Assembly (NCBI GenBank): GCA_947495125.1
Contig: CANLXL010000007.1
Coordinates: 186,001 to 250,000 of the forward strand
Length of the DNA stretch: 64,000 nt
Reading direction: 5' to 3'
DNA from: an uncultured Flaviramulus sp.
Lineage (GTDB): Bacteria > Bacteroidota > Bacteroidia > Flavobacteriales > Flavobacteriaceae
Part shown: positions 1-64,000 of the stretch, one piece after another
How the letters are laid out: every line of letters begins with the position of its first letter
Position numbering within the stretch: position 1 is the stretch's first letter
Notes under the pieces: generated by a model
Seen by the model: only the letters and a program-made list of their open reading frames with translations
What the model was told of the DNA's origin: nothing
The model's database searches: none
Made by a program: the position numbers and the translations under genes

Positions 1-37
1 TCAGGTGAAAAAGAAAGGAAACATACCAACACGTATT

Positions 38-463
38 CTAAGCCTGTTTTATAATCTCTTCCAACTCTTTTGATACTTCGGAAGCCATTGCTCTTAAATT
101 TGGAATACAGCGTTCATCTTTTGAAAAGCTGCTATAATTGTCCTTCAGGATCATGATCTGTTTTAACAAATTACTTTCAGGATTTAACAGCTTTCTTTTG
201 GCTTCAATCTTTAGATTGATTTTTTTTATATGATTTTCTATGTTTACCAATTCCCGACGAAGTTTAGTCCGCTCTGCTTTTTCAACTTCACAGTTCTTAT
301 TTTCACGCGCCAGTTGATTCAAGATTTTTTTTAGAACAGCGACCTCATTTTGCTTTTTTAACTTAGCCTGTACATATTCAACCTTGGTGATTTTCAATTC
401 AACTAAGTCGTGTTTAATGTCTGCATGGCTTTTATAAGTAGGCTTAATCTCTTTTGTTTTCAT
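38..463 (-). CDS. Hypothetical coiled-coil protein
   Basis: A 141-residue, highly charged (Lys/Glu-rich) protein with no signal peptide or membrane segment. Residues about 15-100 are heptad-like and rich in K, E, L and I, so a long coiled coil is likely. I do not recognise a family. It is the last gene before the proposed ssrA integration site and points away from it, so it is probably host chromosome rather than island. The ATG at 463 follows an A/T-rich leader. Function unknown. Confidence 0.6.
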   Translation of the reverse strand: MKTKEIKPTYKSHADIKHDLVELKITKVEYVQAKLKKQNEVAVLKKILNQLARENKNCEVEKAERTKLRRELVNIENHIKKINLKIEAKRKLLNPESNLLKQIMILKDNYSSFSKDERCIPNLRAMASEVSKELEEIIKQA

Positions 464-702
464 CTTTTTCGTACGATTTACGATAAAATTCGAAGGTCTA
501 CTTTTTATTTTAAATTTAATCTTAAAAAACAGTTAATTTTTATAACCGATTAATAAGTGTTTTGAATAGGGAATAGTCGTTAAAGAAGTGCAAATTATGG
601 TTGAAGAAGATTTTAACATGCCAAACGAGAATGGAAGCGGATTGGTTCTTGTAAATGCACCTACCTTATTAACGTAAAAAACCCTTGTGAACAAGGGTTT
701 TT
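464..702. other. Host-side flank of island, no convincing gene
   Basis: No supported gene. An open frame of 27 codons (597-677, starting ATG GTT GAA GAA) ends just before the hairpin at 676-702 but matches nothing I recognise. It could be a gene tail or chance. Confidence 0.5.
676..702 (-). terminator. Perfect hairpin terminator abutting the distal att site
   Basis: AAAACCCTTG (678-687) pairs perfectly with CAAGGGTTTT (692-701) around a 4-base loop, with T-runs on both strands. It touches the 14-bp copy of the ssrA 3' end at 703-716. Inference: this is the original terminator of ssrA, separated from the gene by the island insertion. Confidence 0.7.
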
Positions 703-716
703 AGTGGAGTCGGAGA
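703..716. repeat. Distal attachment-site copy (14 bp of ssrA 3' end)
   Basis: AGTGGAGTCGGAGA is identical to 24621-24634, which holds the last bases of the tmRNA acceptor stem. It directly follows a terminator hairpin, as expected for the displaced original end of ssrA. Confidence 0.7.
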
Positions 717-776
717 CAACGACCATATTTTCAGTTTTATAGCGTTTATAGGGCTTCTAAAAGGCGTGAATTATAG

Positions 777-790
777 AGGTCACCGAATTG
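777..790 (+). repeat. Subterminal repeat of island (left copy)
   Basis: AGGTCACCGAATTG matches 13 of 14 bases at 24501-24514 (AGGTCGCCGAATTG) in the same orientation, 74 bp inside the left att copy. The right copy lies 120 bp inside the right att copy. These could be arm-type integrase or excisionase sites. Confidence 0.5.
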
Positions 791-972
791 GTCTCGATTT
801 AACAAACTTTAACATATGAATTGTTTCACTGAGGTTAAAATGAACTAAATCGCTTCAAATTATATTTAAATGCTAATTTCTAGATTTCATTGTCTATAGA
901 AATATTGATTTTCACGGCAATGACAGTTTGTTATGATAAGAAAATCTGATTTACTTATCATTGTTGCTTTTT

Positions 973-1131
973 GTTTCAAAACTATTAGGACATACTAAAT
1001 TGTCAACAACTCAAATTTATGCAAAGGTTATAGAAGAAAAGCTAAGTGTTGACATGCGATGTTTAAGGAATAGACTAAACGATACTATCAATAAAAATAG
1101 TGAAGGTAAAACTATGATAAATTCAGGTTGA
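973..1131 (+). pseudogene. C-terminal remnant of a second tyrosine recombinase
   Basis: The frame from 973 to the TGA at 1129-1131 encodes VSKLLGHTKLSTTQIYAKV followed by IEEKLSVDMRCLRNRLND. This is the C-terminal box II of Bacteroidota transposon integrases, including the catalytic Tyr of the TTQIYAKV motif. It aligns with, but differs from, the intact integrase at 23122-24372 (VSKMLGHKSLRTTQHYAKI). No start codon or upstream catalytic domain remains, so it is a relic. Its stop codon coincides with the start of the left copy of the long direct repeat. Confidence 0.8.
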
Positions 1132-1454
1132 CATAAGGGATTAAGGTTTGAATCGGGCTGGGGCTCGAACCTTTATTTTAAACAGTTGATATTCAAAAAG
1201 TTAATGCGTTATTAGCACATATAGGCACCGATTAACGCACCTGATTGTGTTTTAAAAATTAAATGAACTTAAATGAATGCAATTGCATTCAAAATTCAAA
1301 GATAGCTAATGTTAATGTACTTATAAATATTTTTCTAATGGATAATTACATTTTTACTTAATAAAAATATTACTCAATTTCAATTATAAATGTTTAACAT
1401 TAATTCACCAATTTAATCTCCTAACTAATAGTCTACTTTTTTATTGCAAGTCCA
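1127..1454 (+). repeat. Long direct repeat, left copy
   Basis: About 328 bp that aligns along its length with 21333-21645 in the same orientation. By eye most positions match, with small indels. Shared blocks include CGAACC near the start, CCGATTAACGCACCT, the perfect 18-bp palindrome TGAATGCAATTGCATTCA (1274-1291 here), ATGTACTTATAAATATTTTT, and TTTTTATTGCAAGTCCA at the end. It has no open frame. The two copies enclose nearly all island cargo. Confidence 0.85.
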
Positions 1455-1690
1455 CTACTTTGGAACTACGTAAATCAGAAATTGAAAAAGAGATTGTAAA
1501 ATTTGAACTTTAAAGATTTTTTTAACCTTTTCTAAATGAAAGTCTACTTCGTCAGAGTAAGTTTTTATTTAATAAGCATAAATATTTATCATTTAACAAA
1601 TAAAATTTATTGTTTATCAATAATATTTATATATTTGAAATATTAAATCATTTAAAAAATCTGGCTTATAAATTTTAATCTTTGGTAATT
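1455..1690. other. Non-coding stretch with candidate promoter for the 1691 operon
   Basis: No gene. TATATTTG at 1630-1637 fits the Bacteroidota -7 consensus TAnnTTTG, and TATTG at about 1607-1611 could serve as a -33 element. They lie 54 bp before the probable ATG at 1691 and could drive the three-gene unit 1691-3418. Confidence 0.35.
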
Positions 1691-2548
1691 ATGGAACTTA
1701 ATAAAAAATTCATTTCAGCACTTAATAGATCCCCAAATTGGTCGCGACTTATTTTTGGAGGCGTATTAATCTTACTTGCACTTTTTCTAAGTTCATTGAT
1801 CAATCTGCCTTCATATTTGAAATATATTTTGCACACTGGTTTAATCTTATTGGTATTGGTCAATTGGTTTATGTACAGAACTGAGGGTGAAAATTTGAGC
1901 GCCTTGGGATTTGACCTTAAAAGTAGAAACCTGTGGTTTTTACCATTGGGGCTATTGTTGGGACTGGTGGCGGATGCCCTTAACTTTTTTACAAGAACTG
2001 GTTTAAATGGAGAGGTGCTGAGTTTTAACCCCGATATCGATATGATGGCACTCTTGAAATTCTTCCTCATTTTGCTTCCCATGGCAGCCGTACAGCAGTT
2101 TTTAATCCGATCGTACTGTTTTAAGAAAACCATTGAAATGAGCAACGTTACCATAGCAAACATCATCTTCGGTATTATCTTTATTGCCATGCATAATGTG
2201 CTGAACGCAGGTCTGTTCGGAGCCATCTTTTATAGTGTGACACTCTTTATTTCACATTTGTTATTTTCCACGGCACTGTTGACCTCCCGTACCATCTTTT
2301 TTGCCATAGGCATCCATTGGGGCTGTAACGTAGCCAATGACCATTTGCTGGTTTCTGGACAGCATGATACTGCTATTGTGTATGCTACGGAACAGGTCAT
2401 ACAGAACAGTGGAGATTCTGGACCTAGCATATTAGGAATCCTTTTATTTTTAGTGGCTTCCAATATTGGCTATATACTATTGGGACTTTCAATCTGGAAA
2501 TGGAAGATCATAGGAAAACGATTGGGTTTTTCTGGTCATAAAGCATAA
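1691..2548 (+). CDS. CPBP-family (CAAX protease-like) membrane protein with altered active site
   Basis: A membrane protein of 285 residues from the ATG at 1691; the frame is open from a TTG at 1682. It has about eight hydrophobic segments. The C-terminal half has the CPBP (Abi/Rce1) layout: a motif-1 position, then FIAMH, then HWGCN. In active members motif 1 is EExxxR. Here it reads QQFLIR, so both glutamates are Gln while the Arg is kept. The two His motifs remain. Known: the glutamates support metal-independent Rce1-type proteolysis. Inference: probably not a functional protease, perhaps a binding or immunity-type homologue. It heads an operon with the DUF2975 and YozG-like genes (27-bp and 3-bp gaps). 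Confidence 0.65.
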   Translation: MELNKKFISALNRSPNWSRLIFGGVLILLALFLSSLINLPSYLKYILHTGLILLVLVNWFMYRTEGENLSALGFDLKSRNLWFLPLGLLLGLVADALNFFTRTGLNGEVLSFNPDIDMMALLKFFLILLPMAAVQQFLIRSYCFKKTIEMSNVTIANIIFGIIFIAMHNVLNAGLFGAIFYSVTLFISHLLFSTALLTSRTIFFAIGIHWGCNVANDHLLVSGQHDTAIVYATEQVIQNSGDSGPSILGILLFLVASNIGYILLGLSIWKWKIIGKRLGFSGHKA

Positions 2549-2575
2549 ATTAGTAATCATTAAATCTTGTGAACA

Positions 2576-3193
2576 ATGAAAGAAATAAACGCTTTTGAAA
2601 AAAAATCTATTTTGAACACCTTGCGCTATGTGGTCAACTTTATTTGGTACGCGCAATTGGTCATAGTCGCTTTGATACTTATAAAAACCTTGATACATTC
2701 ATTTAGTTCAGAGAATTCTTTTTCTTGGCCCGTGTATTTTGTGGCAACAGTTCAAGAGGATATTGTTTCCCAAAGTCCTAACGTTTTGATAAAGGGCATA
2801 CGGGTCAATGATGGCACATTGCTGTTCGACACGAAAAACGATTGGCAGGCCAACATCATGATGCTTTTGGGGATTCTCATTGTCGCTTTTCCTTTTATAA
2901 TTGTTACTTATTACATCAGGAAAGTCCTGAACAGTTTTATGGGAAATACCCCTTTTCTAAAATCCAACCTACGCAGGATACGTTTCATTGGCACCCTATT
3001 GGTTCTGTATCCAATTATAGTATATATTTTTGGGTTTTTCTATATAGGATATCTCAATGCCAATTTCGAGGGCTATGAATTTGTCAACAGTGTTACTCTA
3101 TGGCCATTGTTTTTTGGACTGTTTGCACTCGTCCTTTCAGAAGTGTTCCGATTGGGTATTGAGTATAGGGAAGATCATAACTTAACCATTTAA
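2576..3193 (+). CDS. DUF2975 family membrane protein
   Basis: A 205-residue protein with four hydrophobic segments at roughly residues 15-42, 90-115, 135-158 and 170-195, the usual DUF2975 layout. DUF2975 proteins are commonly encoded directly before a small YozG-type Cro/CI regulator, as here (the next ATG is 3 bp after the stop). The biochemical role is unknown. The pair is often thought to be a membrane protein with its dedicated repressor. Confidence 0.75.
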   Translation: MKEINAFEKKSILNTLRYVVNFIWYAQLVIVALILIKTLIHSFSSENSFSWPVYFVATVQEDIVSQSPNVLIKGIRVNDGTLLFDTKNDWQANIMMLLGILIVAFPFIIVTYYIRKVLNSFMGNTPFLKSNLRRIRFIGTLLVLYPIIVYIFGFFYIGYLNANFEGYEFVNSVTLWPLFFGLFALVLSEVFRLGIEYREDHNLTI

Positions 3194-3196
3194 GAT

Positions 3197-3418
3197 ATGG
3201 CGATAATAGTAAATCTGGACGTAATGATGGCCAAACGGAAAATGTCCCTGAACACACTCTCCGGAGAGGTGGGCATCACGTTGTCTAATCTTTCTGTATT
3301 GAAACAGAGTAAGGCTAGGGCCATTAGATTTAGTACTTTGGAGCTATTATGCGAGGTATTGGACTGCCAGCCAGGGGATATTCTTGAGTACCAACGGGAC
3401 TCTGAGGGTACTAAGTAA
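3197..3418 (+). CDS. YozG-like Cro/CI-type helix-turn-helix regulator
   Basis: 73 residues. The whole protein is one helix-turn-helix domain: NLDVMMAKRKMSLNTLSGEVG, then ITLSNLSVLKQSKARAIRF as the recognition region, then LELLCEVLDCQPGDILEY, the classic ending of the YozG/HTH_26 family. It starts 3 bp after the DUF2975 stop, so translational coupling is likely. It probably represses its own operon; no operator was identified. Confidence 0.85.
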   Translation: MAIIVNLDVMMAKRKMSLNTLSGEVGITLSNLSVLKQSKARAIRFSTLELLCEVLDCQPGDILEYQRDSEGTK

Positions 3419-3835
3419 GGTGGGGTTTAATTTTCTTTATTTAGGCTTTATTTACACGGCTTTAAAGCTATTGTTTATATAGGTCAAGTCTGTTTGTTAG
3501 ACTTCAGCAAAAAGTGAACTTTTAAAGGGTTTAAATCTTAGAGATAGATTTAATACATTTATCAACCCTTTAAAAGCAGAACAAATGCCAAAAAAGAAGA
3601 ATGCTAGTTCATTAATTAGTGAACTAAAGCGAAGAACCAGAAGAAAGTTTTAAACGATGAATAATTAGGTTTCAAGATTTGATTCTTTCTAATCATAATT
3701 TATGATTTTCTAGGTTTGCTTGGGTGCCGCGACCATGATCAAGATATAGAGAAGAATCAATTATAGTATTAAAAGCTGATAACCTCTAAAAAGCTAATTA
3801 AGGCAAAAAAAGAATAGATTTAAGTGTAAATACTT
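3419..3835. other. Intergenic, no supported gene
   Basis: A small basic frame of 22 codons (3585-3653, MPKKKNASSLIS then a basic tail) is present but too short and unsupported. Inverted AGTTCA/TGAACT bases within it could form a weak hairpin. Otherwise nothing recognisable. Confidence 0.4.
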
Positions 3836-4870
3836 TTACATAGGAATAGCTGTTTTTTCTCTTTGAGTCTTTAAATATTCACTTGGACTTATATTATACT
3901 TTTCCTTAAATATCTTAGAAAAATAACTTCTACTGCTAAAACCTATGGTGTAAACTATCTGAGAAACATTAAGTTCTGTGCTATTTATATATTCTCTGGC
4001 AACTTCTAGTCTAACGTGTCTTATGTATTCTGTAACTGTCCTAGAATATAAGATTTTAAAGCCTTCTTGAAGTTTTGCTTGTGTTAACCCAGATTCTTCT
4101 GCCAATTGATCTAAAGTGTAATCGTAAGACACATTTTTTAGAATATCTTTAGATAATTTTTGTACTATTTTGAGTTCGCTTTTATGTAAACTTGTTTCTA
4201 CTTTATGTCCTTTTATAGCAATATCATGTTGTTGAATATGCAAAGAAAGAATTTGATAAATCATACTTTCTATTTTAAGGATTCTTATCATTCCTTTTTG
4301 TTTAACTTTTCGAAGCTTACCAATGACATCTGCCATTTTTAAATCATAGCTACCAAAATAGGTAAATACATTTTCATGATCTTTGTCTAAGAATACCTCG
4401 TATAATTTCTTATTTAGTTGAGTCACATTGTTAAGACGTTTTCTCAAGTATTCTTTTCGTATAATTTGAATAACATTGATTTCAAGTTTAATATCTTTAG
4501 GGAAATAGCCATAATTGTAGCCACCATCTTTACTGGTAATAATTACCGACTGAAATTGTTCCAGAGTTTTTGTGTCTTTTTGAAAACCAAATTTATGACC
4601 ACAATGGCCATTTAAACAATATGTAAAATGAATAGGATTATAGTTTGATGCATCCATAATGAGTGTTATATCGTCAAAGAATGTAATATCATATTCTAAT
4701 AGACTAACCCCCCAATCAAACGTAATAAATCTAATATTTCCTTTAGCTAAATTGCTATCTACCGTTAAAATATATTCGCCCCATCGTTTTTCAATATCTC
4801 CACCAATAGTATTGCGAATTTGTTTCACAGTACCTTCAGTACTTTCGGCTGTTATATTTATTTCGGTCAT
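3836..4870 (-). CDS. AraC-family transcriptional regulator (candidate master regulator of the island)
   Basis: 344 residues. The N-terminal ~230 residues are an unrecognised sensor or dimerization region with no membrane segments. Residues about 237-335 form the two-helix-turn-helix AraC/XylS domain: YTLDQLAEESGLTQAKLQEGF, then the VTEYIRHVRLEVA linker, then VSQIVYTIGFSSRSYFSKIF and KEKYNISPSEYLK. It is a single gene with TATCTTTG (4876-4883) very close to its start, implying a very short or absent leader. Inference: it binds the paired half-sites 21 bp apart found at four nearby promoters (see findings), as AraC-family proteins bind direct repeats. Its own promoter lacks such sites, so it does not appear autoregulated that way. 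Confidence 0.9.
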   Translation of the reverse strand: MTEINITAESTEGTVKQIRNTIGGDIEKRWGEYILTVDSNLAKGNIRFITFDWGVSLLEYDITFFDDITLIMDASNYNPIHFTYCLNGHCGHKFGFQKDTKTLEQFQSVIITSKDGGYNYGYFPKDIKLEINVIQIIRKEYLRKRLNNVTQLNKKLYEVFLDKDHENVFTYFGSYDLKMADVIGKLRKVKQKGMIRILKIESMIYQILSLHIQQHDIAIKGHKVETSLHKSELKIVQKLSKDILKNVSYDYTLDQLAEESGLTQAKLQEGFKILYSRTVTEYIRHVRLEVAREYINSTELNVSQIVYTIGFSSRSYFSKIFKEKYNISPSEYLKTQREKTAIPM

Positions 4871-4913
4871 AAAACCAAAGATATTTCTTTTATTTCTAAT
4901 TTCATTAAATAAA

Positions 4914-4938
4914 AAAAGACCTCAAAAGAGGCCTTTTA
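4914..4938. terminator. Hairpin terminator between the 4960 gene and the AraC gene
   Basis: AAAGACCTC (4915-4923) pairs with GAGGCCTTT (4928-4936) with one mismatch. The minus strand runs into a long T-run, so it fits termination of the 4960-5403 transcript. Confidence 0.6.
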
Positions 4939-4959
4939 CGTTTTTCTTTTATTTGACTC

Positions 4960-5403
4960 TTAGATTTTATCAAATTCATCTACTATAAAATAGTCAGCAT
5001 CTGCGTTTTTAATTACATAAGTTGCTTCACCAATTAGGTATTCCATAGATTTACCATCAACAATTACAGCAAAACCCTTTTTTGTTTCTACAAGTTCAAA
5101 AGTGTCATTTGGCATTTTCTTATAACGTAATACAATGTAACGGTCGTAGGCTTTATCTGTATCATTATCAATACTTATTAATTTTGTAACGTGTTCTAAA
5201 TTGGGATCTACTGTTTTACTTCCCATAGTTGCAGACTTACGCTTTTCAATAACTTTCACTTTATAGGTAATCATTTTTTCACTTGTTTGATATTGAAATG
5301 TTTTTACAGTGGTTGTTTGTATTTTATCTGCTATTTCCTGTCCAAAAGAAAGAGATGATATCATTATAGAAAGTGTAAGTAAAATTAATTTTAAATTTTT
5401 CAT
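4960..5403 (-). CDS. Hypothetical exported protein, predicted regulon member
   Basis: 147 residues with a clear signal peptide (residues 1-21, MKNLKLILLTLSIMISSLSFG, cleavage near SFGQE). The mature part has no Cys pairs or motif I recognise and looks like a small periplasmic or surface beta-rich protein. It is monocistronic, closed by a hairpin at 4914-4938. Its promoter is one of four with paired half-sites (5536 and 5515 on the minus strand) and the -7 box TACTTTTG at 5488-5481, so I infer control by the adjacent AraC-family gene. Confidence 0.7.
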   Translation of the reverse strand: MKNLKLILLTLSIMISSLSFGQEIADKIQTTTVKTFQYQTSEKMITYKVKVIEKRKSATMGSKTVDPNLEHVTKLISIDNDTDKAYDRYIVLRYKKMPNDTFELVETKKGFAVIVDGKSMEYLIGEATYVIKNADADYFIVDEFDKI

Positions 5404-5480
5404 TATTTATATATTAAGTTAAAAATTATTCGAAAGCATTATTTTGATACTTTATAAGAAACTTAAAAAGGATTCTGATA

Positions 5481-5536
5481 CAAAAGTATACACTAAGTCA
5501 AGCTGACCTTTGCTCATATGAAGTTTATCTTAACTC
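5481..5536 (-). promoter_or_regulatory. Predicted AraC-type operator and promoter of the 4960-5403 gene
   Basis: On the minus strand: half-site GAGTTAAGAT begins at 5536, half-site GAGCAAAGGTC begins at 5515 (21 bp on), and TACTTTTG begins at 5488 (27 bp on). No good -33 TTTG is present, as expected for an activator-dependent promoter. Confidence 0.6.
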
Positions 5537-5540
5537 AATA

Positions 5541-5970
5541 CCTTTTATAAGCAAATATGATTATTGAGTTTTTTTGTTTTAAGTCGAAAATTATATTAAA
5601 TGAACAAATAGATACTTTCATTGTTATCTAAATTTGTATCAAATAAAATCTAAGGTGGTATTTAAACCTGTTGTTTTAATCCAAATATGACGAATATGAT
5701 TCGGCAGAGTGCGATCGTTTAATCCTTCAAAATCAAAAAGCAGTATTCTAAGTTAGTATATAAGTGGCATGTTAGAAAGTAGTCTAAATGCAACAATATT
5801 GTGCTATAATATGGTAAGTGTAGGTGGTTTAGTTAATCATGTTTGCCATTTTTGATGATTTGTTTATTTCAGCTGAGTATTGTGATGCGCATTTCCATAT
5901 GCGTTAGCATTTAATTGTTTACAGGTAAAAAGACCCTTATTTATTTAAGAGTTTCACATAAAAAGAAAAA
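5541..5970. other. Intergenic, possible fifth weak copy of the operator pattern
   Basis: No gene seen. AAGTCGAAAA (5581), GAACAAATAG (5602) and TAAATTTG (5629-5636) repeat the 21/27-bp geometry with poorer half-sites, facing the SRAP gene 335 bp downstream. The remainder is AT-rich with no open frame of note. Confidence 0.35.
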
Positions 5971-6675
5971 ATGTGTTATAAGATATCTAATACCGCAACT
6001 GTAGCAACAATTGAGAAAGTATTTAATGCTTCCTTTAAGTTTCCAAAGCTCCATAAAAAGGCTGCAGTGATAGATGGCTTGATAGAGTCGTCTATTTCTA
6101 TAATAACTATGACAAATAGAGAGCAAGTATCTTTAGCTATTTGGGGTATTTTACCAGAAATGTATCAAGACGATTGGCAGTATTTTCAAAATGTACAAAA
6201 CACGTTAAATGTAAACTTGAATACAATCAACGATGATGTTAAATATAAAAAAGCTCTAAAGAGCAGACGTTGTTTAATCCTAGTAACAGGATTTTTTACC
6301 TATTATCTCCGCCATGGTGATCTGTACCCTTACTATGTGCATTTAAAATCTAATGAACCTTTTGCCATTGCGGGAGTTTTTAATGAACTAGATGATGGTT
6401 TTATAACTTGCTCTATAATAGTTTCTAAAGCAAATTCTTTTATAAAGAAGATACACAACTCAGATACTTTAATGCCTGTTGTACTAGATAAATTCAATCA
6501 AGAAAAATGGTTAGATTCTAAAATTAGTGACAAAAGAATTATTGAGATTATTAATACAGTATCTCAGTTAAGCTTTAAGGCATATCCGATAGTGAAAGAA
6601 TTTCATAAATTAGGTGTGGATTTTGATTCGGTTTTAGATCCTGTAAAGTATAAGAATATACCAAATGTTAATTAG
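5971..6675 (+). CDS. SOS-response-associated peptidase (SRAP/YedK-HMCES family), atypical
   Basis: 234 residues. SRAP hallmarks are Cys2 directly after the initiator Met (MCYKIS), RRCLILVTGFF near residues 95-105, and ANSFIKKIHNSDTLMPVVL near residues 153-171 with the conserved His. Known: Cys2 cross-links abasic sites in single-stranded DNA, with Glu of the GFYEW motif and the His as helpers. Here that motif is GFFTYY, so the usual Glu is Thr. The abasic-site cross-link may still form, but its chemistry or reversal could differ. Located on the island, single gene, with a long AT-rich leader. Confidence 0.8.
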   Translation: MCYKISNTATVATIEKVFNASFKFPKLHKKAAVIDGLIESSISIITMTNREQVSLAIWGILPEMYQDDWQYFQNVQNTLNVNLNTINDDVKYKKALKSRRCLILVTGFFTYYLRHGDLYPYYVHLKSNEPFAIAGVFNELDDGFITCSIIVSKANSFIKKIHNSDTLMPVVLDKFNQEKWLDSKISDKRIIEIINTVSQLSFKAYPIVKEFHKLGVDFDSVLDPVKYKNIPNVN

Positions 6676-6920
6676 TTCTAGCTTTTTTTAATGCTATTTC
6701 TATAGTCTTTAGCCCTTTCAGCATGATGATTTTTAATAATTATTTTACTGAGGAGTTCTATAAATGTAGAAGCCCACTTTGAAATGTATTTTGATTTATA
6801 ATTATGCGTTTAATAAGTATCTCACTATCTACGATAGCAACTTCATTCTATGTCCGCTTTATAAACCTATATTAGTAAAGATAGTTTACTTTATAATCTA
6901 TTATAGAGAAATTAGTATTT
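6676..6920. other. Intergenic, nothing recognised
   Basis: AT-rich sequence between the SRAP gene and the predicted promoter at 6921. No open frame, hairpin or repeat that I would support. Confidence 0.5.
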
Positions 6921-6976
6921 GAGCAAATATTAAAATCATACGAGTTAAGTGAATATATACAATTAAGTGATTTTTG
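6921..6976 (+). promoter_or_regulatory. Predicted AraC-type operator and promoter of the DUF1328 unit
   Basis: Half-sites GAGCAAATAT (6921) and GAGTTAAGTG (6942) are 21 bp apart, and GATTTTTG (6969-6976) starts 27 bp after the second. The -7 box differs from TAnnTTTG only in its first base. It lies 63 bp before the ATG at 7040. Confidence 0.55.
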
Positions 6977-7039
6977 CAGTGTAAGCATTAATAAAAGTTT
7001 GTTAATGCTCTATTATAGTAACCATTAAAAGTTAAAATT

Positions 7040-7201
7040 ATGGTACGTTGGACAATCACATTTATTATTATTGCGATAATTGCAGGAGTATTAGGGTTTG
7101 GAGGAATTGCAGGAGCAGCAGCAAGAATTGCTAAAATATGTTTCTTCATTTTTATAGTATTGTTTGTATTATCTCTTTTAAAAGGAATAGTTAAAAAATA
7201 A
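7040..7201 (+). CDS. DUF1328 (YtjA-like) small membrane protein
   Basis: 53 residues: [20 protein letters not shown], then [20 protein letters not shown], then a second hydrophobic segment ending KGIVKK. The W near the start, GFGGIAG core and two transmembrane segments are the DUF1328 signature. Members are small inner-membrane proteins often found with stress genes; function unknown. It precedes the lipoprotein at 7291 and follows the predicted AraC-type promoter at 6921-6976. Confidence 0.85.
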
Positions 7202-7290
7202 CTATTTATACCTATGGTTTTCAGAAATAACCAAAAGATAGCACGTATTAACATTTATATAAAATCAATAATAATTTAAAACATCACAGC

Positions 7291-7467
7291 ATGAAAAAAT
7301 TAACATACATATTCGTGTTATTATTCGCTACATCTATAATTTTCATTGGATGCAGAAAAGAGAAGTCAACTGAAGAAAAAATTGAAGATGGCATAGAGGA
7401 AGTAGTAGATGATGTAAAAGACGCTACAGAAGATGTTGCAAATGAAGTTGAAGATGCAGTAGATTAG
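7291..7467 (+). CDS. Small acidic lipoprotein
   Basis: 58 residues. Signal sequence MKKLTYIFVLLFATSIIF with lipobox FIGC (Cys at about residue 21), then a very acidic amphipathic tail of repeated EVVDDVKDATEDVANEVEDAV units that suggests a helical, Lpp- or entericidin-like envelope peptide. It follows the DUF1328 gene by 89 bp and ends at a strong hairpin, so the two probably form one transcript. The ATG at 7291 follows an A-rich leader. Confidence 0.8.
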   Translation: MKKLTYIFVLLFATSIIFIGCRKEKSTEEKIEDGIEEVVDDVKDATEDVANEVEDAVD

Positions 7468-7488
7468 AAAAATCATAATATCTTAAAT

Positions 7489-7528
7489 AATAAGGGCAGC
7501 GACGGTTTCGTCTTAACTGCCCTTATTT
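7489..7528 (+). terminator. Hairpin terminator after the small lipoprotein gene
   Basis: AATAAGGGCAG (7489-7499) pairs perfectly with CTGCCCTTATT (7517-7527). It lies 22 bp after the lipoprotein stop and 17 bp before the cardiolipin synthase ATG, so it may attenuate read-through rather than isolate the genes fully. Confidence 0.75.
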
Positions 7529-7544
7529 CGTTAACTTAGGCCAA

Positions 7545-8969
7545 ATGATAAGCATTTTAATAATACTTTATATAATTACTTCGGGGTTAGCCTTTTTAGG
7601 TGTTATATTTTATGGAGCTAGACCAAGTCGTTCATTAAGTTGGCTTTTTACAATTATTTTCATGCCTTTTATTGGCGTTATATTTTATCTGTTGTTTGGG
7701 ATTAACAGAAGGAAAATAAAATTCTTTAAACTAAAACAAACCTATAAACGTAGATTGTATGATAGCCAACATCATAAATCTAATAACCATAGGCCTTTTG
7801 AAAAATTTGTTTCAAATAAAAAGGATAAACTAGCAACGCTATTATCTAACAATAATAAATACTTGCCTTATGATGGAAATCATGTAGAAGTTCTTCAAGA
7901 TGGAACATCTACGTTTTCGTCCATTTTTAAGGCCATTAAAAACGCTAAGAATTTTATTCACATTCAATATTACATTTTAGAAGAGGGTGAATTAATGGAT
8001 GAACTATTTTCTTTATTTAAAGAAAAAATAGAACAGGGTGTAGAAATACGAATGATGTATGATGCGATTGGAAGTTTTGATTGGAAACGAAAATCTATTA
8101 AACGTTTTAAAAGTATTGGCATAACTATATGTACGTCTATGCCAATGCGTTTTGGAAGTTTTATTTTCTCATTTAACTATCGTAACCATAGAAAAATCGT
8201 AATTATTGATGGGGTTATAGGGTTTACTGGAGGTTTTAATTTAACAGATAAGTATATTAAATCTATTTCTAAGATGGGTATTTGGGAAGATACCCACCTT
8301 AAAATTGAAGGACCATCTGTTGAAAGTCTGCATAAAGTGTTTATAAAAGATTATTATTTTGCAAGTAAAGAAGATATTTTACTTGATAGTAAATATTTAC
8401 CTAAACAAGAAATTCATGGGGACAGTATTGTTCAAATTGTTGCTAGTGGTCCAGATTCAGATTATGCGGCAATCATGCAACAATATATAATGCTTATAAA
8501 TCTTGCTCATGATTTTATTTGTATTGCCAATCCGTATTTCATTCCCAGCTCTCAAGTTTTAACAGCTCTTAAAATAGCAGCGTTAAGTGGTGTTCGTGTG
8601 CAAATATTATTACCTGAGCAGTCTGATTCTGTGACAGCCAGATACAGTATGCGTTCTTATTTTGAAGAAATTATGCAAGCAGGTGTTCAAATTTATTTAA
8701 AAAAGGATAATTTTTTGCATAGTAAGTTAGTATTTATAGATGGTGAAATACTCTCAGTAGGTTCTGGAAATTTTGATAACCGGAGTTTTGACCATAACTT
8801 CGAAACAAACGCACTTATTTATGATAGTAATCTTGCAAGAGAAGTACATCAAGTATTCACAGATGACTGCGAGGCAAGTGTAAGACTTGAATTTGACCAA
8901 TTTATAAAACGACCTGTACAGGATAAATTTTTTGAGAGAATAGCTCGTTTTTTAAGTCCATTACTTTAA
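7545..8969 (+). CDS. cls: Cardiolipin synthase (phospholipase D family)
   Basis: 474 residues. Two N-terminal transmembrane segments (about 2-24 and 32-52), then two PLD domains with HKD motifs: HRKIVIIDG starting at residue 215 and HSKLVFIDG starting at residue 392, each followed by the GFTGGFN or GSGNFDNRS box. This is the full ClsA-type architecture. It makes cardiolipin from phosphatidylglycerol in the inner membrane. Followed after 21 bp by a cation/proton antiporter, probably co-transcribed. Cardiolipin content is a known response to osmotic and membrane stress, matching the island theme. Confidence 0.93.
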   Translation: MISILIILYIITSGLAFLGVIFYGARPSRSLSWLFTIIFMPFIGVIFYLLFGINRRKIKFFKLKQTYKRRLYDSQHHKSNNHRPFEKFVSNKKDKLATLLSNNNKYLPYDGNHVEVLQDGTSTFSSIFKAIKNAKNFIHIQYYILEEGELMDELFSLFKEKIEQGVEIRMMYDAIGSFDWKRKSIKRFKSIGITICTSMPMRFGSFIFSFNYRNHRKIVIIDGVIGFTGGFNLTDKYIKSISKMGIWEDTHLKIEGPSVESLHKVFIKDYYFASKEDILLDSKYLPKQEIHGDSIVQIVASGPDSDYAAIMQQYIMLINLAHDFICIANPYFIPSSQVLTALKIAALSGVRVQILLPEQSDSVTARYSMRSYFEEIMQAGVQIYLKKDNFLHSKLVFIDGEILSVGSGNFDNRSFDHNFETNALIYDSNLAREVHQVFTDDCEASVRLEFDQFIKRPVQDKFFERIARFLSPLL

Positions 8970-8990
8970 ATAGAAATTAAAATATTTTAT

Positions 8991-10295
8991 ATGGAAATTT
9001 TAACCCCCTATAATGTCATTATCATTTTCTCAATAACAATTATTCTATCTTTTTTCTTTGATAAAATATCTAAATGCACGAACATACCTTCTGTGTTAAT
9101 GCTTATCCTTTTGGGTGTGGGAGCACAGTACACTTTAAAATATTTTACTATCGATTTGCCTGATATTTTTCCAATATTAGAAATTCTTGGAATTATAGGA
9201 CTTATAATGATAGTATTAGAGGCGGCATTAGAATTGGAGTTAAAGAGAGACAAACTAAAACCCATATTAAAATCACTTTTAATAGCATTAATAGGTTTGA
9301 TAGTAACAACAGCAGCTACTACTGGAATTTTATATCAATTTATTCCAGAAATGACTTATAAATCTGCTTGGTTATATGCAACTTCTTTGTCTATTTTATC
9401 AAGTGCCATCATAATACCTAGTGTTACAGGGTTGAATGATATTAAGAAAGAATTTCATATTTATGAGAGCACATTTTCGGATATTCTTGGAATAATTATG
9501 TTCTATTTTTTAATAGAGTTATTTTCAAGTAAAGGAGGTGGTGTTATTGCTGAATATTCAGTGAGCCTTATTCTTACTATTGTTGTATCTGTTATAATCA
9601 GTTATGCCATTATATTAGTTTTTCAACGAATAGAAAGACAAGTAAAGTTATTTCTTTTAATTGCAGTACTCTTATTATTTTATGCCATAGGGAAGAAATT
9701 ACATTTGTCGTCTTTAATTATGATTTTGATTTTTGGATTAGTTATAGCAAATATGAAGCTCTTTTTTACTGGGAAAATGAAAAAATATTTACATTACGAA
9801 AAAGCAGACGATATATTACATGAACTTCATATGGTGACAGCCGAAACAGCTTTTGTAGTTCGTACATTATTCTTTGTGGCTTTTGGTTTAACCATGTTAG
9901 TAACGTCTTTGTTAAATATAAAAGTAGCCCTTATAAGCTCATTAATTATAGTTGTTACTTATCTCATACGATTCGTAATTTTACGTCTGTTTGTTGGGAA
10001 AGATATTTTACCTCAGTTATTTATTGGGCCCAGAGGATTAATAACAGTTCTGTTATTTTATGCAATTCCTAAAGAATTTCAAATAGCGTCGTTTGAGCCT
10101 GGTATTCTGTTTTTTGTTATTATTGGAACAAGTATTATTATGACTATCGTTTTAATATATAATAATAGAAAAACTTCAGAAACAGAAAATACTAATACTT
10201 TAGAAAATGATAAAGATTTTGAATTTGAAGATATTATGGAACAACGTTGTAAAAAGCCAGTAACGAAAGATATTGATGAGTTAGATTCAAATTAA
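8991..10295 (+). CDS. Cation/proton antiporter (CPA1-type Na+/H+ exchanger family)
   Basis: 434 residues with about 12 transmembrane segments and a ~40-residue acidic cytoplasmic tail. Features of the exchanger fold include LEAALELELKRDKLKP after segment 3, SSAIIIPSV and the segment around YESTFSDILGIIMF, where family members carry the ion-binding acid. FIGPRGLITVLLFYAIP is the GPRG loop typical of NhaP/CPA1 proteins. Probably exports Na+ or K+ in exchange for H+. Likely co-transcribed with cls; a bidirectional terminator follows. Confidence 0.85.
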   Translation: MEILTPYNVIIIFSITIILSFFFDKISKCTNIPSVLMLILLGVGAQYTLKYFTIDLPDIFPILEILGIIGLIMIVLEAALELELKRDKLKPILKSLLIALIGLIVTTAATTGILYQFIPEMTYKSAWLYATSLSILSSAIIIPSVTGLNDIKKEFHIYESTFSDILGIIMFYFLIELFSSKGGGVIAEYSVSLILTIVVSVIISYAIILVFQRIERQVKLFLLIAVLLLFYAIGKKLHLSSLIMILIFGLVIANMKLFFTGKMKKYLHYEKADDILHELHMVTAETAFVVRTLFFVAFGLTMLVTSLLNIKVALISSLIIVVTYLIRFVILRLFVGKDILPQLFIGPRGLITVLLFYAIPKEFQIASFEPGILFFVIIGTSIIMTIVLIYNNRKTSETENTNTLENDKDFEFEDIMEQRCKKPVTKDIDELDSN

Positions 10296-10320
10296 ATGAA
10301 TAATCATTTAGTATAAAACA

Positions 10321-10354
10321 AAAAAGGTTAACTTATTTTTAAGCTAACCTTTTT
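10321..10354. terminator. Bidirectional terminator between convergent units
   Basis: AAAAAGGTTA (10321-10330) and TAACCTTTTT (10345-10354) form a perfect 10-bp stem with T-runs on both strands, between the antiporter and the minus-strand DUF3185-like gene. Confidence 0.8.
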
Positions 10355-10371
10355 ATTGTTTCAGAACAAAT

Positions 10372-10575
10372 TTAAACTTTCTTTCTAGCCATTAAGCTTA
10401 CTAATAAAGAAGCTAAACCTAAACCGATAATGATATATGCATTCATGTTATATTGAGCTTGCATGTCAAGTGAGCGAATATTTATAGAAGCTTCTATTGC
10501 AATCAGCATATTAATGCCATAAAAGGATAGCGCAATTCCGACGACAATTAAAATAAATTTTATATGTTTATTCAT
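10372..10575 (-). CDS. Small two-helix membrane protein (DUF3185-like)
   Basis: 67 residues: a hydrophobic segment at about 6-27 (ILIVVGIALSFYGINMLIA), a polar loop, a second segment at about 47-63 (YIIIGLGLASLLVSLMA), and a basic end. Layout and size suggest DUF3185, but without a search this is tentative. It lies 54 bp downstream of the outer-membrane protein gene on the same strand with no terminator between, so it is probably in the same AraC-regulated transcript. Confidence 0.65.
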   Translation of the reverse strand: MNKHIKFILIVVGIALSFYGINMLIAIEASINIRSLDMQAQYNMNAYIIIGLGLASLLVSLMARKKV

Positions 10576-10629
10576 AATATACAGTTTTCAGTTAATATCT
10601 GTTTATAGTAATATATTATTCAGACGCTA

Positions 10630-11097
10630 TTAAAATTGGTATTTAATTCCTAAGGCGATATCAAAATCAACATTATCAGAGAACTCATCGTTAAAACCAA
10701 GTTCAGGTCTAAAATCTAATGATAAAAGAAGCGGAATATCAAAATTATATTCAATACCTATATCTCCAGCAGCAAATAGAAATGTTCCGTCTGTCAGACC
10801 AGCATCAAAAGACCCAACGCCTCCACCAGCACCAACATACCAATTAAAACTACCATCCAAAGGAAAAACCCATTGATATAATGTAGTAAGTTTAAAAGCT
10901 TCAACATTATTGCTGTCTCTCCAACCCAAATCGAATTCTAATCGGTTATTCTCTTTTAAATACCTTTGGTATGTAATTTCCCCTCCAAATCCGTTATTAT
11001 CACCAATTCTCAGACCTAAAGCATTTTTGGAAATGTCTTGTGCGTTTATTGAAAAGCTTATTAATACTAATGTTACTAACATTGTTAATGTTTTCAT
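10630..11097 (-). CDS. Small outer-membrane beta-barrel protein, predicted regulon member
   Basis: 155 residues with signal peptide MKTLTMLVTLVLISFSINA, then alternating aromatic/polar strands (NGFGGEITYQRYL, NRLEFDLGWR, SFNWYVGAGGGVGSF, DIALGIKYQF) ending in a C-terminal Phe, as in eight-stranded barrels such as OmpX/W-like proteins. The ligand is unknown. Its promoter carries the paired GAG half-sites and -7 box (11121-11176), so control by the island AraC-family protein is inferred. Confidence 0.75.
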   Translation of the reverse strand: MKTLTMLVTLVLISFSINAQDISKNALGLRIGDNNGFGGEITYQRYLKENNRLEFDLGWRDSNNVEAFKLTTLYQWVFPLDGSFNWYVGAGGGVGSFDAGLTDGTFLFAAGDIGIEYNFDIPLLLSLDFRPELGFNDEFSDNVDFDIALGIKYQF

Positions 11098-11120
11098 TTT
11101 ATATATTTTATTATTTGATG

Positions 11121-11176
11121 CAAAATTACCTTAAATGTAAAGTTTGAGTTAACTCATTTAATACAAGTCTTTGCTG
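11121..11176 (-). promoter_or_regulatory. Predicted AraC-type operator and promoter of the outer-membrane protein
   Basis: On the minus strand: CAGCAAAGAC begins at 11176, GAGTTAACTC begins at 11155 (21 bp on), and TAATTTTG begins at 11128 (27 bp on), 24 bp before the ATG at 11097. Confidence 0.6.
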
Positions 11177-11324
11177 ATATGAAAGTTGATTGATTTGTTG
11201 CATATATCTTCATTTAAAACAAGTTCTAGAATTTCTTTAAAACTGGGCTCGGGTTTGTAAGTTATTCTTTCAATAGCTGATAATTCGTTTAAAAATCAAT
11301 AATTAAAACATGTTTAACCCATAT

Positions 11325-11380
11325 GAGTTAAGATCAATTTGATAAGAGTAAAACAAGTATCTGCTTTCAATATAAATTTG
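11325..11380 (+). promoter_or_regulatory. Predicted AraC-type operator and promoter of mscS
   Basis: GAGTTAAGATC (11325) and GAGTAAAACAA (11346) are 21 bp apart, and TAAATTTG (11373-11380) starts 27 bp after the second. The ATG follows at 11398. Confidence 0.6.
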
Positions 11381-11397
11381 TAAAAAAGAAAAAGGCA

Positions 11398-12258
11398 ATG
11401 AAAACAGAAGTTATTACATCATTTCAAAAAATAGTAGAAAAACTTGAAAGATGGCTAGATACATTAATTAGCAATTTACCAAATATTGCCGTTGCGTCTT
11501 TAGTCCTATTAATCTCTTATTTTATATCAAAATTAATATATAATATAACTTTTAAGATTTCAAGACGACAAATAAAACAAGTTTCCATATCTAAGTTAGT
11601 AGCTAGAGGCGCATCCATTATTATTGTTTTATTAGGATTATTTTTGGCGTTAGGCGCTTTGAATTTGGGGAAAGCATTAACAGGATTGTTAACAGGGGCT
11701 GGAATATCTGGATTAGTTATTGGTTTAGCGCTACAAGGACCATTGTCTAATACTATTTCTGGTATTGTACTATCTTTTAGAAAAAATATTAGAATTGGAG
11801 ATTGGATAGAAACTAATGGGTACTCAGGAGAAGTTATCGATATTAATGTCAATTATTTTATTATTAGAGAAGCAGATAACAATACAGTCATATTACCTAA
11901 TAAAGTCATACTGGAAAATCCATTTAAGAATTATACCTTAACTAGTAAAATGCGTGTTACTATAGAGTGCGGTGTGGGTTATGAATCAGATTTAGAAAAA
12001 GTAGAACGAGTAACAAAAGAAACTATAGCAAAACTTTATAATCAAAAAAATATAGGCAAAGAAGTCGAGTTCTATTACACGGAATTTGGTGATAGCTCAA
12101 TAAACTATATCACACGATTTTGGGTAGATGCAGAAAGTAGTTTAGAGAAACTGCGAGCAAAAAGTATGTGCATTATAGAAATTAAAAAAGCTTACAATAG
12201 AGAAGGCTTTAATATTCCATTTCCTATTAGAACACTACAGTTTGATGATAAATTATAG
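11398..12258 (+). CDS. mscS: Small-conductance mechanosensitive channel, MscS family
   Basis: 286 residues, the size of E. coli MscS. Three hydrophobic N-terminal segments end in the pore helix LTGLLTGAGISGLVIGLALQ (about 95-116), then the beta domain FRKNIRIGDWIE near residue 130 and a C-terminal alpha/beta domain ending IPFPIRTLQFD. It opens under membrane tension to release solutes on hypo-osmotic shock. It is monocistronic and carries the predicted AraC-type promoter at 11325-11380. A second MscS is encoded at 16269. Confidence 0.92.
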   Translation: MKTEVITSFQKIVEKLERWLDTLISNLPNIAVASLVLLISYFISKLIYNITFKISRRQIKQVSISKLVARGASIIIVLLGLFLALGALNLGKALTGLLTGAGISGLVIGLALQGPLSNTISGIVLSFRKNIRIGDWIETNGYSGEVIDINVNYFIIREADNNTVILPNKVILENPFKNYTLTSKMRVTIECGVGYESDLEKVERVTKETIAKLYNQKNIGKEVEFYYTEFGDSSINYITRFWVDAESSLEKLRAKSMCIIEIKKAYNREGFNIPFPIRTLQFDDKL

Positions 12259-12440
12259 TCAAAAATATACAGAAAAGTGTAAGTGTTGCAACATAAAATT
12301 AATTTATAAAAACAATATCTTCCAACTTTTTTGGAAGTCATTATTTTAAAGTAACATATTTAGAACTGCTATTTGAGTCTTTAATATAATATTTGTTTTT
12401 TTCGTTTGTGTTTAGCATTTAGTTTTTCAAATTTTTAATT

Positions 12441-12857
12441 TTATTTATAATCAGGAAAATAACGATCTAGTATTTCTTGAAGTACAGATTCACTTAAAGG
12501 CTTATGTATAAGGTCATTGACTTCAGGAATACTATTTGCTTTTTCTCTGTCTTCAGGGTTTAATGATGTTGTTAGCATAACAACCACGATTCCTCCTTGT
12601 TGGTCTTTGCTAAGTTGAGAGTAAGCTTCTATAAATTCCCAGCCATCCATTGTTGGCATATTTACGTCTAATAAGATAAGTTCAGGCTGTGGATATGTTC
12701 CATTTTCTTTTGATCGTAAATACACTAGCGCTTCTTGTCCACTTTCTAGTGCAACACATTTTTCGGCACATCCAGATTTGTTAACAATAAGCTGATTGAG
12801 ATAATTAGTAGGCATATCATCATCTATAAGTAGAATACAATTTAATTTTCGCTTCAT
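12441..12857 (-). CDS. Stand-alone response-regulator receiver domain protein
   Basis: 138 residues, a single CheY-like receiver and no output domain. The acidic pocket is IDDDMP (residues 11-14), the phospho-acceptor Asp lies in LLDVNMPTMDGWEF (about 63-69), followed by MLTTSL and HKPL with the conserved Lys. It follows the histidine kinase gene by 25 bp on the same strand. It may pass phosphate on or act by protein contact, as in Rcp1-like pairs with phytochrome-type kinases. Confidence 0.9.
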   Translation of the reverse strand: MKRKLNCILLIDDDMPTNYLNQLIVNKSGCAEKCVALESGQEALVYLRSKENGTYPQPELILLDVNMPTMDGWEFIEAYSQLSKDQQGGIVVVMLTTSLNPEDREKANSIPEVNDLIHKPLSESVLQEILDRYFPDYK

Positions 12858-12882
12858 CTATTATTAAGTTTTGTTATATATT

Positions 12883-13908
12883 TTATATCGATTTTGGTAA
12901 TGTAAAGTAAAACGTACTACCCTCATTAGGTTTAGACTGCACCCATAATTCACCTTGATGCAGGTCAACTATTTTTTGACAATGCGCGAGACCAATACCG
13001 GTACCAGCATATTCATGCTTGAGATGTAGACGTTTGAAAATGTCAAATATTTTTTTTTGATGTTTAGATGCTATTCCTATTCCATTGTCCTGAAATGAAA
13101 ACTCCCAATGTTTAGGACCGACCCGTGCGGAAATTTTTACCTGTGGATCATGCCCCTTACGACGAAACTTAATAGCATTAGTAATAAGGTTTTGAAAAAG
13201 TAAACGGATTTCAGTCTCATAACCCTTTATTTTAGGCAGTTTTTCAGTGGTTATTGTGGCATTAGACTCCTTGATAAAAGAATCAAGATCCTTACAAACG
13301 ACCTTTACAATATCATTACATTCGACCACAGATACTTCCTTTGTTTGTCCAATACGATTATAATCTAGGAGGTCTTTTACAAGGGTACTCATTCGAATCG
13401 CCGCTTCTGAAATAAAACTAAGGCTTTTATTTGCTTTTTCGTCAAGTTGACCCTGATACTCTTTGCTAAGCAAGTCGGAAAAACTAATTAAGGTACGAAG
13501 CGGTTCTTGCAAGTCATGGGAGGCTATATAGGTAAACTGCTCCAATTCTTTGTTTTTCTTTTCTAATTGCGAAGTATAAAACTTCATTTTGCTATCAAGG
13601 TTTTTATGCCTTAAAGAAACATAGGTCACTATCCATATTGCTATAATAGAAATAGCTCTGTTTACAAATGCCATCCATGTTGTTTCATAAGAATGTGTTA
13701 CTAAAGGGACAATGATTATAAATATGGAAGTCACTATTGAAAAAAATAAGATATAGCTTTTTTCTTCTCGTATTATTAATGCAATACAACATACATATAA
13801 TACGCCTACGGCAACCCCGAGAGGAATAATTAAGTCGATAACAAATACTAGAGAAGGCGCTAAAAGTCCAATTATTTCATGTTTGTTTAGAGTAGGTTTT
13901 CTTTTCAT
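12883..13908 (-). CDS. Membrane histidine kinase
   Basis: 341 residues. Three to four transmembrane segments (about 12-100) with little periplasmic sequence, a short coiled coil, HisKA with the phospho-acceptor His131 in SHDLQEPLRTLISFSD, then HATPase_c with NLITNAIKF (N box), DNGIGI (G1) and GTGIGLAHCQ (G2). The HDLQEPLR type is common in phytochrome-like and Bacteroidota sensor kinases. The sensor is probably within the membrane. It is paired with the receiver at 12441. No paired GAG half-sites are seen upstream. Confidence 0.92.
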   Translation of the reverse strand: MKRKPTLNKHEIIGLLAPSLVFVIDLIIPLGVAVGVLYVCCIALIIREEKSYILFFSIVTSIFIIIVPLVTHSYETTWMAFVNRAISIIAIWIVTYVSLRHKNLDSKMKFYTSQLEKKNKELEQFTYIASHDLQEPLRTLISFSDLLSKEYQGQLDEKANKSLSFISEAAIRMSTLVKDLLDYNRIGQTKEVSVVECNDIVKVVCKDLDSFIKESNATITTEKLPKIKGYETEIRLLFQNLITNAIKFRRKGHDPQVKISARVGPKHWEFSFQDNGIGIASKHQKKIFDIFKRLHLKHEYAGTGIGLAHCQKIVDLHQGELWVQSKPNEGSTFYFTLPKSI

Positions 13909-14161
13909 AGTGCATAGATTCTGACATAAAAGTATGACAAGTTAATCAAATATAAAAAAATCTCTATAGTTAAACAATCGATGTATTTCTAATTATTATT
14001 AGATAATATAGGGTTAACTTCATATCAAATTCAATCTTTGATCAATTACTTTTTTTAATATTCGGTTGTATAATTATTTAGGAGAATACTTTAATTAAAG
14101 TGAGGAGTTGTAGTTCAAGAAAAAAAAACAATTATATTAGTTATTCAAAATTCCGTCATAC

Positions 14162-15337
14162 ATGATTTCAATATTCTTAGCTAGTCAACCAAGTCCTGTG
14201 ATTTTAAAATTGGCATTAATTATACTAGTTATAATTGCTCTAGGTGTTATACTGCGCTATTTTCGTCAACCTTATATTATAGCTTACATTGTTGCAGGGA
14301 TTTTATTAGGAAAACATGGATTGAATATTATAACGGATGAAGTCATGATCAATCAAATGGGCGAATATGGGTTGATTCTGTTATTGTTTTTCATTGGAAT
14401 GGAAATCAGTCTTCCTAATCTCTTAAAAATGTGGAAGATACCAGCTTTTGGAACTTTGCTACAAATTGTTCTTAGCACACTTGTGGTGTGCGTTCTAGGG
14501 CAGATTTTTGATTGGCAAATGAATAGGGTGATCATAATTGGATTTGTGATAAGTTTTAGTAGCTCTGCTGTTGTTATCAAATTATTACAGGATAATAACG
14601 AAAATAAAACCAAATTAGGGCAAAGTGTGATAAGCATTTTGATTATGCAAGACATTATTTTTGTCCCTATTTTGTTAATAACCAACTATCTTGGTGGAAA
14701 TAGCCCCTCCATTAATGACATTTTTTTACAATTAATAGGTGGGTCACTGATACTGTTGTGCATTCTTTGGGTACTAAAGAAAAAAGAATTCTCTTTACCC
14801 TTCAGCGGACTAATTGAAAAGGATCATGAGCTGCAAGTTTTTCTGGCTTTTATAGCCTGTTTTGGGTTTGCAGCGTTAACCGCTTTTTTTGGTTTATCAG
14901 CGGCTCTTGGTGCTTTTGTAGGAGGATTAATTTTTCATGCAGCCAAATCTTCAAAATGGATACATGAAAGTTTACACTCATTTCGTGTGGTCTTTGTTGC
15001 ATTATTTTTTATTTCTATAGGAATGATGATCGATTTACAATTTTTAGCATCCAATTACAAAATAATAGGCACTCTACTTTTGGCTGTACTCGTTACAAAT
15101 CATTTAATCAATGCATTAATAATTCATTATTTTTCTCGTAATTGGAAAGATAGTTTATATGGCGGAGCGTTGCTTGCTCAAATTGGGGAGTTAAGTTTTG
15201 TTGTGGCCTTAAGTGCATATCAAATTAATGTTATTTCTGAATTTAGCTATCAGCTAACGGTAATAATTATTTCTTTGACCCTATTGATTAGCCCCTTTTG
15301 GATACTAGGAACTAAAAAAATACTTAAACTACGTTAA
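14162..15337 (+). CDS. Cation/proton antiporter, KefB/CPA2 family
   Basis: 391 residues with about 12 transmembrane segments. Diagnostic CPA2 sequences are RQPYIIAYIVAGILLGKHG, LLLFFIGMEISL, SSSAVVIKLLQ and FGLSAALGAFVGGLIF. It lacks the TrkA-N (KTN) domain of full KefB/C, so it is the short form. Likely exchanges K+ or Na+ for H+. The universal stress protein frame begins 67 bp after its stop, so the two may share a transcript. Confidence 0.88.
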   Translation: MISIFLASQPSPVILKLALIILVIIALGVILRYFRQPYIIAYIVAGILLGKHGLNIITDEVMINQMGEYGLILLLFFIGMEISLPNLLKMWKIPAFGTLLQIVLSTLVVCVLGQIFDWQMNRVIIIGFVISFSSSAVVIKLLQDNNENKTKLGQSVISILIMQDIIFVPILLITNYLGGNSPSINDIFLQLIGGSLILLCILWVLKKKEFSLPFSGLIEKDHELQVFLAFIACFGFAALTAFFGLSAALGAFVGGLIFHAAKSSKWIHESLHSFRVVFVALFFISIGMMIDLQFLASNYKIIGTLLLAVLVTNHLINALIIHYFSRNWKDSLYGGALLAQIGELSFVVALSAYQINVISEFSYQLTVIIISLTLLISPFWILGTKKILKLR

Positions 15338-15403
15338 GAGTTCTTTTTATTGAACTAAGAATAAATTATTATCTTGGTATTGTTTTCAATCTTTAAATAA
15401 AAA

Positions 15404-16261
15404 CTGACCATTAAACATGTATTACTCATAGGGAATGTAGATGGAAACTCCATTTCACTTCTACGTTACACAGCTAAGTTCTGTAAAGATTTAGGCCTGC
15501 GCTTCCATGTACTAAAAATTGAAGCTGAAAATGCCCCTGTTTTTATGTCTTCCCCACATTACTATAACAAATTAGGGTTTTTTATAAATAGCCAGGATAA
15601 TTACAAGAAGAAAGAATTGGAAACTTTTGTTTTAAACAATACCAAAGATATTATTGAATCATCATGGGTTTCCACCAAACTGGTTCATGGTAATATCGAA
15701 CAATGTTTAAGTGCTTTTGTAAATGAGCAAAAAATTGATCTCATTATTGCCAGACAGGCTATCTTTAAAAGGTTTAGTACTGAACGCAATGCTGTTTTTA
15801 AACAAATATTTTTAAATATTTCAAACCTCCCCACCTTACTAATACCAGAACATTATTCTTTTCAGCCCATGCATAGATTTGCTTACTTAACAGCGTTTAA
15901 GCAAGATGACTATGCTAACGTCAAATGGTTAACAGACAACTTTCTGAACTCCAAAATAGAAGTTCTTCATTTTTCAAGGGATTCTAAAGAAAACCCTGAG
16001 CAAAGAAGATGGATTAAATATTTAACTAATGAAATGGCAAATAAAAATGTTGTCTTTAATCATAAAGATTTAACAGTTGACGAATTTATAGAGCAAGAAG
16101 CTTCCAATGATTATCCGGATTATGACTGTTTAGTATTGACCACCCATAAAAGAAATTTTTGGCAAAAGTTAATCGACCCAAGTACAATATTAGGGTTTCT
16201 AAATAATATAGAAACACCTGCTTTAGTATTTAAATACACTTCTGACAAATTAAATATTTAA
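15404..16261 (+). CDS. Universal stress protein, two-domain, with non-canonical start
   Basis: The frame from 15404 encodes 285 residues, the size of tandem UspA proteins. The first domain begins TIKHVLLIGNVDGNSISLLR, the beta1-alpha1 region of the fold. The earliest ATG in frame is at 15545, which would delete that region. No ATG, GTG or TTG occurs in the 47 codons before it. CTG at 15404 is the best initiation codon and fits as a one-base change from ATG. It sits among two antiporters and a channel and lies 7 bp before the second mscS. Likely a cytosolic ATP-binding stress protein. Confidence 0.7.
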   Translation: MTIKHVLLIGNVDGNSISLLRYTAKFCKDLGLRFHVLKIEAENAPVFMSSPHYYNKLGFFINSQDNYKKKELETFVLNNTKDIIESSWVSTKLVHGNIEQCLSAFVNEQKIDLIIARQAIFKRFSTERNAVFKQIFLNISNLPTLLIPEHYSFQPMHRFAYLTAFKQDDYANVKWLTDNFLNSKIEVLHFSRDSKENPEQRRWIKYLTNEMANKNVVFNHKDLTVDEFIEQEASNDYPDYDCLVLTTHKRNFWQKLIDPSTILGFLNNIETPALVFKYTSDKLNI

Positions 16262-16268
16262 AAATTAG

Positions 16269-17126
16269 ATGAAAGAAAAATTGTTTAATAATATAAATCA
16301 TATTTTGATTTTCGTTGGTTTAATTTTATTAACGATTGTCCTTTCTTTTTTGGTTAACCGTTTTTTCAAACGTCAAATAAGAAGGTCAACAGCGTTGATG
16401 AATACTGATCCGACCAACTATCAGTTTTTACGTCATTTAATTATTGCTTTGATTTACATCGTTGGCTTAAGCATCTCTATTTATTCAATGCCTGAGTTAC
16501 GACTTTTAGCAACCTCTCTTTTAGCTGGAGCTGGAGTACTAGCTGTTGCTGTAGGTTTTGCTTCTCAGCATGCTCTTAGTAATATCATTAGTGGCATATT
16601 TATTGTCATATTTAAACCGTTCAGAATTAATGACCGCCTGAAAATAGGAGATAAGGTTGGTGTGGTAGAAGATATAAGCCTCAGACACACTGTTATAAGA
16701 GATTTTGAAAATAAACGAATAATCATTCCAAATTCGATTATTAGCCAAGAGGTTATTATTAATTCTGATTTTACAGATGATAAGATATGTAAATGGATTG
16801 AAATAGGGATAAGTTATAGTTCAAACATTGAATTGGCTAAGTCTATAATTAAAGATGAAATCTTAAATCACCCTTTGCATATAGATCCCCGAACAGATAT
16901 TCAAAAAAATAATGGAGAAGAGTTGGCACCGGTAAAGGTAATACAACTGGATGAATCTTCAGTTAATTTAAGGGGTTGGGCCTGGGCTAAAGACTCTGCA
17001 GACGCTTTTATAATGGGATGTGATTTACTTGAGAGCATCAAATTGAGATTTGATAAAGAAGGGATAGAAATCCCATTTCCGCACAGGACACTTGTTTATA
17101 AAGAAAAATTGGTTTCTAAAGCGTAA
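16269..17126 (+). CDS. Second MscS-family mechanosensitive channel
   Basis: 285 residues. N-terminal transmembrane region, then the pore helix region LLAGAGVLAVAVGFASQHAL (about 80-100) and IFKPFRINDRLKIG beginning the beta domain, ending IEIPFPHRTLVY. It differs clearly from the first MscS (11398) and is closer to the YbdG/MscK-like type with ASQ in the pore helix. It follows the usp gene by 7 bp and precedes corA by 5 bp, forming a tight usp-mscS-corA operon. Confidence 0.9.
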   Translation: MKEKLFNNINHILIFVGLILLTIVLSFLVNRFFKRQIRRSTALMNTDPTNYQFLRHLIIALIYIVGLSISIYSMPELRLLATSLLAGAGVLAVAVGFASQHALSNIISGIFIVIFKPFRINDRLKIGDKVGVVEDISLRHTVIRDFENKRIIIPNSIISQEVIINSDFTDDKICKWIEIGISYSSNIELAKSIIKDEILNHPLHIDPRTDIQKNNGEELAPVKVIQLDESSVNLRGWAWAKDSADAFIMGCDLLESIKLRFDKEGIEIPFPHRTLVYKEKLVSKA

Positions 17127-17131
17127 ATAAA

Positions 17132-18187
17132 ATGAATAAGCAAAAGAAAAAAATAGGACTTGCTCCGGGATCGATAGTTTTTACCGGAAATAGAAAAGTT
17201 GAGAAAGTACTTATTCATCATTTACAATATGATTCCAATAATTTAAAAGAAAGGGTTTTAAGCAGTCATTCAAAATCGACATTGGTGAGCTCTGAAGAAA
17301 ATATGGTTGACTGGTATGATGTAAGAGGCATGCATGATACTGAATTAATTGGTCTTTTTGGGAGCACTTTTGATATACATCCGTTAATCTTGGAGGCTGT
17401 TGTTGATATTAATCAAAGACCAAAGTTTGAAGAATACCCTAAAGGAAATTTTATTTTACTTCGTTCATTAAAGTTTGATTCCGTAAAATTAGAATTGAAA
17501 AAGGAGCATATAGCCATTTATTTTAATAAAGGCTTTGTAGCGACATTTCAAGAAACGGAAACCGATTTATTTGAATCTGTCAGAAAACGTATTAAGGCTG
17601 ATAGGTCTCGTATTAAAATGCGAGGTGCAGATTACCTTGCATACGCATTGATGGATGAAACTGTAGACAACTATTATATTGCGCTGGAGAGCATTGAATC
17701 TCATATTGAAACACTGGATGATAAAATGATGGAAAATGTGGAGAACAATACTAAAAATAAAATTCATCATTTAAAAAAAGAGCTGCTGGCTTTACGTAAG
17801 TCCATATTACCTTTAAGAGAAGCAATCGCTAATTTTTATAAAACTGAAAGTGATTTTGTTGAAGAAGATAGTCGTGTTTTTATAAGAAATTTATATGAAA
17901 ATACCATTCAAATCATGGATGCAGTAGAATCAAATAGAGATATACTCAATGGGCTACAGGATCTTTTTATTTCTGAGGTTAGTTTCAAGATGAATAAGGT
18001 TATGCAGTTGTTAACCATAATCTCAGTTATTTTTATTCCTTTAACGTTTCTTGCCGGAATATATGGAATGAATTTTGAAAATATTCCAGAACTTAGATAT
18101 AAATACTCTTACTTTATTCTTTGGAGTATAATGATTTTGATTTTTGCTTTTATGATATATTTTTTTAAGAAAAAGAAGTGGTTATAA
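17132..18187 (+). CDS. corA: CorA-family magnesium/cobalt transporter
   Basis: 351 residues. A large N-terminal cytosolic funnel domain with the long helix region (about 180-280), then two C-terminal transmembrane segments. The selectivity motif YGMN is at residues 311-314 and is followed by FENIPE instead of the usual acidic loop. It forms a pentameric Mg2+ channel in the inner membrane. Last gene of the usp-mscS-corA operon, matching the island's ion-homeostasis theme. Confidence 0.93.
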   Translation: MNKQKKKIGLAPGSIVFTGNRKVEKVLIHHLQYDSNNLKERVLSSHSKSTLVSSEENMVDWYDVRGMHDTELIGLFGSTFDIHPLILEAVVDINQRPKFEEYPKGNFILLRSLKFDSVKLELKKEHIAIYFNKGFVATFQETETDLFESVRKRIKADRSRIKMRGADYLAYALMDETVDNYYIALESIESHIETLDDKMMENVENNTKNKIHHLKKELLALRKSILPLREAIANFYKTESDFVEEDSRVFIRNLYENTIQIMDAVESNRDILNGLQDLFISEVSFKMNKVMQLLTIISVIFIPLTFLAGIYGMNFENIPELRYKYSYFILWSIMILIFAFMIYFFKKKKWL

Positions 18188-18326
18188 GTATCATCAAGGT
18201 AATTGCTTAATAATTTTACTCTATATTTTTGGCCGACACTAAACAGTACATTGAGTAGGCTTTTTTACTTCAAAGAAAATCAATTAACTTTGTGAAATAC
18301 ACTCTAGATTCTTTATCCTAAAAAGT

Positions 18327-18461
18327 TCAGATTTTGCTGACCCTATTCATAATATTAATTTTATTTTCAATAGGCGGTTTCTTTTTAATTCTAGGTCGTC
18401 TTGCTCCAAAAGTTCCTCTGTTTATTTTCCCGCGCTTTGTTTTTTTATCACCTTTTCCCAT
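18327..18461 (-). CDS. 30S ribosomal protein THX
   Basis: 44 residues starting MGKGDKKTKRGKINRGTFGA then RRPRIKKKPP and a short tail. The MGKGDKKTxRGKI opening is the hallmark of THX (bTHX) proteins, which sit in the head of the 30S subunit. It was found by reading the minus strand downstream of corA, to which it is convergent. It lies inside the proposed island, which is unusual for a ribosomal protein. The C-terminal 14 residues (IENKINIMNRVSKI) look unlike the usual Lys/Ala-rich ending. Confidence 0.85.
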   Translation of the reverse strand: MGKGDKKTKRGKINRGTFGARRPRIKKKPPIENKINIMNRVSKI

Positions 18462-18844
18462 TATAAATAATTTACAGTTGTTTTTTATTTAATATACTGA
18501 TGTTTTGCTTAAAAGCCAAGCGAAACTTGTTTAAACATAAACAGCTAAAAACTAAAAGAGTATAATACAAAATTAGAATTAGTTTCAAATGAAGTGCCTC
18601 GAATACATAAATTTGTCATTCCTGTACAAGTTACAACAATAAGCTAATTTTGGATATTAAGGCAAAAGAATTAGAATATGATGCAGGAGGATTGCTTAAT
18701 GAGTATTGATATTCTCCACAAGTTAATTGATTTTACATGGAATATTAATAGATAACTGTAACAAATTATATTTTTTTTTATCTTTTAAAAGAGCCTATAT
18801 TTAATTGTCCGACCCAATAATATGAAATTTAAAGAAGTTCATAA
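18462..18844. other. Intergenic, no supported gene
   Basis: AT-rich region between THX and the ABC permease, upstream of both. I see no open frame, clear TAnnTTTG promoter or GAG half-site pair. Short runs such as the T-run at 18772-18780 have no clear role. Confidence 0.5.
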
Positions 18845-21220
18845 ATGTTAAAGAACAATCTCCTGCTGTTTCTTAGAAATATTAAAAAAGACAAAAGTTC
18901 TTTTTTAATAAACATTGTTGGATTATCAACAGGGCTAGCTTGTGTTCTTTTGATTTATCTATGGATAAGTGCTGAATTGAAAGTGGACAAGTTTCATGAA
19001 AAAGATAGTCAGCTATATCAAGTAATGCATAATCGTGAATTTCCTGATTACATAATGACTTTGGGTCATACACCTATTCAATTGGCCGAGGCTTTAGTCG
19101 AGGAAATACCTGAAATAGAATCAGCCGTAGCCGTAAGTAGTACCTATCATAGACCTGAAGGTGTCCTCTCAAACAGAGATAAACATCTGGTAGCTAACGG
19201 GCTATTCGTGGGTAAAAATTATTTTGATGTTTTTTCTTACGAACTTATAAAAGGAGACACTAAGCAAGTACTGGCGGATAAAAACAGCATAGTCCTGTCT
19301 GAAGAGTTAGCTATAAAAATGTTTAATTCTGCGGAAGATGTTATTGGTAAAACGGTTGAATGGAACTATAAAAGGTTTGGTGGAACATTCCAAGTGTCCG
19401 GCATTTTTGAAAATCCCCCAGCGAATTCTACTGCTCAATTTGACTTCGTATTCAATATTGAATTACTACTTGATCATCACCGTGATTCAAGGGAGTGGTA
19501 CAGCAGCAATGCCGAAACCTATTTGATATTAAAAAAGGGAGCGAACATTGAAAATTTAAATGTGAAGATTGAAGATTTCATGAAAGGAAAGCATTCCTTA
19601 CAATCGGAAAGGTCTACTCTGTTTGTCCAGCAATTTTCCAGCAAGTACCTATATAGTCAGTACGAAAACGGTATACAGATAGGAGGAAGAATAGCGTATG
19701 TAAAACTATTTTCAATTATTGCGTTGTTTATATTAACGATTGCCTGTATCAATTTTATGAACTTATCCACGGCACAAGCATCAAGAAAGATGAAAGAGAT
19801 TGGAGTAAAAAAAGCTATGGGAGCAAACCGCAATGTATTAATTACTCAATTCTTGGGAGAATCCATACTGATGGCCATTTTATCTCTGGTCATGGCACTT
19901 GTATTGGTTATTTTGCTCCTCCCTCATTTTAATGTAATTATTGGGAAAAGTCTTTATTTAAACATTGAACTTGGTGATATTCTAATTGTTGTTGGTATTG
20001 TTTTGTTTACAGGTTTGGTTGCCGGCAGCTATCCTGCCTTTTACCTTTCTGGTTTTAATCCAGTAACTGTTTTAAAGGGAAAACGAAACAGCTCTTGGGG
20101 CGAACAATGGATACGTAAAAGCTTGGTTATACTTCAATTTACCATCTCCATTATTTTTATTGTTGGTTTTTTAATTATTAATAAACAAATTGAATTTACT
20201 CAAGCTAAAAACCTGGGTTATAACCGGGACAATATCATTTCTTTTGAAAGAAAAGGGAAGGTTGATAATAATAATCTTAGTGTTTTTATGTCGGAATTGA
20301 AGAATATTCCTGGAGTTTTGAACGCCTCCATTACACTTGGGGATTTTATAGAAGCCAGAAGTGGTAATACAAGCTTTTCATGGAATGGAAAAACAGAGGA
20401 GGAGCAAAAACCGTTTCCGTCCCCAGAGGTTAGCTATGACTTTATTGAGATGTTAGATATAGAAATGGAGGAAGGTCGTTCCTTTTCAAGGGAGTACGCT
20501 AATGAGGAGTCAAAAATCATATTAAACGAAGCTGCTGTCAAAATGATAGGGTTTAAACAACCTATTGGTAAAAGTATTAAGTTTCAAGGCCAAGATAGAC
20601 AAATTATAGGTGTGGTAAAAAACTTTCATTATGGCTCCCTTCATAAAATTGTTGAACCGCTCTTTTTTCGATTCGTTCCACACGGAAAGGATATTATTGT
20701 AAAAATCAAATCGGGTACTGAAAAGGCTACAATTGAACGGCTCGAGGAATTCTATAAAAAATTTCATCCGGCCTACCCATTTGAATTTACATTTATGGAT
20801 GACGATTACCAAGGGCTTTATGAGGCCGAAAACAAGATTGCCGTTTTATCAAAATACTTTAGTGTAATTGCCATTATCATTTCTTGTCTGGGCTTGTTTG
20901 GACTCACGACCTTCATTGTTGAGCGGCGACGAAAGGAAATAGGTGTCCGTAAAGTGCTCGGTCAGAGTGCTGTACAAGTTACGGTTATGTTGTCCAATGA
21001 ATTTACCAAACTCGTCTTGGTATCCATTCTGATTGCATTTCCCATCGCCTTTTTGTTGGTCAACAATTGGCTTTCTGGTTTTGCTTATCGAATTTCATTG
21101 CGTCCGGAGTATTTTTTATTGGCAGCCCTAGCGGCCCTGTCACTTGCCATATTGACCGTAGGAAGTCAAGCCATGGGGGTGGTAAATGAAAATCCGATTG
21201 AAGCTTTGAAGGAAGAATAA
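18845..21220 (+). CDS. FtsX/MacB-type ABC transporter permease
   Basis: 791 residues. Transmembrane segment at about 17-40, a MacB-like periplasmic domain (40-285), an FtsX domain (about 290-420 with FMNLSTAQASRKMKEIGVKKAMGANR), a linker segment at about 435, a second periplasmic domain, and a second FtsX domain (about 685-785 with RRKEIGVRKVLGQSAVQV). This double-permease form is common in Bacteroidota. No ATPase or membrane-fusion partner is adjacent, so it is an orphan that must use an ATPase encoded elsewhere. It is the last cargo gene before the right copy of the long repeat. Confidence 0.88.
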   Translation: MLKNNLLLFLRNIKKDKSSFLINIVGLSTGLACVLLIYLWISAELKVDKFHEKDSQLYQVMHNREFPDYIMTLGHTPIQLAEALVEEIPEIESAVAVSSTYHRPEGVLSNRDKHLVANGLFVGKNYFDVFSYELIKGDTKQVLADKNSIVLSEELAIKMFNSAEDVIGKTVEWNYKRFGGTFQVSGIFENPPANSTAQFDFVFNIELLLDHHRDSREWYSSNAETYLILKKGANIENLNVKIEDFMKGKHSLQSERSTLFVQQFSSKYLYSQYENGIQIGGRIAYVKLFSIIALFILTIACINFMNLSTAQASRKMKEIGVKKAMGANRNVLITQFLGESILMAILSLVMALVLVILLLPHFNVIIGKSLYLNIELGDILIVVGIVLFTGLVAGSYPAFYLSGFNPVTVLKGKRNSSWGEQWIRKSLVILQFTISIIFIVGFLIINKQIEFTQAKNLGYNRDNIISFERKGKVDNNNLSVFMSELKNIPGVLNASITLGDFIEARSGNTSFSWNGKTEEEQKPFPSPEVSYDFIEMLDIEMEEGRSFSREYANEESKIILNEAAVKMIGFKQPIGKSIKFQGQDRQIIGVVKNFHYGSLHKIVEPLFFRFVPHGKDIIVKIKSGTEKATIERLEEFYKKFHPAYPFEFTFMDDDYQGLYEAENKIAVLSKYFSVIAIIISCLGLFGLTTFIVERRRKEIGVRKVLGQSAVQVTVMLSNEFTKLVLVSILIAFPIAFLLVNNWLSGFAYRISLRPEYFLLAALAALSLAILTVGSQAMGVVNENPIEALKEE

Positions 21221-21332
21221 TATTCTATTAAGTTGGATAATCTGATCAAAGTGAACACTTATTCTTGACTAAAGTGAGTTTTGTAATAATTATTGCAAAT
21301 AATTTAACTATAGCCATTGGATGCAACAGAAA

Positions 21333-21645
21333 GTTGGACATAATGTTGCGTGGGCAGGGTTCGAACCTGTTTTTTAAATAGTTGATATTCATAAAGTTAA
21401 TATGTGCTTAGCAAATAGAGTAACCGATTAACGCACCTTTTTGTATTTTAAAATTTAAATGGACTTAAAATGAATGCAATTGCATTCAAAATTTAAATAT
21501 AGTTGATGTACTTATAAATATTTTTCTAATGCGTATTCATGTTTTTACTCAATTGAAATATTACTCAATTTGAATTAGAAATGTATAAGAATTATTTAGC
21601 AGTTTAATCTCTTAACTAATAGTTCATTTTTTTATTGCAAGTCCA
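21333..21645 (+). repeat. Long direct repeat, right copy
   Basis: About 313 bp aligning with 1127-1454 in the same orientation. It preserves the perfect palindrome TGAATGCAATTGCATTCA at 21471-21488. Near its start CAGGGTTCGAACCTG resembles a tRNA T-arm on the opposite strand, so the repeat may derive from a tRNA-adjacent region. Confidence 0.85.
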
Positions 21646-22282
21646 GTCGCAGAAAAAGCGACAGAGTTCGCCTAGTAAAAAGATCACCCCCAACCTTTTT
21701 TACACAAAGTTTAAAATTCTGCCCGAGACAAACTGCATAACCGTTCGCTCACTCACTTTTATAAGTTCTTACTCGTTCACAATTTTAGTATCGGTTACCG
21801 AAAAGGTAACGGCGATAGCACTATGGGAAGTAAGTGAATGAAATTGAAATGTATGCTAATCTGTATCATTTTACTACAAATAAACTTGGTAATTATTAAG
21901 GCGCATAGAATTCAATATCAAAAGAAAAGGAAAACGCTCAAGATATAATAAGTATGTGATTTTAAAAGGAAAAGTATATCAAACTACATCAAATAGAACC
22001 ATCTAAAATGAATATGAAAATTAGTTTATTTAAATGATTGTCAGTTGTTTGTAAATAATTAACTTCACTTTATTACTAAAAAAATAATGGTGTTCAAAGT
22101 ACCTCAAATAGCTTTTCAATAATGATTGAAAAGTATTAAGATCCTGAAAATGAAATGAAGGAATCGTATAGCAAGAGGGTAACCCGCTCCGCGAGGTTAC
22201 GAATATTTTTATTTCCACAAATAATTTATAATCAGTTTGTTAAGAGCAAAGCAATAACTAAAAATAAACAAAAGGACTTGGT
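21646..22282. other. Non-coding stretch before the mobilization gene
   Basis: No supported gene. The only open frame near here (from 21635 to 21841) begins inside the repeat and has no family resemblance. GTAACCCGCTCCGCGAGGTTAC at 22179-22200 has inverted GTAACC/GGTTAC ends and could form a hairpin. Confidence 0.45.
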
Positions 22283-22338
22283 TTTTTACTAAAAAACGAC
22301 GCCAGCCCTTTAAAATCAATAAATTTTTTACTAAAAAA
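22283..22338 (+). repeat. Paired TTTTTTACTAAAAAA elements at the mobilization gene start
   Basis: TTTTTTACTAAAAAA occurs at 22283-22297 and 22324-22338, 41 bp apart. The second ends on the A of the ATG. Its reverse complement, TTTTTTAGTAAAAAA, recurs at 22860-22874. The near-symmetrical element could be an operator for autoregulation of the mobilization genes. Confidence 0.55.
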
Positions 22339-22709
22339 TGGATAAAGGATATGAAAAACAACCGTTTGAGACCTTAAAAATTAAGGCTCCCGTGGCTAAA
22401 AAATTTAGACGTTTTTGCAGAGCCATGTCTGGATCTCAATCCATGACCTTATTGCTGATGATTGAATTTTTTGAACACAATGGCATCTCCCCAAAAGAAT
22501 CCATCGGCCCACAAATGCAAACACTGGAGAGCCTCATAAAAAAAAGAATCAATGGGGTGATTGCCATCATGAAAGACATTGAAAAGAATCAAACCAAACC
22601 TACTGTAGCCATGATGCAATCTTTATTTCAAGAAGCCGAGCCTAAAAAGAAACCCTTGCTTTTAGAAAAAGAAGCCAAAAAAAAGAAGCCATCACTTCTT
22701 AAAAAATAA
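22338..22709 (+). CDS. BfmA/BtgA-like mobilization accessory protein
   Basis: 123 residues. FETLKIKAPVAKKFRRFCRAMSGSQSMTLLLMIEFFEHNGISPKE fits the ribbon-helix-helix-like N-terminus of Bacteroidota BfmA/BtgA mobilization proteins. It is followed by a helix with IKKRINGVIAIMKDIEKNQTKP and a Lys-rich tail. Such proteins bind oriT and assist the relaxase encoded next. Here the next frame is a broken relaxase stub, so it may be an orphan. The basic, repetitive C-terminus is typical. Confidence 0.8.
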   Translation: MDKGYEKQPFETLKIKAPVAKKFRRFCRAMSGSQSMTLLLMIEFFEHNGISPKESIGPQMQTLESLIKKRINGVIAIMKDIEKNQTKPTVAMMQSLFQEAEPKKKPLLLEKEAKKKKPSLLKK

Positions 22710-22724
22710 TAAAGGATCAAATCT

Positions 22725-22829
22725 ATGTATATCAGTATTTCAGCACAATCATTAGGCTGACACTTTACCCAAAGTGTTTCTGACTTTGTGGACTATTTGG
22801 AGAAGGAAAATCATTTGAGGAACCCTTAA
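22725..22829 (+). pseudogene. Relaxase (mobilization nickase) remnant
   Basis: Starting at ATG 22725, the frame reads MYISISAQSLG, a TGA stop (22758-22760), then HFTQSVSDFVDYLEKENHL and a stop at 22827-22829. The N-termini of Bacteroidota BfmC/DUF5712-type relaxases have the form MYIxIxxxxxGxNxxxSxxxFVxYLEKEN. The residues are clearly homologous but the gene is interrupted and lacks the whole catalytic body. It lies 15 bp after the BfmA-like gene, the normal order of a mobilization operon. Confidence 0.75.
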
Positions 22830-22845
22830 ACTACTCTAATATACT

Positions 22846-22865
22846 GCTAATTATTAGCCTTTTTT
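22846..22865 (+). terminator. Short hairpin with T-run after the relaxase remnant
   Basis: GCTAA (22846-22850) pairs with TTAGC (22854-22858), followed by CTTTTTT. The stem is short. The T-run overlaps the third, inverted copy of the TTTTTTACTAAAAAA element. Confidence 0.45.
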
Positions 22866-23029
22866 AGTAAAAAAAAATGAAAAAAACTGGAATATTGAAA
22901 ATGAAATCATGGGGTTACAAAAAGGTATTAATGTTGACAAAAACAAAAAAAGAGAACAATAAAAAAAAATTTAAAACGTTAAGTTTGTTAACCTTTTATT
23001 TTGTTTAAAGTTGTTTTAAAAAAGGGACC

Positions 23030-23084
23030 ACCACTTGTCCACCACTTGTCCAAAGCTTGTCCACTACTTGTCCAGAGGTTGTCC
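23030..23084 (+). repeat. Five tandem 11-bp repeats ending TTGTCC
   Basis: Five units of exactly 11 bp: ACCACTTGTCC twice, then AAAGCTTGTCC, ACTACTTGTCC and AGAGGTTGTCC. TTGTCC is invariant. It lies 38 bp beyond the integrase stop codon. With one unit per helical turn, all copies face the same side of the DNA, as expected for a cooperative protein-binding site. Confidence 0.8.
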
Positions 23085-23121
23085 AAAATTTGGTACACCT
23101 ACTTATAAAATGAATTAAAAT

Positions 23122-24372
23122 TTATGAATCTTTAGAATTTGTTTCTTTGCTTCTGTTTTGTTTTTCTAATTTCTCTTCAAGTAGATTCATATCATCACTA
23201 ACTTTACGATCGACTATTTTTGCATAATGCTGAGTGGTTCTCAACGATTTATGACCAAGCATTTTACTAACGGTTTCAATTGGTACACCATTAGTTAAAG
23301 TAACAGTAGTTGCAAAAGTATGACGCGCCAAGTGTGTGGTTAACGGTTTGGTTATACCACAGAGCATTGCTATCTCTTTTAAATAGGCATTAGATTTCTG
23401 ATTACTAAACACAGGTATTAAACGCTCACTTTTTATGACTTTTGGATCGTAGGCATAACGATTTAAAACCTCCTTCGCTATGGGTAACAAAGGGATACTA
23501 CTTCGAGTATTCGTTTTGGTACGCTTAATATTTATCCACTGTTTGCCATCAATGCCAATAGTGATATCAGATTTGGATAGTTTCTCAACATCAGAATAGG
23601 CGAGACCTGTATAGCATGAAAACACAAACATATCCCTTACCACTTTCAACCTATCGAAATGTAATTCTTTCGAGTAGAGTGTATCTATTTCTTCAGCAGT
23701 TAAATATTCACGCTCAACGGCTTCAAATTGTACTTTGTAATTATAAAAAGGATCTCGATCCATCCATTGATTTGCTAAAGCAATGCGAATTATCTTTTTA
23801 AAATTATTAATATATTTTAGTGCTGAATTATGATTGCAATTCCTAACTGTTTTTAAGAATAATTCAAACTTCTTGATAAAATCATAGTCTATATCTTGAA
23901 ACCTAAAATCCTCTTCCTTGAATACTTCATTTATAAATTGTTTGACATGGCTATAACACGTCCAGTATCTTTTAGCTGTGCTTTTGGATATATCTTTATC
24001 AATTAGTAAGTCAACTTCTTCATTATGTTTTTTAAACTCTTTTAAGACTAATTTTTTTGGTTTTCCACCGGAATTAAACTCTTGCATGATTCTCGAAGAA
24101 GTTATGTATTCTTCATCGTCTTTGAGTCTTTGATGTATCTTATTGAGTTTAGAGGTAATCATATCCATATAGGTATTCAGCATATCCGCATCTGAATTTC
24201 TTCCCATAACTCGTGAGGAACGTTTGTTCCATTTATCTTCATCAATCTTTCTATTGATACTCATGTCAGAACGCTTGCCATTGGCTGTGATTCTTAAATA
24301 TATATCACATTTATTACTCTTTTTACTTCTACTTTTTCGGATGAAAAAAGTACTGCTAAAACGATCTTCCAT
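23122..24372 (-). CDS. int: Tyrosine recombinase (island integrase)
   Basis: 416 residues from the ATG at 24372; an upstream in-frame ATG at 24426 is possible. The start at 24372 gives MEDRFSSTFFIRKSRSKKSN, the usual N-terminus of the Bacteroidota family (AP2-like arm-binding domain). A SAM-like core-binding domain covers about residues 85-195. The catalytic domain has TGLAYSDVEKL at the Arg-I region, HLARHTFATTVTL (HxxR) and LGHKSLRTTQHYAKI with the nucleophile Tyr383. As often in this group, the first Arg position reads Ala. It lies beside ssrA, pointing away, and is inferred to catalyse recombination between the 14-bp copies. Confidence 0.93.
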   Translation of the reverse strand: MEDRFSSTFFIRKSRSKKSNKCDIYLRITANGKRSDMSINRKIDEDKWNKRSSRVMGRNSDADMLNTYMDMITSKLNKIHQRLKDDEEYITSSRIMQEFNSGGKPKKLVLKEFKKHNEEVDLLIDKDISKSTAKRYWTCYSHVKQFINEVFKEEDFRFQDIDYDFIKKFELFLKTVRNCNHNSALKYINNFKKIIRIALANQWMDRDPFYNYKVQFEAVEREYLTAEEIDTLYSKELHFDRLKVVRDMFVFSCYTGLAYSDVEKLSKSDITIGIDGKQWINIKRTKTNTRSSIPLLPIAKEVLNRYAYDPKVIKSERLIPVFSNQKSNAYLKEIAMLCGITKPLTTHLARHTFATTVTLTNGVPIETVSKMLGHKSLRTTQHYAKIVDRKVSDDMNLLEEKLEKQNRSKETNSKDS

Positions 24373-24385
24373 AAGGCTACCATTA

Positions 24386-24544
24386 AATTGCACACTAAAT
24401 GTACACAAATAAGTAATAATAAACAAATCATGAAAGACATCAAATGTCTGAAATACAGTTAATTATATTAAATTGGTGTGCAATTTTTAAGAGAGACCTA
24501 AGGTCGCCGAATTGCGCACTTTTTAGATGGTTTAGTGTGCAATT
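24386..24544. repeat. Four AATTGCACAC-type sites between integrase and ssrA
   Basis: AATTGCACAC at 24386-24395, its inverted form GTGTGCAATT at 24476-24485 and 24535-24544, and the one-mismatch AATTGCGCAC at 24510-24519. They lie between the integrase start and the att site, where recombinase, excisionase or autoregulatory sites would be expected. Confidence 0.55.
24501..24514 (+). repeat. Subterminal repeat of island (right copy)
   Basis: AGGTCGCCGAATTG matches 777-790 at 13 of 14 positions in the same orientation. Confidence 0.5.
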
Positions 24545-24559
24545 ATATGATATCATATA
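24544..24559. repeat. 16-bp perfect palindrome
   Basis: TATATGATATCATATA reads the same on both strands. It lies between the last GTGTGCAATT site and the terminator hairpin. It may be a dimeric protein-binding site; its role is unknown. Confidence 0.6.
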
Positions 24560-24564
24560 AAATT

Positions 24565-24599
24565 AAAAACCCTGTAAATCATACGATTACAGGGTTTTT
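24565..24599 (-). terminator. Terminator of ssrA supplied by the island
   Basis: AAAAACCCTGTAA (24565-24577) pairs perfectly with TTACAGGGTTTTT (24587-24599), a 13-bp stem with T-runs on both strands. It lies 24 bp past the ssrA 3' end. It resembles in design the hairpin at 676-702, which would be the original terminator. Confidence 0.8.
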
Positions 24600-24620
24600 G
24601 GTGAGTTTTGATACTCAATA

Positions 24621-24634
24621 AGTGGAGTCGGAGA
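24621..24634. repeat. Proximal attachment-site copy at the ssrA 3' end
   Basis: AGTGGAGTCGGAGA covers the tmRNA 3' acceptor strand and is identical to 703-716. Confidence 0.7.
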
Positions 24635-25013
24635 GAATCGAACTCTCGTCCAAACAAGTAACCAAAGAGCTTTCTACACGCTTATTCTTTTCTTGGGTTT
24701 TCGATTAAAAGCTGGTTAAAGACAACCCACTTATAACTTATCTTTTTTAGTTTCGAAAGGGCATCAAAGCGCTACCCCATCTATGTTAACATTTACGATG
24801 CCTCAAAATAGAACGCCGTTAACCAAGGCTTTCCGGAGACATTCAGCTTTCCCGCCTTGCGGGACTAGGCAATCTTACTATAATTCAGATTATGCAGCTA
24901 AAGCGTAGTTATTCTCGCCGTTTAAAATTTGGTCTAGCCTTTAACGTGTTTCAATGCCATTACACGACGTGCTTACCATTCAATTAATCTCGCTGTCAAA
25001 ACCAGTCGACCCC
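24623..25013 (-). ncRNA. ssrA: tmRNA
   Basis: On the minus strand the 5' end GGGGTCGACTGGTTTTGACAG pairs its GGGGTCG with the 3' CGACTCC of the acceptor stem, followed by discriminator A. The 3' end carries the T-arm GAGAGTTCGATTCTC, and CCA is not encoded. The tag frame reads NGENNYALAA then TAA (stop at 24892-24890). The YALAA end is the degradation signal typical of the phylum. It rescues stalled ribosomes together with SmpB. Its 3' end is the target of the island at its left; it remains intact. Confidence 0.95.
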
Positions 25014-25066
25014 GTTTTCCTACCAAGGCAGAAATTATATTAATAGAATTGTAATTCTTTTATTTT

Positions 25067-25127
25067 GGCGTTACCCACTTTTGCTTTTAATGGCAAAAGT
25101 GCGCCAGGCTTTCGGCAGTCGCTTTTT
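25067..25127 (+). other. Structured stem-loop element with T-run, unknown role
   Basis: GGCG (25067-25070) and CACTTTTGC (25076-25084) pair with GCAAAAGTG (25093-25101) and CGCC (25102-25105), giving 4+9 bp with a 5-base bulge on one side. This is followed by AGGCTTTCGGCAGTCGCTTTTTTT. It lies between divergent ssrA and the dehydrogenase gene, where no plus-strand transcript is expected to end. I recall similar hairpin/TTTCGGCAGTCGC elements between flavobacterial genes, but cannot confirm it here. Confidence 0.5.
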
Positions 25128-25273
25128 TTGAGAAAAACAAAAAAGAGCTTCAACAATGCCTCAATCCTTAACGCAGACTGCAAAGTTATCAAAAAAGTTT
25201 GTATACACTTGCAAATCCTATTACTTTAGTTCAAAATTTGTACCGAATTTTGTTACAACCAAACAAATTAACA

Positions 25274-26494
25274 ATGAAGCGCATGAACATTAAGTTTGCC
25301 ATCATAAAAGAACGTAAAAACCCACCTGATAGACGTGTTGTTTTTTCACCTGCAAAATTAGCAGAAGCAAGGAATCAGTTTCCGGAAGCTACATTTAAAG
25401 TAGAATCCAGCGATATTAGAGTGTTTTCAGATGAAGAATATAGGGCTGAAGGTTTTGAGGTCACCAATGACATTACAGATTGTGATGTAATGCTTGGCGT
25501 AAAAGAAGTGCCCATCGAACATTTAATTCCGAATAAGAAGTATTTCTATTTTTCGCATACCATAAAAAAGCAACCTTATAATCGGAAGCTACTAAAAGCT
25601 ATGCTTGATAAGAATATCGAGATGTTCGATCATGAAACCATTGTAAATAGTAAAGGGTTTCGTTTAATAGGTTTTGGACGTTATGCCGGAATCGTTGGAG
25701 CGTATAACGGATTTAGAGCATGGGGATTGAAGTATGATGCGTTTAACTTACCAAAAGCAGGTCCTTTACCCGATCAAACCGCTTTGATATCAGAGTTAAA
25801 TGCGATTAGCATTCCGAATATTAAAATACTCTTAACAGGAAGTGGTAAAGTATCTAATGGAGCACAGGAAATGTTGGATGCGATGCATATTAGAAGCGTG
25901 TCTGTAGAGGCCTATTTAAGCCAAACGTTTGATGAACCTGTATATTGTAAAATAGATGTCTTGGATTATAACAAGCGTAAAGATGGGAATATTATTGATG
26001 TTTTCGATTTCTTTAATAATCCGCAAGATTACGATGCTAACTTTATGCGTTTTGCAAAGGTAACCGACTATTATATCGCAGGACATTTTTATGGAGATGG
26101 TGCACCATATTTATATACCCGGGACGATGTTAAGTCTAATGATTTCAATATAAAAGTGGTAGCCGATGTGAGCTGTGATGTTGACGGGCCGGTAGCCACA
26201 ACACTTCGGGCATCAACCATAGCCGATCCTATTTATGGATACGATCCGGAAACGGAAACCGAAATAGATTATAAAGACGATAAAGCCATTGTGGTTATGG
26301 CTGTTGATAATTTACCTTGCGAGCTGCCCAAAGATGCCAGTGAAGGGTTTGGGGATATGTTTTTAGAACATGTGATACCGGCGTTTTTTAATCGTGATGC
26401 TGACGGTATTCTTGAACGTGCGAAAATCACTGAAAATGGAAAACTAACAGAAGCGTTTTCTTATTTGCAGGGTTATGTTGATGGATTAGAATAA
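25274..26494 (+). CDS. Saccharopine/alanine dehydrogenase-like NAD(P)-dependent oxidoreductase
   Basis: 406 residues from ATG 25274 (MKRMNIKFAIIKERKNPPD); the frame is open further up from a TTG at 25199. The AlaDH/PNT N-terminal domain (IKERKNPPDRRVVFSPAKLAEA, with the HTIKKQ substrate region) is followed by a Rossmann domain (IKILLTGSGKVSNGAQEMLDAM, GxGxxxxG-like). It resembles flavobacterial proteins annotated as saccharopine dehydrogenase (lysine-forming) or alanine dehydrogenase; the exact substrate is unclear. Possible promoter: TTTG at 25198-25201 and TACTTTAG about 20 bp on. Probably core chromosome. Confidence 0.8.
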   Translation: MKRMNIKFAIIKERKNPPDRRVVFSPAKLAEARNQFPEATFKVESSDIRVFSDEEYRAEGFEVTNDITDCDVMLGVKEVPIEHLIPNKKYFYFSHTIKKQPYNRKLLKAMLDKNIEMFDHETIVNSKGFRLIGFGRYAGIVGAYNGFRAWGLKYDAFNLPKAGPLPDQTALISELNAISIPNIKILLTGSGKVSNGAQEMLDAMHIRSVSVEAYLSQTFDEPVYCKIDVLDYNKRKDGNIIDVFDFFNNPQDYDANFMRFAKVTDYYIAGHFYGDGAPYLYTRDDVKSNDFNIKVVADVSCDVDGPVATTLRASTIADPIYGYDPETETEIDYKDDKAIVVMAVDNLPCELPKDASEGFGDMFLEHVIPAFFNRDADGILERAKITENGKLTEAFSYLQGYVDGLE

Positions 26495-26571
26495 TGGAAA
26501 AATGTAACTGGTTTATATTCAAATAAATACATTATCTTTCATATCTAATAACTAATCAAAATCCAGTAATT

Positions 26572-27093
26572 ATGAAAATCATGTATTCAATGTTGTGCTT
26601 AGCCTTATTAATTGTGGGGTGTAAAGCAGAACCAGACAATTCAGCTAAAGTAGCTGATGAATTATTTGTAAAAAATTCTGAAACGGTTCTCAAATCAATT
26701 TCAGATTGGGAAAATGAGACACCCGATTATTCTATTTTTGCGGAAAATGCAGTTGGACTAAATACTTTTTTTGGAGCAGAAGTAGATTCAGTAAGGATAC
26801 ACAGTGAAGCATCAAAGGCACAGGATAAGCAGTTTTTGGAGCGATACGACTTTAAATTTCTACCAAGTCCGCCTCAGTTATTGCCAGGTGTCAATGCAGA
26901 TACCAAATTACCAGACGGATCCGTACGTTATTATGGCGCTTGGAAAGTCACATTGCCTGCAACAGATTCTACTGAAGCAAAATCTGGAATCATTAAAGTA
27001 TATAATTCTTTAGATTTTGATGAAAACGGAAAAATTATATACAGTCAAGGCTATGGCGATTATTCTGGTCTACTGAATTATTTAAATGAATAA
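26572..27093 (+). CDS. Hypothetical lipoprotein
   Basis: 173 residues. Lipoprotein signal MKIMYSMLCLALLIVGC with Cys17, then a soluble domain rich in acidic residues and including DGSVRYYGAWKVTLPATDST and IIYSQGYGDYSGL. The fold could be SnoaL/NTF2-like (a helix-rich start, then strands ending in a short helix), but I cannot confirm it. Single gene with its own strong terminator. Confidence 0.75.
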   Translation: MKIMYSMLCLALLIVGCKAEPDNSAKVADELFVKNSETVLKSISDWENETPDYSIFAENAVGLNTFFGAEVDSVRIHSEASKAQDKQFLERYDFKFLPSPPQLLPGVNADTKLPDGSVRYYGAWKVTLPATDSTEAKSGIIKVYNSLDFDENGKIIYSQGYGDYSGLLNYLNE

Positions 27094-27153
27094 CCAGTAT
27101 TTAAGTAATGACGAGTCATAAATAACCATTTCAGGTTTATAAAAATAGAGTTT

Positions 27154-27185
27154 AAATCTCCAAGAATTTTAATTCTTGGAGATTT
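27154..27185. terminator. Strong bidirectional terminator
   Basis: AAATCTCCAAGAATT (27154-27168) pairs perfectly with AATTCTTGGAGATTT (27171-27185). It lies between convergent genes (lipoprotein and DUF1361). Confidence 0.85.
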
Positions 27186-27220
27186 TACTTTTAGGAATTT
27201 TTTTAATTTCTATTGTTGTT

Positions 27221-27886
27221 TCAATCGATTTGATGATTATAGATTTGTTTAAATGCCCAATATCCAACACTTAAAAATAGTCCAAAAAGCATTGTAAATA
27301 ACCAGGCTTCTTGATGAGCAGATGGTTTTAAGGCTATGTTTGTAATATCGATCAACAAATATTTTGGGCTACTTAATATTTCCCAAGAGTTATAACGTAA
27401 AAACCGCCCTAAATACACACCAAATCCGCATAGAAACAGGATTATTGTTATTATAGGATTGGCTTTCTTTTTGTTTATAAAAGTTCCTAAAATAGCTTTC
27501 ATATCACTTAGGGATAAATAAAATAATAATAAACCATTTAAAGCAAAAGATATTATGACCAGAATATCAAGCCATAACAAATGAGAGTCGCTAACTTTTA
27601 AATGCAATAAATCTGTTAAAATATAAGGCGCATTGGGCAAAAAAAGCAGCCAAGCCCCAAACCATACCAGTAGACCTAATTTATTAAGCTTGGGATTGCT
27701 TAGTAAATAAGTGGTTATGGCAAAGGGAATGACTGCCAGGAATAAATTCCAAACTAAAAACAAGTAGAAAAAGGAATGGGTGATTTTCATTCTAATCATA
27801 AGAAATACAATACTCAAGGTCATTGAGAGTCCTACTAATGAAAATGTTCTGAATCTGTTTATAAAAACGTGCTTTATATTATCCAT
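27221..27886 (-). CDS. DUF1361 family membrane protein
   Basis: 221 residues with about seven hydrophobic segments. The DUF1361 signature is visible: FLVWNLFLAVIPFAITTYLL, WLLFLPNAPYILTDLLHL, and NPIITIILFLCGFGVYLGRFLRYNSW. Function unknown; such proteins have been loosely linked with membrane adaptation. It overlaps the upstream DUF2809 gene by 8 bp, so they form a translationally coupled pair. Confidence 0.9.
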   Translation of the reverse strand: MDNIKHVFINRFRTFSLVGLSMTLSIVFLMIRMKITHSFFYLFLVWNLFLAVIPFAITTYLLSNPKLNKLGLLVWFGAWLLFLPNAPYILTDLLHLKVSDSHLLWLDILVIISFALNGLLLFYLSLSDMKAILGTFINKKKANPIITIILFLCGFGVYLGRFLRYNSWEILSSPKYLLIDITNIALKPSAHQEAWLFTMLFGLFLSVGYWAFKQIYNHQID

Positions 27887-28256
27887 GCTGTTGTAATTTG
27901 CGTTCTACAATTAGAATTGAAATAATTCCTAAGGTATATGCTATAAGATCTGAGAAATGAAACGTACTGCCTAGGATGAGTTTTATAAGATGGTTATGCT
28001 GAAGACCAAGTATTTCCAGAATGTTTATGAGTTGCAATAGTTCTATGATGAAAGCCAGGATCAAAACTGAAATACCAAGTACTAGCGAGTTTATGTCAAT
28101 AAAACTTTTAAAGAAGCAGTAGAGTAGGATTACGACTAAATAATCTCCAAAAGTATGTCGGATGAAGCCTGTTTTTAGAAATACGGCGATGAGAATTTCT
28201 ATGATTATAAGTAGTATCGTGACCCATAGAAATGTGGTGTTGTATTTAATCTTCAT
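27879..28256 (-). CDS. DUF2809 family membrane protein
   Basis: 125 residues, four transmembrane segments. FIRHTFGDYLVVILLYCFFKS and LVLGISVLILAFIIELLQ with the terminal AYTLGI segment fit DUF2809. Function unknown. It overlaps the start of DUF1361 by 8 bp. Confidence 0.88.
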   Translation of the reverse strand: MKIKYNTTFLWVTILLIIIEILIAVFLKTGFIRHTFGDYLVVILLYCFFKSFIDINSLVLGISVLILAFIIELLQLINILEILGLQHNHLIKLILGSTFHFSDLIAYTLGIISILIVERKLQQHG

Positions 28257-28352
28257 GGCTCTTTATCTTGTAAATAAGTTTATATTAAATTGGGCGCAAA
28301 GCTTATCATAACTATGTCTGGTAAGGCCCTACGCCCCATTAACTAAATAAAA

Positions 28353-29723
28353 TTAACCGTTGTTCCAGTCTATTTTTCGGGATACGAACATAACTGTACC
28401 CAGTATTAGGAAAAGGCCAATACTACCTACTAAAAGCGCATAGTTTTCCAATTGAATGATCACATAAATGAAAGTGTATAATGCAGTTAGTGAAAAACCG
28501 ATGAATATTGGAAATTTTAAAGTTTTTAATATTGATTTTGAGTACATTGTAATCAATGAGATAACTGATATACCAGCAATGAGGTAGGCTTTTAAAAAAT
28601 TACTATGTTCCGAAACAGAAACCAAAAGGGTATAAAACATTGTGAGAGCCAAGCCAATCATTAAATATTGAAATGGATGGATGTTGATTTTACTCATGGT
28701 CTGTATTAAAAAGAATATTAAAAAAGTTAGCCCTATAACGAGAAAGCCATATTTTACAGAGCGCTCACTTTTTTGATATTCATCTATAGGAATCATAAAA
28801 TTTACACCAAAGGCAAATTCTGTTAAATCCGGAATTCCGTTAAAGTGTTGTTGGCCGAATGGACGATTTATATCCAAAATTTTCCATTGAGCATCGAACC
28901 CGTTTTCATTTATTTTGTCTTCATTAAAAGGTAAAAATTCTCCAAAAAAGTTGGCCGTTTTCCAATTGGAGACGATCTGAGCTTCGGTCTGTTTTCCAGT
29001 TGGTATAAAGCGTATTTGCTCACTTCCCTTTATACTAAAACCCAGGTTGAATTGTAAAGGCTTTTTGAAAGATAACTGGTCTTTTTTTAAGTTTTTGGTT
29101 TCTAGAATGTGAAAACTCAATATGTTGAAATCATAGTTTTTTTGACTATTGTATTTGGTTATGAACTCATAATCGGTATTATCAAGTTTTAAGTTTGCTT
29201 TATTTACCCCTTTTACATTTGACGATTTTATAATGATTTTGGCCTTGTTCCAAATAATGTCTTCATCTGCGACTTCGATGTCATCAAAAGTTGGTTTAAT
29301 AAAACTGCCGTGAATATCTATGTCGCTTTTGTAAACGGCGGTAGTATAAATGCCTCGTTTTTTTTCTTCGGGATTGATATTCGAGTTGATGTTTAATTTT
29401 TCAGGGAAAAAATAGGCGTAGTTGATGTTTTCTATAGTTTCGGTATATACTTTTTTCGTCTTTTTATCGGTTACCGTTTTTTCCTTGTAGGTTCGATAAG
29501 GGATTGACAAGATGGGACCATAAAGAAGTACTTCGTTACCCCACTGTTGGTTGATCTCGTTGATAACCTGTGTTTGTCGATGAGATCGTTCTCCGATTAA
29601 GTTTTCGATATAAAATAATGGAATTAATAGAATAATAACCAAAAAACCAACCATCAGCATACGGGCTGTAATCGATGTTTTGATCCAATTCTTAGTTTTG
29701 TTTTGTTTGTTTGTATGCTCCAT
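28353..29723 (-). CDS. creD: Cell envelope integrity protein CreD-like inner-membrane protein
   Basis: 456 residues. One transmembrane segment near residues 20-42, a large periplasmic domain (RQTQVINEINQQWGNEVLLYGP start, typical of CreD), then six transmembrane segments in the C-terminal third. CreD (CET) is linked with envelope integrity and colicin E2 tolerance in enterobacteria. Here its promoter overlaps an operator-like inverted repeat (29740-29758) also found before the gene at 30188-30811, and the winged-helix regulator gene lies between them. This suggests local repression of creD by that regulator. Confidence 0.9.
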   Translation of the reverse strand: MEHTNKQNKTKNWIKTSITARMLMVGFLVIILLIPLFYIENLIGERSHRQTQVINEINQQWGNEVLLYGPILSIPYRTYKEKTVTDKKTKKVYTETIENINYAYFFPEKLNINSNINPEEKKRGIYTTAVYKSDIDIHGSFIKPTFDDIEVADEDIIWNKAKIIIKSSNVKGVNKANLKLDNTDYEFITKYNSQKNYDFNILSFHILETKNLKKDQLSFKKPLQFNLGFSIKGSEQIRFIPTGKQTEAQIVSNWKTANFFGEFLPFNEDKINENGFDAQWKILDINRPFGQQHFNGIPDLTEFAFGVNFMIPIDEYQKSERSVKYGFLVIGLTFLIFFLIQTMSKINIHPFQYLMIGLALTMFYTLLVSVSEHSNFLKAYLIAGISVISLITMYSKSILKTLKFPIFIGFSLTALYTFIYVIIQLENYALLVGSIGLFLILGTVMFVSRKIDWNNG

Positions 29724-29739
29724 GATTATTGCTTTAAAG

Positions 29740-29758
29740 TACTTTGAATTACAAAGTG
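29740..29758. promoter_or_regulatory. Operator-like inverted repeat upstream of creD
   Basis: TACTTTG-AATTA-CAAAGTG, 17 bp before the creD ATG at 29723. It nearly matches the perfect copy at 30819-30837. Confidence 0.6.
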
Positions 29759-29801
29759 AATTAATAAAAAAATATGACCATTATCGTTAAGGGTCATCAT
29801 A

Positions 29802-30095
29802 TTATTGTTTATGTATTAGTTTCTCTAAAGCTTCAATATGTTTTTTAAATGCCATTCTTCCCTGTTTGGTTGTCGAATAACGTGTATTGGGTTTTCGGCC
29901 AATAAATTGCTTTTCAACATTTATATATTCGGCTTTTTCAAGAGCCTTGGTATGACTTGCTAAATTCCCGTCTGTGACACCCAATAACTCCTTTAACATG
30001 TTAAAATCGGCATATTCATTTACCATCAAAATGGACATAATGCCCAATCTAATCCGGTGATCGAATACTTTGTTTATGTTGGTTATTATGCTCAG
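29802..30095 (-). CDS. Winged-helix transcriptional regulator (HTH_34/MarR-like)
   Basis: 97 residues if translation begins at the CTG at 30095; 81 residues from a TTG at 30047. The longer form supplies LSIITNINKVFDHRIRLGIMS, which matches the usual N-terminus of this family (INKVFDHRVRLGIMSIL). The DNA-binding part is DFNMLKELLGVTDGNLASHTKALEKAEYINV and the wing GRKPNTRYSTTKQGRMAFKKHI. No ATG is available in frame; the sequence just upstream is a 7-bp tandem array. Likely binds the TACTTTG-N5-CAAAGTA sites at creD and at the gene upstream. Confidence 0.85.
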   Translation of the reverse strand: MSIITNINKVFDHRIRLGIMSILMVNEYADFNMLKELLGVTDGNLASHTKALEKAEYINVEKQFIGRKPNTRYSTTKQGRMAFKKHIEALEKLIHKQ

Positions 30096-30100
30096 CTTAA

Positions 30101-30142
30101 GTTAAAAGTTAAAAGTTAAAAGTTAAAAGTTAAAAGTTAAAA
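30101..30142. repeat. 7-bp tandem repeat GTTAAAA x6
   Basis: Six perfect copies of GTTAAAA directly upstream of the regulator frame. On the minus strand each unit contains TAA. Confidence 0.95.
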
Positions 30143-30152
30143 ATGTAATTTT

Positions 30153-30201
30153 CTATCGTCTATCGTCTATCGTCTATCGTCTATCGTCTATCGTCTATCG
30201 T
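30153..30201. repeat. 7-bp tandem repeat CTATCGT x7
   Basis: Seven perfect copies of CTATCGT. The array supplies the last four codons and stop codon of the neighbouring gene (…DDRR-stop), so it overlaps coding sequence. Confidence 0.95.
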
Positions 30202-30811
30202 CATTTTTTAAATCATACTTAAAATGCATCCAGCTGCCATAAACAATGTGCATGACTCCAAAACCTAAAACCCAAAGCCAAAATCCATAACCTGGAAACC
30301 AGGCGCAAGTTAAGCCTAAAATGAGTTGTATAAAACCTAAATATCGAATATCTCCTAGACTGTATTTGGAAGCGTTAACCAATGCCAAGCCATAAAAAAT
30401 CAACATTAGTGCTCCTGTTTGACCATACTTCTGTTGGTTCAATATGATTAAAATATATAAGCCTCCAACAATTAAGGGAATTAAAAAATTGATCACTAAA
30501 CGTCGCGATGTTGCATCCCAAATTTTAGCACCATGCTTCTTCGCTTTTCGGGTCGTGAGAATGATGCCGGTAACTACACTCGAAAATGCGATTAAAAAAA
30601 GAATGAGCAGGCATAATCTATAAATTCTACCATCCAACATAAGGTATCCGGTGGAGGAGGTAGTGACTAACCAGTAGGCTACAGCTGCTCCTATAAGAGC
30701 ATATATTCCCGCTAAAATTCCGGATAATCCACTAAGTGAAATAAAACGAGATGATTTATTCATCAAATCTTTAATCTCGCTAATGTCTTTTAAATAATCT
30801 TTTGACTCCAT
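30188..30811 (-). CDS. Hypothetical membrane protein of a wHTH-creD operon
   Basis: 207 residues from the ATG at 30811 (MESKDYLKDISEIKDLMNKSSRF); an earlier in-frame ATG at 30853 lies upstream of the operator. Six hydrophobic segments (SGILAGIYALIGAAVAYWLV, LLILFLIAFSSVVTGIIL and so on). I recognise the type from Bacteroidota, where it is found beside the same wHTH regulator, but know of no assigned function. A perfect operator-like inverted repeat lies 8 bp before the start. The final codons come from the 7-bp repeat array. Confidence 0.75.
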   Translation of the reverse strand: MESKDYLKDISEIKDLMNKSSRFISLSGLSGILAGIYALIGAAVAYWLVTTSSTGYLMLDGRIYRLCLLILFLIAFSSVVTGIILTTRKAKKHGAKIWDATSRRLVINFLIPLIVGGLYILIILNQQKYGQTGALMLIFYGLALVNASKYSLGDIRYLGFIQLILGLTCAWFPGYGFWLWVLGFGVMHIVYGSWMHFKYDLKNDDRR

Positions 30812-30818
30812 ATAAAAG

Positions 30819-30837
30819 TACTTTGAAATACAAAGTA
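30819..30837. promoter_or_regulatory. Operator-like perfect inverted repeat
   Basis: TACTTTG-AAATA-CAAAGTA, 8 bp upstream of the 30811 start codon. It is the better of two copies; the other lies before creD. Confidence 0.65.
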
Positions 30838-30897
30838 AATAAATTATTTTCAAATCAGCATCATAAATTTTTGTTAAGTTTGAATAAAATTGACAAA

Positions 30898-31275
30898 GTG
30901 AAACCAGTTGACACCTATTTCTTAAATCAGAATGAACCCTACCAATCCATCATGCTATACGTTAGAAGTGTTATTTTAAATACGCTTCCCGAGGTTGAAG
31001 AACGTTATAGTTATAAAATTCCGTTTTACAATATTGGAAAAAAGCCTATGGTCTATTTAAACATATTAAAGGGAAGAGATTATGTAGATGTGGCTTTTGT
31101 ACAAGGTGTTCTTCTGGAAAAACAATTTCCCGTTTTAAAAAACGATAATAAGCGTAAACAAGTAAGATCTATCCAGATTAAAACTCTTGAAGATTTAAAT
31201 CAAGAGAATTTTGAAGCCTTGTTACATGAAGCTTCCGCCTTACTCGATAAAAGTAAAAAAGCTTGGTTTTTATAG
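30898..31275 (+). CDS. DUF1801 (YdhG-like) domain protein
   Basis: 125 residues from GTG 30898 (VKPVDTYFLNQNEPYQSIML). The open frame reaches back to 30802, but that part overlaps the divergent operator region. DUF1801 features are the opening dimer helix and SYKIPFYNIGKKPMVYLNILKGRDYVDVAFVQG. A cytosolic ~13-15 kDa protein; function unknown in general. Its stop overlaps the end of kdsA by 6 bp (convergent). Confidence 0.8.
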   Translation: MKPVDTYFLNQNEPYQSIMLYVRSVILNTLPEVEERYSYKIPFYNIGKKPMVYLNILKGRDYVDVAFVQGVLLEKQFPVLKNDNKRKQVRSIQIKTLEDLNQENFEALLHEASALLDKSKKAWFL

Positions 31276-32088
31276 GTTGGTAACCGTTTTCCTAATGGCG
31301 ACAAGATTAGTCAATAATTTTTCAAGATTATCTAAATGTAACATATTGGCTCCATCGCTTTTAGCGTTGGCAGGATCGAAATGTGTTTCAATAAATAACC
31401 CGTCTACATGGTTTACAATACCAGCTCTGGCAATGGTTTCAATCATATCCGGTCTGCCACCTGTTACTCCAATCGTTTGATTCGGTTGCTGTAAAGAATG
31501 TGTAACATCTAATACCGTAGGAGCATATTGACGCATGGTTGGGATACCGCGAAAATCCACGATCATATCCTGGTAGCCAAACATGGTGCCTCTATCAGTA
31601 ATCCAGGCCTTATCGTTACCGGCATCTTTTACTTTTTGTACGGCATGTTTCATAGCCTCCGGGCTCATAAATTGGCCTTTTTTAAGATTGACTACTTTGC
31701 CGGTTTTAGCAGCGGCAACCACCAAATCGGTTTGACGAACTAAAAACGCAGGGATTTGCAAAACATCGACGTACTGTGCAGCAAATGCCGCATCGGAAAC
31801 TTCATGAATATCAGTTACCGTCGGAACATCGAAAGTCTCAGAAACCTTTTTTAGAATCTGCAACGCTTTTTCATCTCCGATACCGGTAAAACTATCTATC
31901 CTACTGCGGTTAGCTTTTTTAAAACTGCCTTTAAAAATATACGGGATTTCTAGCTTATCGGTGATACTCACCACTTTTTCGGCAATACGTAAGGCCATAT
32001 CTTCACCTTCAACGGCGCAAGGGCCACATAATAAAAAGAAGTTGTTCGAATTAACATGTTTTATTTTCGGAATATCTTGAAGATTCAT
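31270..32088 (-). CDS. kdsA: 3-deoxy-8-phosphooctulonate (KDO-8-P) synthase
   Basis: 272 residues. KDO-8-P synthase motifs: FLLCGPCAVEGEDMALRIAE (about 17-37), FKGSFKKANRSRIDSFTGIG, TDIHEVSDAAFAAQYVDVLQIPAFL, GQFMSPEAMK and WITDRGTMFGYQDMIVDFRG. It condenses phosphoenolpyruvate and arabinose-5-phosphate to KDO-8-phosphate for the lipopolysaccharide core. TATATTTG on the minus strand (32116-32109) lies 20 bp before its start and fits a -7 box. Core gene. Confidence 0.96.
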   Translation of the reverse strand: MNLQDIPKIKHVNSNNFFLLCGPCAVEGEDMALRIAEKVVSITDKLEIPYIFKGSFKKANRSRIDSFTGIGDEKALQILKKVSETFDVPTVTDIHEVSDAAFAAQYVDVLQIPAFLVRQTDLVVAAAKTGKVVNLKKGQFMSPEAMKHAVQKVKDAGNDKAWITDRGTMFGYQDMIVDFRGIPTMRQYAPTVLDVTHSLQQPNQTIGVTGGRPDMIETIARAGIVNHVDGLFIETHFDPANAKSDGANMLHLDNLEKLLTNLVAIRKTVTNL

Positions 32089-32225
32089 TTATTCTGCAAA
32101 TTAAGGTGCAAATATACTAATTCCGAATTCTAAAATTAGAATTTTGAATTTTCAATTATTGAATACAATAATTTATCCATTATTTATAAGTACCTTTGCA
32201 CGCTTAAAATAAGGGAGCAAATATT

Positions 32226-34025
32226 ATGGCTAACATCAAAAACATTGCAATTATTGCACACGTAGATCATGGTAAAACCACTCTGGTTGATAAAATCATG
32301 TATCATTGTCAGTTGTTTCGTGAAAATGAAAATACAGGCGATCTCATTTTAGATAATAACGACTTGGAACGCGAACGAGGTATTACAATTACATCTAAGA
32401 ATGTTTCGGTAATCTATAAAGAAACTAAGATCAATATTATAGATACCCCTGGTCACGCCGATTTTGGTGGTGAAGTTGAGCGTGTACTGAATATGGCTGA
32501 TGGTGTTTTGTTGCTGGTTGATGCTTTTGAAGGCCCCATGCCACAAACACGTTTTGTTCTGCAAAAAGCTATTGATTTAGGATTAAAACCTTGTGTCGTT
32601 ATAAATAAAGTTGATAAAGAGAATTGTACACCGGATGAAGTTCACGAAAAGGTGTTTGATCTGATGTTTGAATTAGGTGCAGAAGAATGGCAGTTGGATT
32701 TTCCAACGGTTTATGGTTCTGCAAAGAATAACTGGATGAGTGATGATTGGCAGAATGAAACAGATAATATTGAACCATTATTAGATATGGTTATCGACCA
32801 TATTCCAGCGCCAAAGATTGAAGCAGGAACCACCCAAATGCTTATTACCTCGTTAGATTTTTCTTCATTCACAGGAAGAATTGCTATTGGACGCTTAACA
32901 AGGGGAGAATTAAAAGTAGGTCAGAATATTTCTTTGGTAAAACGAGATGGTAGTATTATAAAATCTAAAATTAAAGAGCTCCATACTTTTGAAGGTTTAG
33001 GACGAAAAAAGGTAAGTGAAGTTACTGCCGGAGATATTTGTGCTATTGTAGGTTTAGAAGGTTTTGAAATTGGGGATACTGTGGCCGACTGGGAAACTCC
33101 TGAAGGGCTAAAAACCATAGCCATCGATGAACCCACAATGAGTATGTTATTTACCATTAACGATTCACCATTTTTTGGTAAAGATGGTAAATTTGTAACG
33201 TCTCGTCATATTAAAGATCGTTTGACAAAGGAGTTAGAGAAAAATTTGGCACTTCGCGTTGAAGAGACAGATAGTGCGGATAAATTTATGGTTTTTGGTC
33301 GTGGTGTATTGCACCTATCGGTTTTAATTGAAACCATGCGTCGTGAAGGTTATGAACTTCAAATTGGACAACCTCAAGTTATCATTAAGAGCATTGATGG
33401 TGTTAAATGTGAGCCTGTCGAAGAAATGACCATCGATTTACCGGAGGAAGTCTCTGGTAAAGCTATAGAAATGGTGACGCTTCGTAAAGGAGAGATGTTG
33501 AGTATGGAAGCTAAAGGAAATCGTATGGTTTGCGAGTTTATTGTACCATCCAGAGGAATCATTGGCTTACGTAACCAATTATTAACAGCTACGGCTGGTG
33601 AGGCTATAATGGCACACCGATTTAAAGAATATCAGCCCTTGAAAGGAGGCATCCCTGAAAGACAAAATGGATCTTTAGTATCGATGGAAAAAGGGCAGGC
33701 CATTCCATATTCTATTGATAAATTGCAAGATCGAGGAAAGTTCTTTATCGACCCGGGAGAAGATATTTATGAAGGTCAGGTTATTGGAGAAAACTCTCGT
33801 GGTGACGATATGACCGTTAATGTAACAAAAACTAAAAAGTTGAGTAATGTGCGGTCTTCAGGAGCAGATGATAAAGCTAAAATTGTACCGGCAATTAAAT
33901 TCTCTTTGGAGGAAGCTTTAGAGTATATTCAAAAAGATGAATATGTTGAAGTGACTCCAAATTTTTTGAGGTTGCGAAAAATTTATTTGACTGAGGTTGA
34001 AAGAAAACGTAATAAATCAATCTAA
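32226..34025 (+). CDS. typA: Ribosome-binding GTPase TypA/BipA
   Basis: 599 residues, full length. GTPase motifs: AHVDHGKTT (11-19), [27 protein letters not shown]. Then domain II, EF-G III/V-like domains and the BipA-specific C-terminal domain ([20 protein letters not shown]). It is involved in ribosome assembly and stress adaptation. TACCTTTG (32191-32198) is a probable -7 box 28 bp before the ATG. A hairpin terminator follows. Confidence 0.96.
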
Positions 34026-34048
34026 TGTATTAGATTCGTAGAACTCTT

Positions 34049-34081
34049 AAAAGAGAAATTCACCTAGAGTTTCTCTTTTTT
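34049..34081 (+). terminator. Terminator after typA
   Basis: AAAAGAGAAA (34049-34058) pairs with TTTCTCTTTT (34070-34079), ending in a T-run. Confidence 0.8.
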
Positions 34082-34094
34082 TATGCTATCGAAC

Positions 34095-34334
34095 ATGGAA
34101 TTATTTGGAATTACGGGAACAGAGTATGTGGGGTATTTGGCATCCTTGATGGTTTTAATGTCTTTTACAATGAAAAGAGTTAAGACCTTACGAATTGTAA
34201 ATATGATGGGCTGTATTTTATTTATACTTTACGGGTTTTTAATGCCTACACTAAGAATTGGATTGCCCATAATTATTGCAAATACTGCGATTTTTGGAGT
34301 TAATTTGTTTTATCTCTTAAAGAAAGAGAATTAA
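34095..34334 (+). CDS. Small YgjV-like inner-membrane protein
   Basis: 79 residues from the ATG at 34095. The frame also has an ATG at 34083, which abuts the terminator T-run. Three hydrophobic segments with YVGYLASLMVLMSFTMKRVKTLRIVNMMGCILFILYGF, the PQ-loop-like pattern of YgjV family proteins. Function unknown. Confidence 0.75.
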   Translation: MELFGITGTEYVGYLASLMVLMSFTMKRVKTLRIVNMMGCILFILYGFLMPTLRIGLPIIIANTAIFGVNLFYLLKKEN

Positions 34335-34474
34335 TAGTATTGCCTATAAGAGTTTTCCTGTGTATACTAAGAGAAAACCTAGAATCGATAAATGATTTTG
34401 TATATTTGAGCCTTATTTTATTAGAATGAACAATAAAGCGTTCGGTTCTATGTTTTTATTAAAATTCAGATTAA

Positions 34475-35779
34475 TTGAAGAGATTAATTGATTATATAAG
34501 TAATAACGTTTTAATTAAGGTTACTTCGTTACAAACTGCCTCAGTATTAACCAGAATAATTGCAGGGTTGCTAACCTCCAAAGCTATTGCTGTTTTTATT
34601 GGAGCCGAAGGTTTGGCTCTAATAGGGAATTTGAGGAACTTTGTAAGCTCTTTTCAAACTATTGCCATACTAGGGTTCTATAATGGTGTAGTAAAGTACG
34701 TGTCGGACTTTAAGGACAATGTCGCTGAGTTAAGTAAAACACTGTCAACGGTATTCTATGTTGGTTTCGTCTCAACGATTTTAGTGTGTTTTTTCTGTTA
34801 TTTTAACGCCGAAAATATTAATAACATCATATTTCCGTCTTACAGCGACTATGCATATGTAATCAGAGTTTTTGCCATTATACTGCCATTTTATGCTTTG
34901 AATATGTTTTCGTTTTCAATAATGAATGGGTTTTCAAAGTATAAAATACTAATCATCATCAATATTATTGGTCAGATTTTAAGCGTTTCAATAGCCTTAC
35001 TTTTAATCTATCAAAGGGAATTGTCTGGGGCCTTAATATCTGTTGTGATTGCCGAATCACTGATATTTTTAATCACGCTTGTTGGCATCATTAACAGGCG
35101 CAGTTTAGTACCGCTTATTAAAGTAAGTAATATAAGTTTTAGCTTTTTGAAGAAAATGAGCTCGTACTCCATTATAGCGTTGTTTTCTACCGTAATTGTC
35201 CCATTGGTTGCCATTGTTATCAGATCTTATATTATTGAAGTAGAAGGCTATAAAGATGCGGGATTTTGGGAAGCTATTACGCGAATATCCAAGTATTATT
35301 TAATGTTTGTTACATCTTTAATGACCTTGTATATTTTGCCTCGTTTTTCTGAAATCAATAGCGCTAAAGAGTTTAAAAAAGAAGTATTTAGCTTTTACAA
35401 AACCATAATTCCCGTTTTAACGCTTGGATTGGTTTTAGTTTATTTGTTAAAACCATTTATTGTGGCCCTTGTCTACTCAAGTGAATTTGAACCTGTTGAA
35501 GATTTATTTTTATGGCAATTGCTTGGCGATTTTGTAAAAGTACTATCCATGGTTATTGCTTATCAGTTTTTAGCCAAAAAAATGATTTGGCATTACGTTT
35601 TAACTGAAGCTTTTCTAGTTATAATGCTATATTTTACGAGTATTTATTTTATTAAATTATATGGTGTAGAAGGAGCCGTCATGGGACATTTTGTGAGTTA
35701 TGTTATGTATTATGCGGTTATTTTACTTATATTTTGGGGATCTCTTTTTGGGGGTAAAAAGGGTATGACTCAGGGGTGA
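34475..35779 (+). CDS. wzx: O-antigen/polysaccharide flippase (Wzx), copy 1
   Basis: 434 residues starting at TTG 34475 (LKRLIDYISNNVLIKVTS), 12-14 transmembrane segments of the PST/MOP flippase fold. The N-terminus (GAEGLALIGNLRNF, ILGFYNGVVKYVSDF) is clearly paralogous to the flippase at 42305. It would flip undecaprenyl-linked repeat units across the inner membrane. It opens the surface-polysaccharide locus and is convergent with a methyltransferase (10-bp overlap at the 3' ends). Confidence 0.88.
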   Translation: MKRLIDYISNNVLIKVTSLQTASVLTRIIAGLLTSKAIAVFIGAEGLALIGNLRNFVSSFQTIAILGFYNGVVKYVSDFKDNVAELSKTLSTVFYVGFVSTILVCFFCYFNAENINNIIFPSYSDYAYVIRVFAIILPFYALNMFSFSIMNGFSKYKILIIINIIGQILSVSIALLLIYQRELSGALISVVIAESLIFLITLVGIINRRSLVPLIKVSNISFSFLKKMSSYSIIALFSTVIVPLVAIVIRSYIIEVEGYKDAGFWEAITRISKYYLMFVTSLMTLYILPRFSEINSAKEFKKEVFSFYKTIIPVLTLGLVLVYLLKPFIVALVYSSEFEPVEDLFLWQLLGDFVKVLSMVIAYQFLAKKMIWHYVLTEAFLVIMLYFTSIYFIKLYGVEGAVMGHFVSYVMYYAVILLIFWGSLFGGKKGMTQG

Positions 35780-36531
35780 TTTTTTAAAAGTTGTTTTGTT
35801 TTCTTTTTTGCTATGCAAAAAGTGCTTACACCAAATGGGAAATTTAGGTATTTAAGCAATCTGTTTTCAATATTCATTATTTTGAATAGTACATTGTTGA
35901 AAATAGGAATTTTATCAATATCACTCTGACTATTTTGATTTGAGAATAGACCAATTCTTTCCTTTAAGCGGATGCATAGAATTGGTATGAATAGAAAGAA
36001 ATTCCAATATCCGGATTTTTCGATTTCATACCCGTTTTTAATTAGTTTAGCCTTTAATTCTTTTTGTGTGTACCTATTATAATGCATATTGTTAACATCA
36101 TGACTACTCCAAAGAAACATAAATGCAGGTACAAAAATGTACAATCTGCCGCTTGGGTTTAATAATTGATGCCAATTTTTTAAAGCTTCGGTATCATTTA
36201 AGATGTGTTCAAGACTATCTGAAGCAATTAACATGTCGAATTTTTTATCTAAATGAATGTTAATAGCATCCATAACGTACGAATGTTTTATGCCATTTTT
36301 AACGCTTTTATTTATAGCTGACTCACTAATATCGATACCGTAAAGATTATCTTGTTTAAAGCCGATATTTTTAAGTTCCTCTAATAATATTCCCGAAGAA
36401 CAACCAATATCTAAAACATTAGAATCACGAGACTCTTTAGATAAGAGCTGAATAATATATGACCTTCTTGCTCTAAACCAAAAGTGATTTTTTTCGATTT
36501 TATGATATTTGTTTTCAAAATTTAATCTCAT
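35770..36531 (-). CDS. Class I SAM-dependent methyltransferase
   Basis: 253 residues. SAM-binding motif I VLDIGCSSGILLEEL (about 39-53), motif II acidic residue in YGIDIS, and IASDSLEHILNDTEAL (motif IV region). The N-terminus ENKYHKIEKNHFWFRARR is the usual start of polysaccharide-locus methyltransferases of this type. Substrate probably a sugar or lipid-linked precursor. Confidence 0.88.
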   Translation of the reverse strand: MRLNFENKYHKIEKNHFWFRARRSYIIQLLSKESRDSNVLDIGCSSGILLEELKNIGFKQDNLYGIDISESAINKSVKNGIKHSYVMDAINIHLDKKFDMLIASDSLEHILNDTEALKNWHQLLNPSGRLYIFVPAFMFLWSSHDVNNMHYNRYTQKELKAKLIKNGYEIEKSGYWNFFLFIPILCIRLKERIGLFSNQNSQSDIDKIPIFNNVLFKIMNIENRLLKYLNFPFGVSTFCIAKKKTKQLLKNHP

Positions 36532-36575
36532 TTCACTCTTTTTTCTTGCAATAAATAGTTTTTAAGTTTTGACCT

Positions 36576-37196
36576 TTATAAATTAGTTTTGCATTCCAAA
36601 ATTAATAAGGTATATGGAATATGAAAATAGGAATGTTTTATCGTTGATTTTACGTTTGAGAAGGATTCATTAGCCAAAGCCATATATTCGCTTTGTTTTC
36701 TAATAAATAGTCCGCGGTCTAATTTTAATAAAAGATAAGAAACTAAATTTTGATTTTTAACAAAACACCCATCCAAAGTAATAAGTCTCCCTTTAGGTTT
36801 CAAGGCTTTTTTTGCGATTTCGAATAATTTTTTACTATCGTCGTCATTTAAATGATGTAAAATTCCCGAAGCTATAACAATATCAAAAGTACCGGTATTC
36901 GGTAGAATAAAATCGGTAATATCTGAGCAGATAAATGTACCCTTGTCTTGATATTTTTTTTTAGCCTTTTCAATATAATTAGCATCTAAATCAATGCCAT
37001 AATAATTGACTTGAGGCAAAAAATCAAGAATATCACCTGGTCCACACCCTAGATCTAATATACTTTCATTTGATCTCGCACGAACCATATTCTCTACAAA
37101 AAGGCGTCTTGCTCTATAGCCTCCAACAAGCTTTTGATAGCTTGTATAAACTAAAGGGATTCTAAGAAAGTATCGTAGGTCAAATTGAAAAGCCAT
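36576..37196 (-). CDS. Class I SAM-dependent methyltransferase
   Basis: 206 residues. Motif I ILDLGCGPGDILDFL (about 45-59), YGIDLD (motif II), IVIASGILHHLNDDDSKKLFE (motif IV). Ubiquinone-methyltransferase-like fold. It lies 45 bp upstream of the previous methyltransferase on the same strand, so the two are probably co-transcribed. Confidence 0.87.
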   Translation of the reverse strand: MAFQFDLRYFLRIPLVYTSYQKLVGGYRARRLFVENMVRARSNESILDLGCGPGDILDFLPQVNYYGIDLDANYIEKAKKKYQDKGTFICSDITDFILPNTGTFDIVIASGILHHLNDDDSKKLFEIAKKALKPKGRLITLDGCFVKNQNLVSYLLLKLDRGLFIRKQSEYMALANESFSNVKSTIKHSYFHIPYTLLILECKTNL

Positions 37197-37314
37197 GTTT
37201 TAGTTTTAGTAATTATGCTTTAATAAAGTACCTCCTAATCGTCCACTAAAGTAACTTATTTTTTGGGTATTTCAGTCAATATTTACCTATATTGCAATAA
37301 GATCAAAGTTATGC

Positions 37315-39081
37315 ATGCGCAATTTTAAGACATCAGATAATAGAGCTTTTTATTTAACTGTATCGGGTATTGTTTTGGTGCAAATTATATTGTCCTTTCA
37401 AGGGTTCGATGTCTGTGACGATGGATTTGCGTTAACCTTTTATCAACAAATATATAATTCGCCATCTAGCGTAGAATACAATTTTGTGTATTGGTTATCC
37501 GGGGTTATAGGAGGAATATGGTATAACATGTATGAAGATGGCGGTATTTTGTGGGTGAGATTGCTGGGTGTTATGGTAAATACATTGACTTTTGTTGTTT
37601 CTTATAAAATATTAATATCATTTATAAGTAGCCGCAAAGCCCTACTTGGATTGCTAGTTGTACTTTTTGTAAATGATTTTGGTTTTTTAACGTTTTATCA
37701 CAATCATATCACCGCGCTTTTTGCGGTTCTAAGTATTCATTTCTTTATTAAAGGCATACTAAAGAATAATACCATGTTACTGGTCGTCGCTGGCTTGCTT
37801 CTTGGTATAAATGTGTTTTCAAGAATCCCAAATATCACCCTTTTCGTTTTCGTTTTAGCAATTCCTTATACGTGGTATTTGCGAAAAAAAGTTGTATTAA
37901 AAATGTTTATAGCTCCAATACTAGGTATCGTACTGGGGTTTATCCTGATTTATATAACATTAGTAGCCTTAGGGCAGGTGGATATTATGAAGAACGCCCT
38001 TCTGAGCTTAATCGATTTGGGTAAAACAGATGGGAGTTCGCATAATGTGTTATCTCTTTTCAATACTTATCTTCACAATTATAAAAGGCTCATCGCTGTT
38101 TTTTGTCAGTTATTGATTATTTCGGTATCCGTTTTTGGTGCTCATTATTTTTTTAAACATAATCGTTTAGTAAAAAGGCTGATTTTTATAACAATGTTTT
38201 TTTTGATGATTTTTTGGTTTAATAAGGTTGATATATTCATAATATACGTAATCGGGTATATTGGAACCCTGGGTGTTTTGTTTACTAAACAAAAAAATGA
38301 CAAAATCAAGATTCTGTCTTTTTTGGCATTACTCATGATGCTATTCTTACCGCTAGGGAGCGGTGGAGGAATAAGAAGTAGTGGCTATATGTGCATATGG
38401 TTGGCAGTCCCTTTGTTTTTTTACTTTATTATTCAGCTTGAAGGCATGAGTCTTAGAATTAATTTAAAAAATGAACTGGTAACCAAATCCATTTCAAGAC
38501 CGATGATAACTCATTTGTCCTTACTTTTATTACTGCCTTATGCCACAGGGAAAGCATACAATATAAGTCAGGAGGCCTATTTTGATAAAGGGAGTAGATT
38601 TGAGAAAACGTATAAAATTAATAGCGCACATGCAAAAGGCATTTATACAACTAAAGAACGCGCGATAATAATTAATGATCTGTTATATCATTTAGAGAAA
38701 TATGTTGAACCTAATGATTATGTGTTGACTTATGATAAGATCCCAATGATCCATTTTTTAACCGAAACACGGCCGTATATGTATAATCCGTGGATATGGA
38801 TATATGATAGTTACTCCTTTAAAAAAAGTATGGAAAGAGCTGAAAGGGAAATTCCTGTTTTACCCATAATAGTACAGCAGAAATTTGAAACAATTTTTGA
38901 GTTTTCAGAGCCTACGGAATACTATTTGACAGACGAAATTATGAATGATATTCGATATAATAATGGGTTTGATAGTGATAGAGTAGCATTGATGAATTCA
39001 TTCATTATTAGGCATGACTATAGTATAGTTTGGAGCAACGAATATTTTAATATATACAGATCAAATAAAAATAAGCATTGA
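37315..39081 (+). CDS. Polytopic membrane glycosyltransferase-like protein (GT39/PMT-ArnT type)
   Basis: 588 residues with about 11-12 transmembrane segments and a C-terminal ~140-residue soluble domain. The first periplasmic loop has FDVCDDGFALTFYQ with acidic residues where GT-C enzymes have catalytic Asp. It could add a sugar to lipid-linked substrates from polyprenyl-phosphate sugar; the adjacent GT2 (39167) is a polyprenyl-phosphate-sugar synthase type, a common partner. No specific assignment. Confidence 0.7.
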   Translation: MRNFKTSDNRAFYLTVSGIVLVQIILSFQGFDVCDDGFALTFYQQIYNSPSSVEYNFVYWLSGVIGGIWYNMYEDGGILWVRLLGVMVNTLTFVVSYKILISFISSRKALLGLLVVLFVNDFGFLTFYHNHITALFAVLSIHFFIKGILKNNTMLLVVAGLLLGINVFSRIPNITLFVFVLAIPYTWYLRKKVVLKMFIAPILGIVLGFILIYITLVALGQVDIMKNALLSLIDLGKTDGSSHNVLSLFNTYLHNYKRLIAVFCQLLIISVSVFGAHYFFKHNRLVKRLIFITMFFLMIFWFNKVDIFIIYVIGYIGTLGVLFTKQKNDKIKILSFLALLMMLFLPLGSGGGIRSSGYMCIWLAVPLFFYFIIQLEGMSLRINLKNELVTKSISRPMITHLSLLLLLPYATGKAYNISQEAYFDKGSRFEKTYKINSAHAKGIYTTKERAIIINDLLYHLEKYVEPNDYVLTYDKIPMIHFLTETRPYMYNPWIWIYDSYSFKKSMERAEREIPVLPIIVQQKFETIFEFSEPTEYYLTDEIMNDIRYNNGFDSDRVALMNSFIIRHDYSIVWSNEYFNIYRSNKNKH

Positions 39082-39166
39082 TGGATTGAAAGAAGTTTAA
39101 TAAAGTAAAGCAGATTGTTTATTTTTAAGCCAAATTAATTCCTTTTAGAGGTCATAACACATACAA

Positions 39167-40120
39167 GTGGATAAAGATATTTCGGTTATTATTCCAATTT
39201 ATAACGAGCAAGACAGTGTTTTTGAACTTCATAAACGTTTGACAGCATCGGTTGGATCCATTACAAGCAACTATGAATTTGTTTTTGTAAATGATGGGAG
39301 TACAGATAATTCTTCTTATAATTTAATTAAACTTTCTGAAGCCAACAGTAAAACCTTTTATATCAATTTCACCAGAAATTTTGGACATCAAGTAGCAGTA
39401 TCTGCGGGAATAAAATTCTGCCAAGGAAAAGTGGTAATCATTATTGATGGTGATTTGCAGGATCCACCGGAGTTAATTCCGAAACTTTATGACACATATA
39501 AAAAAGGTTTTGACGTCGTTTATGCAAAGCGAAGGCGTAGGGAAGGCGAGACTTTTTTGAAGCGATGGACGTCGAAATTGTTTTATAGGTTATTGGAACG
39601 ATTGATTCATTTCAAAATACCGTTAGATGTTGGAGACTATAGACTTCTGGATAAAAAAGTTGTACAGGCCCTAAATAAAATGCCAGAACAAAACAAGTTT
39701 CTGAGAGGTCAAGTCGCTTGGTTAGGTTTTAAGCACACTCATATTTTGTTTGATAGAGATAGCCGAAAACATGGGAATTCAGGATATTCTTATAGTAAAA
39801 TGTTCCGGTTGGCTTTCGATGCCATAACCAGTTTTTCAGATAAGCCTCTGGTTTTGGTTACCAGGTTAGGTTTTGTTATTTCCTTTTTCACCTTCATAGT
39901 TATTGTATTTGCTATGTTCTCGCATTTTGTGTTAAAAGAAACCATTACAGGTTGGACTTCATTAATTATTAGCTCGATGTTTATTGGTGGTATACAATTA
40001 CTTTCAATTGGAATTATTGGAGAATATATTAGCCGAATTAATAAAAATGTACAAGATAGACCTCTTTATATTATTGAAAAAAGTAACATAGAGTTGGATC
40101 AATTTTCTGAAGAAACGTGA
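39167..40120 (+). CDS. GT2 polyprenyl-phosphate glycosyltransferase (GtrB/DPM1-like)
   Basis: 317 residues, GTG start at 39167 (VDKDISVIIPIYNEQDSVFEL). GT-A domain with FVNDGSTDNS and the DxD-like IDGDLQDPPELI, then two C-terminal transmembrane segments (about 230-295), as in GtrB/ArnC. It loads a sugar on undecaprenyl phosphate at the cytosolic face. Probably feeds the GT39-like enzyme directly upstream (85-bp gap). Confidence 0.9.
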   Translation: MDKDISVIIPIYNEQDSVFELHKRLTASVGSITSNYEFVFVNDGSTDNSSYNLIKLSEANSKTFYINFTRNFGHQVAVSAGIKFCQGKVVIIIDGDLQDPPELIPKLYDTYKKGFDVVYAKRRRREGETFLKRWTSKLFYRLLERLIHFKIPLDVGDYRLLDKKVVQALNKMPEQNKFLRGQVAWLGFKHTHILFDRDSRKHGNSGYSYSKMFRLAFDAITSFSDKPLVLVTRLGFVISFFTFIVIVFAMFSHFVLKETITGWTSLIISSMFIGGIQLLSIGIIGEYISRINKNVQDRPLYIIEKSNIELDQFSEET

Positions 40121-40265
40121 AGCCTTTTGAATACTATTAAAGTTTAAGCAAGTTAAGTATTAGCCTGTAAAATTTGTATTTTCACAATTTAATTATTAAA
40201 ATATCTTACCAATATATACCATACAAACATATCACCATGGGCATAAGGAATTATGGGATAATTTT

Positions 40266-41183
40266 GTGACAATTTCAAAAAATGCCACGTTCTTATTTTA
40301 TCGTGACTTTATGGAATATCATCAGGATAGGTTTGATGATTATTCACTGCTGGTTTATAAAAAAGATGAACTTGTAGCACTTTTTCCGGCTAATAGAGTA
40401 GGAGATAGACTGTATTCACATCAAGGTCTGACATATGGAGGATTGATTTTGTCCACTGCAATTAAATTGGAAGAAACGATCGCTGCTTTTTCAATACTAC
40501 TTAAATTTTTGTTTTCACAAGGGGTGAATATTTTACTTTTAAAGCAGATGCCATCAATTTATAATCGTGTACCATCTGAGGAAACGCAGTATTTAAGCTT
40601 TATACTTAGAGCAGAATTATATAGGCGAGATGTCTTGTCTGTAATAGACCTTAAGGAGAGGATCAAAATATCCAACAATAGAGTAGAAGGATACAAAAGG
40701 GGGAAAAAACATGGTTTAGCAATAAGGGAAGTTGATCGTTTTGATACTTTTTGGAATGAGATATTAATAGAAAACCTTAAAAGTAAACATCAGGCTAAAC
40801 CTGTTCATAATCTTGAAGAAATAACGCTGTTAAAGCATCAATTTCCTGAGAATATTAGGCAATTTAATGTTTATAACAAAGATAAGATTGTGGCGGGGGC
40901 CACAATTTTTGAAACAAAAAACGTGGCGCATTGCCAGTACATTTCGGGAAATAAGGAAAAAAATCAATTGGGCTGTTTAGATTTGTTGCACATTTATTTA
41001 ATAGACACTGTGTTTAAGCATAAAAAGTTTTTTGATTTCGGGGTGTCTAACGAGAATAGCGGAAGAAATATTAATCAAGGCCTTTTGTTCTGGAAGGAAG
41101 GCTTTGGAGCCAGAACAATAACTCAGGATTTTTATAAAATTGAGACCAATAATTATCATTTACTAGACGAGATTTTAATATGA
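40266..41183 (+). CDS. FemAB/GNAT-like N-acyltransferase
   Basis: 305 residues from GTG 40266. The reading frame extends in frame to 40200, and that extension (IQTYHHGHKELWDNF) looks like the normal N-terminus of this family, but contains no ATG/GTG/TTG. GNAT-fold features: [29 protein letters not shown], and [26 protein letters not shown]. Its stop overlaps the DegT start (ATGA). With that neighbour it may acylate an aminosugar. Confidence 0.8.
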
Positions 41184-42283
41184 TTAAGTTTCTAGATTTA
41201 CATAAGCTAAATTTACGTTTTGAAGCAGAATTTCAGGAAAAATTCAAACAGTTTTTAGACTCAGGCTTTTATATTTTAGGAGAGCAGGTTACTAATTTTG
41301 AAAAACAATTCGCAAATTATTGTGGCTCCAAATACTGTATAGGGGTCGGTAATGGTTTAGATGCCTTGGTTCTTATTTTCAAAGCATATTTAGAGCTTGG
41401 GTGGTTAAAAAAGAATGACGAAATCATTGTTCCGGCGAATACGTTCATCGCGAGTATATTAGCTATAGAAGAGGTTGGATTAAAACCGATTTTGGTAGAA
41501 CCGGATGTAGAGACTTACAATATTTCAGCTACTAATATTGAAAACTATATGACACCAAGAACGCGAGCGATTTTGATAGTTCACCTTTATGGACAGCTGG
41601 CTCATATGAAAGCTATTAATGCCTTAGCTCAACAGAATGATTTAATTGTTATTGAAGATGCTGCGCAAGCCCATGGCGCTGTCAATAATGAAGGCATCAA
41701 GTCTGGTAATTTAGGCCACGTTGCAGCATTTAGCTTTTACCCGACTAAAAACCTTGGAGCACTGGGTGATGCCGGAGCTGTCACTACTAATAATAAACAT
41801 CTAAGTGATACCATAAAAAAATTGCGCAACTACGGATCGTCATCCAAATATACCTACGATCATATAGGTCGTAACAGCAGATTAGATGAAATTCAAGCTG
41901 TTTTTTTAAGTGTAAAGTTGAAAGCATTAGATAGTGATAATAGGAAACGACAGGAGATTGCCAAATATTATTTGTCAAAAATAAAAAATCAAAAAATTGA
42001 ACTCCCATTTTATGATATGTCTAAAAGTCATGTGTTTTATGCTTTTGTAGTAAGAGTTAAACGCAGACAAGAGTTCATGGACTATTTAGAGGAAAATCAA
42101 ATAGAAACTTTAGTGCATTATCCAATTCCACCGCATATGCAGAAGGCGCTTTCACATTTAAATAGTTTATCCTTACCTGCGACCGAAGCGATTCATAATG
42201 ACATAGTAAGTCTTCCTATGAGTCCGGTACTCACCTTCGGGGAAGTGGAAATCATCACGAATGTTATAAATAGGTACAGTTAA
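41180..42283 (+). CDS. DegT/DnrJ/EryC1/StrS-family sugar aminotransferase (FdtB-like)
   Basis: 367 residues. PLP-Lys190 in [17 protein letters not shown]-terminal [48 protein letters not shown]-terminal [10 protein letters not shown]. Converts a 3-keto- or 4-keto-deoxyhexose nucleotide into the amino sugar. With FdtA (46814) and the acyltransferase overlapping at 40266, this suggests a dTDP-3-acylamino-3,6-dideoxyhexose (Fuc3NAc/Qui3NAc type). rmlA/B are not in this window. Confidence 0.92.
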
Positions 42284-42304
42284 TTCATTTTAAACCAGGT
42301 CAAT

Positions 42305-43603
42305 GTGTTGAATTTCAAAGATGTATTAAAGAATAATTTGTTATTGAAAATAACATCAATAAATACTTTGGTAGTTTCAATACGGCTTATTTTATCACTA
42401 GTTGTACAACGCTTGTTAGCCTTAACCGTCGGAGAAGCTGGCATTGCAAAAATTGGACAGCTTCGAAACCTCATACAAATCATTACAAGTACCGCATCAT
42501 TAGGAACCTTTAACGGTGTGGTTAAATATGTATCTGAATATCGTAACCAAAGAGATATGCTTAAGCGCATGTTTACAACAACCTTTGTTTTTGTGCTTAT
42601 CGGTTCGGTATTAACATCGTTTGTAGTTTTTTTTTGTGCTTCATGGATTACACTTAAGCTATTCGATGATTTAGAATATATTGGACTTGTAAAACTATTG
42701 GCTTTAATGCCGATGATCATTGGCTTAAACCGAATTTTTCAAGGCGTAATCAATGGGTTGTCTGAATATAAAAAATATGCAAAAATAGAGTTGATAGGCT
42801 ATATTTTGTCTACGTTCGTCCTGTTAACATGTCTATACTTTTATGAGTTAAAAGGTGTTCTTTTTTCTATCGTTCTTACGCCGATAATACAATGCACAGT
42901 GATTATCTATATTTTTGGTCTGGGACTTAGGGACTATATAAAGACTAAGGACTTAGAATTTAAAATCCCTTTTGCCAAGGAGTTGTTGGCATTTACTGCA
43001 ATGTCGTTTGTGTCCACCGCGCTGTTAAATTATATTGAGCTCGATATAAGAACGATGATTACGAATAAAATTAGTATTAATGAGGCCGGGTATTGGACAG
43101 CCATGAACTTTATATCCAAGAATTACATGGTGTTTTCGGCGAGTTTATTTACACTATATGTCATACCAAAATTTGCCAGGATATATACAGGACAGGCTTT
43201 TAAGAAAGAGGTGTTTCATATTTATAAAACCCTGTTGCCTCTTTTTGGAGTAGGTATGCTTCTGGTTTATCTTTTTAGAACATGGGTTATAGCTGTTGTA
43301 TATCCTAATTTTTTGGGAATGGAACCCTTGTTTAAGTGGCAATTATTAGGTGACTTTATAAGGTTGGCGACCCTAGTTGTTTCTCACCAGTTTTTAGCGA
43401 AAAAAATGGTAAAGAGCTTTGTGCTTACTGAATTAATGTCTTTAACACTGTTTTACCTACTCTCTAAGCATCTTGCAATGAATTTTGGTGTGGAGGGCGT
43501 TGTTATGGCACATTTTTATCGCTATATTATTTATTTTATAGTGGTTGTTGCCGTAGTTTGGAATTATTTTAGAATTCAAAAGAAGAAAAGTATTAATGGA
43601 TAA
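42305..43603 (+). CDS. wzx: O-antigen/polysaccharide flippase (Wzx), copy 2
   Basis: 432 residues, about 12 transmembrane segments, starting at the TTG (42305) or a nearby codon. LLKITSINTLVVSIRLILSL and VGEAGIAKIGQLRNLIQ and ASLGTFNGVVKYVSEYR align with copy 1 (34475). Its last codons overlap the start of the PhyH-like gene by 8 bp. A second flippase in one locus suggests two glycan precursors or a recombined cluster. Confidence 0.88.
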   Translation: MLNFKDVLKNNLLLKITSINTLVVSIRLILSLVVQRLLALTVGEAGIAKIGQLRNLIQIITSTASLGTFNGVVKYVSEYRNQRDMLKRMFTTTFVFVLIGSVLTSFVVFFCASWITLKLFDDLEYIGLVKLLALMPMIIGLNRIFQGVINGLSEYKKYAKIELIGYILSTFVLLTCLYFYELKGVLFSIVLTPIIQCTVIIYIFGLGLRDYIKTKDLEFKIPFAKELLAFTAMSFVSTALLNYIELDIRTMITNKISINEAGYWTAMNFISKNYMVFSASLFTLYVIPKFARIYTGQAFKKEVFHIYKTLLPLFGVGMLLVYLFRTWVIAVVYPNFLGMEPLFKWQLLGDFIRLATLVVSHQFLAKKMVKSFVLTELMSLTLFYLLSKHLAMNFGVEGVVMAHFYRYIIYFIVVVAVVWNYFRIQKKKSING

Positions 43604-44429
43604 AGCATGTCATTTTTTTATAAATAATGAAGCTTATAGCTTTAATGTTGGAGGCGACTTTTTTTGGGGAGAAAATAAGCTGCTATTTGAAGAAGAAGAT
43701 AATATTATTTCGAAAATGGCATGGAAAGATGATGGTTTTACGATTGTAAAAGCGTTTTTCGAAGATGAATTTCTAAAATTAAAAGAATCCGTTGAATATA
43801 ATATTATCAAAGCGATTCGTATAAGTGGTGTAAGCTTTGATGAAGCGTCTTTTACTTTAGAAAAATATCATAATGTAGTTAATACAGACCAATTACATCA
43901 GCAGGTTATTCAAACTACCAGAAATCTGGAAAACAGAGATTTTGATTTTCATGTTGATACGTTAGTTGAACGTTTCGGTGATGTTTTAGGCTATAGGCTA
44001 ACGTCATGGATTGAGGAATTACAGAAATCGCATATTCAAATTAGAATTAGTAGACCGAACACTTTGGACATTAATCCGCTGCATAGAGATGGGTATCTTA
44101 GCTATTGGGAGAATATCATAAATGTTTGGGTTCCAATTGAAGGCTGCAACGAGCATTCTTCACTACCCGTTTTACCCGGGAGTCATTTAATTCGAGAAAA
44201 CGAGATTTTACGCACTCAGGCTAAGGGAGCAGAGATTAACGGAAATATGTATTATGTGCCTGGTATTGTTGAAACAGCTAAAGGTGATATAGATTTGGTA
44301 AGACCCAACCCTAAACCTGGAGAAGCTCTTATTTTTACGCCATATTTAATTCATGGAGCCGCCATAAACAGCAATAGTAATATAACAAGAGTGTCATTAG
44401 AACTGCGCTTCCCTAAATTAGAGACTTAA
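43596..44429 (+). CDS. Phytanoyl-CoA-dioxygenase-like Fe(II)/2-oxoglutarate oxygenase
   Basis: 277 residues. Double-stranded beta-helix with the HxD motif at His163/Asp165 (NPLHRDGYLSYW) and the distal His253 (TPYLIHGAAIN), followed by Arg in NITRVSLELRF, which binds 2-oxoglutarate. Probably hydroxylates a sugar, lipid or amino-acid substituent of the polysaccharide. It overlaps the flippase by 8 bp and shares the TTAA stop with the convergent gene at 44426. Confidence 0.85.
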   Translation: MDKACHFFINNEAYSFNVGGDFFWGENKLLFEEEDNIISKMAWKDDGFTIVKAFFEDEFLKLKESVEYNIIKAIRISGVSFDEASFTLEKYHNVVNTDQLHQQVIQTTRNLENRDFDFHVDTLVERFGDVLGYRLTSWIEELQKSHIQIRISRPNTLDINPLHRDGYLSYWENIINVWVPIEGCNEHSSLPVLPGSHLIRENEILRTQAKGAEINGNMYYVPGIVETAKGDIDLVRPNPKPGEALIFTPYLIHGAAINSNSNITRVSLELRFPKLET

Positions 44430-45568
44430 ATTCTAGAGGTCCATTTTTCTAAATACTGTTCAGAACATTTGATATAATGATGTTCTTTTTCGATAAAGGC
44501 TCTGGCATTTTTAGAAATTTCAATCATTTTTTCCGGATTTAAAATTAGCCATTCTAATTTACTAGCAATGTTGTTGGCATCGGGTAAAGCATTGATAGCA
44601 ATCGTATCTTCGGCAATGTTATAGTAATCCAACCATTCCGATTCCGCTCCGGTAAAAACCACCTTACCTAGTGCCATGGCCTCTAGAGCGTTATACCCTT
44701 GATCATAAGCATATACTTGATCTAGCAATATATGTGCATTTTCAAATGCCTGTATATAGGTTTTATAAGGTAGATTTTTTACCACTAAAATGTCTATCTT
44801 ATGGTTATATTTCTTTTTGATGATCTCAAGGGCTTTTTCAAAAATATCATTCCCCTTTTTATAATAATTTCGCTTATTAATCCCATGAAGAATAACAATT
44901 TTATTTTTTATATCTAGCGGCTTAAATTTCAAAATATCTGTATGTATTAGATGAGGGACCATCCCTAAATATTTAGTATTATTTTTTAGAGGTAAATGAT
45001 AATCTAAATCCGAAGCAATGACGCCTTTTATGTTTTTAAATAAATAACGATGTAAAGTGATATGTTCTTCGGTCAAATAACTTAGGGCCGGAGAGAAATC
45101 TTTTTTAGTTCCTTTTTTTTCAAAGTAAGGAGTTAATATTGAATACCTGAACTTCTTATCATAGGCAAACTTAACACTTGGATAATCCAAACCAGCTGAG
45201 ATCAAAAAGGTGTTTTTATTCCAATGAGATAGTTGTTTTATAAGTTCTAATTGTAGCCCCCGATTAAAGTCGAATGGCGCCTCATTAATAAATTGAACAA
45301 TATCAAAGCCGGATAGATTTTTTTTATGTTTTTGAATTTGATATTTTACAGATTCCGCATGTAAATCCCGATTAAAAACCTTAAGAACTAGCGATCGTAT
45401 TTTTTTTAAAAAGTAACTTTCAAAAAAATCTCTGATCTCGATATCGACATCTACTTTTTTAAAGCCATCTTTTGTGCCAACAACGATAACATCATGCCCA
45501 AGATGTTTCAGTCCTTCTTTGAGATTCCAATGGGAACGATTATATTCTCCGAAAAGTAAAATTTTCAT
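44426..45568 (-). CDS. GT-B fold glycosyltransferase
   Basis: 380 residues. MKILLFGEYNRSHWNLKEGL at the start and a C-terminal nucleotide-sugar domain with ILLDQVYAYDQGYNALEAMALGKVVFTG, typical of GT1/GT4 enzymes (the EAMA element binds the sugar donor). It lacks the LPXTG or membrane features of other families. Specificity unknown. Divergent from the GT4 gene at 45594 (25-bp gap). Confidence 0.8.
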   Translation of the reverse strand: MKILLFGEYNRSHWNLKEGLKHLGHDVIVVGTKDGFKKVDVDIEIRDFFESYFLKKIRSLVLKVFNRDLHAESVKYQIQKHKKNLSGFDIVQFINEAPFDFNRGLQLELIKQLSHWNKNTFLISAGLDYPSVKFAYDKKFRYSILTPYFEKKGTKKDFSPALSYLTEEHITLHRYLFKNIKGVIASDLDYHLPLKNNTKYLGMVPHLIHTDILKFKPLDIKNKIVILHGINKRNYYKKGNDIFEKALEIIKKKYNHKIDILVVKNLPYKTYIQAFENAHILLDQVYAYDQGYNALEAMALGKVVFTGAESEWLDYYNIAEDTIAINALPDANNIASKLEWLILNPEKMIEISKNARAFIEKEHHYIKCSEQYLEKWTSRI

Positions 45569-45593
45569 ATATATTTACAACATATAATTAGTG

Positions 45594-46688
45594 ATGCAAA
45601 ATAGTAATAAAAAAAGGATTTGTATTGTGACACGTTCACTTGGAGAAGGTGGAGCAGATCGTGTGGCATCACTGCAATCTGTTTTTTTAAGTGATTTAGG
45701 TTACGATGTGTATATTGTTTCAATTTTAAATTATATCAAATATCCTTATAAAGGGTGTTTGTTAAATTTAGGCAAATTAAAAGAGCAAGAGGATACTATT
45801 TTGGGGAGATTTAAGCGGTTTATTGCCTTTAAAAAATTCTTGAATGATAACAGAATTGAGCTTGTAATTGATCACCGAGTAAGGTGTAGAACCCTTTCAG
45901 AAACACTAATTTCTCTTTTACTTTATAGAATGAATGTTTTTTACATGGTCCATAATTATAAAATTAGCTTGTATTTTCCCTCATTCAAATGGATGGCTAA
46001 ACAGGTTTATAGAAGAGCAGAATATATTGTTGCTGTATCTAAGGAAGTACATAGAAAGATAAGTGAGGTGTATCACCTACCTAACGTTATTACTATTCTT
46101 AACCCTATTGATTTTGATTATATAAATCAAATGAAAATGCACCATGTAGAAATTGATTATAAATACATTTTTTGGTATGGCAGATTTGAAGACGGGTCAA
46201 AAAATTTAACACTTCTAATAAATGCATATAACAGCTCTGTTTTACCAGATTTAGAAATTAAGCTTATACTTATGGGAGACGGAAAGGATAAACTTAAAAT
46301 GAAGAGGCTAATAACCCGTTTAAATTTAAACGAAAGTGTTGTTCTGTTGCCATTTTCGAAAAACCCTTTCGCTTTCGTTAATAATTCGTTTTTTGTAGCA
46401 CTGTCAAGTAGATATGAAGGATTGCCCATGACTATTTTAGAGTCACTTGCTTGTGGAATACCTGTAGTAAGTGTTGACTACAATACGGGTAATAATGAAG
46501 TTATTAAAAATGGATATAATGGTCTTTTGGTTAGAAATAATGATGTTAAGGCTTTATCCGAAGCATTTAATACATTTGTTAGAGATAAGGAGCTTTATTT
46601 GGGGTGTAAAGAGAATGCCATAGAAAGTGTAAAACCGTATGGCGTTGAGCCTATTTCTAAGCAATGGGAAGGTATAATAAATGCTTGA
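45594..46688 (+). CDS. Glycosyltransferase family 4
   Basis: 364 residues from the ATG at 45594; a GTG at 45591 directly precedes it. ICIVTRSLGEGGADRVASLQS (N-terminal donor/acceptor loop), YIFWYGRFEDGSKNLTLLINA, ILMGDGKDKLKMK, and SRYEGLPMTILESLACGIPVV, the EX7E motif of retaining GT4 enzymes. N-acetylgalactosamine/glucosaminyl-type transferases have similar ends, but no donor can be assigned. Confidence 0.9.
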   Translation: MQNSNKKRICIVTRSLGEGGADRVASLQSVFLSDLGYDVYIVSILNYIKYPYKGCLLNLGKLKEQEDTILGRFKRFIAFKKFLNDNRIELVIDHRVRCRTLSETLISLLLYRMNVFYMVHNYKISLYFPSFKWMAKQVYRRAEYIVAVSKEVHRKISEVYHLPNVITILNPIDFDYINQMKMHHVEIDYKYIFWYGRFEDGSKNLTLLINAYNSSVLPDLEIKLILMGDGKDKLKMKRLITRLNLNESVVLLPFSKNPFAFVNNSFFVALSSRYEGLPMTILESLACGIPVVSVDYNTGNNEVIKNGYNGLLVRNNDVKALSEAFNTFVRDKELYLGCKENAIESVKPYGVEPISKQWEGIINA

Positions 46689-46813
46689 GATGAAATATTT
46701 GTAACTAGATTTTTGATATACAGAAGAATGGTCAAATGAATGTTACACCCCTCTGCTACATATAGGTGCAACTCCCGATAGTTATCTGGGCGAAAAACAA
46801 TAAATATAAACAC

Positions 46814-47227
46814 ATGAAAGAAACAACCATAGATGATACTACTCTTATTAATATTCCAAAAGTTCATGATGAAAGAGGTGTTCTGGCTGCTATTGAAGGC
46901 GATGTGATACCATTTAAAATTGAACGGGTCTATTATTTATATGATGTGCCTTCCGATGCTTATCGTGGAGGGCATGCCCATAAGGAGTTGTTTCAGTTGC
47001 TTATTCCTTTAAGCGGAAGTTTTGATGTTCATTTGAAGGATGGTCATCATGAAAAGACAATCTCCCTAAATAAACCCAACAAAGGGGTTTTAATTGTTCC
47101 TGGGATTTGGCGCGAGATTGATAATTTTTCTTCCGGATCTGTGTGTTTGGTTTTGGCTTCTGCTAAGTTTAACGAAGTAGATTATATTAGAGCTTTTAAT
47201 GATTTTTTGCTATTTAAAAAGGGTTAA
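46814..47227 (+). CDS. fdtA: FdtA/QdtA-family sugar 3,4-ketoisomerase (WxcM-like cupin)
   Basis: 137 residues from ATG 46814 (MKETTIDDTTLINIPKVHDE). Cupin fold with RGVLAAIEGDVIPFKIERVYYLYDVP, RGGHAHKELFQLLIPLSGSF and the WREIDNFSSGSVCLVLAS end, all typical of FdtA/QdtA. It isomerises dTDP-6-deoxy-4-ketohexose to the 3-keto form, the step before DegT amination. Its 3' end overlaps the convergent GT2 at 47210 by 18 bp. Confidence 0.9.
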   Translation: MKETTIDDTTLINIPKVHDERGVLAAIEGDVIPFKIERVYYLYDVPSDAYRGGHAHKELFQLLIPLSGSFDVHLKDGHHEKTISLNKPNKGVLIVPGIWREIDNFSSGSVCLVLASAKFNEVDYIRAFNDFLLFKKG

Positions 47228-48145
47228 ATAGAGACTGTTGTTTAACATAAATGTTCTTAAATAATTAAGGGGTAAAATTAAAGAATAGGGCACAGTTAAA
47301 AGTGTTTTCTGTTTAAAAGTGAGATCATTAAAATCGATATCCTTAATGGTTTTTGAATAGATATCTTCATCTCTATTAAGTTTACAGCGTAAGGCCAAAC
47401 CATAGCGCTTCATGTTTATAAAGTTCTTTAAATCGGTATTATAAGTCTCTTGGTCTTTTAAAGATGAAAACAGTCTATATTGATTTAGATTATGGTTTGA
47501 GTTCGAAAGACTATCCGCAATATAACCGCTATAGGTCATCGTAATAACAGGATTAAAAACAATATTGTAACGAAGCCCCATTTTTATCCACACATCTAAG
47601 TCTTCGGCAGAATCGTATAGTCTGTTAAATAAACCTATTTCTAATAAGGTTTCTTTTTTTAAACAAGCACTGGAGGGGTATGTTATTGGATTATACTTGC
47701 TCGCTGTAAAGAAATTATCAATGAGGAATGGTTCTTTTTTATATTCGAAATTATGAATTGCCGGACGAATTATTTTTGTGTTATAATTTATTTCGTAATT
47801 ATTACAATATAAATCTGCTTCGGGAAAAGCATGAATACATTTACATAATTCCTCCAAATGATTACTTTTCCATAGATCGTCGGCATCAAGTAACACAATA
47901 TACCGTGAATTTGCATGTTTGACACCTCTATTTCTTGCTCCGGAAACACCTTTGTTCTTTTGATGTAGAACAACAATTCTAGAGTCACTAACCTCAGAAA
48001 CTAGCTGGTAACTATTATCTGTACTTCCGTCATCCACAATAATAATCTCAAAATCTTTGAATGTTTGGTTTAATGCACTATGTAAAGTGTTTACGATATA
48101 CTTTTCTTTATTAAAGAGTGATATGATTACAGAAAAGAATGCCAT
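47210..48145 (-). CDS. Glycosyltransferase family 2
   Basis: 311 residues. FSVIISLFNKEKYIVNTLHSALNQ, IIVDDGSTDNSYQLV, GVSGARNRGVKHANSRYIVLLDADD: the GT-A domain with DxD (LLDADD). The C-terminal half has no membrane segments. Typical of EpsH/CapM-like glycosyltransferases in capsule loci. Partner sugar unknown. Confidence 0.92.
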   Translation of the reverse strand: MAFFSVIISLFNKEKYIVNTLHSALNQTFKDFEIIIVDDGSTDNSYQLVSEVSDSRIVVLHQKNKGVSGARNRGVKHANSRYIVLLDADDLWKSNHLEELCKCIHAFPEADLYCNNYEINYNTKIIRPAIHNFEYKKEPFLIDNFFTASKYNPITYPSSACLKKETLLEIGLFNRLYDSAEDLDVWIKMGLRYNIVFNPVITMTYSGYIADSLSNSNHNLNQYRLFSSLKDQETYNTDLKNFINMKRYGLALRCKLNRDEDIYSKTIKDIDFNDLTFKQKTLLTVPYSLILPLNYLRTFMLNNSLYLTLFK

Positions 48146-48166
48146 AAATTTATATTGAAAATATTG

Positions 48167-49477
48167 CTAGTTGTTTTGATTGTTAAATTCAGTTTCAATT
48201 TTATTCGATATGATTCTTGCGGCAATTAAATCTAAATCCTTTATATGACCATTAACCAAATTATTTTGAATTAGTGAATGGATGAAAAGGCTAATACTCT
48301 TATTATCGGTCGAGAAATTAATGGCCTTTATTAGAACGTCTTTCAAATCGGTTTTACCATCATATTTAATACAGACCTTTGGGTGATCATAGTACGAATT
48401 ACCTAATACAACGACCTTCTTTTTTAACGCAATAGCTTCAATGCCAGCAGTGGAATTATTGACGATAACAACTTGTGTGAATTTTAAAGATTCTTTCAAC
48501 GATATATTGGTGTCGAAGTCAAGATTATTTATTTGAGCATATTCATAAAGTTCAGTTTCATATTTGCCCCTATAAAGAGGGTGTTCTCTTATTATTAGTT
48601 GTGCCTTTTTCGGTAAACTTTGGTGCACAGCTTTTAGCGCACTGAAATGATTACGGAAGTGAGGACTGTGATAAATCATATTAACATCCATAGGTACTTG
48701 AAGGATAAATAAAAAAGTGTTTTTTTCTTTATCTGATTTAACAATACCTGCTTTCTTTGTAGATTTAAATAGAGTAGGGAACGTATCAATACCTTTTAAA
48801 TCTGGTGGAAAAATAAAAGTTCTTTCAAACATTTTACTTAATAAGTAATCTATGCCTCGATAAATAAATGATCTTCGATATTTTTTGCTTTCAGGTTTTG
48901 TAATAAATGTAACTACCTTTTTTTCAATTGACGATATGTTTTTCGTATCTAAAGATACTTCGAACCTTGCATTAGCGTTGACACCTGTATTATTGAAAAA
49001 AGTGCTATTAAATGGTCCTTGTTCAATATAATACGTTTTTATATTAAATTTTTTTGCCAGCGCGATGGAAGTTTCTATACTTAATCTGGAATCACCAATT
49101 AAAATAATTAAATTCGGCTGAATCTCCACAAATACTTTTTCTAAAAGATCTATGTAGGCTAGAGCTTGAAATAATAGTCTTTTTTTTGATGTCGATGCAT
49201 TTAGCTTTAAGTGAAACCGGATTAAATTTTTATAGTTGATGTCTTTATATTTATTATGATTATTGATAATTTCCAAGTATCGTTTTTTGTTTTTTAAAGC
49301 TAAAACCCAAGCTCTAAGAGGAAGGAAACAACTAAATTGAAACCTGATTAATGTATATAGAAAACCACTAAAATGCAGGCTATATATGCGAAAGACACTT
49401 GATGAGTCTAATCCTGATTTAATTTTTAAATAAAATCTAGAGAATTTATCCAAAGTTCCAAAACACAGAATTTTCAT
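48167..49477 (-). CDS. Capsule polysaccharide biosynthesis protein (KpsC/KpsS-like)
   Basis: 436 residues. GT-B-like protein with FILQVPMDVNMIYHSPHFRNH, IIREHPLYRG, and VVIVNNSTAGIEAIALKKKVVVLGNSYYDHP, matching the Capsule_synth family. In group 2 capsules KpsC/S add the KDO linker to phosphatidylglycerol. Here only one such gene is present, so it may be a variant glycosyltransferase. It lies 21 bp upstream of the GT2 gene on the same strand. Confidence 0.82.
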   Translation of the reverse strand: MKILCFGTLDKFSRFYLKIKSGLDSSSVFRIYSLHFSGFLYTLIRFQFSCFLPLRAWVLALKNKKRYLEIINNHNKYKDINYKNLIRFHLKLNASTSKKRLLFQALAYIDLLEKVFVEIQPNLIILIGDSRLSIETSIALAKKFNIKTYYIEQGPFNSTFFNNTGVNANARFEVSLDTKNISSIEKKVVTFITKPESKKYRRSFIYRGIDYLLSKMFERTFIFPPDLKGIDTFPTLFKSTKKAGIVKSDKEKNTFLFILQVPMDVNMIYHSPHFRNHFSALKAVHQSLPKKAQLIIREHPLYRGKYETELYEYAQINNLDFDTNISLKESLKFTQVVIVNNSTAGIEAIALKKKVVVLGNSYYDHPKVCIKYDGKTDLKDVLIKAINFSTDNKSISLFIHSLIQNNLVNGHIKDLDLIAARIISNKIETEFNNQNN

Positions 49478-49639
49478 ATGTTAAAATAATTTGTTGTAGT
49501 AATCAGTCGCACTATTGTTTATATTAACATTAATCACTAAATAATCAAGGAATTTAAAGATGTTAAAAATACATATTATAAATGTTTAACCTAACTTTTT
49601 GATTAAAAGGTTTAAATTGCATGAATCAAAAAAACAAAT

Positions 49640-50467
49640 ATGAGAACCTATACACAAAAAGAGGTTTCAGATGCAATTCATGATAAAATAGAAAAGGAAA
49701 AAGATATTCTTATCGAATCTTATAACTTGTCTAAATGTAAAATCGGATATTTTTTTATTGACGATTTATTACCGGTTGAGTTAGCAACTAATTGTTATAA
49801 GGTATTTCCAGATAAAGTGGAGATGCGTCGTTTGAAAAGCATTCGAGAATATAAATATGTTTCGGCACAAATGGATAAGCATAACGAATTTTTAGAAACC
49901 GTGCTTTATGCTTTTCAAGATGCCAAAGTGGTGAATTTAATAAGCAATATATGTGGAATAAATAGTCTTCATTCTGATAAATCTTTGTATGCTGGTGGAC
50001 TTTCTTTAATGGCAAAGAGTAATTTTTTGAATCCGCATTTAGATAATTCACATGATGCCGGGAGGCAACGTTGGAGGGTTCTTAATTTGTTGTATTATGT
50101 CACTCCAAATTGGGAAGTTCAAAATGGAGGGCATTTAGAGTTATGGCTAGATGGCCCTAAGAATAAACCCATTCAAATAGAAAGTAGATTTAACAGATTG
50201 GTCGTTATGGCTACACATGATGAGTCTTGGCACTCGGTTAATAAAATAGTTCTTGAAAAGAATAGATGTTGTATCTCAAACTACTATTTTAGTGATACTG
50301 CTCTAAAGGAAAAAGCTGAATTTCATGTTACAAAATATAGAGGTAGACCCGAGGAGCCCTTTAAAAATATTATTTTGGGGTTAGATGCTCATTTAAGAAT
50401 GTTCATTCGGAAATTTTTTAGAAATGGTATTCGCAAGAACCCCCATATATATAGGAAAAACTATTAA
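49640..50467 (+). CDS. Fe(II)/2-oxoglutarate-dependent oxygenase (2OG-FeII_Oxy_3 type)
   Basis: 275 residues. Double-stranded beta-helix with HxD at His133/Asp135 (NPHLDNSHD) and the distal His198 (ESWHSVNK), plus NGGHLELW. Prolyl-hydroxylase-like family. No transmembrane segment. A second oxygenase of this broad class in the same locus as the PhyH-like gene (43596), though in a different family. Possible role: modifying a glycan, lipid or amino-acid group. Confidence 0.82.
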   Translation: MRTYTQKEVSDAIHDKIEKEKDILIESYNLSKCKIGYFFIDDLLPVELATNCYKVFPDKVEMRRLKSIREYKYVSAQMDKHNEFLETVLYAFQDAKVVNLISNICGINSLHSDKSLYAGGLSLMAKSNFLNPHLDNSHDAGRQRWRVLNLLYYVTPNWEVQNGGHLELWLDGPKNKPIQIESRFNRLVVMATHDESWHSVNKIVLEKNRCCISNYYFSDTALKEKAEFHVTKYRGRPEEPFKNIILGLDAHLRMFIRKFFRNGIRKNPHIYRKNY

Positions 50468-51147
50468 TTTTTCCGCTGCACAACCTCATAAACCTGGTTC
50501 TCATCACACTTCAAAGTTTTACTTGGATATTTAAGTAGTAAAGCATAGTCGTGAGTAGCCATTAAAATGGTGTTCCCATTCTTATTAATATCCTGTAAAA
50601 CCTCCATGACTTCTACACTTGTCTGTGGGTCCAAATTTCCTGTGGGCTCGTCGGCAAGTATTAATTCAGGGTTGTTTAATAAGGCTCTCGCAATGGCGAC
50701 GCGCTGCTGTTCACCACCGGAAAGTTCATGAGGGTATTTAAATCCTTTGGTTTTCATGTCTACTTTTGTTAAAACCTCTTCAACTCGAGCATCCATTTCG
50801 GTTTTATCTTTCCAGCCGGTGGCTTTTAATACAAAAAGTAAATTATCATTTATCGTTCGGTCAGTAAGGAGTTTGAAATCTTGAAACACAACGCCCAGTT
50901 TTCTTCTTAAAAAGGGGATGTCTTTTTCCTCAAGGTGCTTCAAATCATAATCCACAATATGTCCATCTCCTTCAGTTAACGGTAAATCACCATAAAGCGT
51001 TTTCATAAAGCTACTTTTACCTGTGCCGGTTTTTCCAATTAGATATACAAATTCTCCTTTATTAATTTCAACATTAACATCTGAAAGTATGAGACTTTCT
51101 CCTTGAAAAATAGAAGCGTCTTTTAATTGTAAAATAGGGTTTGGCAT
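50464..51147 (-). CDS. ftsE: FtsE-like ABC ATPase
   Basis: 227 residues from ATG 51147 (MPNPILQLKDASIFQGE); the frame extends to 51204 without support. Walker A GKTGTGKSS, Q-loop VVFQDFKLL, signature LSGGEQQRVAIARAL, Walker B LILADEPTGNLD, H-loop ATHD. The sequence is the Bacteroidota FtsE type. Its permease FtsX is not adjacent. TTAA at 50464-50467 is shared as the stop codon with the convergent oxygenase gene. Core division or envelope gene. Confidence 0.88.
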   Translation of the reverse strand: MPNPILQLKDASIFQGESLILSDVNVEINKGEFVYLIGKTGTGKSSFMKTLYGDLPLTEGDGHIVDYDLKHLEEKDIPFLRRKLGVVFQDFKLLTDRTINDNLLFVLKATGWKDKTEMDARVEEVLTKVDMKTKGFKYPHELSGGEQQRVAIARALLNNPELILADEPTGNLDPQTSVEVMEVLQDINKNGNTILMATHDYALLLKYPSKTLKCDENQVYEVVQRKN

Positions 51148-51195
51148 AAAATTGTGCGAATTTTTAACAGTTGTAAAAGTATCGTTAAAAAAAAC

Positions 51196-51216
51196 AAATC
51201 CCAAATTCCAAATCTC
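51196..51216. repeat. Degenerate 7-bp tandem repeat (AAATCYC type)
   Basis: Three tandem 7-mers AAATCCC, AAATTCC, AAATCTC upstream of ftsE; related to the array at 59384-59404. Confidence 0.6.
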
Positions 51217-51385
51217 AAAAGTTTTATTTTAGATTCATGAAGCAACTTCTAAGTTATGTCTTTAATCTATGAGATTTTTTACTTTTTTAACATTTAATAA
51301 CTCGGTTTATAATTATGGCACGATTATTACGTTATAAGATTTATATTGAATTATCTTTGATTTTAAATTAAAAAATAAATCGTTA

Positions 51386-54300
51386 ATGACTAAAAATAAT
51401 ATTATTTCTCTTTTGGTGGTCATAAGTTTTTACTGCCAGGTCATAGCACAACAATCTGCAACTTATACCAGTAGTCTGGTCGATTATCAAAAAGCACTTT
51501 CTCTATATAACAATCAGCAATATTTGGCGGCACAATCGTTGTTTGCAAGTGTAAAGAAGGCGGCTAAGGAAGAAATTCTACAATCCGATTGCACCTATTA
51601 TATTGCCAATTGTGCGGTACGTTTAAATCAGCAAAACGCAGATCAATTGGTTGAAGATTTTGTTAAAGACTATCCTACGAGTACAAAGCGAAATACAGCT
51701 TTTGTCGATGTAGCCGATTATTATTTTGAAAACTCAAAATATGCGCATGCCAGAAAATGGTACGATAAAGTCAATGAAGATGCTTTAGCCAGAAAAGAGA
51801 AAGAAAAATTCAATTTTAACAATGGCTATTCTGCATTTTCAACAAGACAATTTAAAGAAGCAAAAAAGTACTTAACACGTGTAGAAAATTCGCAACAGTA
51901 TGGCTCGCAAGCTAAGTATTATATTGGATTTATGGCTTATGAAGGAGATGACTACGATAAAGCCAATGAATACTTTGATCAAGTTAGTGACCAGGAACGC
52001 TATAAAGAGAAGTTGTCTTACTATCAGGCAGATTTAAATTTTAAGTTAGGAAATTTTGAAAAAGCTATTGAGCTGGCTAAAGAGCGCTTGGATAAAAGTG
52101 ACGAGAATGAGGTGTCTGAGCTTTCTAAAATTATAGGGGAAAGTTATTTTAATCTCGAAAAATACGCGGAAGCCATTCCGTATTTAACAGCTTACAAAGG
52201 GAAAAAAGGTAAGAGAGATAGAACTGGAAAGTGGAATAATACCGATTTTTATCTTTTGGGTTATGCACATTACAAGCAGGGTGATTATGAAAGTGCAATT
52301 TCAGAATTTAATAAGATTGTTGGAGGGCGTAATTCAATTGCTCAGAACGCCTATTATCATTTGGGAGAAAGTTATATTAAACTGGATAAAAAGCAGGAGG
52401 CTCTTAATGCGTTTAGAAATGCTTCTCAAATGGATTTTGAACTAAAGATTCAGGAAGATGCCTGGTTGAACTATGCAAAAATTAGTTACGAAATAGGAAA
52501 CCCTTATCAGTCTGCACCACAGGTTTTAGCAGGTTACTTAGATAAATACCCGGATACCAGTTATAAAGAGGAAATAGAAACACTTCTAATAGACTCCTAT
52601 ATTACATCCAAAAATTATAAAGAGGCCCTAAAACTCTTAAAAGGGAAAAAGAGTTTTGAAAATAAAGTTGCCTACCAGAAGGTCGCTTTTTATAGAGGTA
52701 TAGAACTTTATAACGAAGGACAGTATTTAGAGGCCGAATCGCTTTTTGACTTGTCTTTAAATGAACAAAGAGACCCTAAATATACAGCCAGGGCAACGTT
52801 CTGGAAGGCAGAGGCAGATTATAATTTAACCAATTACAATGATGCATTGGTAGGTTTTAAGCAGTTTCAACAAATGGGAGCTTCAAGTTCAACTTCAGAA
52901 ATTGAAAATATCGATTATAATCTTGCTTACACTTATTTTAAACAGAAAAATTACGCAAAGGCCACTACGTATTTTAATCAGTTTATTTCAAATAAAAAAG
53001 AAGATAAAGTGAGATTGAATGACGCGTATTTACGATTAGGTGATGGGCATTTTGTATCCAGTGAATACAGCGATGCCATTAAAGCCTACAACAATGCTAT
53101 TGCATTGAGTGAGATTGATTCTGATTATGCCTTTTTTCAGAAGGCCATAAGTACAGGTTATGCCGGGCAATCTTCAAAAAAAATAAAAGAACTGGAACAG
53201 TTTATTAGAGAATACCCTAAATCTAAATTGCGTGATGACGCCATGTACGAATTGGGGAACTCCTATGTGAAAGCGAATGAGGCAGATAAAGCAATGAATA
53301 TGTATAACCGTTTAAGTTCGGAGTATAGAATGAGTTCTTTCGTGCCAAAAGCATTGTTAAGACAGGGACTTGTGTATTACAATAATAGTGAAAACGAACG
53401 CGCTTTAACGAAATTTAAAAAGGTAGCCAGTACCTATCCGGGTTCACCTGAAGCGGTTCAATCGGTAGCAACGGCGCGACTAATTTACATAGATATTGGT
53501 CGTGTAGACGATTATGCTAGGTGGGTGAAAACGTTGGATTATGTCGAAGTTACCAATGTAGATTTAGATAATGCAACCTATGAAGCAGCCGAAAAGCAGT
53601 ATCTGGATAATAATACGGATAGAGCCATTAAACAGTTTAACGGTTACTTAAACCAATTTCCAAATGGATTACATGCACTTCAATCGCATTTTTATGTGGC
53701 ACAATTGTATTATAAAAAAGATCTCATAGAAAACGCGGCACCGCATTACAAGTATGTGGTTGAAGCTTCTCAAAACGAATATACAGAAGAGGCACTATCG
53801 CGCTTGTCTCAGTTTTATTTGGAAACTAAAAGTTGGAATAAGGCTGTTCCTATTTTATTAAGATTAGAAGAGGAAGCCAATTTTCCTCAAAATATTGTTT
53901 TTGCACAATCTAATTTAATGAAGGCGAATTATCAGTTAGAAAATTATAGCGATGCAGTCGTCTATGCCGAGAAAGTGCTGAGAGCTTCGAAAGTAGATAA
54001 TAAAATTAAAAGTGATGCCCATATTATCATTGCGCGTTCTGCCATTAAAACAGGTGATGAAGACAGTGCTAAATTGGCCTATGCGAAAGTTGAAAAAATA
54101 GCAACTGGCGAGACCGCGGCGGAAGCCTTATATTATAATGCCTATTTTAAAAATAAGGAGGGAAATCATAAAGCGTCAAATACATCGGCACAGCGATTGG
54201 CGAAGGACTTCTCAGGGTATAAATATTATAGTGCTAAAGGCTTGGTGCTTATGGCTAAGAACTTTTATGCTTTAAAAGATGCTTTTCAAGCGACCTACAT

Positions 54301-54424
54301 CTTGGAAAGTGTTATTGAAAATTTTGTGGAATTTGATGATGTAGTTTCAGAAGCAAAAGAAGAATTAGGTAAAATCAAAACGGAGGAAGCCAAAACAAAT
54401 TCTTCCATTCAACCCGAAGATTAA
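51386..54424 (+). CDS. Large exported tetratricopeptide-repeat protein
   Basis: 1012 residues. Signal peptide (about 1-21, ending QVIAQQ), then roughly 20 TPR-like repeats throughout (for example YYIANCAVRLNQQNADQLVEDF, YLLGYAHYKQGDYESAISEFN, AYNNAIALSE, YVAQLYYKKDLIENAAPHYKYVVEAS). A typical periplasmic scaffold of Bacteroidota. It is followed after 82 bp by the outer-membrane barrel gene 54507, and such TPR/barrel pairs are common in the group; possibly an assembly or glycan-related complex. Confidence 0.85.
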   Translation: MTKNNIISLLVVISFYCQVIAQQSATYTSSLVDYQKALSLYNNQQYLAAQSLFASVKKAAKEEILQSDCTYYIANCAVRLNQQNADQLVEDFVKDYPTSTKRNTAFVDVADYYFENSKYAHARKWYDKVNEDALARKEKEKFNFNNGYSAFSTRQFKEAKKYLTRVENSQQYGSQAKYYIGFMAYEGDDYDKANEYFDQVSDQERYKEKLSYYQADLNFKLGNFEKAIELAKERLDKSDENEVSELSKIIGESYFNLEKYAEAIPYLTAYKGKKGKRDRTGKWNNTDFYLLGYAHYKQGDYESAISEFNKIVGGRNSIAQNAYYHLGESYIKLDKKQEALNAFRNASQMDFELKIQEDAWLNYAKISYEIGNPYQSAPQVLAGYLDKYPDTSYKEEIETLLIDSYITSKNYKEALKLLKGKKSFENKVAYQKVAFYRGIELYNEGQYLEAESLFDLSLNEQRDPKYTARATFWKAEADYNLTNYNDALVGFKQFQQMGASSSTSEIENIDYNLAYTYFKQKNYAKATTYFNQFISNKKEDKVRLNDAYLRLGDGHFVSSEYSDAIKAYNNAIALSEIDSDYAFFQKAISTGYAGQSSKKIKELEQFIREYPKSKLRDDAMYELGNSYVKANEADKAMNMYNRLSSEYRMSSFVPKALLRQGLVYYNNSENERALTKFKKVASTYPGSPEAVQSVATARLIYIDIGRVDDYARWVKTLDYVEVTNVDLDNATYEAAEKQYLDNNTDRAIKQFNGYLNQFPNGLHALQSHFYVAQLYYKKDLIENAAPHYKYVVEASQNEYTEEALSRLSQFYLETKSWNKAVPILLRLEEEANFPQNIVFAQSNLMKANYQLENYSDAVVYAEKVLRASKVDNKIKSDAHIIIARSAIKTGDEDSAKLAYAKVEKIATGETAAEALYYNAYFKNKEGNHKASNTSAQRLAKDFSGYKYYSAKGLVLMAKNFYALKDAFQATYILESVIENFVEFDDVVSEAKEELGKIKTEEAKTNSSIQPED

Positions 54425-54506
54425 TTTTTGTAAACAGTCAATTGTCATGCTCCACGCAGTAGAGACCTTAACATAAAAATCATCAATCGATAATAAAAAA
54501 TAGAAT

Positions 54507-56237
54507 ATGCGAAAGCACCTAAAACATATATTTACAGCCCTTATCACTTTACTAAGTATTACTATCGTTTTCTCACAAGATAGAACCAAAGACACTATTA
54601 ATACGGGAGTTATTGACGTCGTAAAACCATATACGCCATCAATATCTGATGCCTTTAAGGTAAAGGAAATACCAACATTGGATGATGAAGAAACCGGAAC
54701 GAAAAAGAAAATAAAGTATAACATTTTTTCATTTCCGGTAGCTTCAACGTTTACACCTGCCAAAGGCAAGGCAGCGGTTGTGGAAAAAGCTAAACCGGTA
54801 AAATTATACGATAACTATGCAACCATAGGTTTTGGTACCTATACGACTATTTTGGGTGAGGTTTATTTAAATCATGCGCTCAGCAGATCCGAAAGCGTAG
54901 GTGGATATATTAGTCATCATTCATCTCAAGGGGGTATCGAAGGTTTGACATTTGATGATAATTTTTCAAATTCTAAAATCAATATGAACTACGCCTCTAG
55001 ATTAAGAGATTTAGCCTGGAACGTTGAAGCTGGTTTTCAGCATCAAAAATACAATTGGTATGGTGTACCTCAATCACAACTTGCTGTGGCCAACACCAAT
55101 GGTATTGATACAGATCATTCTTTTTTTAGTGCACATTTTGGCGGTGATATTAGTTTTGAAGATACTTATATAAATTCGGGAAGTTTCTTTTTCAGACGTT
55201 TTGGGGATAATCAGGGTTCTGGAGAAAATCGATTTGTGGCTAAAGCAAAAGTTGATATACCTATAAATGGAGAAGAGGTGTCTACCAGTATTAAATTCGA
55301 TTATTTAGGAGGAACTTTCGATAGAAACTATTTTGCAGATGAAGAATTAAAATATGGCAATTTTCAAATAGGCATTGCACCAACATACGAGATGAAACAG
55401 GATGATTTAACGGTGAACCTCGGTTTTTCGGCATCCTATTTAAGAGATTCTGAAACCAGTAAAAATAAGTTTTATCTCTATCCCAATATTACAGCGACCT
55501 ATAGATTGGTGAATGATGTTTTAATTGCTTACGGGGGCATTGAAGGGGAGCTTATTCAAAACTCTTATCATGGTTTCGCTACCGAGAACCCTTTTGTTTC
55601 ACCCACGCTACTCATTATGCCAACGGATCAGCAATACAACGCATACATTGGTTTAAAAGGAAAATTATCCAGTAATATGAGTTACAATATTAGTGGACGT
55701 TATTTAGCGGATAGAAATAAAGCCTTATTTATTAATAATGATATTACATTAACCGCACAACATTATACTTACGGAAACTCTTTTGGTATTGTGTACGATG
55801 ATGTTGATACTTTTGGAGTTGCAGGTGAAATAAACGTAGATGTGAATCGAAATTTTAAATTGGGATTAAAGGCTGAATATTTTAAATATACTTCAGATAC
55901 ACAGGCTGAAGCTTGGAACTTACCGGACGTAAAAGGGTCTTTCTTTTTCGATTATCAAATAAACGAACATTGGTTTGCAGGAGCAAATCTATTTTATGTG
56001 GGTGAGCGAAAAGATCAGTTCTTTTTAAATGATTCGTCCATTAGTTCAACGCCGTTCACGGTGGTTCTAGATAGTTATTTTGATGCTAATGCGCATTTGG
56101 GGTATCATATAAATGATCAAATTTCAGTATTTGCAAAGGCTAATAATATTAATAATAAGGCTTACGAACGTTGGCAGAATTTCCCGGTGCAAAGCATTCA
56201 GTTTTTGGCCGGAGCTACGTTTAAGTTTGATTTTTAA
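54507..56237 (+). CDS. TonB-dependent receptor-like outer-membrane beta-barrel protein
   Basis: 576 residues. Signal peptide (1-24, ending VFSQDR), a short periplasmic region, then a barrel made of many amphipathic strands (YATIGFGTYTTILGEVYLNH, NMNYASRLRDLAWNVEAGF) ending SIQFLAGATFKFDF with the C-terminal Phe. It lacks the ~130-residue TonB plug domain, so it is a plug-less barrel. Pairs with the TPR protein upstream. Confidence 0.82.
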   Translation: MRKHLKHIFTALITLLSITIVFSQDRTKDTINTGVIDVVKPYTPSISDAFKVKEIPTLDDEETGTKKKIKYNIFSFPVASTFTPAKGKAAVVEKAKPVKLYDNYATIGFGTYTTILGEVYLNHALSRSESVGGYISHHSSQGGIEGLTFDDNFSNSKINMNYASRLRDLAWNVEAGFQHQKYNWYGVPQSQLAVANTNGIDTDHSFFSAHFGGDISFEDTYINSGSFFFRRFGDNQGSGENRFVAKAKVDIPINGEEVSTSIKFDYLGGTFDRNYFADEELKYGNFQIGIAPTYEMKQDDLTVNLGFSASYLRDSETSKNKFYLYPNITATYRLVNDVLIAYGGIEGELIQNSYHGFATENPFVSPTLLIMPTDQQYNAYIGLKGKLSSNMSYNISGRYLADRNKALFINNDITLTAQHYTYGNSFGIVYDDVDTFGVAGEINVDVNRNFKLGLKAEYFKYTSDTQAEAWNLPDVKGSFFFDYQINEHWFAGANLFYVGERKDQFFLNDSSISSTPFTVVLDSYFDANAHLGYHINDQISVFAKANNINNKAYERWQNFPVQSIQFLAGATFKFDF

Positions 56238-56291
56238 TTGCATTTTTTGATTATTCCCGCATAGGAGGGAACCTCTTTAAATCTAATTACA

Positions 56292-56882
56292 ATGTTTGTG
56301 AATAAAGGACTTCTTACCATACTCTTTTTTTGCTTTAACCTCGTTGTATCCCAAAACGTTACCGAAGTATTAAGCCTGCCTGCTGCTGCAATAGAATTAA
56401 CCCACCAGAAAGTAACTTACGATCCTAGCTATTTTTCTATAGCATACCCTAATGGAGATGTTCCGGACGATAAAGGTGTTTGCACCGATGTTATAATTAG
56501 AGCTTACAGAAAACTAGGTGTCGATTTACAGAAAGAAGTTCATGAAGATATGAAAGCTAATTTCGGTTTGTATCCGAAAATATGGGGATTAAGGACTACC
56601 GATAAAAATATTGACCACAGAAGAGTTCCTAACTTAATGACTTATTTTAAAAGAAAAGGAGCAGCGAAACCTATTGCGGATACCCCTAGTAGTTATTTAC
56701 CAGGAGATATAGTTTGTTGGAATTTGGGAGGATCTACAACGCATATTGGAATTGTAGTCAATAAGAAATCTCGAGATGGTAAACGTAACCTAATTGTCCA
56801 TAATATTGGTGCTGGTCAGGTTTTAGAAGATTGCCTTTTTAAGTTTAAAATTATTGGGCATTATCAATTTAAAGTTCAATAG
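56292..56882 (+). CDS. DUF1287 family exported protein
   Basis: 196 residues. Signal peptide (1-20, MFVNKGLLTILFFCFNLVVS). The DUF1287 core has VPDDKGVCTDVIIRAYRKLGVDLQ, RRVPNLMTYFKRKG, PGDIVCWNLGG, THIGIVV and HNIGAGQ. The Cys-His arrangement recalls NlpC/P60-like papain-fold peptidases, so it may act on peptidoglycan. Function not proven. Confidence 0.88.
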   Translation: MFVNKGLLTILFFCFNLVVSQNVTEVLSLPAAAIELTHQKVTYDPSYFSIAYPNGDVPDDKGVCTDVIIRAYRKLGVDLQKEVHEDMKANFGLYPKIWGLRTTDKNIDHRRVPNLMTYFKRKGAAKPIADTPSSYLPGDIVCWNLGGSTTHIGIVVNKKSRDGKRNLIVHNIGAGQVLEDCLFKFKIIGHYQFKVQ

Positions 56883-56898
56883 CTAATACAATCATATT

Positions 56899-58065
56899 AT
56901 GAAGAATTCCTTTCTTAAAATAATGTTTTTAGTTCTTGTTCTGCAGGGATGTAAAAAAAGAGAATATGGATTAAATCAATTTTATTCGTCATCCGATACC
57001 TTGGTTATTCGAACTAGTAAACAGAAAGGGACCGGTTTATTTACCTGGGGAACCGGGAGTTTATTTTTCAATGATAGTATTAATCTTTCCTATAAGCCAG
57101 TGCTTCCGAAAGAGATATTGGATATAAAGTATGCTCAAAAGTTTATAGACTTTAAATCGGAAAATAAATTTAGCGTGGATATTATTTCGGGTGTTAAAAA
57201 CGGACAAAAAGTATTTGTAGTAGATGAGAATTATAATAAGAATTTTACTGATGATTCCATTAGAGTTTTAAAGAAAATAAATTGGTATTCTATTGACGAT
57301 TTAATTAAGTGCAAATTCATGACTACTAATGGTAATATGGTTAAAAAGGATTCTAGCTGGATAAAAATAGGGGATCATAACGGTCAGTTTTTATGTGGCA
57401 GAAATGAGCATCTTAGTGCAAAGTTTCGAATTAACAACGAAGATTATGAAATTGGTATTGTCGCGACTAGGACTGGAGATTTTACGTATACCTTTAAGCC
57501 TGTTGCGGCAATCTTATCGTATGGAAAAACTGAAAAGGATACATTGAGCTTAGGAGAGATTATTAATCTTAATGATTTTTTCAGCTTTGCAAACCAACAT
57601 TATCGTTTTGATAACGTATCTAATTCGGGCGAATATGTAACACTCATAAAAGAGGATGATTTTAGAAGCAAAGTAGGGACTCAAATAGGTATGATTGCTC
57701 CAGATTTTCGAGCGATTTCCATATCAGGCGATACTATTAATGGAAGTAATTTACATGATAAAATCACGATTGTGGCTAATTCATGCGGATGCGGAGGGGA
57801 TAAAGCATCTACAAAGGCCATTTATGATATTAGAACGGCATACGCTAATGAAATAAATGTTCTTGGTTTAGATTCGAAAATTGATGAAGAACAAGAAGGC
57901 ATATTGATTGATGTTGAGGACGAATTTAATAAGGATATTTACAAAAAATATAGAAAAGAATATTGTTCAAGAATATGTTATGTAATCGATGAAAATAACA
58001 GAATCATTGATAAATTTGAAGTGACAAATTGGAAATTAAATTTAGCGAAACTATTTAACAAATAG
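56899..58065 (+). CDS. Lipoprotein with thioredoxin-like (redoxin) C-terminal domain
   Basis: 388 residues. Lipobox VLQGC (Cys18), an unrecognised ~240-residue N-terminal domain, then IGMIAPDFRAISISGDTING and the TlpA-like ITIVANSCGCGGDKAS start of a thioredoxin fold near residues 285-300. The usual WCxxC is replaced by SCGC, so the active site is CxC with Gly. May be a thiol-disulfide protein of the envelope. It starts 16 bp after DUF1287, so co-transcribed. Confidence 0.75.
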   Translation: MKNSFLKIMFLVLVLQGCKKREYGLNQFYSSSDTLVIRTSKQKGTGLFTWGTGSLFFNDSINLSYKPVLPKEILDIKYAQKFIDFKSENKFSVDIISGVKNGQKVFVVDENYNKNFTDDSIRVLKKINWYSIDDLIKCKFMTTNGNMVKKDSSWIKIGDHNGQFLCGRNEHLSAKFRINNEDYEIGIVATRTGDFTYTFKPVAAILSYGKTEKDTLSLGEIINLNDFFSFANQHYRFDNVSNSGEYVTLIKEDDFRSKVGTQIGMIAPDFRAISISGDTINGSNLHDKITIVANSCGCGGDKASTKAIYDIRTAYANEINVLGLDSKIDEEQEGILIDVEDEFNKDIYKKYRKEYCSRICYVIDENNRIIDKFEVTNWKLNLAKLFNK

Positions 58066-58102
58066 TGTTTATTTTATTTGCGAGGTGGTAGCACGAAAAT
58101 TC

Positions 58103-58825
58103 TCAATTTAACCTAGCCAAATAATCAAAATGGTCACCTTCAATAATCAATTCACAATCGAGTCCAACAGAAGAACAAATCTCTGATAGTGTATTGAAAT
58201 CTAAATACAACCATGTTATGGGAGATTCTTTTTCTCCTTTATAAGATAAATAGTAATCGAGTTCACCATAATAACGAGTATTGGGCGCTTTCCTGGAATG
58301 AGGGTCTTCATTATCGTACATATATTTAATATCACTGGAATCTATTAAAATTTGCCCCTTTGGTTTTAAAAGGGACTTTAAATGTGTCAAATATGTTGAA
58401 GCCTTTGATAGTTCCTGGAAAATGCCGGTACCATTCATTAAGAGTAAAATGGTATCAAAAGATTCTGTTTCATCGAGAATATTTTTCACTTCAGCATTCA
58501 TAATCCCGCGTCGTTTGGCAACTTCTATGGCACCTTTAGATATATCAATAGCTTTGACATTTAACCCTTTGTTCTGTAAATGCAAACTATGACTTCCGCT
58601 ACCGCAACCAGCATCTAAAACAGCACCCTTTGTAAGATTTAGAGCTTTTTGTTCTAATTCAGGCATGTCTTTAAAAGTCCTAAACAAATAAGGAACTGGC
58701 AATACATCTTCCTCCGAAATATTAGTCGAGGTTATGATGTCTTCAGAATAATTTCCGTTTAGGTAATCTAACAGCGCTTTTCCAAAAAGGTCTTTCATCT
58801 TAAAATGTTCATTTTTTATTTCCAC
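58103..58825 (-). CDS. Class I SAM-dependent methyltransferase
   Basis: 240 residues. Motif I AVLDAGCGSGSHSLHL (about 89-104), motif II VKAIDIS, motif IV TILLLMNGTGIF. The last feature, NGTG, is found in a methyltransferase subgroup of Bacteroidota. Cytosolic. Substrate unknown. Divergent from the YkgJ-type gene (57 bp). Confidence 0.85.
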   Translation of the reverse strand: MEIKNEHFKMKDLFGKALLDYLNGNYSEDIITSTNISEEDVLPVPYLFRTFKDMPELEQKALNLTKGAVLDAGCGSGSHSLHLQNKGLNVKAIDISKGAIEVAKRRGIMNAEVKNILDETESFDTILLLMNGTGIFQELSKASTYLTHLKSLLKPKGQILIDSSDIKYMYDNEDPHSRKAPNTRYYGELDYYLSYKGEKESPITWLYLDFNTLSEICSSVGLDCELIIEGDHFDYLARLN

Positions 58826-58882
58826 GAATGCGGAAACCTAGGTTTAATCAAAAGTAAGGATTGAAAACATTATTTTTACATC

Positions 58883-59377
58883 ATGCAAGACATTATTAAT
58901 AACCTTCCAAAGCAGGCCAAAGATAAACATAACGAGAATAGAAAATTCTTTGGGAAGTTAAAAAAGAAACCGCCTGAGAACCTGGATTATGTGATGCAGG
59001 AGCTACATGAAGATGAATTTGAAAAAACGGATTGTTTAACCTGTGCCAACTGTTGCAAAACCACAGGGCCTTTGTTTACAGATAAAGATATAGAGAGAAT
59101 TTCTAAATATTTTAAACAAAAACCGCAGCAATTTATTAAGCGATATTTACGTATTGATGAGGACAACGATTATGTATTGCAACGGGTGCCTTGTGCTTTT
59201 TTAGGGGTCGATAATTATTGCTCAATTTACGAGGTGCGCCCAAAAGCATGCCGAGAATTTCCACATACGGATAGAAAGAAGTTTCAGCAAATTTCGAATC
59301 TTACTTTAAAGAATGTGGCGATATGCCCAGCGGCTTTTAACATTGTCGAAGCTATGAAGAAAAGAATTAAGAACTAA
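58883..59377 (+). CDS. YkgJ-family cysteine cluster protein
   Basis: 164 residues. Cys-rich Zn/Fe-binding motif: CLTCANCCKTTGP, CAFLGVDNYCSIYEVRPKACREFPH, then CPAAFN. The N-terminal ~50 residues form a charged helix. Function unknown; the cluster may bind iron or zinc. Confidence 0.88.
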   Translation: MQDIINNLPKQAKDKHNENRKFFGKLKKKPPENLDYVMQELHEDEFEKTDCLTCANCCKTTGPLFTDKDIERISKYFKQKPQQFIKRYLRIDEDNDYVLQRVPCAFLGVDNYCSIYEVRPKACREFPHTDRKKFQQISNLTLKNVAICPAAFNIVEAMKKRIKN

Positions 59378-59383
59378 TTTTTA

Positions 59384-59437
59384 AAATCCCAAATCTCAAA
59401 TTTCTACCGTCTACCGTCCACCATCTATCTTCTAGAT
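59384..59437. repeat. Degenerate 7-bp arrays (AAATCYC and TCTACCG types)
   Basis: AAATCCC, AAATCTC, AAATTTC (59384-59404) then TCTACCG, TCTACCG, TCCACCA, TCTATCT, TCTAGAT (59403-59437). A 7-bp period throughout, weaker toward the right. It lies just before the TTG-start of the desaturase gene. Confidence 0.7.
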
Positions 59438-59478
59438 CCATCATTATTCATTATATTTAGAAACAAAACTTTATATCT

Positions 59479-60318
59479 TTGGAAACTATATTAAGTTATT
59501 TTGAAACCATTCCTCCACTGCACCGTGGACTCATTATTGTTGGGGGTTTAACTTTGTTTTGGCTTATTGAAGGCGCCATGCCTCTTTTTAGTTTTACTTA
59601 CAAAAAGTGGAAGCATGCAACTCCAAACATATTTTTTACGATAACAACCGTACTTGTTAACTTGCCTATGGCATTTCTTTTGTTGATGTTGTCAGATTGG
59701 GCTATCACTAATAATTTTGGAGTTTTAAATTGGTTACCGGAAATGTCTCTGGGCATATTTGCCATTGTAGGCTTGTTTTTAATGGATTTTTTTGGTGCGT
59801 ATTTACCACATTTAATAGAACATAAAGTACCTCCGTTATGGATGGTGCATTTGGTGCATCATTTCGACCACAATGTAGATGCGACTACGGCTAACAGACA
59901 TCACCCCCTGGAAAGCATCATTCGCTATATGTTTACCCTTATGGGTGTTATTATTATAGGCGCGCCTATAGGTATCGTTATGTTGTATCAATCTTTATCT
60001 ATTGTTGCAACGCAGTTTAGCCATTCTAATATAAGATTACCTAAAAAGATAGATAAGTTAATTAGCTATGTGTTGGTGTCGCCAGATATGCATAAGGTGC
60101 ATCATCATTATAAAATGCCCTATACCGACTCTAATTATGGAAACATTTTTTCGGTTTGGGATAGGTTATTTGGAACTTATATGGAATTAGATACTGAAAA
60201 AATAATTTATGGTGTTGATGTGTTTTCCGATGAAAAAGAAAACGGTAATATTATAGACTTACTGAAGCAACCTTTTCAGAAATATAGAAAACCAACATCA
60301 AGGAATGATGAAGAATAG
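59479..60318 (+). CDS. Sterol-desaturase/fatty-acid-hydroxylase family membrane protein
   Basis: 279 residues, TTG start at 59479 (LETILSYFETIPPLHRGL), matching family starts. Several transmembrane segments and the eight-His di-iron motif: HLIEHKVPPLW, HLVHHFDHN, NRHHPLE, HKVHHH. A non-haem di-iron hydroxylase acting on a lipid chain in the membrane. The next gene starts 14 bp before its stop. Confidence 0.9.
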   Translation: METILSYFETIPPLHRGLIIVGGLTLFWLIEGAMPLFSFTYKKWKHATPNIFFTITTVLVNLPMAFLLLMLSDWAITNNFGVLNWLPEMSLGIFAIVGLFLMDFFGAYLPHLIEHKVPPLWMVHLVHHFDHNVDATTANRHHPLESIIRYMFTLMGVIIIGAPIGIVMLYQSLSIVATQFSHSNIRLPKKIDKLISYVLVSPDMHKVHHHYKMPYTDSNYGNIFSVWDRLFGTYMELDTEKIIYGVDVFSDEKENGNIIDLLKQPFQKYRKPTSRNDEE

Positions 60319-61186
60319 GACTAAAACTGTTTTTATTTTCACAATATTACTGTTATTAATGAATTGTAATTCAGCAAAAATTATAGATGTTCAAGGGCAT
60401 AGAGGCTGCCGTGGTTTAATGCCTGAAAATACCTTAGATGCTTTTAAGAAAGCTATAGCGTTAGGTGTGCATACTATTGAGTTAGATGTGGCAGTTTCTA
60501 AGGATAATATCGTGGTCGTTTCACATGAACCTTTTATGAGCAGAACGAAGTGTTTAGACCCCAATGGTTTGGAAATTCCTGAAATCGATGATAAAAAATA
60601 CAATCTTTATCAAATGACTTTTGATGAGATTAAACAGTTTGATTGTGGCTCCAAATTTCATCCAAAATTTACAGAGCAATACAAAATAAAAACCTATAAA
60701 CCGGCTTTAGATGAAGTAATAAGAGTTTCTAAAATGCTGAATCCAAATATCAAGTTTAATATTGAATTTAAAGCGAAACCCGAGTACGATGAGGTGTTTA
60801 CACCAAACCCAAAAGGTTTTGTGGACCTAGTCTTAAAGGTTATAAATAAAAACGAAGCTTTTGAAGCAACAAATTTGCAAAGTTTTGACTTAAGGATTTT
60901 AGAGGAGATAAAATTACAATCGCCAAAGATGAAGGTAGCGCTATTAATTGCTGGAAATGAAGATATCCGAAGTAAGTTAAGGTCTTTGAGCTACGCGCCC
61001 GAAATAATAAGCCCCTATTATATACTATTAGATGCTAAAATTGTAAGGGATTTACAATCAGAACATTTTCAGGTTATTCCTTGGACTGTTAATAGCGTAG
61101 AAGATTTAGAGCAAATTATCGGATTCAACGTGGATGGAATTATTACAGATTACCCGGATAAATTATTATCCATTCTAAATGATTAA
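60305..61186 (+). CDS. Glycerophosphodiester phosphodiesterase lipoprotein
   Basis: 293 residues. Lipobox LLLMNC (about residue 20), then VQGHRGCRGLMPENTLDAF, TIELDVAVSKDNIVVVSHEP and FNIEFKAK: HRG, the ExD metal pair and His of the GDPD TIM barrel. It hydrolyses glycerophosphodiesters outside the inner membrane. It overlaps the desaturase by 14 bp and shares the TTAA stop with the convergent NamZ gene. Confidence 0.92.
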   Translation: MMKNRTKTVFIFTILLLLMNCNSAKIIDVQGHRGCRGLMPENTLDAFKKAIALGVHTIELDVAVSKDNIVVVSHEPFMSRTKCLDPNGLEIPEIDDKKYNLYQMTFDEIKQFDCGSKFHPKFTEQYKIKTYKPALDEVIRVSKMLNPNIKFNIEFKAKPEYDEVFTPNPKGFVDLVLKVINKNEAFEATNLQSFDLRILEEIKLQSPKMKVALLIAGNEDIRSKLRSLSYAPEIISPYYILLDAKIVRDLQSEHFQVIPWTVNSVEDLEQIIGFNVDGIITDYPDKLLSILND

Positions 61187-62451
61187 TCATAAATCAAATA
61201 TTTTTCACGGATTTTCTTAAACGCATTCAAGTCATCTTGCCATGTTTCTTTAATAGCTTCCTCACTCCACCCTGTTTCGATTTGTTTTTGAAGCTGGTCC
61301 GTACCGGCATGTTTCGTGAAACCATTGGTAAGAAAAAATAAAGATTTATCAGTCGAATTTTTATAAGCTTTTATAATCCATTTCAGAGTCATAAAACCAC
61401 CAATATCTTCATCTTTCAAATCTTCACCATAGCAGATTTCGTTTTTGTGTTTAGGGTTTTTAGCACCAAAGTTGGCTATAGGCGTATAACTAAATTTAAG
61501 AGCCTCTTGATCTAAAAATGGTGCACCATAGCGTTGAAATTGAAACTCGGTACCACGACCGGCATTAACGTTAGTACCTTCAAAAAGGCCTAAGCTGGGG
61601 TATAGTTTTATAGATTGATCATTTGGTAAGTTTGGTGAAGGTCTTATAGGTACACTATAAAATGTATCGTGTGTATAATTTTTAATGGGAATAATAGTAA
61701 TAGCACATTTTAGTTCGTTTGCTAGCCATTTCTCACCATTAATCATATGTGCATATTCACCAATAGTCATACCGTGTACTAGCGGAATAGGATGCATGCC
61801 TAAAAAGCTTTTGTTTTTAATCTCTAAAGTTGGACCATCAACATAATGGCCATTTGGGTTTGGTCTATCAAATATTAACAGTGGAATTTGAGCTTCGGCA
61901 CAAGCTTCCATAATATAGTGTAAGGAAGAAATATAGGTGTAGAATCGCGCACCAACGTCCTGAATATCAAAAATAAGGATGTCCAAATCTTTAAGCTGTT
62001 CTTTCGATGGTTTTCTGTTTTTCCCATAAAGGGATACAAGAGGTAAGTTCGTTTTCGTGTCAATACCGTCTTTTACAGCTTCACCAGCATCGGCATTACC
62101 TCGAAAACCATGTTCTGGAGAAAATACTTTTTTAACACCAATATTTAAGGATAATAAAGAATCTACGAGATGCGTGTATTTGTTGTTGTGAGATGTTTGT
62201 TTACCAACCGGCTCATTGTTATTCTTAAAAATAACTGAAGTCTGATTTGCAATAACGCCAACACGCTTCCCTTTAAGCAAGGGCAAATAAATTTCAGTCT
62301 GATTTGCGCCAACAGTAACGGTAGTGTCATTCTGAGCAAAGGAAAGAATCTCATCATCAGGAATCTTTTTGTTTTTCACTTTAGAACCACAAGAAATCAT
62401 GACTAAAACAAATAATAAAACTGTATTTTTGAAAACATTAAACGACATCAT
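61183..62451 (-). CDS. namZ: DUF1343/NamZ-type exo-beta-N-acetylmuramidase lipoprotein
   Basis: 422 residues. Lipobox VMISC (Cys21), then the DUF1343 core: GKRVGVIANQTSV, VKKVFSPEHGFRGNADAGE, LVSLYGKNRKPS, DILIFDIQDVGARFYTYISSLHYIMEA, RPNPNGHYVDGP, GLFEGTNVNAGRGTEFQFQRYGAP. Known: NamZ removes N-acetylmuramic acid from the non-reducing end of peptidoglycan fragments (GH171). Divergent from the permease gene by 5 bp. Confidence 0.92.
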   Translation of the reverse strand: MMSFNVFKNTVLLFVLVMISCGSKVKNKKIPDDEILSFAQNDTTVTVGANQTEIYLPLLKGKRVGVIANQTSVIFKNNNEPVGKQTSHNNKYTHLVDSLLSLNIGVKKVFSPEHGFRGNADAGEAVKDGIDTKTNLPLVSLYGKNRKPSKEQLKDLDILIFDIQDVGARFYTYISSLHYIMEACAEAQIPLLIFDRPNPNGHYVDGPTLEIKNKSFLGMHPIPLVHGMTIGEYAHMINGEKWLANELKCAITIIPIKNYTHDTFYSVPIRPSPNLPNDQSIKLYPSLGLFEGTNVNAGRGTEFQFQRYGAPFLDQEALKFSYTPIANFGAKNPKHKNEICYGEDLKDEDIGGFMTLKWIIKAYKNSTDKSLFFLTNGFTKHAGTDQLQKQIETGWSEEAIKETWQDDLNAFKKIREKYLIYD

Positions 62452-62456
62452 ATAAA

Positions 62457-63692
62457 TTGAATTACGAGTTTTTTATAGCTAAACGCATTATTGGCAGTAA
62501 AGCGTATAAAAGTAGTGTATCGGCACCAATAATAAAAATTGGTATCGCGGCTATTGCTATTGGAATTGTGGTTATGATGATTGCTATCGCAACCGGAATT
62601 GGGTTGCAGCAGAAGATTCGCGATAAAGTAGTGGCTTTTAATGGGCATGTTACGATTACGAATTACGACAGTAATAATTCTCAGGAAAGTTTATTTCCTA
62701 TCTCTAAGAATCAAGATTTTTATCCGGAATTTAAAACTATTGATGGCATAAATCATGTTCAAGCAGTGGCTACAAAGCATGGTATTATTCGTACTGAAAC
62801 ACTTTGGGAGGGTGCTGTTTTAAAAGGAGTTGGGTTAGATTATAACTGGGATTATTTTAAGGATTTTTTAATCGATGGCAGGTTGCCGGATTTTAGTAAA
62901 AAATGGAGTGAAGAAATTTTGATTTCTCAATATTTGGCTAATCGATTGGGTTTCAAAGTTGGTGATAGTTTCCAAATGCTATTTAAAAAAGACGACCCGT
63001 ACAAGGTGCCAAGCATGGTGAAATGTATTGTGACAGGTATTTATAATTCCGGGTTTCAAGAATTTGATGAAACTTATTTAATAGGTAATATTCGTCATTT
63101 ACAGCGCATTAATAAATGGGAAGATGATCAAGTTGGGAATTTTGAAGTCTTTATTGATGATTATTACGAACTTGAGATAAAAGGTCAGGAAATTCATAGA
63201 GAAATGCCATCGCTATTGGATTCACAAATAGTAGAAAATAAGTTTTACACCGTGTTTGAGTGGATTAAAATATTCGATAAAAATATTTATGGTATTATAG
63301 GTATAATGATATTGGTTGCAGGTATAAATATGATTACAGCTCTGCTGGTTTTAATATTGGAGCGTACACAAATGATAGGTGTTTTAAAGGCTCTGGGGAG
63401 TAATAATTGGAGTATCCGTAAGTTGTTTTTATACAATGCGTCATACCTGATTATTCTTGGATTATTTTGGGGGAATCTTTTAGGTTTAGGGCTGTTATTT
63501 GCGCAGAAATATTTAAAATTATTTCCATTAGATCCAAGTGTTTATTATGTAACCGAAGCGCCTGTATTTATAAGTTTTGGTTATATTATGGCTTTAAATA
63601 TAGGAACATTGGTACTTTGTTTATTAATGCTTTTAGTACCATCTTATATTATTACAAAAATATCACCGGTTAAGGCTATAAGATTTGATTGA
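62457..63692 (+). CDS. FtsX-like (LolC/E-type) ABC permease
   Basis: 411 residues, TTG start at 62457 ([20 protein letters not shown]). One N-terminal transmembrane segment, a ~220-residue periplasmic MacB-like domain, then three C-terminal segments with [20 protein letters not shown] and [17 protein letters not shown]. The architecture fits LolC/LolE lipoprotein release or a related transporter; partner ATPase not here. The start codon is 5 bp from the divergent NamZ ATG. Confidence 0.88.
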
Positions 63693-63745
63693 CCAACACA
63701 CCACAACACAAAGGTTTTTACCATTTTCGAAATAAGAAAAAAACT

Positions 63746-64000
63746 ATGGATTACGCAAAGAACATTCTGGAAACTATTGGAAATACACCCTTAGTAAAAC
63801 TCAATACTTTAACGGCAGATTTACCATGCCTGGTATTGTCTAAATACGAAACCTTTAATCCGGGAAATTCTACTAAAGACAGGATGGCACTTAAAATGAT
63901 TGAAGATGCTGAGGCAGATGGAAGATTAAAACCGGGAGGGACGATTATCGAAGGAACTTCTGGTAATACCGGAATGGGACTGGCATTAGCAGCTATCGTT
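63746..64000 (+). CDS. Cysteine synthase-family PLP enzyme, 5' part
   Basis: 85 codons seen, cut by the window end. [20 protein letters not shown], then [20 protein letters not shown] with PLP-Lys44, and [15 protein letters not shown], the PLP-phosphate loop. Cystathionine beta-synthase/cysteine synthase family: the STKDR (rather than SVKDR) variant is common in the CBS-like subgroup. It would act on O-acetylserine or serine. Confidence 0.9.

Follow-up and report, generated by a model that had tools for sequence, protein, structure and literature searches.

Results

Promoters with a common layout

In the window, as we call the whole 64 000-nt stretch of Flaviramulus DNA analyzed here, the gene of an AraC-type regulator lies near several similarly built promoters; the question is whether these form one regulon and, if so, what kind of stress it serves. 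The initial annotation had described four promoters in which the starts of two half-sites are 21 bp apart and a TAnnTTTG −7 box starts 27 bp past the second half-site. All four half-site pairs are present, and the box at +27 matches TAnnTTTG perfectly in three promoters and with one mismatch in the remaining one. Promoter 1 (5481..5541, minus strand), preceding the SecP gene, has half-sites at 5536 and 5515, the box TACTTTTG at 5488–5481 and a predicted start at ∼5476. Promoter 2 (6916..6976, plus strand), preceding the DUF1328 and lipoprotein genes, has half-sites at 6921 and 6942, the box with the mismatch, GATTTTTG, at 6969–6976 and a predicted start at ∼6981. Promoter 3 (11121..11181, minus strand; half-sites 11176 and 11155, box TAATTTTG at 11128–11121, predicted start ∼11116) precedes OMP155 and then a 67-aa membrane protein, and promoter 4 (11320..11380, plus strand; half-sites 11325 and 11346, box TAAATTTG at 11373–11380, predicted start ∼11385) precedes mscS. 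The window promoters have no −33 element; activation is therefore the likely mode, in agreement with what the initial annotation had proposed from the sequence.

We trained a matrix on 56 sites from other genomes, leaving out the window and its two closest relatives; it ranked these four sites 1–4 in the 64-kb window (scores of 46.6, 37.7, 37.4 and 46.1 for promoters 1 to 4); in 40 random Markov windows of 64 kb the mean maximum was 3.2 and the highest score 15.4. A fifth, weaker site that the initial annotation had missed (5576..5636, plus strand, listed start 5581; score 23.7) is divergent from promoter 1. Its proximal half-site, GAACAAA, begins at 5602, the box TAAATTTG occupies 5629–5636, the distal half-site is degenerate and the predicted start is ∼5641. 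This site faces an SRAP-like gene ∼330 nt on, and the divergent SecP/SRAP pair of sites occurs in a relative's locus (L045) as well.

Specificity within the genome

The strict pair SAGYWAA-N14-SAGYWAA occurs in the window only at the four promoters; a scan of spacings 8–59 added one other strict pair, at spacing 18. There are 26 strict pairs across all 5 356 512 bases of the genome; 15 of these belong to CAGCTAA tandem arrays on two contigs (C18 and C22), and among the 11 outside the arrays 4 fall within 5.8 kb. The pattern GAGYWAA-N14-GAGYWAA, with at most one mismatch, gave 64 matches genome-wide. We read the flanks of the 60 other pairs and in none of them was there a box at 27 with 0 or 1 mismatch (2 mismatches in 2 pairs, 3 in 10 and 4–6 in 48). 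Pairs that have the box are thus not scattered through the rest of the genome at chance density; a chance density of pairs was what the initial annotation had named as fatal to its proposal. A genome search with a looser pattern produced 29 matches, the four sites included, versus 32 for a backwards control, and no matrix score above 8 was seen in 232 565 bases of the organism's own DNA (overlaps counted). By half-site pairs, by the looser pattern and by the matrix over those bases, no further targets were found elsewhere in the genome; distant sites that are weak or dissimilar may exist. The regulon looks local in this genome, with four strong promoters and one weaker.

The AraC-type regulator

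The regulator (3836..4870, minus strand; 344 aa) consists of a cupin-like N-terminal domain, a helical linker and a C-terminal AraC DNA-binding domain. HTH_18 was detected at residues 256–334 (Pfam E 3.9e-19), and the protein has the C-terminal two-HTH domain of the AraC/XylS family. The predicted structure (pLDDT 84), with strands over residues 25–136 and helices at 149–219, matches ToxT, Rns, CsvR, CuxR and AraC. Its N-terminal part matches the dimerisation domains of ToxT, CuxR and AraC, and by the model the protein would have the cupin-type effector/dimerisation domain of the family; for its DNA-binding domain, comparison with solved AraC-type domains gave target TM values of up to 0.90. 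The best full-length structural matches are to the ToxT/Rns/CsvR/CuxR fold; however, identity to these proteins is 12–17% and whole-chain TM, by query length, is low (0.26–0.32).

The next-best match to the regulator in its own genome is 26% identical over residues 156–335; the cognate protein is unambiguous only in genomes with a single regulator, as here, and several relatives carry paralogues. No site precedes the regulator gene in the window (best matrix score −25.6), and its own box, TATCTTTG, lies 5 nt ahead of the start codon. Several Tenacibaculum and related loci have an OMP155 site a short way upstream of the regulator, on the opposite strand; the regulator may control its own gene there.

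Recurrence of the geometry in relatives

Clade-A orthologues of the regulator were found in about a dozen named genera. A scan of 676 geometries in the 28 named loci of this clade gave 28 perfect matches, of which 27 fell at (21,27), versus a mean of 0.001 in the other cells; when up to 1+1 mismatches were allowed, 52 of 242 matches did so (mean of other cells 0.28). The first genome sample contributed ten loci, two of which (G072 and G091) are the loci L210 and L216 of the named set; these ten had 13 matches at (21,27) versus a mean of 0.10 per cell. With up to two mismatches a site was present at (21,27) in 26 of the 28 loci, the exceptions being L232 and L233; 483 other geometries reached 0.76 loci on average and 14 at most. 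With three mismatches allowed, other geometries also attain up to 23 of the 28 loci. A site scoring at least 20 was missing from 4 of 36 clade-A loci (L231, L235, L048 and L049). As the named loci were fetched via the regulator, nearness to the regulator is built into this set; the independent tests are those of DUF1328 promoters and of sites in trans (see below).

The site alignment also brought out signals that had not been seeded: an A at −4 and at 17, and a purine at 60, where transcription is expected to start; the latter agrees with the box position of −12 to −5 given for Flavobacterium psychrophilum in PMC9723704. In the logo of 64 sites, positions 28–47 carry little information (at most 0.33 bit each), and the box agrees with TAnnTTTG, the sites having been preselected for at most one box mismatch. 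In group B (52 loci with regulators 34–42% identical) this geometry is also present, though less pronounced (27 matches versus a mean of 0.38, at most 1+1 mismatches); we treated it as related to, and separate from, the clade-A regulon. In a draw of 296 genomes from the phylum, the window's included, there were 19 regulator matches at E 1e-25 or better: 17 in the same family and two, with only 24–26% identity, in another family of the class.

Co-occurrence of sites with the regulator

DUF1328 promoters with the layout were present in 14 of 34 genomes having the regulator family and in 0 of 20 without it (Fisher 4e-4, a value that is too small as kinship was ignored). The best DUF1328 promoter score without the regulator was −11, hits scoring at least 14.5; a partial match to the regulator (7e-29) was found in G041, one of the genomes counted as lacking it. 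The site at DUF1328 was found in 7 of 10 clade-A genomes, the window's included (G091, G097 and G013 are without it), and, at a score of at least 10, in only 7 of 24 group-B genomes. Two sites lie in trans: one at DUF1328, 2.1 Mb from the regulator on the contig (G113), and one at a PNPOx-like gene, its box one mismatch off (G125). When 31 of the 33 perfect half-site pairs of ten clade-A genomes were read, 6 had exact boxes at 27 and 3 more were one mismatch off, versus no exact box and one with a single mismatch among 21 pairs in twelve genomes without the regulator. Retention of sites in genomes lacking the regulator, which the initial annotation had set as a counter-indication, was not seen at DUF1328. 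The geometry scans, the held-out matrix and this loss test support its view of a regulon that has a fixed promoter geometry and is linked with this AraC-type protein.

Predicted target genes

SecP (4960..5403, minus strand; 147 aa) has a signal-like N-terminus and no Pfam family; its family stands behind 7 of 91 sites, the window included. The probable fifth target, the SRAP-like gene (5971..6675, plus strand; 234 aa; Pfam SRAP 9.7e-30), has counterparts behind 11 of 89 clade-A sites. The DUF1328 membrane protein (7040..7201, plus strand; 53 aa; Pfam) is the most frequent target, behind 25 of 91 sites, the window included. It is followed by a small lipoprotein (7291..7467, plus strand; 58 aa), in an order kept in several relatives, by a cardiolipin synthase (7545..8969, plus strand; TIGR04265 7.9e-131), which may lie farther along the DUF1328 transcript, and, 22 nt past it, by a Na+/H+ exchanger family protein (8991..10295, plus strand; PF00999 6.7e-25), which possibly belongs to this transcript too. 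OMP155 (10630..11097, minus strand; 155 aa) is exported and outer-membrane-like by appearance, without a Pfam family; outside the window, 9 of the 89 clade-A sites have one of its homologues behind them. Downstream of it is the 67-aa membrane-protein-like ORF (10372..10575, minus strand), also without a Pfam family, of which a homologue was found in L041. The last target is the 286-aa mechanosensitive channel MscS (11398..12258, plus strand; PF00924 1.6e-17).

In relatives, clade-A sites front genes of DUF1328, DUF2383, YtxH, SRAP, Dps, OMP155, SecP and hemerythrin, as well as PNPOx-like, Pmp3 and CsbD genes. Judged by gene content, this looks like a general-stress set, and targets are not confined to envelope functions. 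In Flavivirga, a close relative, the first gene behind the mscS site is a decayed one for Dps; mscS thus looks like a late recruit to the site.

Discussion

We consider it quite probable that the AraC-type protein activates primary-sigma promoters through 21-bp direct repeats, with a general stress output. The 344-aa protein would bind as a dimer to two direct-repeat half-sites (consensus about TAwwTGAGYWAA) situated on one face of the DNA, two helical turns (21 bp) apart, and the bound dimer would recruit, at a fixed distance, the primary-sigma RNA polymerase, which would recognise only the −7 box. The proximal half-site, at about −44 to −33, would take over the role of the absent −33 element, in the manner of the class II activators AraC and XylS. 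We infer binding by this very protein, its dimerisation, activation rather than repression and the existence of an effector of the cupin-like domain. The promoters would drive SecP, DUF1328 with the lipoprotein (perhaps also cardiolipin synthase and the antiporter), OMP155, MscS and probably the SRAP-like gene. In the family Flavobacteriaceae as a whole, the regulator clade would control small stress-protection genes that vary from case to case, which would make the output a general stress programme and not envelope stress alone.

One could argue that the sites are real and are bound by another regulator travelling with the same genes, such as a neighbouring two-component DNA-binding protein; indeed, the sites are tied to the AraC gene only by co-occurrence, and in several group-B loci there are also a kinase, a response regulator and another AraC-type HTH protein, of 180 aa. 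However, none of the ten clade-A loci searched showed a homologue of the window's kinase or response regulator, yet sites are present in many of them. The response regulator next to mscS in the window has a match to no more than a receiver domain, a spacing of two turns between direct repeats suits a two-HTH AraC dimer, and DUF1328 sites are missing where the AraC family is missing. We give this explanation little credence, and about as little to the notion that the regulator represses at these sites or acts as a dual regulator, repressing without ligand. AraC itself is a dual regulator, and the proximal half-site overlaps the place where polymerase would read a −33 element; still, there is no such element to block, positions 28–47 being nearly void of information, and a constant 27-bp distance to the −7 box across genes would be expected from polymerase contact and would not be needed by a repressor. 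The motif was picked after the sequence had been read, which could suggest a chance pattern of AT-rich DNA; this origin is practically eliminated by the same geometry in other genomes, the held-out scoring and the genome-wide specificity. The boxes also speak against a stress regulon of an ECF-type factor or sigma-54: three of the four window promoters carry the primary-sigma box, not that of an alternative sigma factor, and the remaining one is a single mismatch away from it.

The initial annotation had proposed a regulon specific to envelope stress or hypo-osmotic conditions. The targets in the window favour this description, as they comprise MscS, DUF1328, a lipoprotein, a protein resembling those of the outer membrane and, possibly, cardiolipin synthase; it is too narrow for relatives, where Dps, DUF2383, YtxH, SRAP, hemerythrin and PNPOx-like genes stand behind clade-A sites and where the Flavivirga mscS site reaches the remains of Dps first. 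We therefore regard the narrower proposal as rather unlikely.

Sites of AraC and XylS have a 21-bp period. The class II activators AraC (at araBAD) and XylS (at Pm) resemble the system described here in having two direct-repeat half-sites, of which the proximal one is located at the upstream promoter element, and a protein with two HTH motifs in each monomer; the direct repeats here likewise appear to place the proximal one against or over that element at a fixed distance. For XylS, PMC5481539 describes two 15-bp direct repeats, a dimer and RNA polymerase contact, and refers to a further paper for overlapping activator and polymerase sites. Unlike those systems, the present one has a Bacteroidota TAnnTTTG −7 box without a −33 element, and its targets are stress genes rather than catabolic ones.

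Dps, CsbD, YtxH, OsmC and small membrane proteins belong to sigma-B or RpoS regulons, and in such kinds of targets the regulon resembles those of sigma-B in Bacillus and RpoS in Escherichia coli; in contrast, control here would be by a transcription factor on primary-sigma promoters instead of an alternative sigma factor, and the regulon in the window is a single gene cluster. In the same family, sigma-54, SM5 and ECF-type promoters of F. psychrophilum, some with targets tied to the envelope stress response, have −24/−12, TAnnTTGY or CGT boxes according to PMC9723704, unlike the TAnnTTTG box here; the term AraC is absent from the main text of that paper. No description of such an AraC regulon was found in the one open-access library searched (title and start of abstract), in accord with the initial annotation, which knew of none. 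It is a new regulon under a regulator of known kind.

To our knowledge, the general stress response of Bacteroidota is poorly known. One could speculate, and we do so tentatively, that this clade of AraC-type activators is a transcription-factor counterpart of sigma-B/RpoS in Flavobacteriaceae, running a general stress programme from primary-sigma promoters that are devoid of a −33 element and licensed by the 21-bp direct repeat located 27 bp ahead of the −7 box, and that species reshuffle its members by promoter capture. An example of capture in that reading would be Dps decayed, then lost, ahead of mscS. The system offers a regulator that can be tested, a sharply defined model of its binding site and predictions of where transcription starts, and the regulon gives functional context to small uncharacterised proteins: DUF1328, DUF2383, YtxH, SecP and OMP155.

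Half-site pairs and promoter layout

We found all four half-site pairs claimed in the initial annotation at their proposed positions in the window sequence, which is G000:C7:186001-250000; they lie in front of the genes for SecP (a 147-aa protein with a signal-like N-terminus; 5536, minus strand), DUF1328 (6921, plus), OMP155 (a 155-aa outer-membrane-like protein; 11176, minus) and MscS (11325, plus); the window contained no further strict pair at 21 bp. The −7 box (TAnnTTTG), said to start 27 bp after the second half-site, was perfect at three of the four promoters (e.g. 5536/5515/5488) and one mismatch off at 6969. Genome-wide (5.36 Mb), the strict pair occurred 26 times, 15 times as CAGCTAA tandem arrays; CAGCTAA heptamers stand head-to-tail at the start of one contig (G000:C18:2-78) and at the end of another (C22:39603-39672). 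With up to one mismatch the GAGYWAA pair had 64 matches; the flanks of the remaining 60 were all read, and none carried the box at 27 (two mismatches in 2 pairs, 3–6 in 58). A matrix whose training set excluded the window and its two nearest relatives scored the four sites highest of the 64 kb and added a further site, 5581 (plus).

A model of 64 distinct sites (from the window, 28 named loci and 8 further searched loci) extended the half-site to about TAwwTGAGYWAA, with GAGTTAA preferred in the upstream copy and GAGCAAA in the downstream one. Beyond the pattern used for searching, unseeded signals appeared: A at −4 and 17, T at −1 and 20, and a purine at position 60. In Flavobacterium psychrophilum the TAnnTTTG box is placed at −12 to −5 (PMC9723704); this would put +1 at position 60 of the model, with −44 to −33 covered by the proximal half-site and −65 to −54 by the distal half-site. 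No −33-like element was seen between proximal half-site and box in the 64-site model.

Conservation of the geometry with the regulator

The regulator, an AraC-type protein of 344 aa (3836-4870, minus), was searched for in 149 genomes of Flavobacteriaceae. The ten best matches besides the window's were 50–85% identical; a second group began at about 43% and ran downwards. In the 20-kb loci of these ten, with all 676 combinations of spacing and offset counted at no more than 1+1 mismatches, the (21,27) cell held 13 of 69 matches and the next cell 3.

A second set comprised 80 named loci, the best 80 of 120 relatives, fetched via the regulator. In a tree, 28 of the 80 grouped with the window (clade A: Flavivirga, Algibacter, Aquimarina, Lacinutrix, Croceitalea, Tenacibaculum, Lutibacter, Polaribacter, Winogradskyella, Gelidibacter, Maribacter, Dokdonia and others). 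Among the named loci, the nearest regulator orthologues come from Flavivirga aquatica, at 84%, and from an uncultured Algibacter, at 81%; two of the 28 loci (L210, L216) were also in the ten-locus set, and three locus pairs were nearly identical. Perfect matches in clade A fell at (21,27) in 27 of 28 cases (mean of other cells, 0.001), near matches in 52 of 242 (mean 0.28). A (21,27) site with at most 1, 2 or 3 mismatches was present in 21, 26 and 28 of the 28 loci; the 483 other geometries averaged 0.06, 0.76 and 6.26 loci, with maxima of 4, 14 and 23, so the three-mismatch threshold taken alone is a weak criterion. The peak was also present, weaker, in the 52 loci with more distant regulators (group B): 27 versus a mean of 0.38.

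The next-best match to the regulator in its own genome was 26% identical, over residues 156–335 only, and the genome has one such protein. Relatives L041, L044 and L140 have clusters of AraC-type paralogues (four each in L041 and L044), and G143 and G262 have several. Group-B regulators in L053, L055-L057, L059 and L060 have three neighbours that could provide signalling input: a large histidine kinase, a ~148-aa response regulator and a ~180-aa HTH protein. In L055 the kinase is PAS-rich, the response regulator is a receiver domain and the HTH is of AraC type.

Link of sites to the regulator

The expectation that sites vanish together with the regulator held for DUF1328. Upstream regions were compared in 54 genomes out of a 148-genome sample: of the 34 genomes that have the regulator family (best E below 1e-40), 14 carried a site with up to three mismatches over both half-sites and box, versus 0 of 20 without (Fisher 4e-4, kinship ignored), one of the 20, G041, having a partial match at 7e-29. 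For genomes with a closer regulator, matching at E about 1e-65 or better, the numbers were 13/20 versus 1/34 (8e-7, kinship ignored). A matrix built solely from the named loci found sites in 7/10 clade-A, 7/24 group-B and 0/20 regulator-free genomes, with a wide gap in score (14.5 and up versus −11 for the best regulator-free promoter).

Sites also lie away from the regulator: G113 has one before DUF1328, 2.1 Mb from the regulator on the contig and with the box exact, and G125 has one before a PNPOx-like gene, the box one mismatch off. Ten clade-A genomes had 33 perfect GAGYWAA pairs, 31 of them readable, with the box at 27 exact in 6 and one mismatch off in 3; in 12 regulator-free genomes 21 pairs, all read, gave no exact box and one with a single mismatch, inside a reading frame.

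Another 21-bp direct repeat, mostly intergenic, about AATGAGTAAAC-N-TTTnATTGAGTAAAC and lacking the −7 box at 27, was seen in L005 (G000:C4:248763), L290, L296, L298, L307, L315, L323, L328, L330, L331, L333, L335-L338 and L340; genomes without the regulator have it too (four places in G036).

Proposed mechanism of activation

AraC and XylS sites have a 21-bp period. The regulator carries an AraC-type DNA-binding domain and a cupin-like N-terminal domain; its structure model (pLDDT 84, pTM 0.62) matches ToxT, Rns, CsvR, CuxR and AraC. A pair of direct repeats spaced by two helical turns, whose proximal copy takes the place of the −33 element, fits class II activation of the AraC and XylS type, as described for XylS in PMC5481539. 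The regulator quite probably activates these promoters; it would bind as a dimer and act with a ligand.

Five nucleotides upstream of the regulator's start codon there is a TATCTTTG box (4876-4883); this short distance suggests a nearly leaderless transcript. A terminator-like hairpin (4937-4914) lies between this box and SecP.

Target genes

When the 36 clade-A loci other than the window were scored leave-one-locus-out (near-identical loci kept in training), 89 sites in 32 loci reached a score of 20 or more. The genes fronted by them were DUF1328 (19), DUF2383, YtxH and SRAP (11 each), OMP155 and Dps (9 each), SecP (7, by two reference proteins), hemerythrin (2), CsbD (1), PNPOx-like (1) and 8 others, including a Pmp3 gene. 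Pfam names were checked on representatives; SecP and OMP155 had no Pfam family. In group-B loci, OsmC and DUF1328 genes are among those with a site upstream, and weaker sites (three mismatches in all, where chance matches are also expected) front Usp, DUF892, CsbD and OsmC genes.

Among the probable targets, the SRAP-like protein (5971-6675, plus) departs from canonical SRAP, as do those of L041, L045, L223-L225 and others. Cys2 and the Glu of the GFYEW-like motif are catalytic in SRAP. In alignment, the Glu was replaced in all 34 homologues of the window type from fetched loci and Cys2 kept in four (window, L041, L211, L044); canonical SRAP L121 kept both, and the solved relative 2f20 likewise has the Glu. 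The protein may be a catalytically changed SRAP.

In the one open-access library searched, we found no published regulon combining AraC-type control with DUF1328, CsbD, YtxH, DUF2383 or general stress in Flavobacteriaceae or Bacteroidetes. The target content looks like a general-stress set, and the window's own targets lean to the envelope. In Flavivirga aquatica (L041 18038-18557) a Dps remnant with stop codons lies between site and mscS; no such remnant is present in the window (11325-11398), where mscS directly follows its site. Membership of the regulon seems to change through losses like that of Dps.
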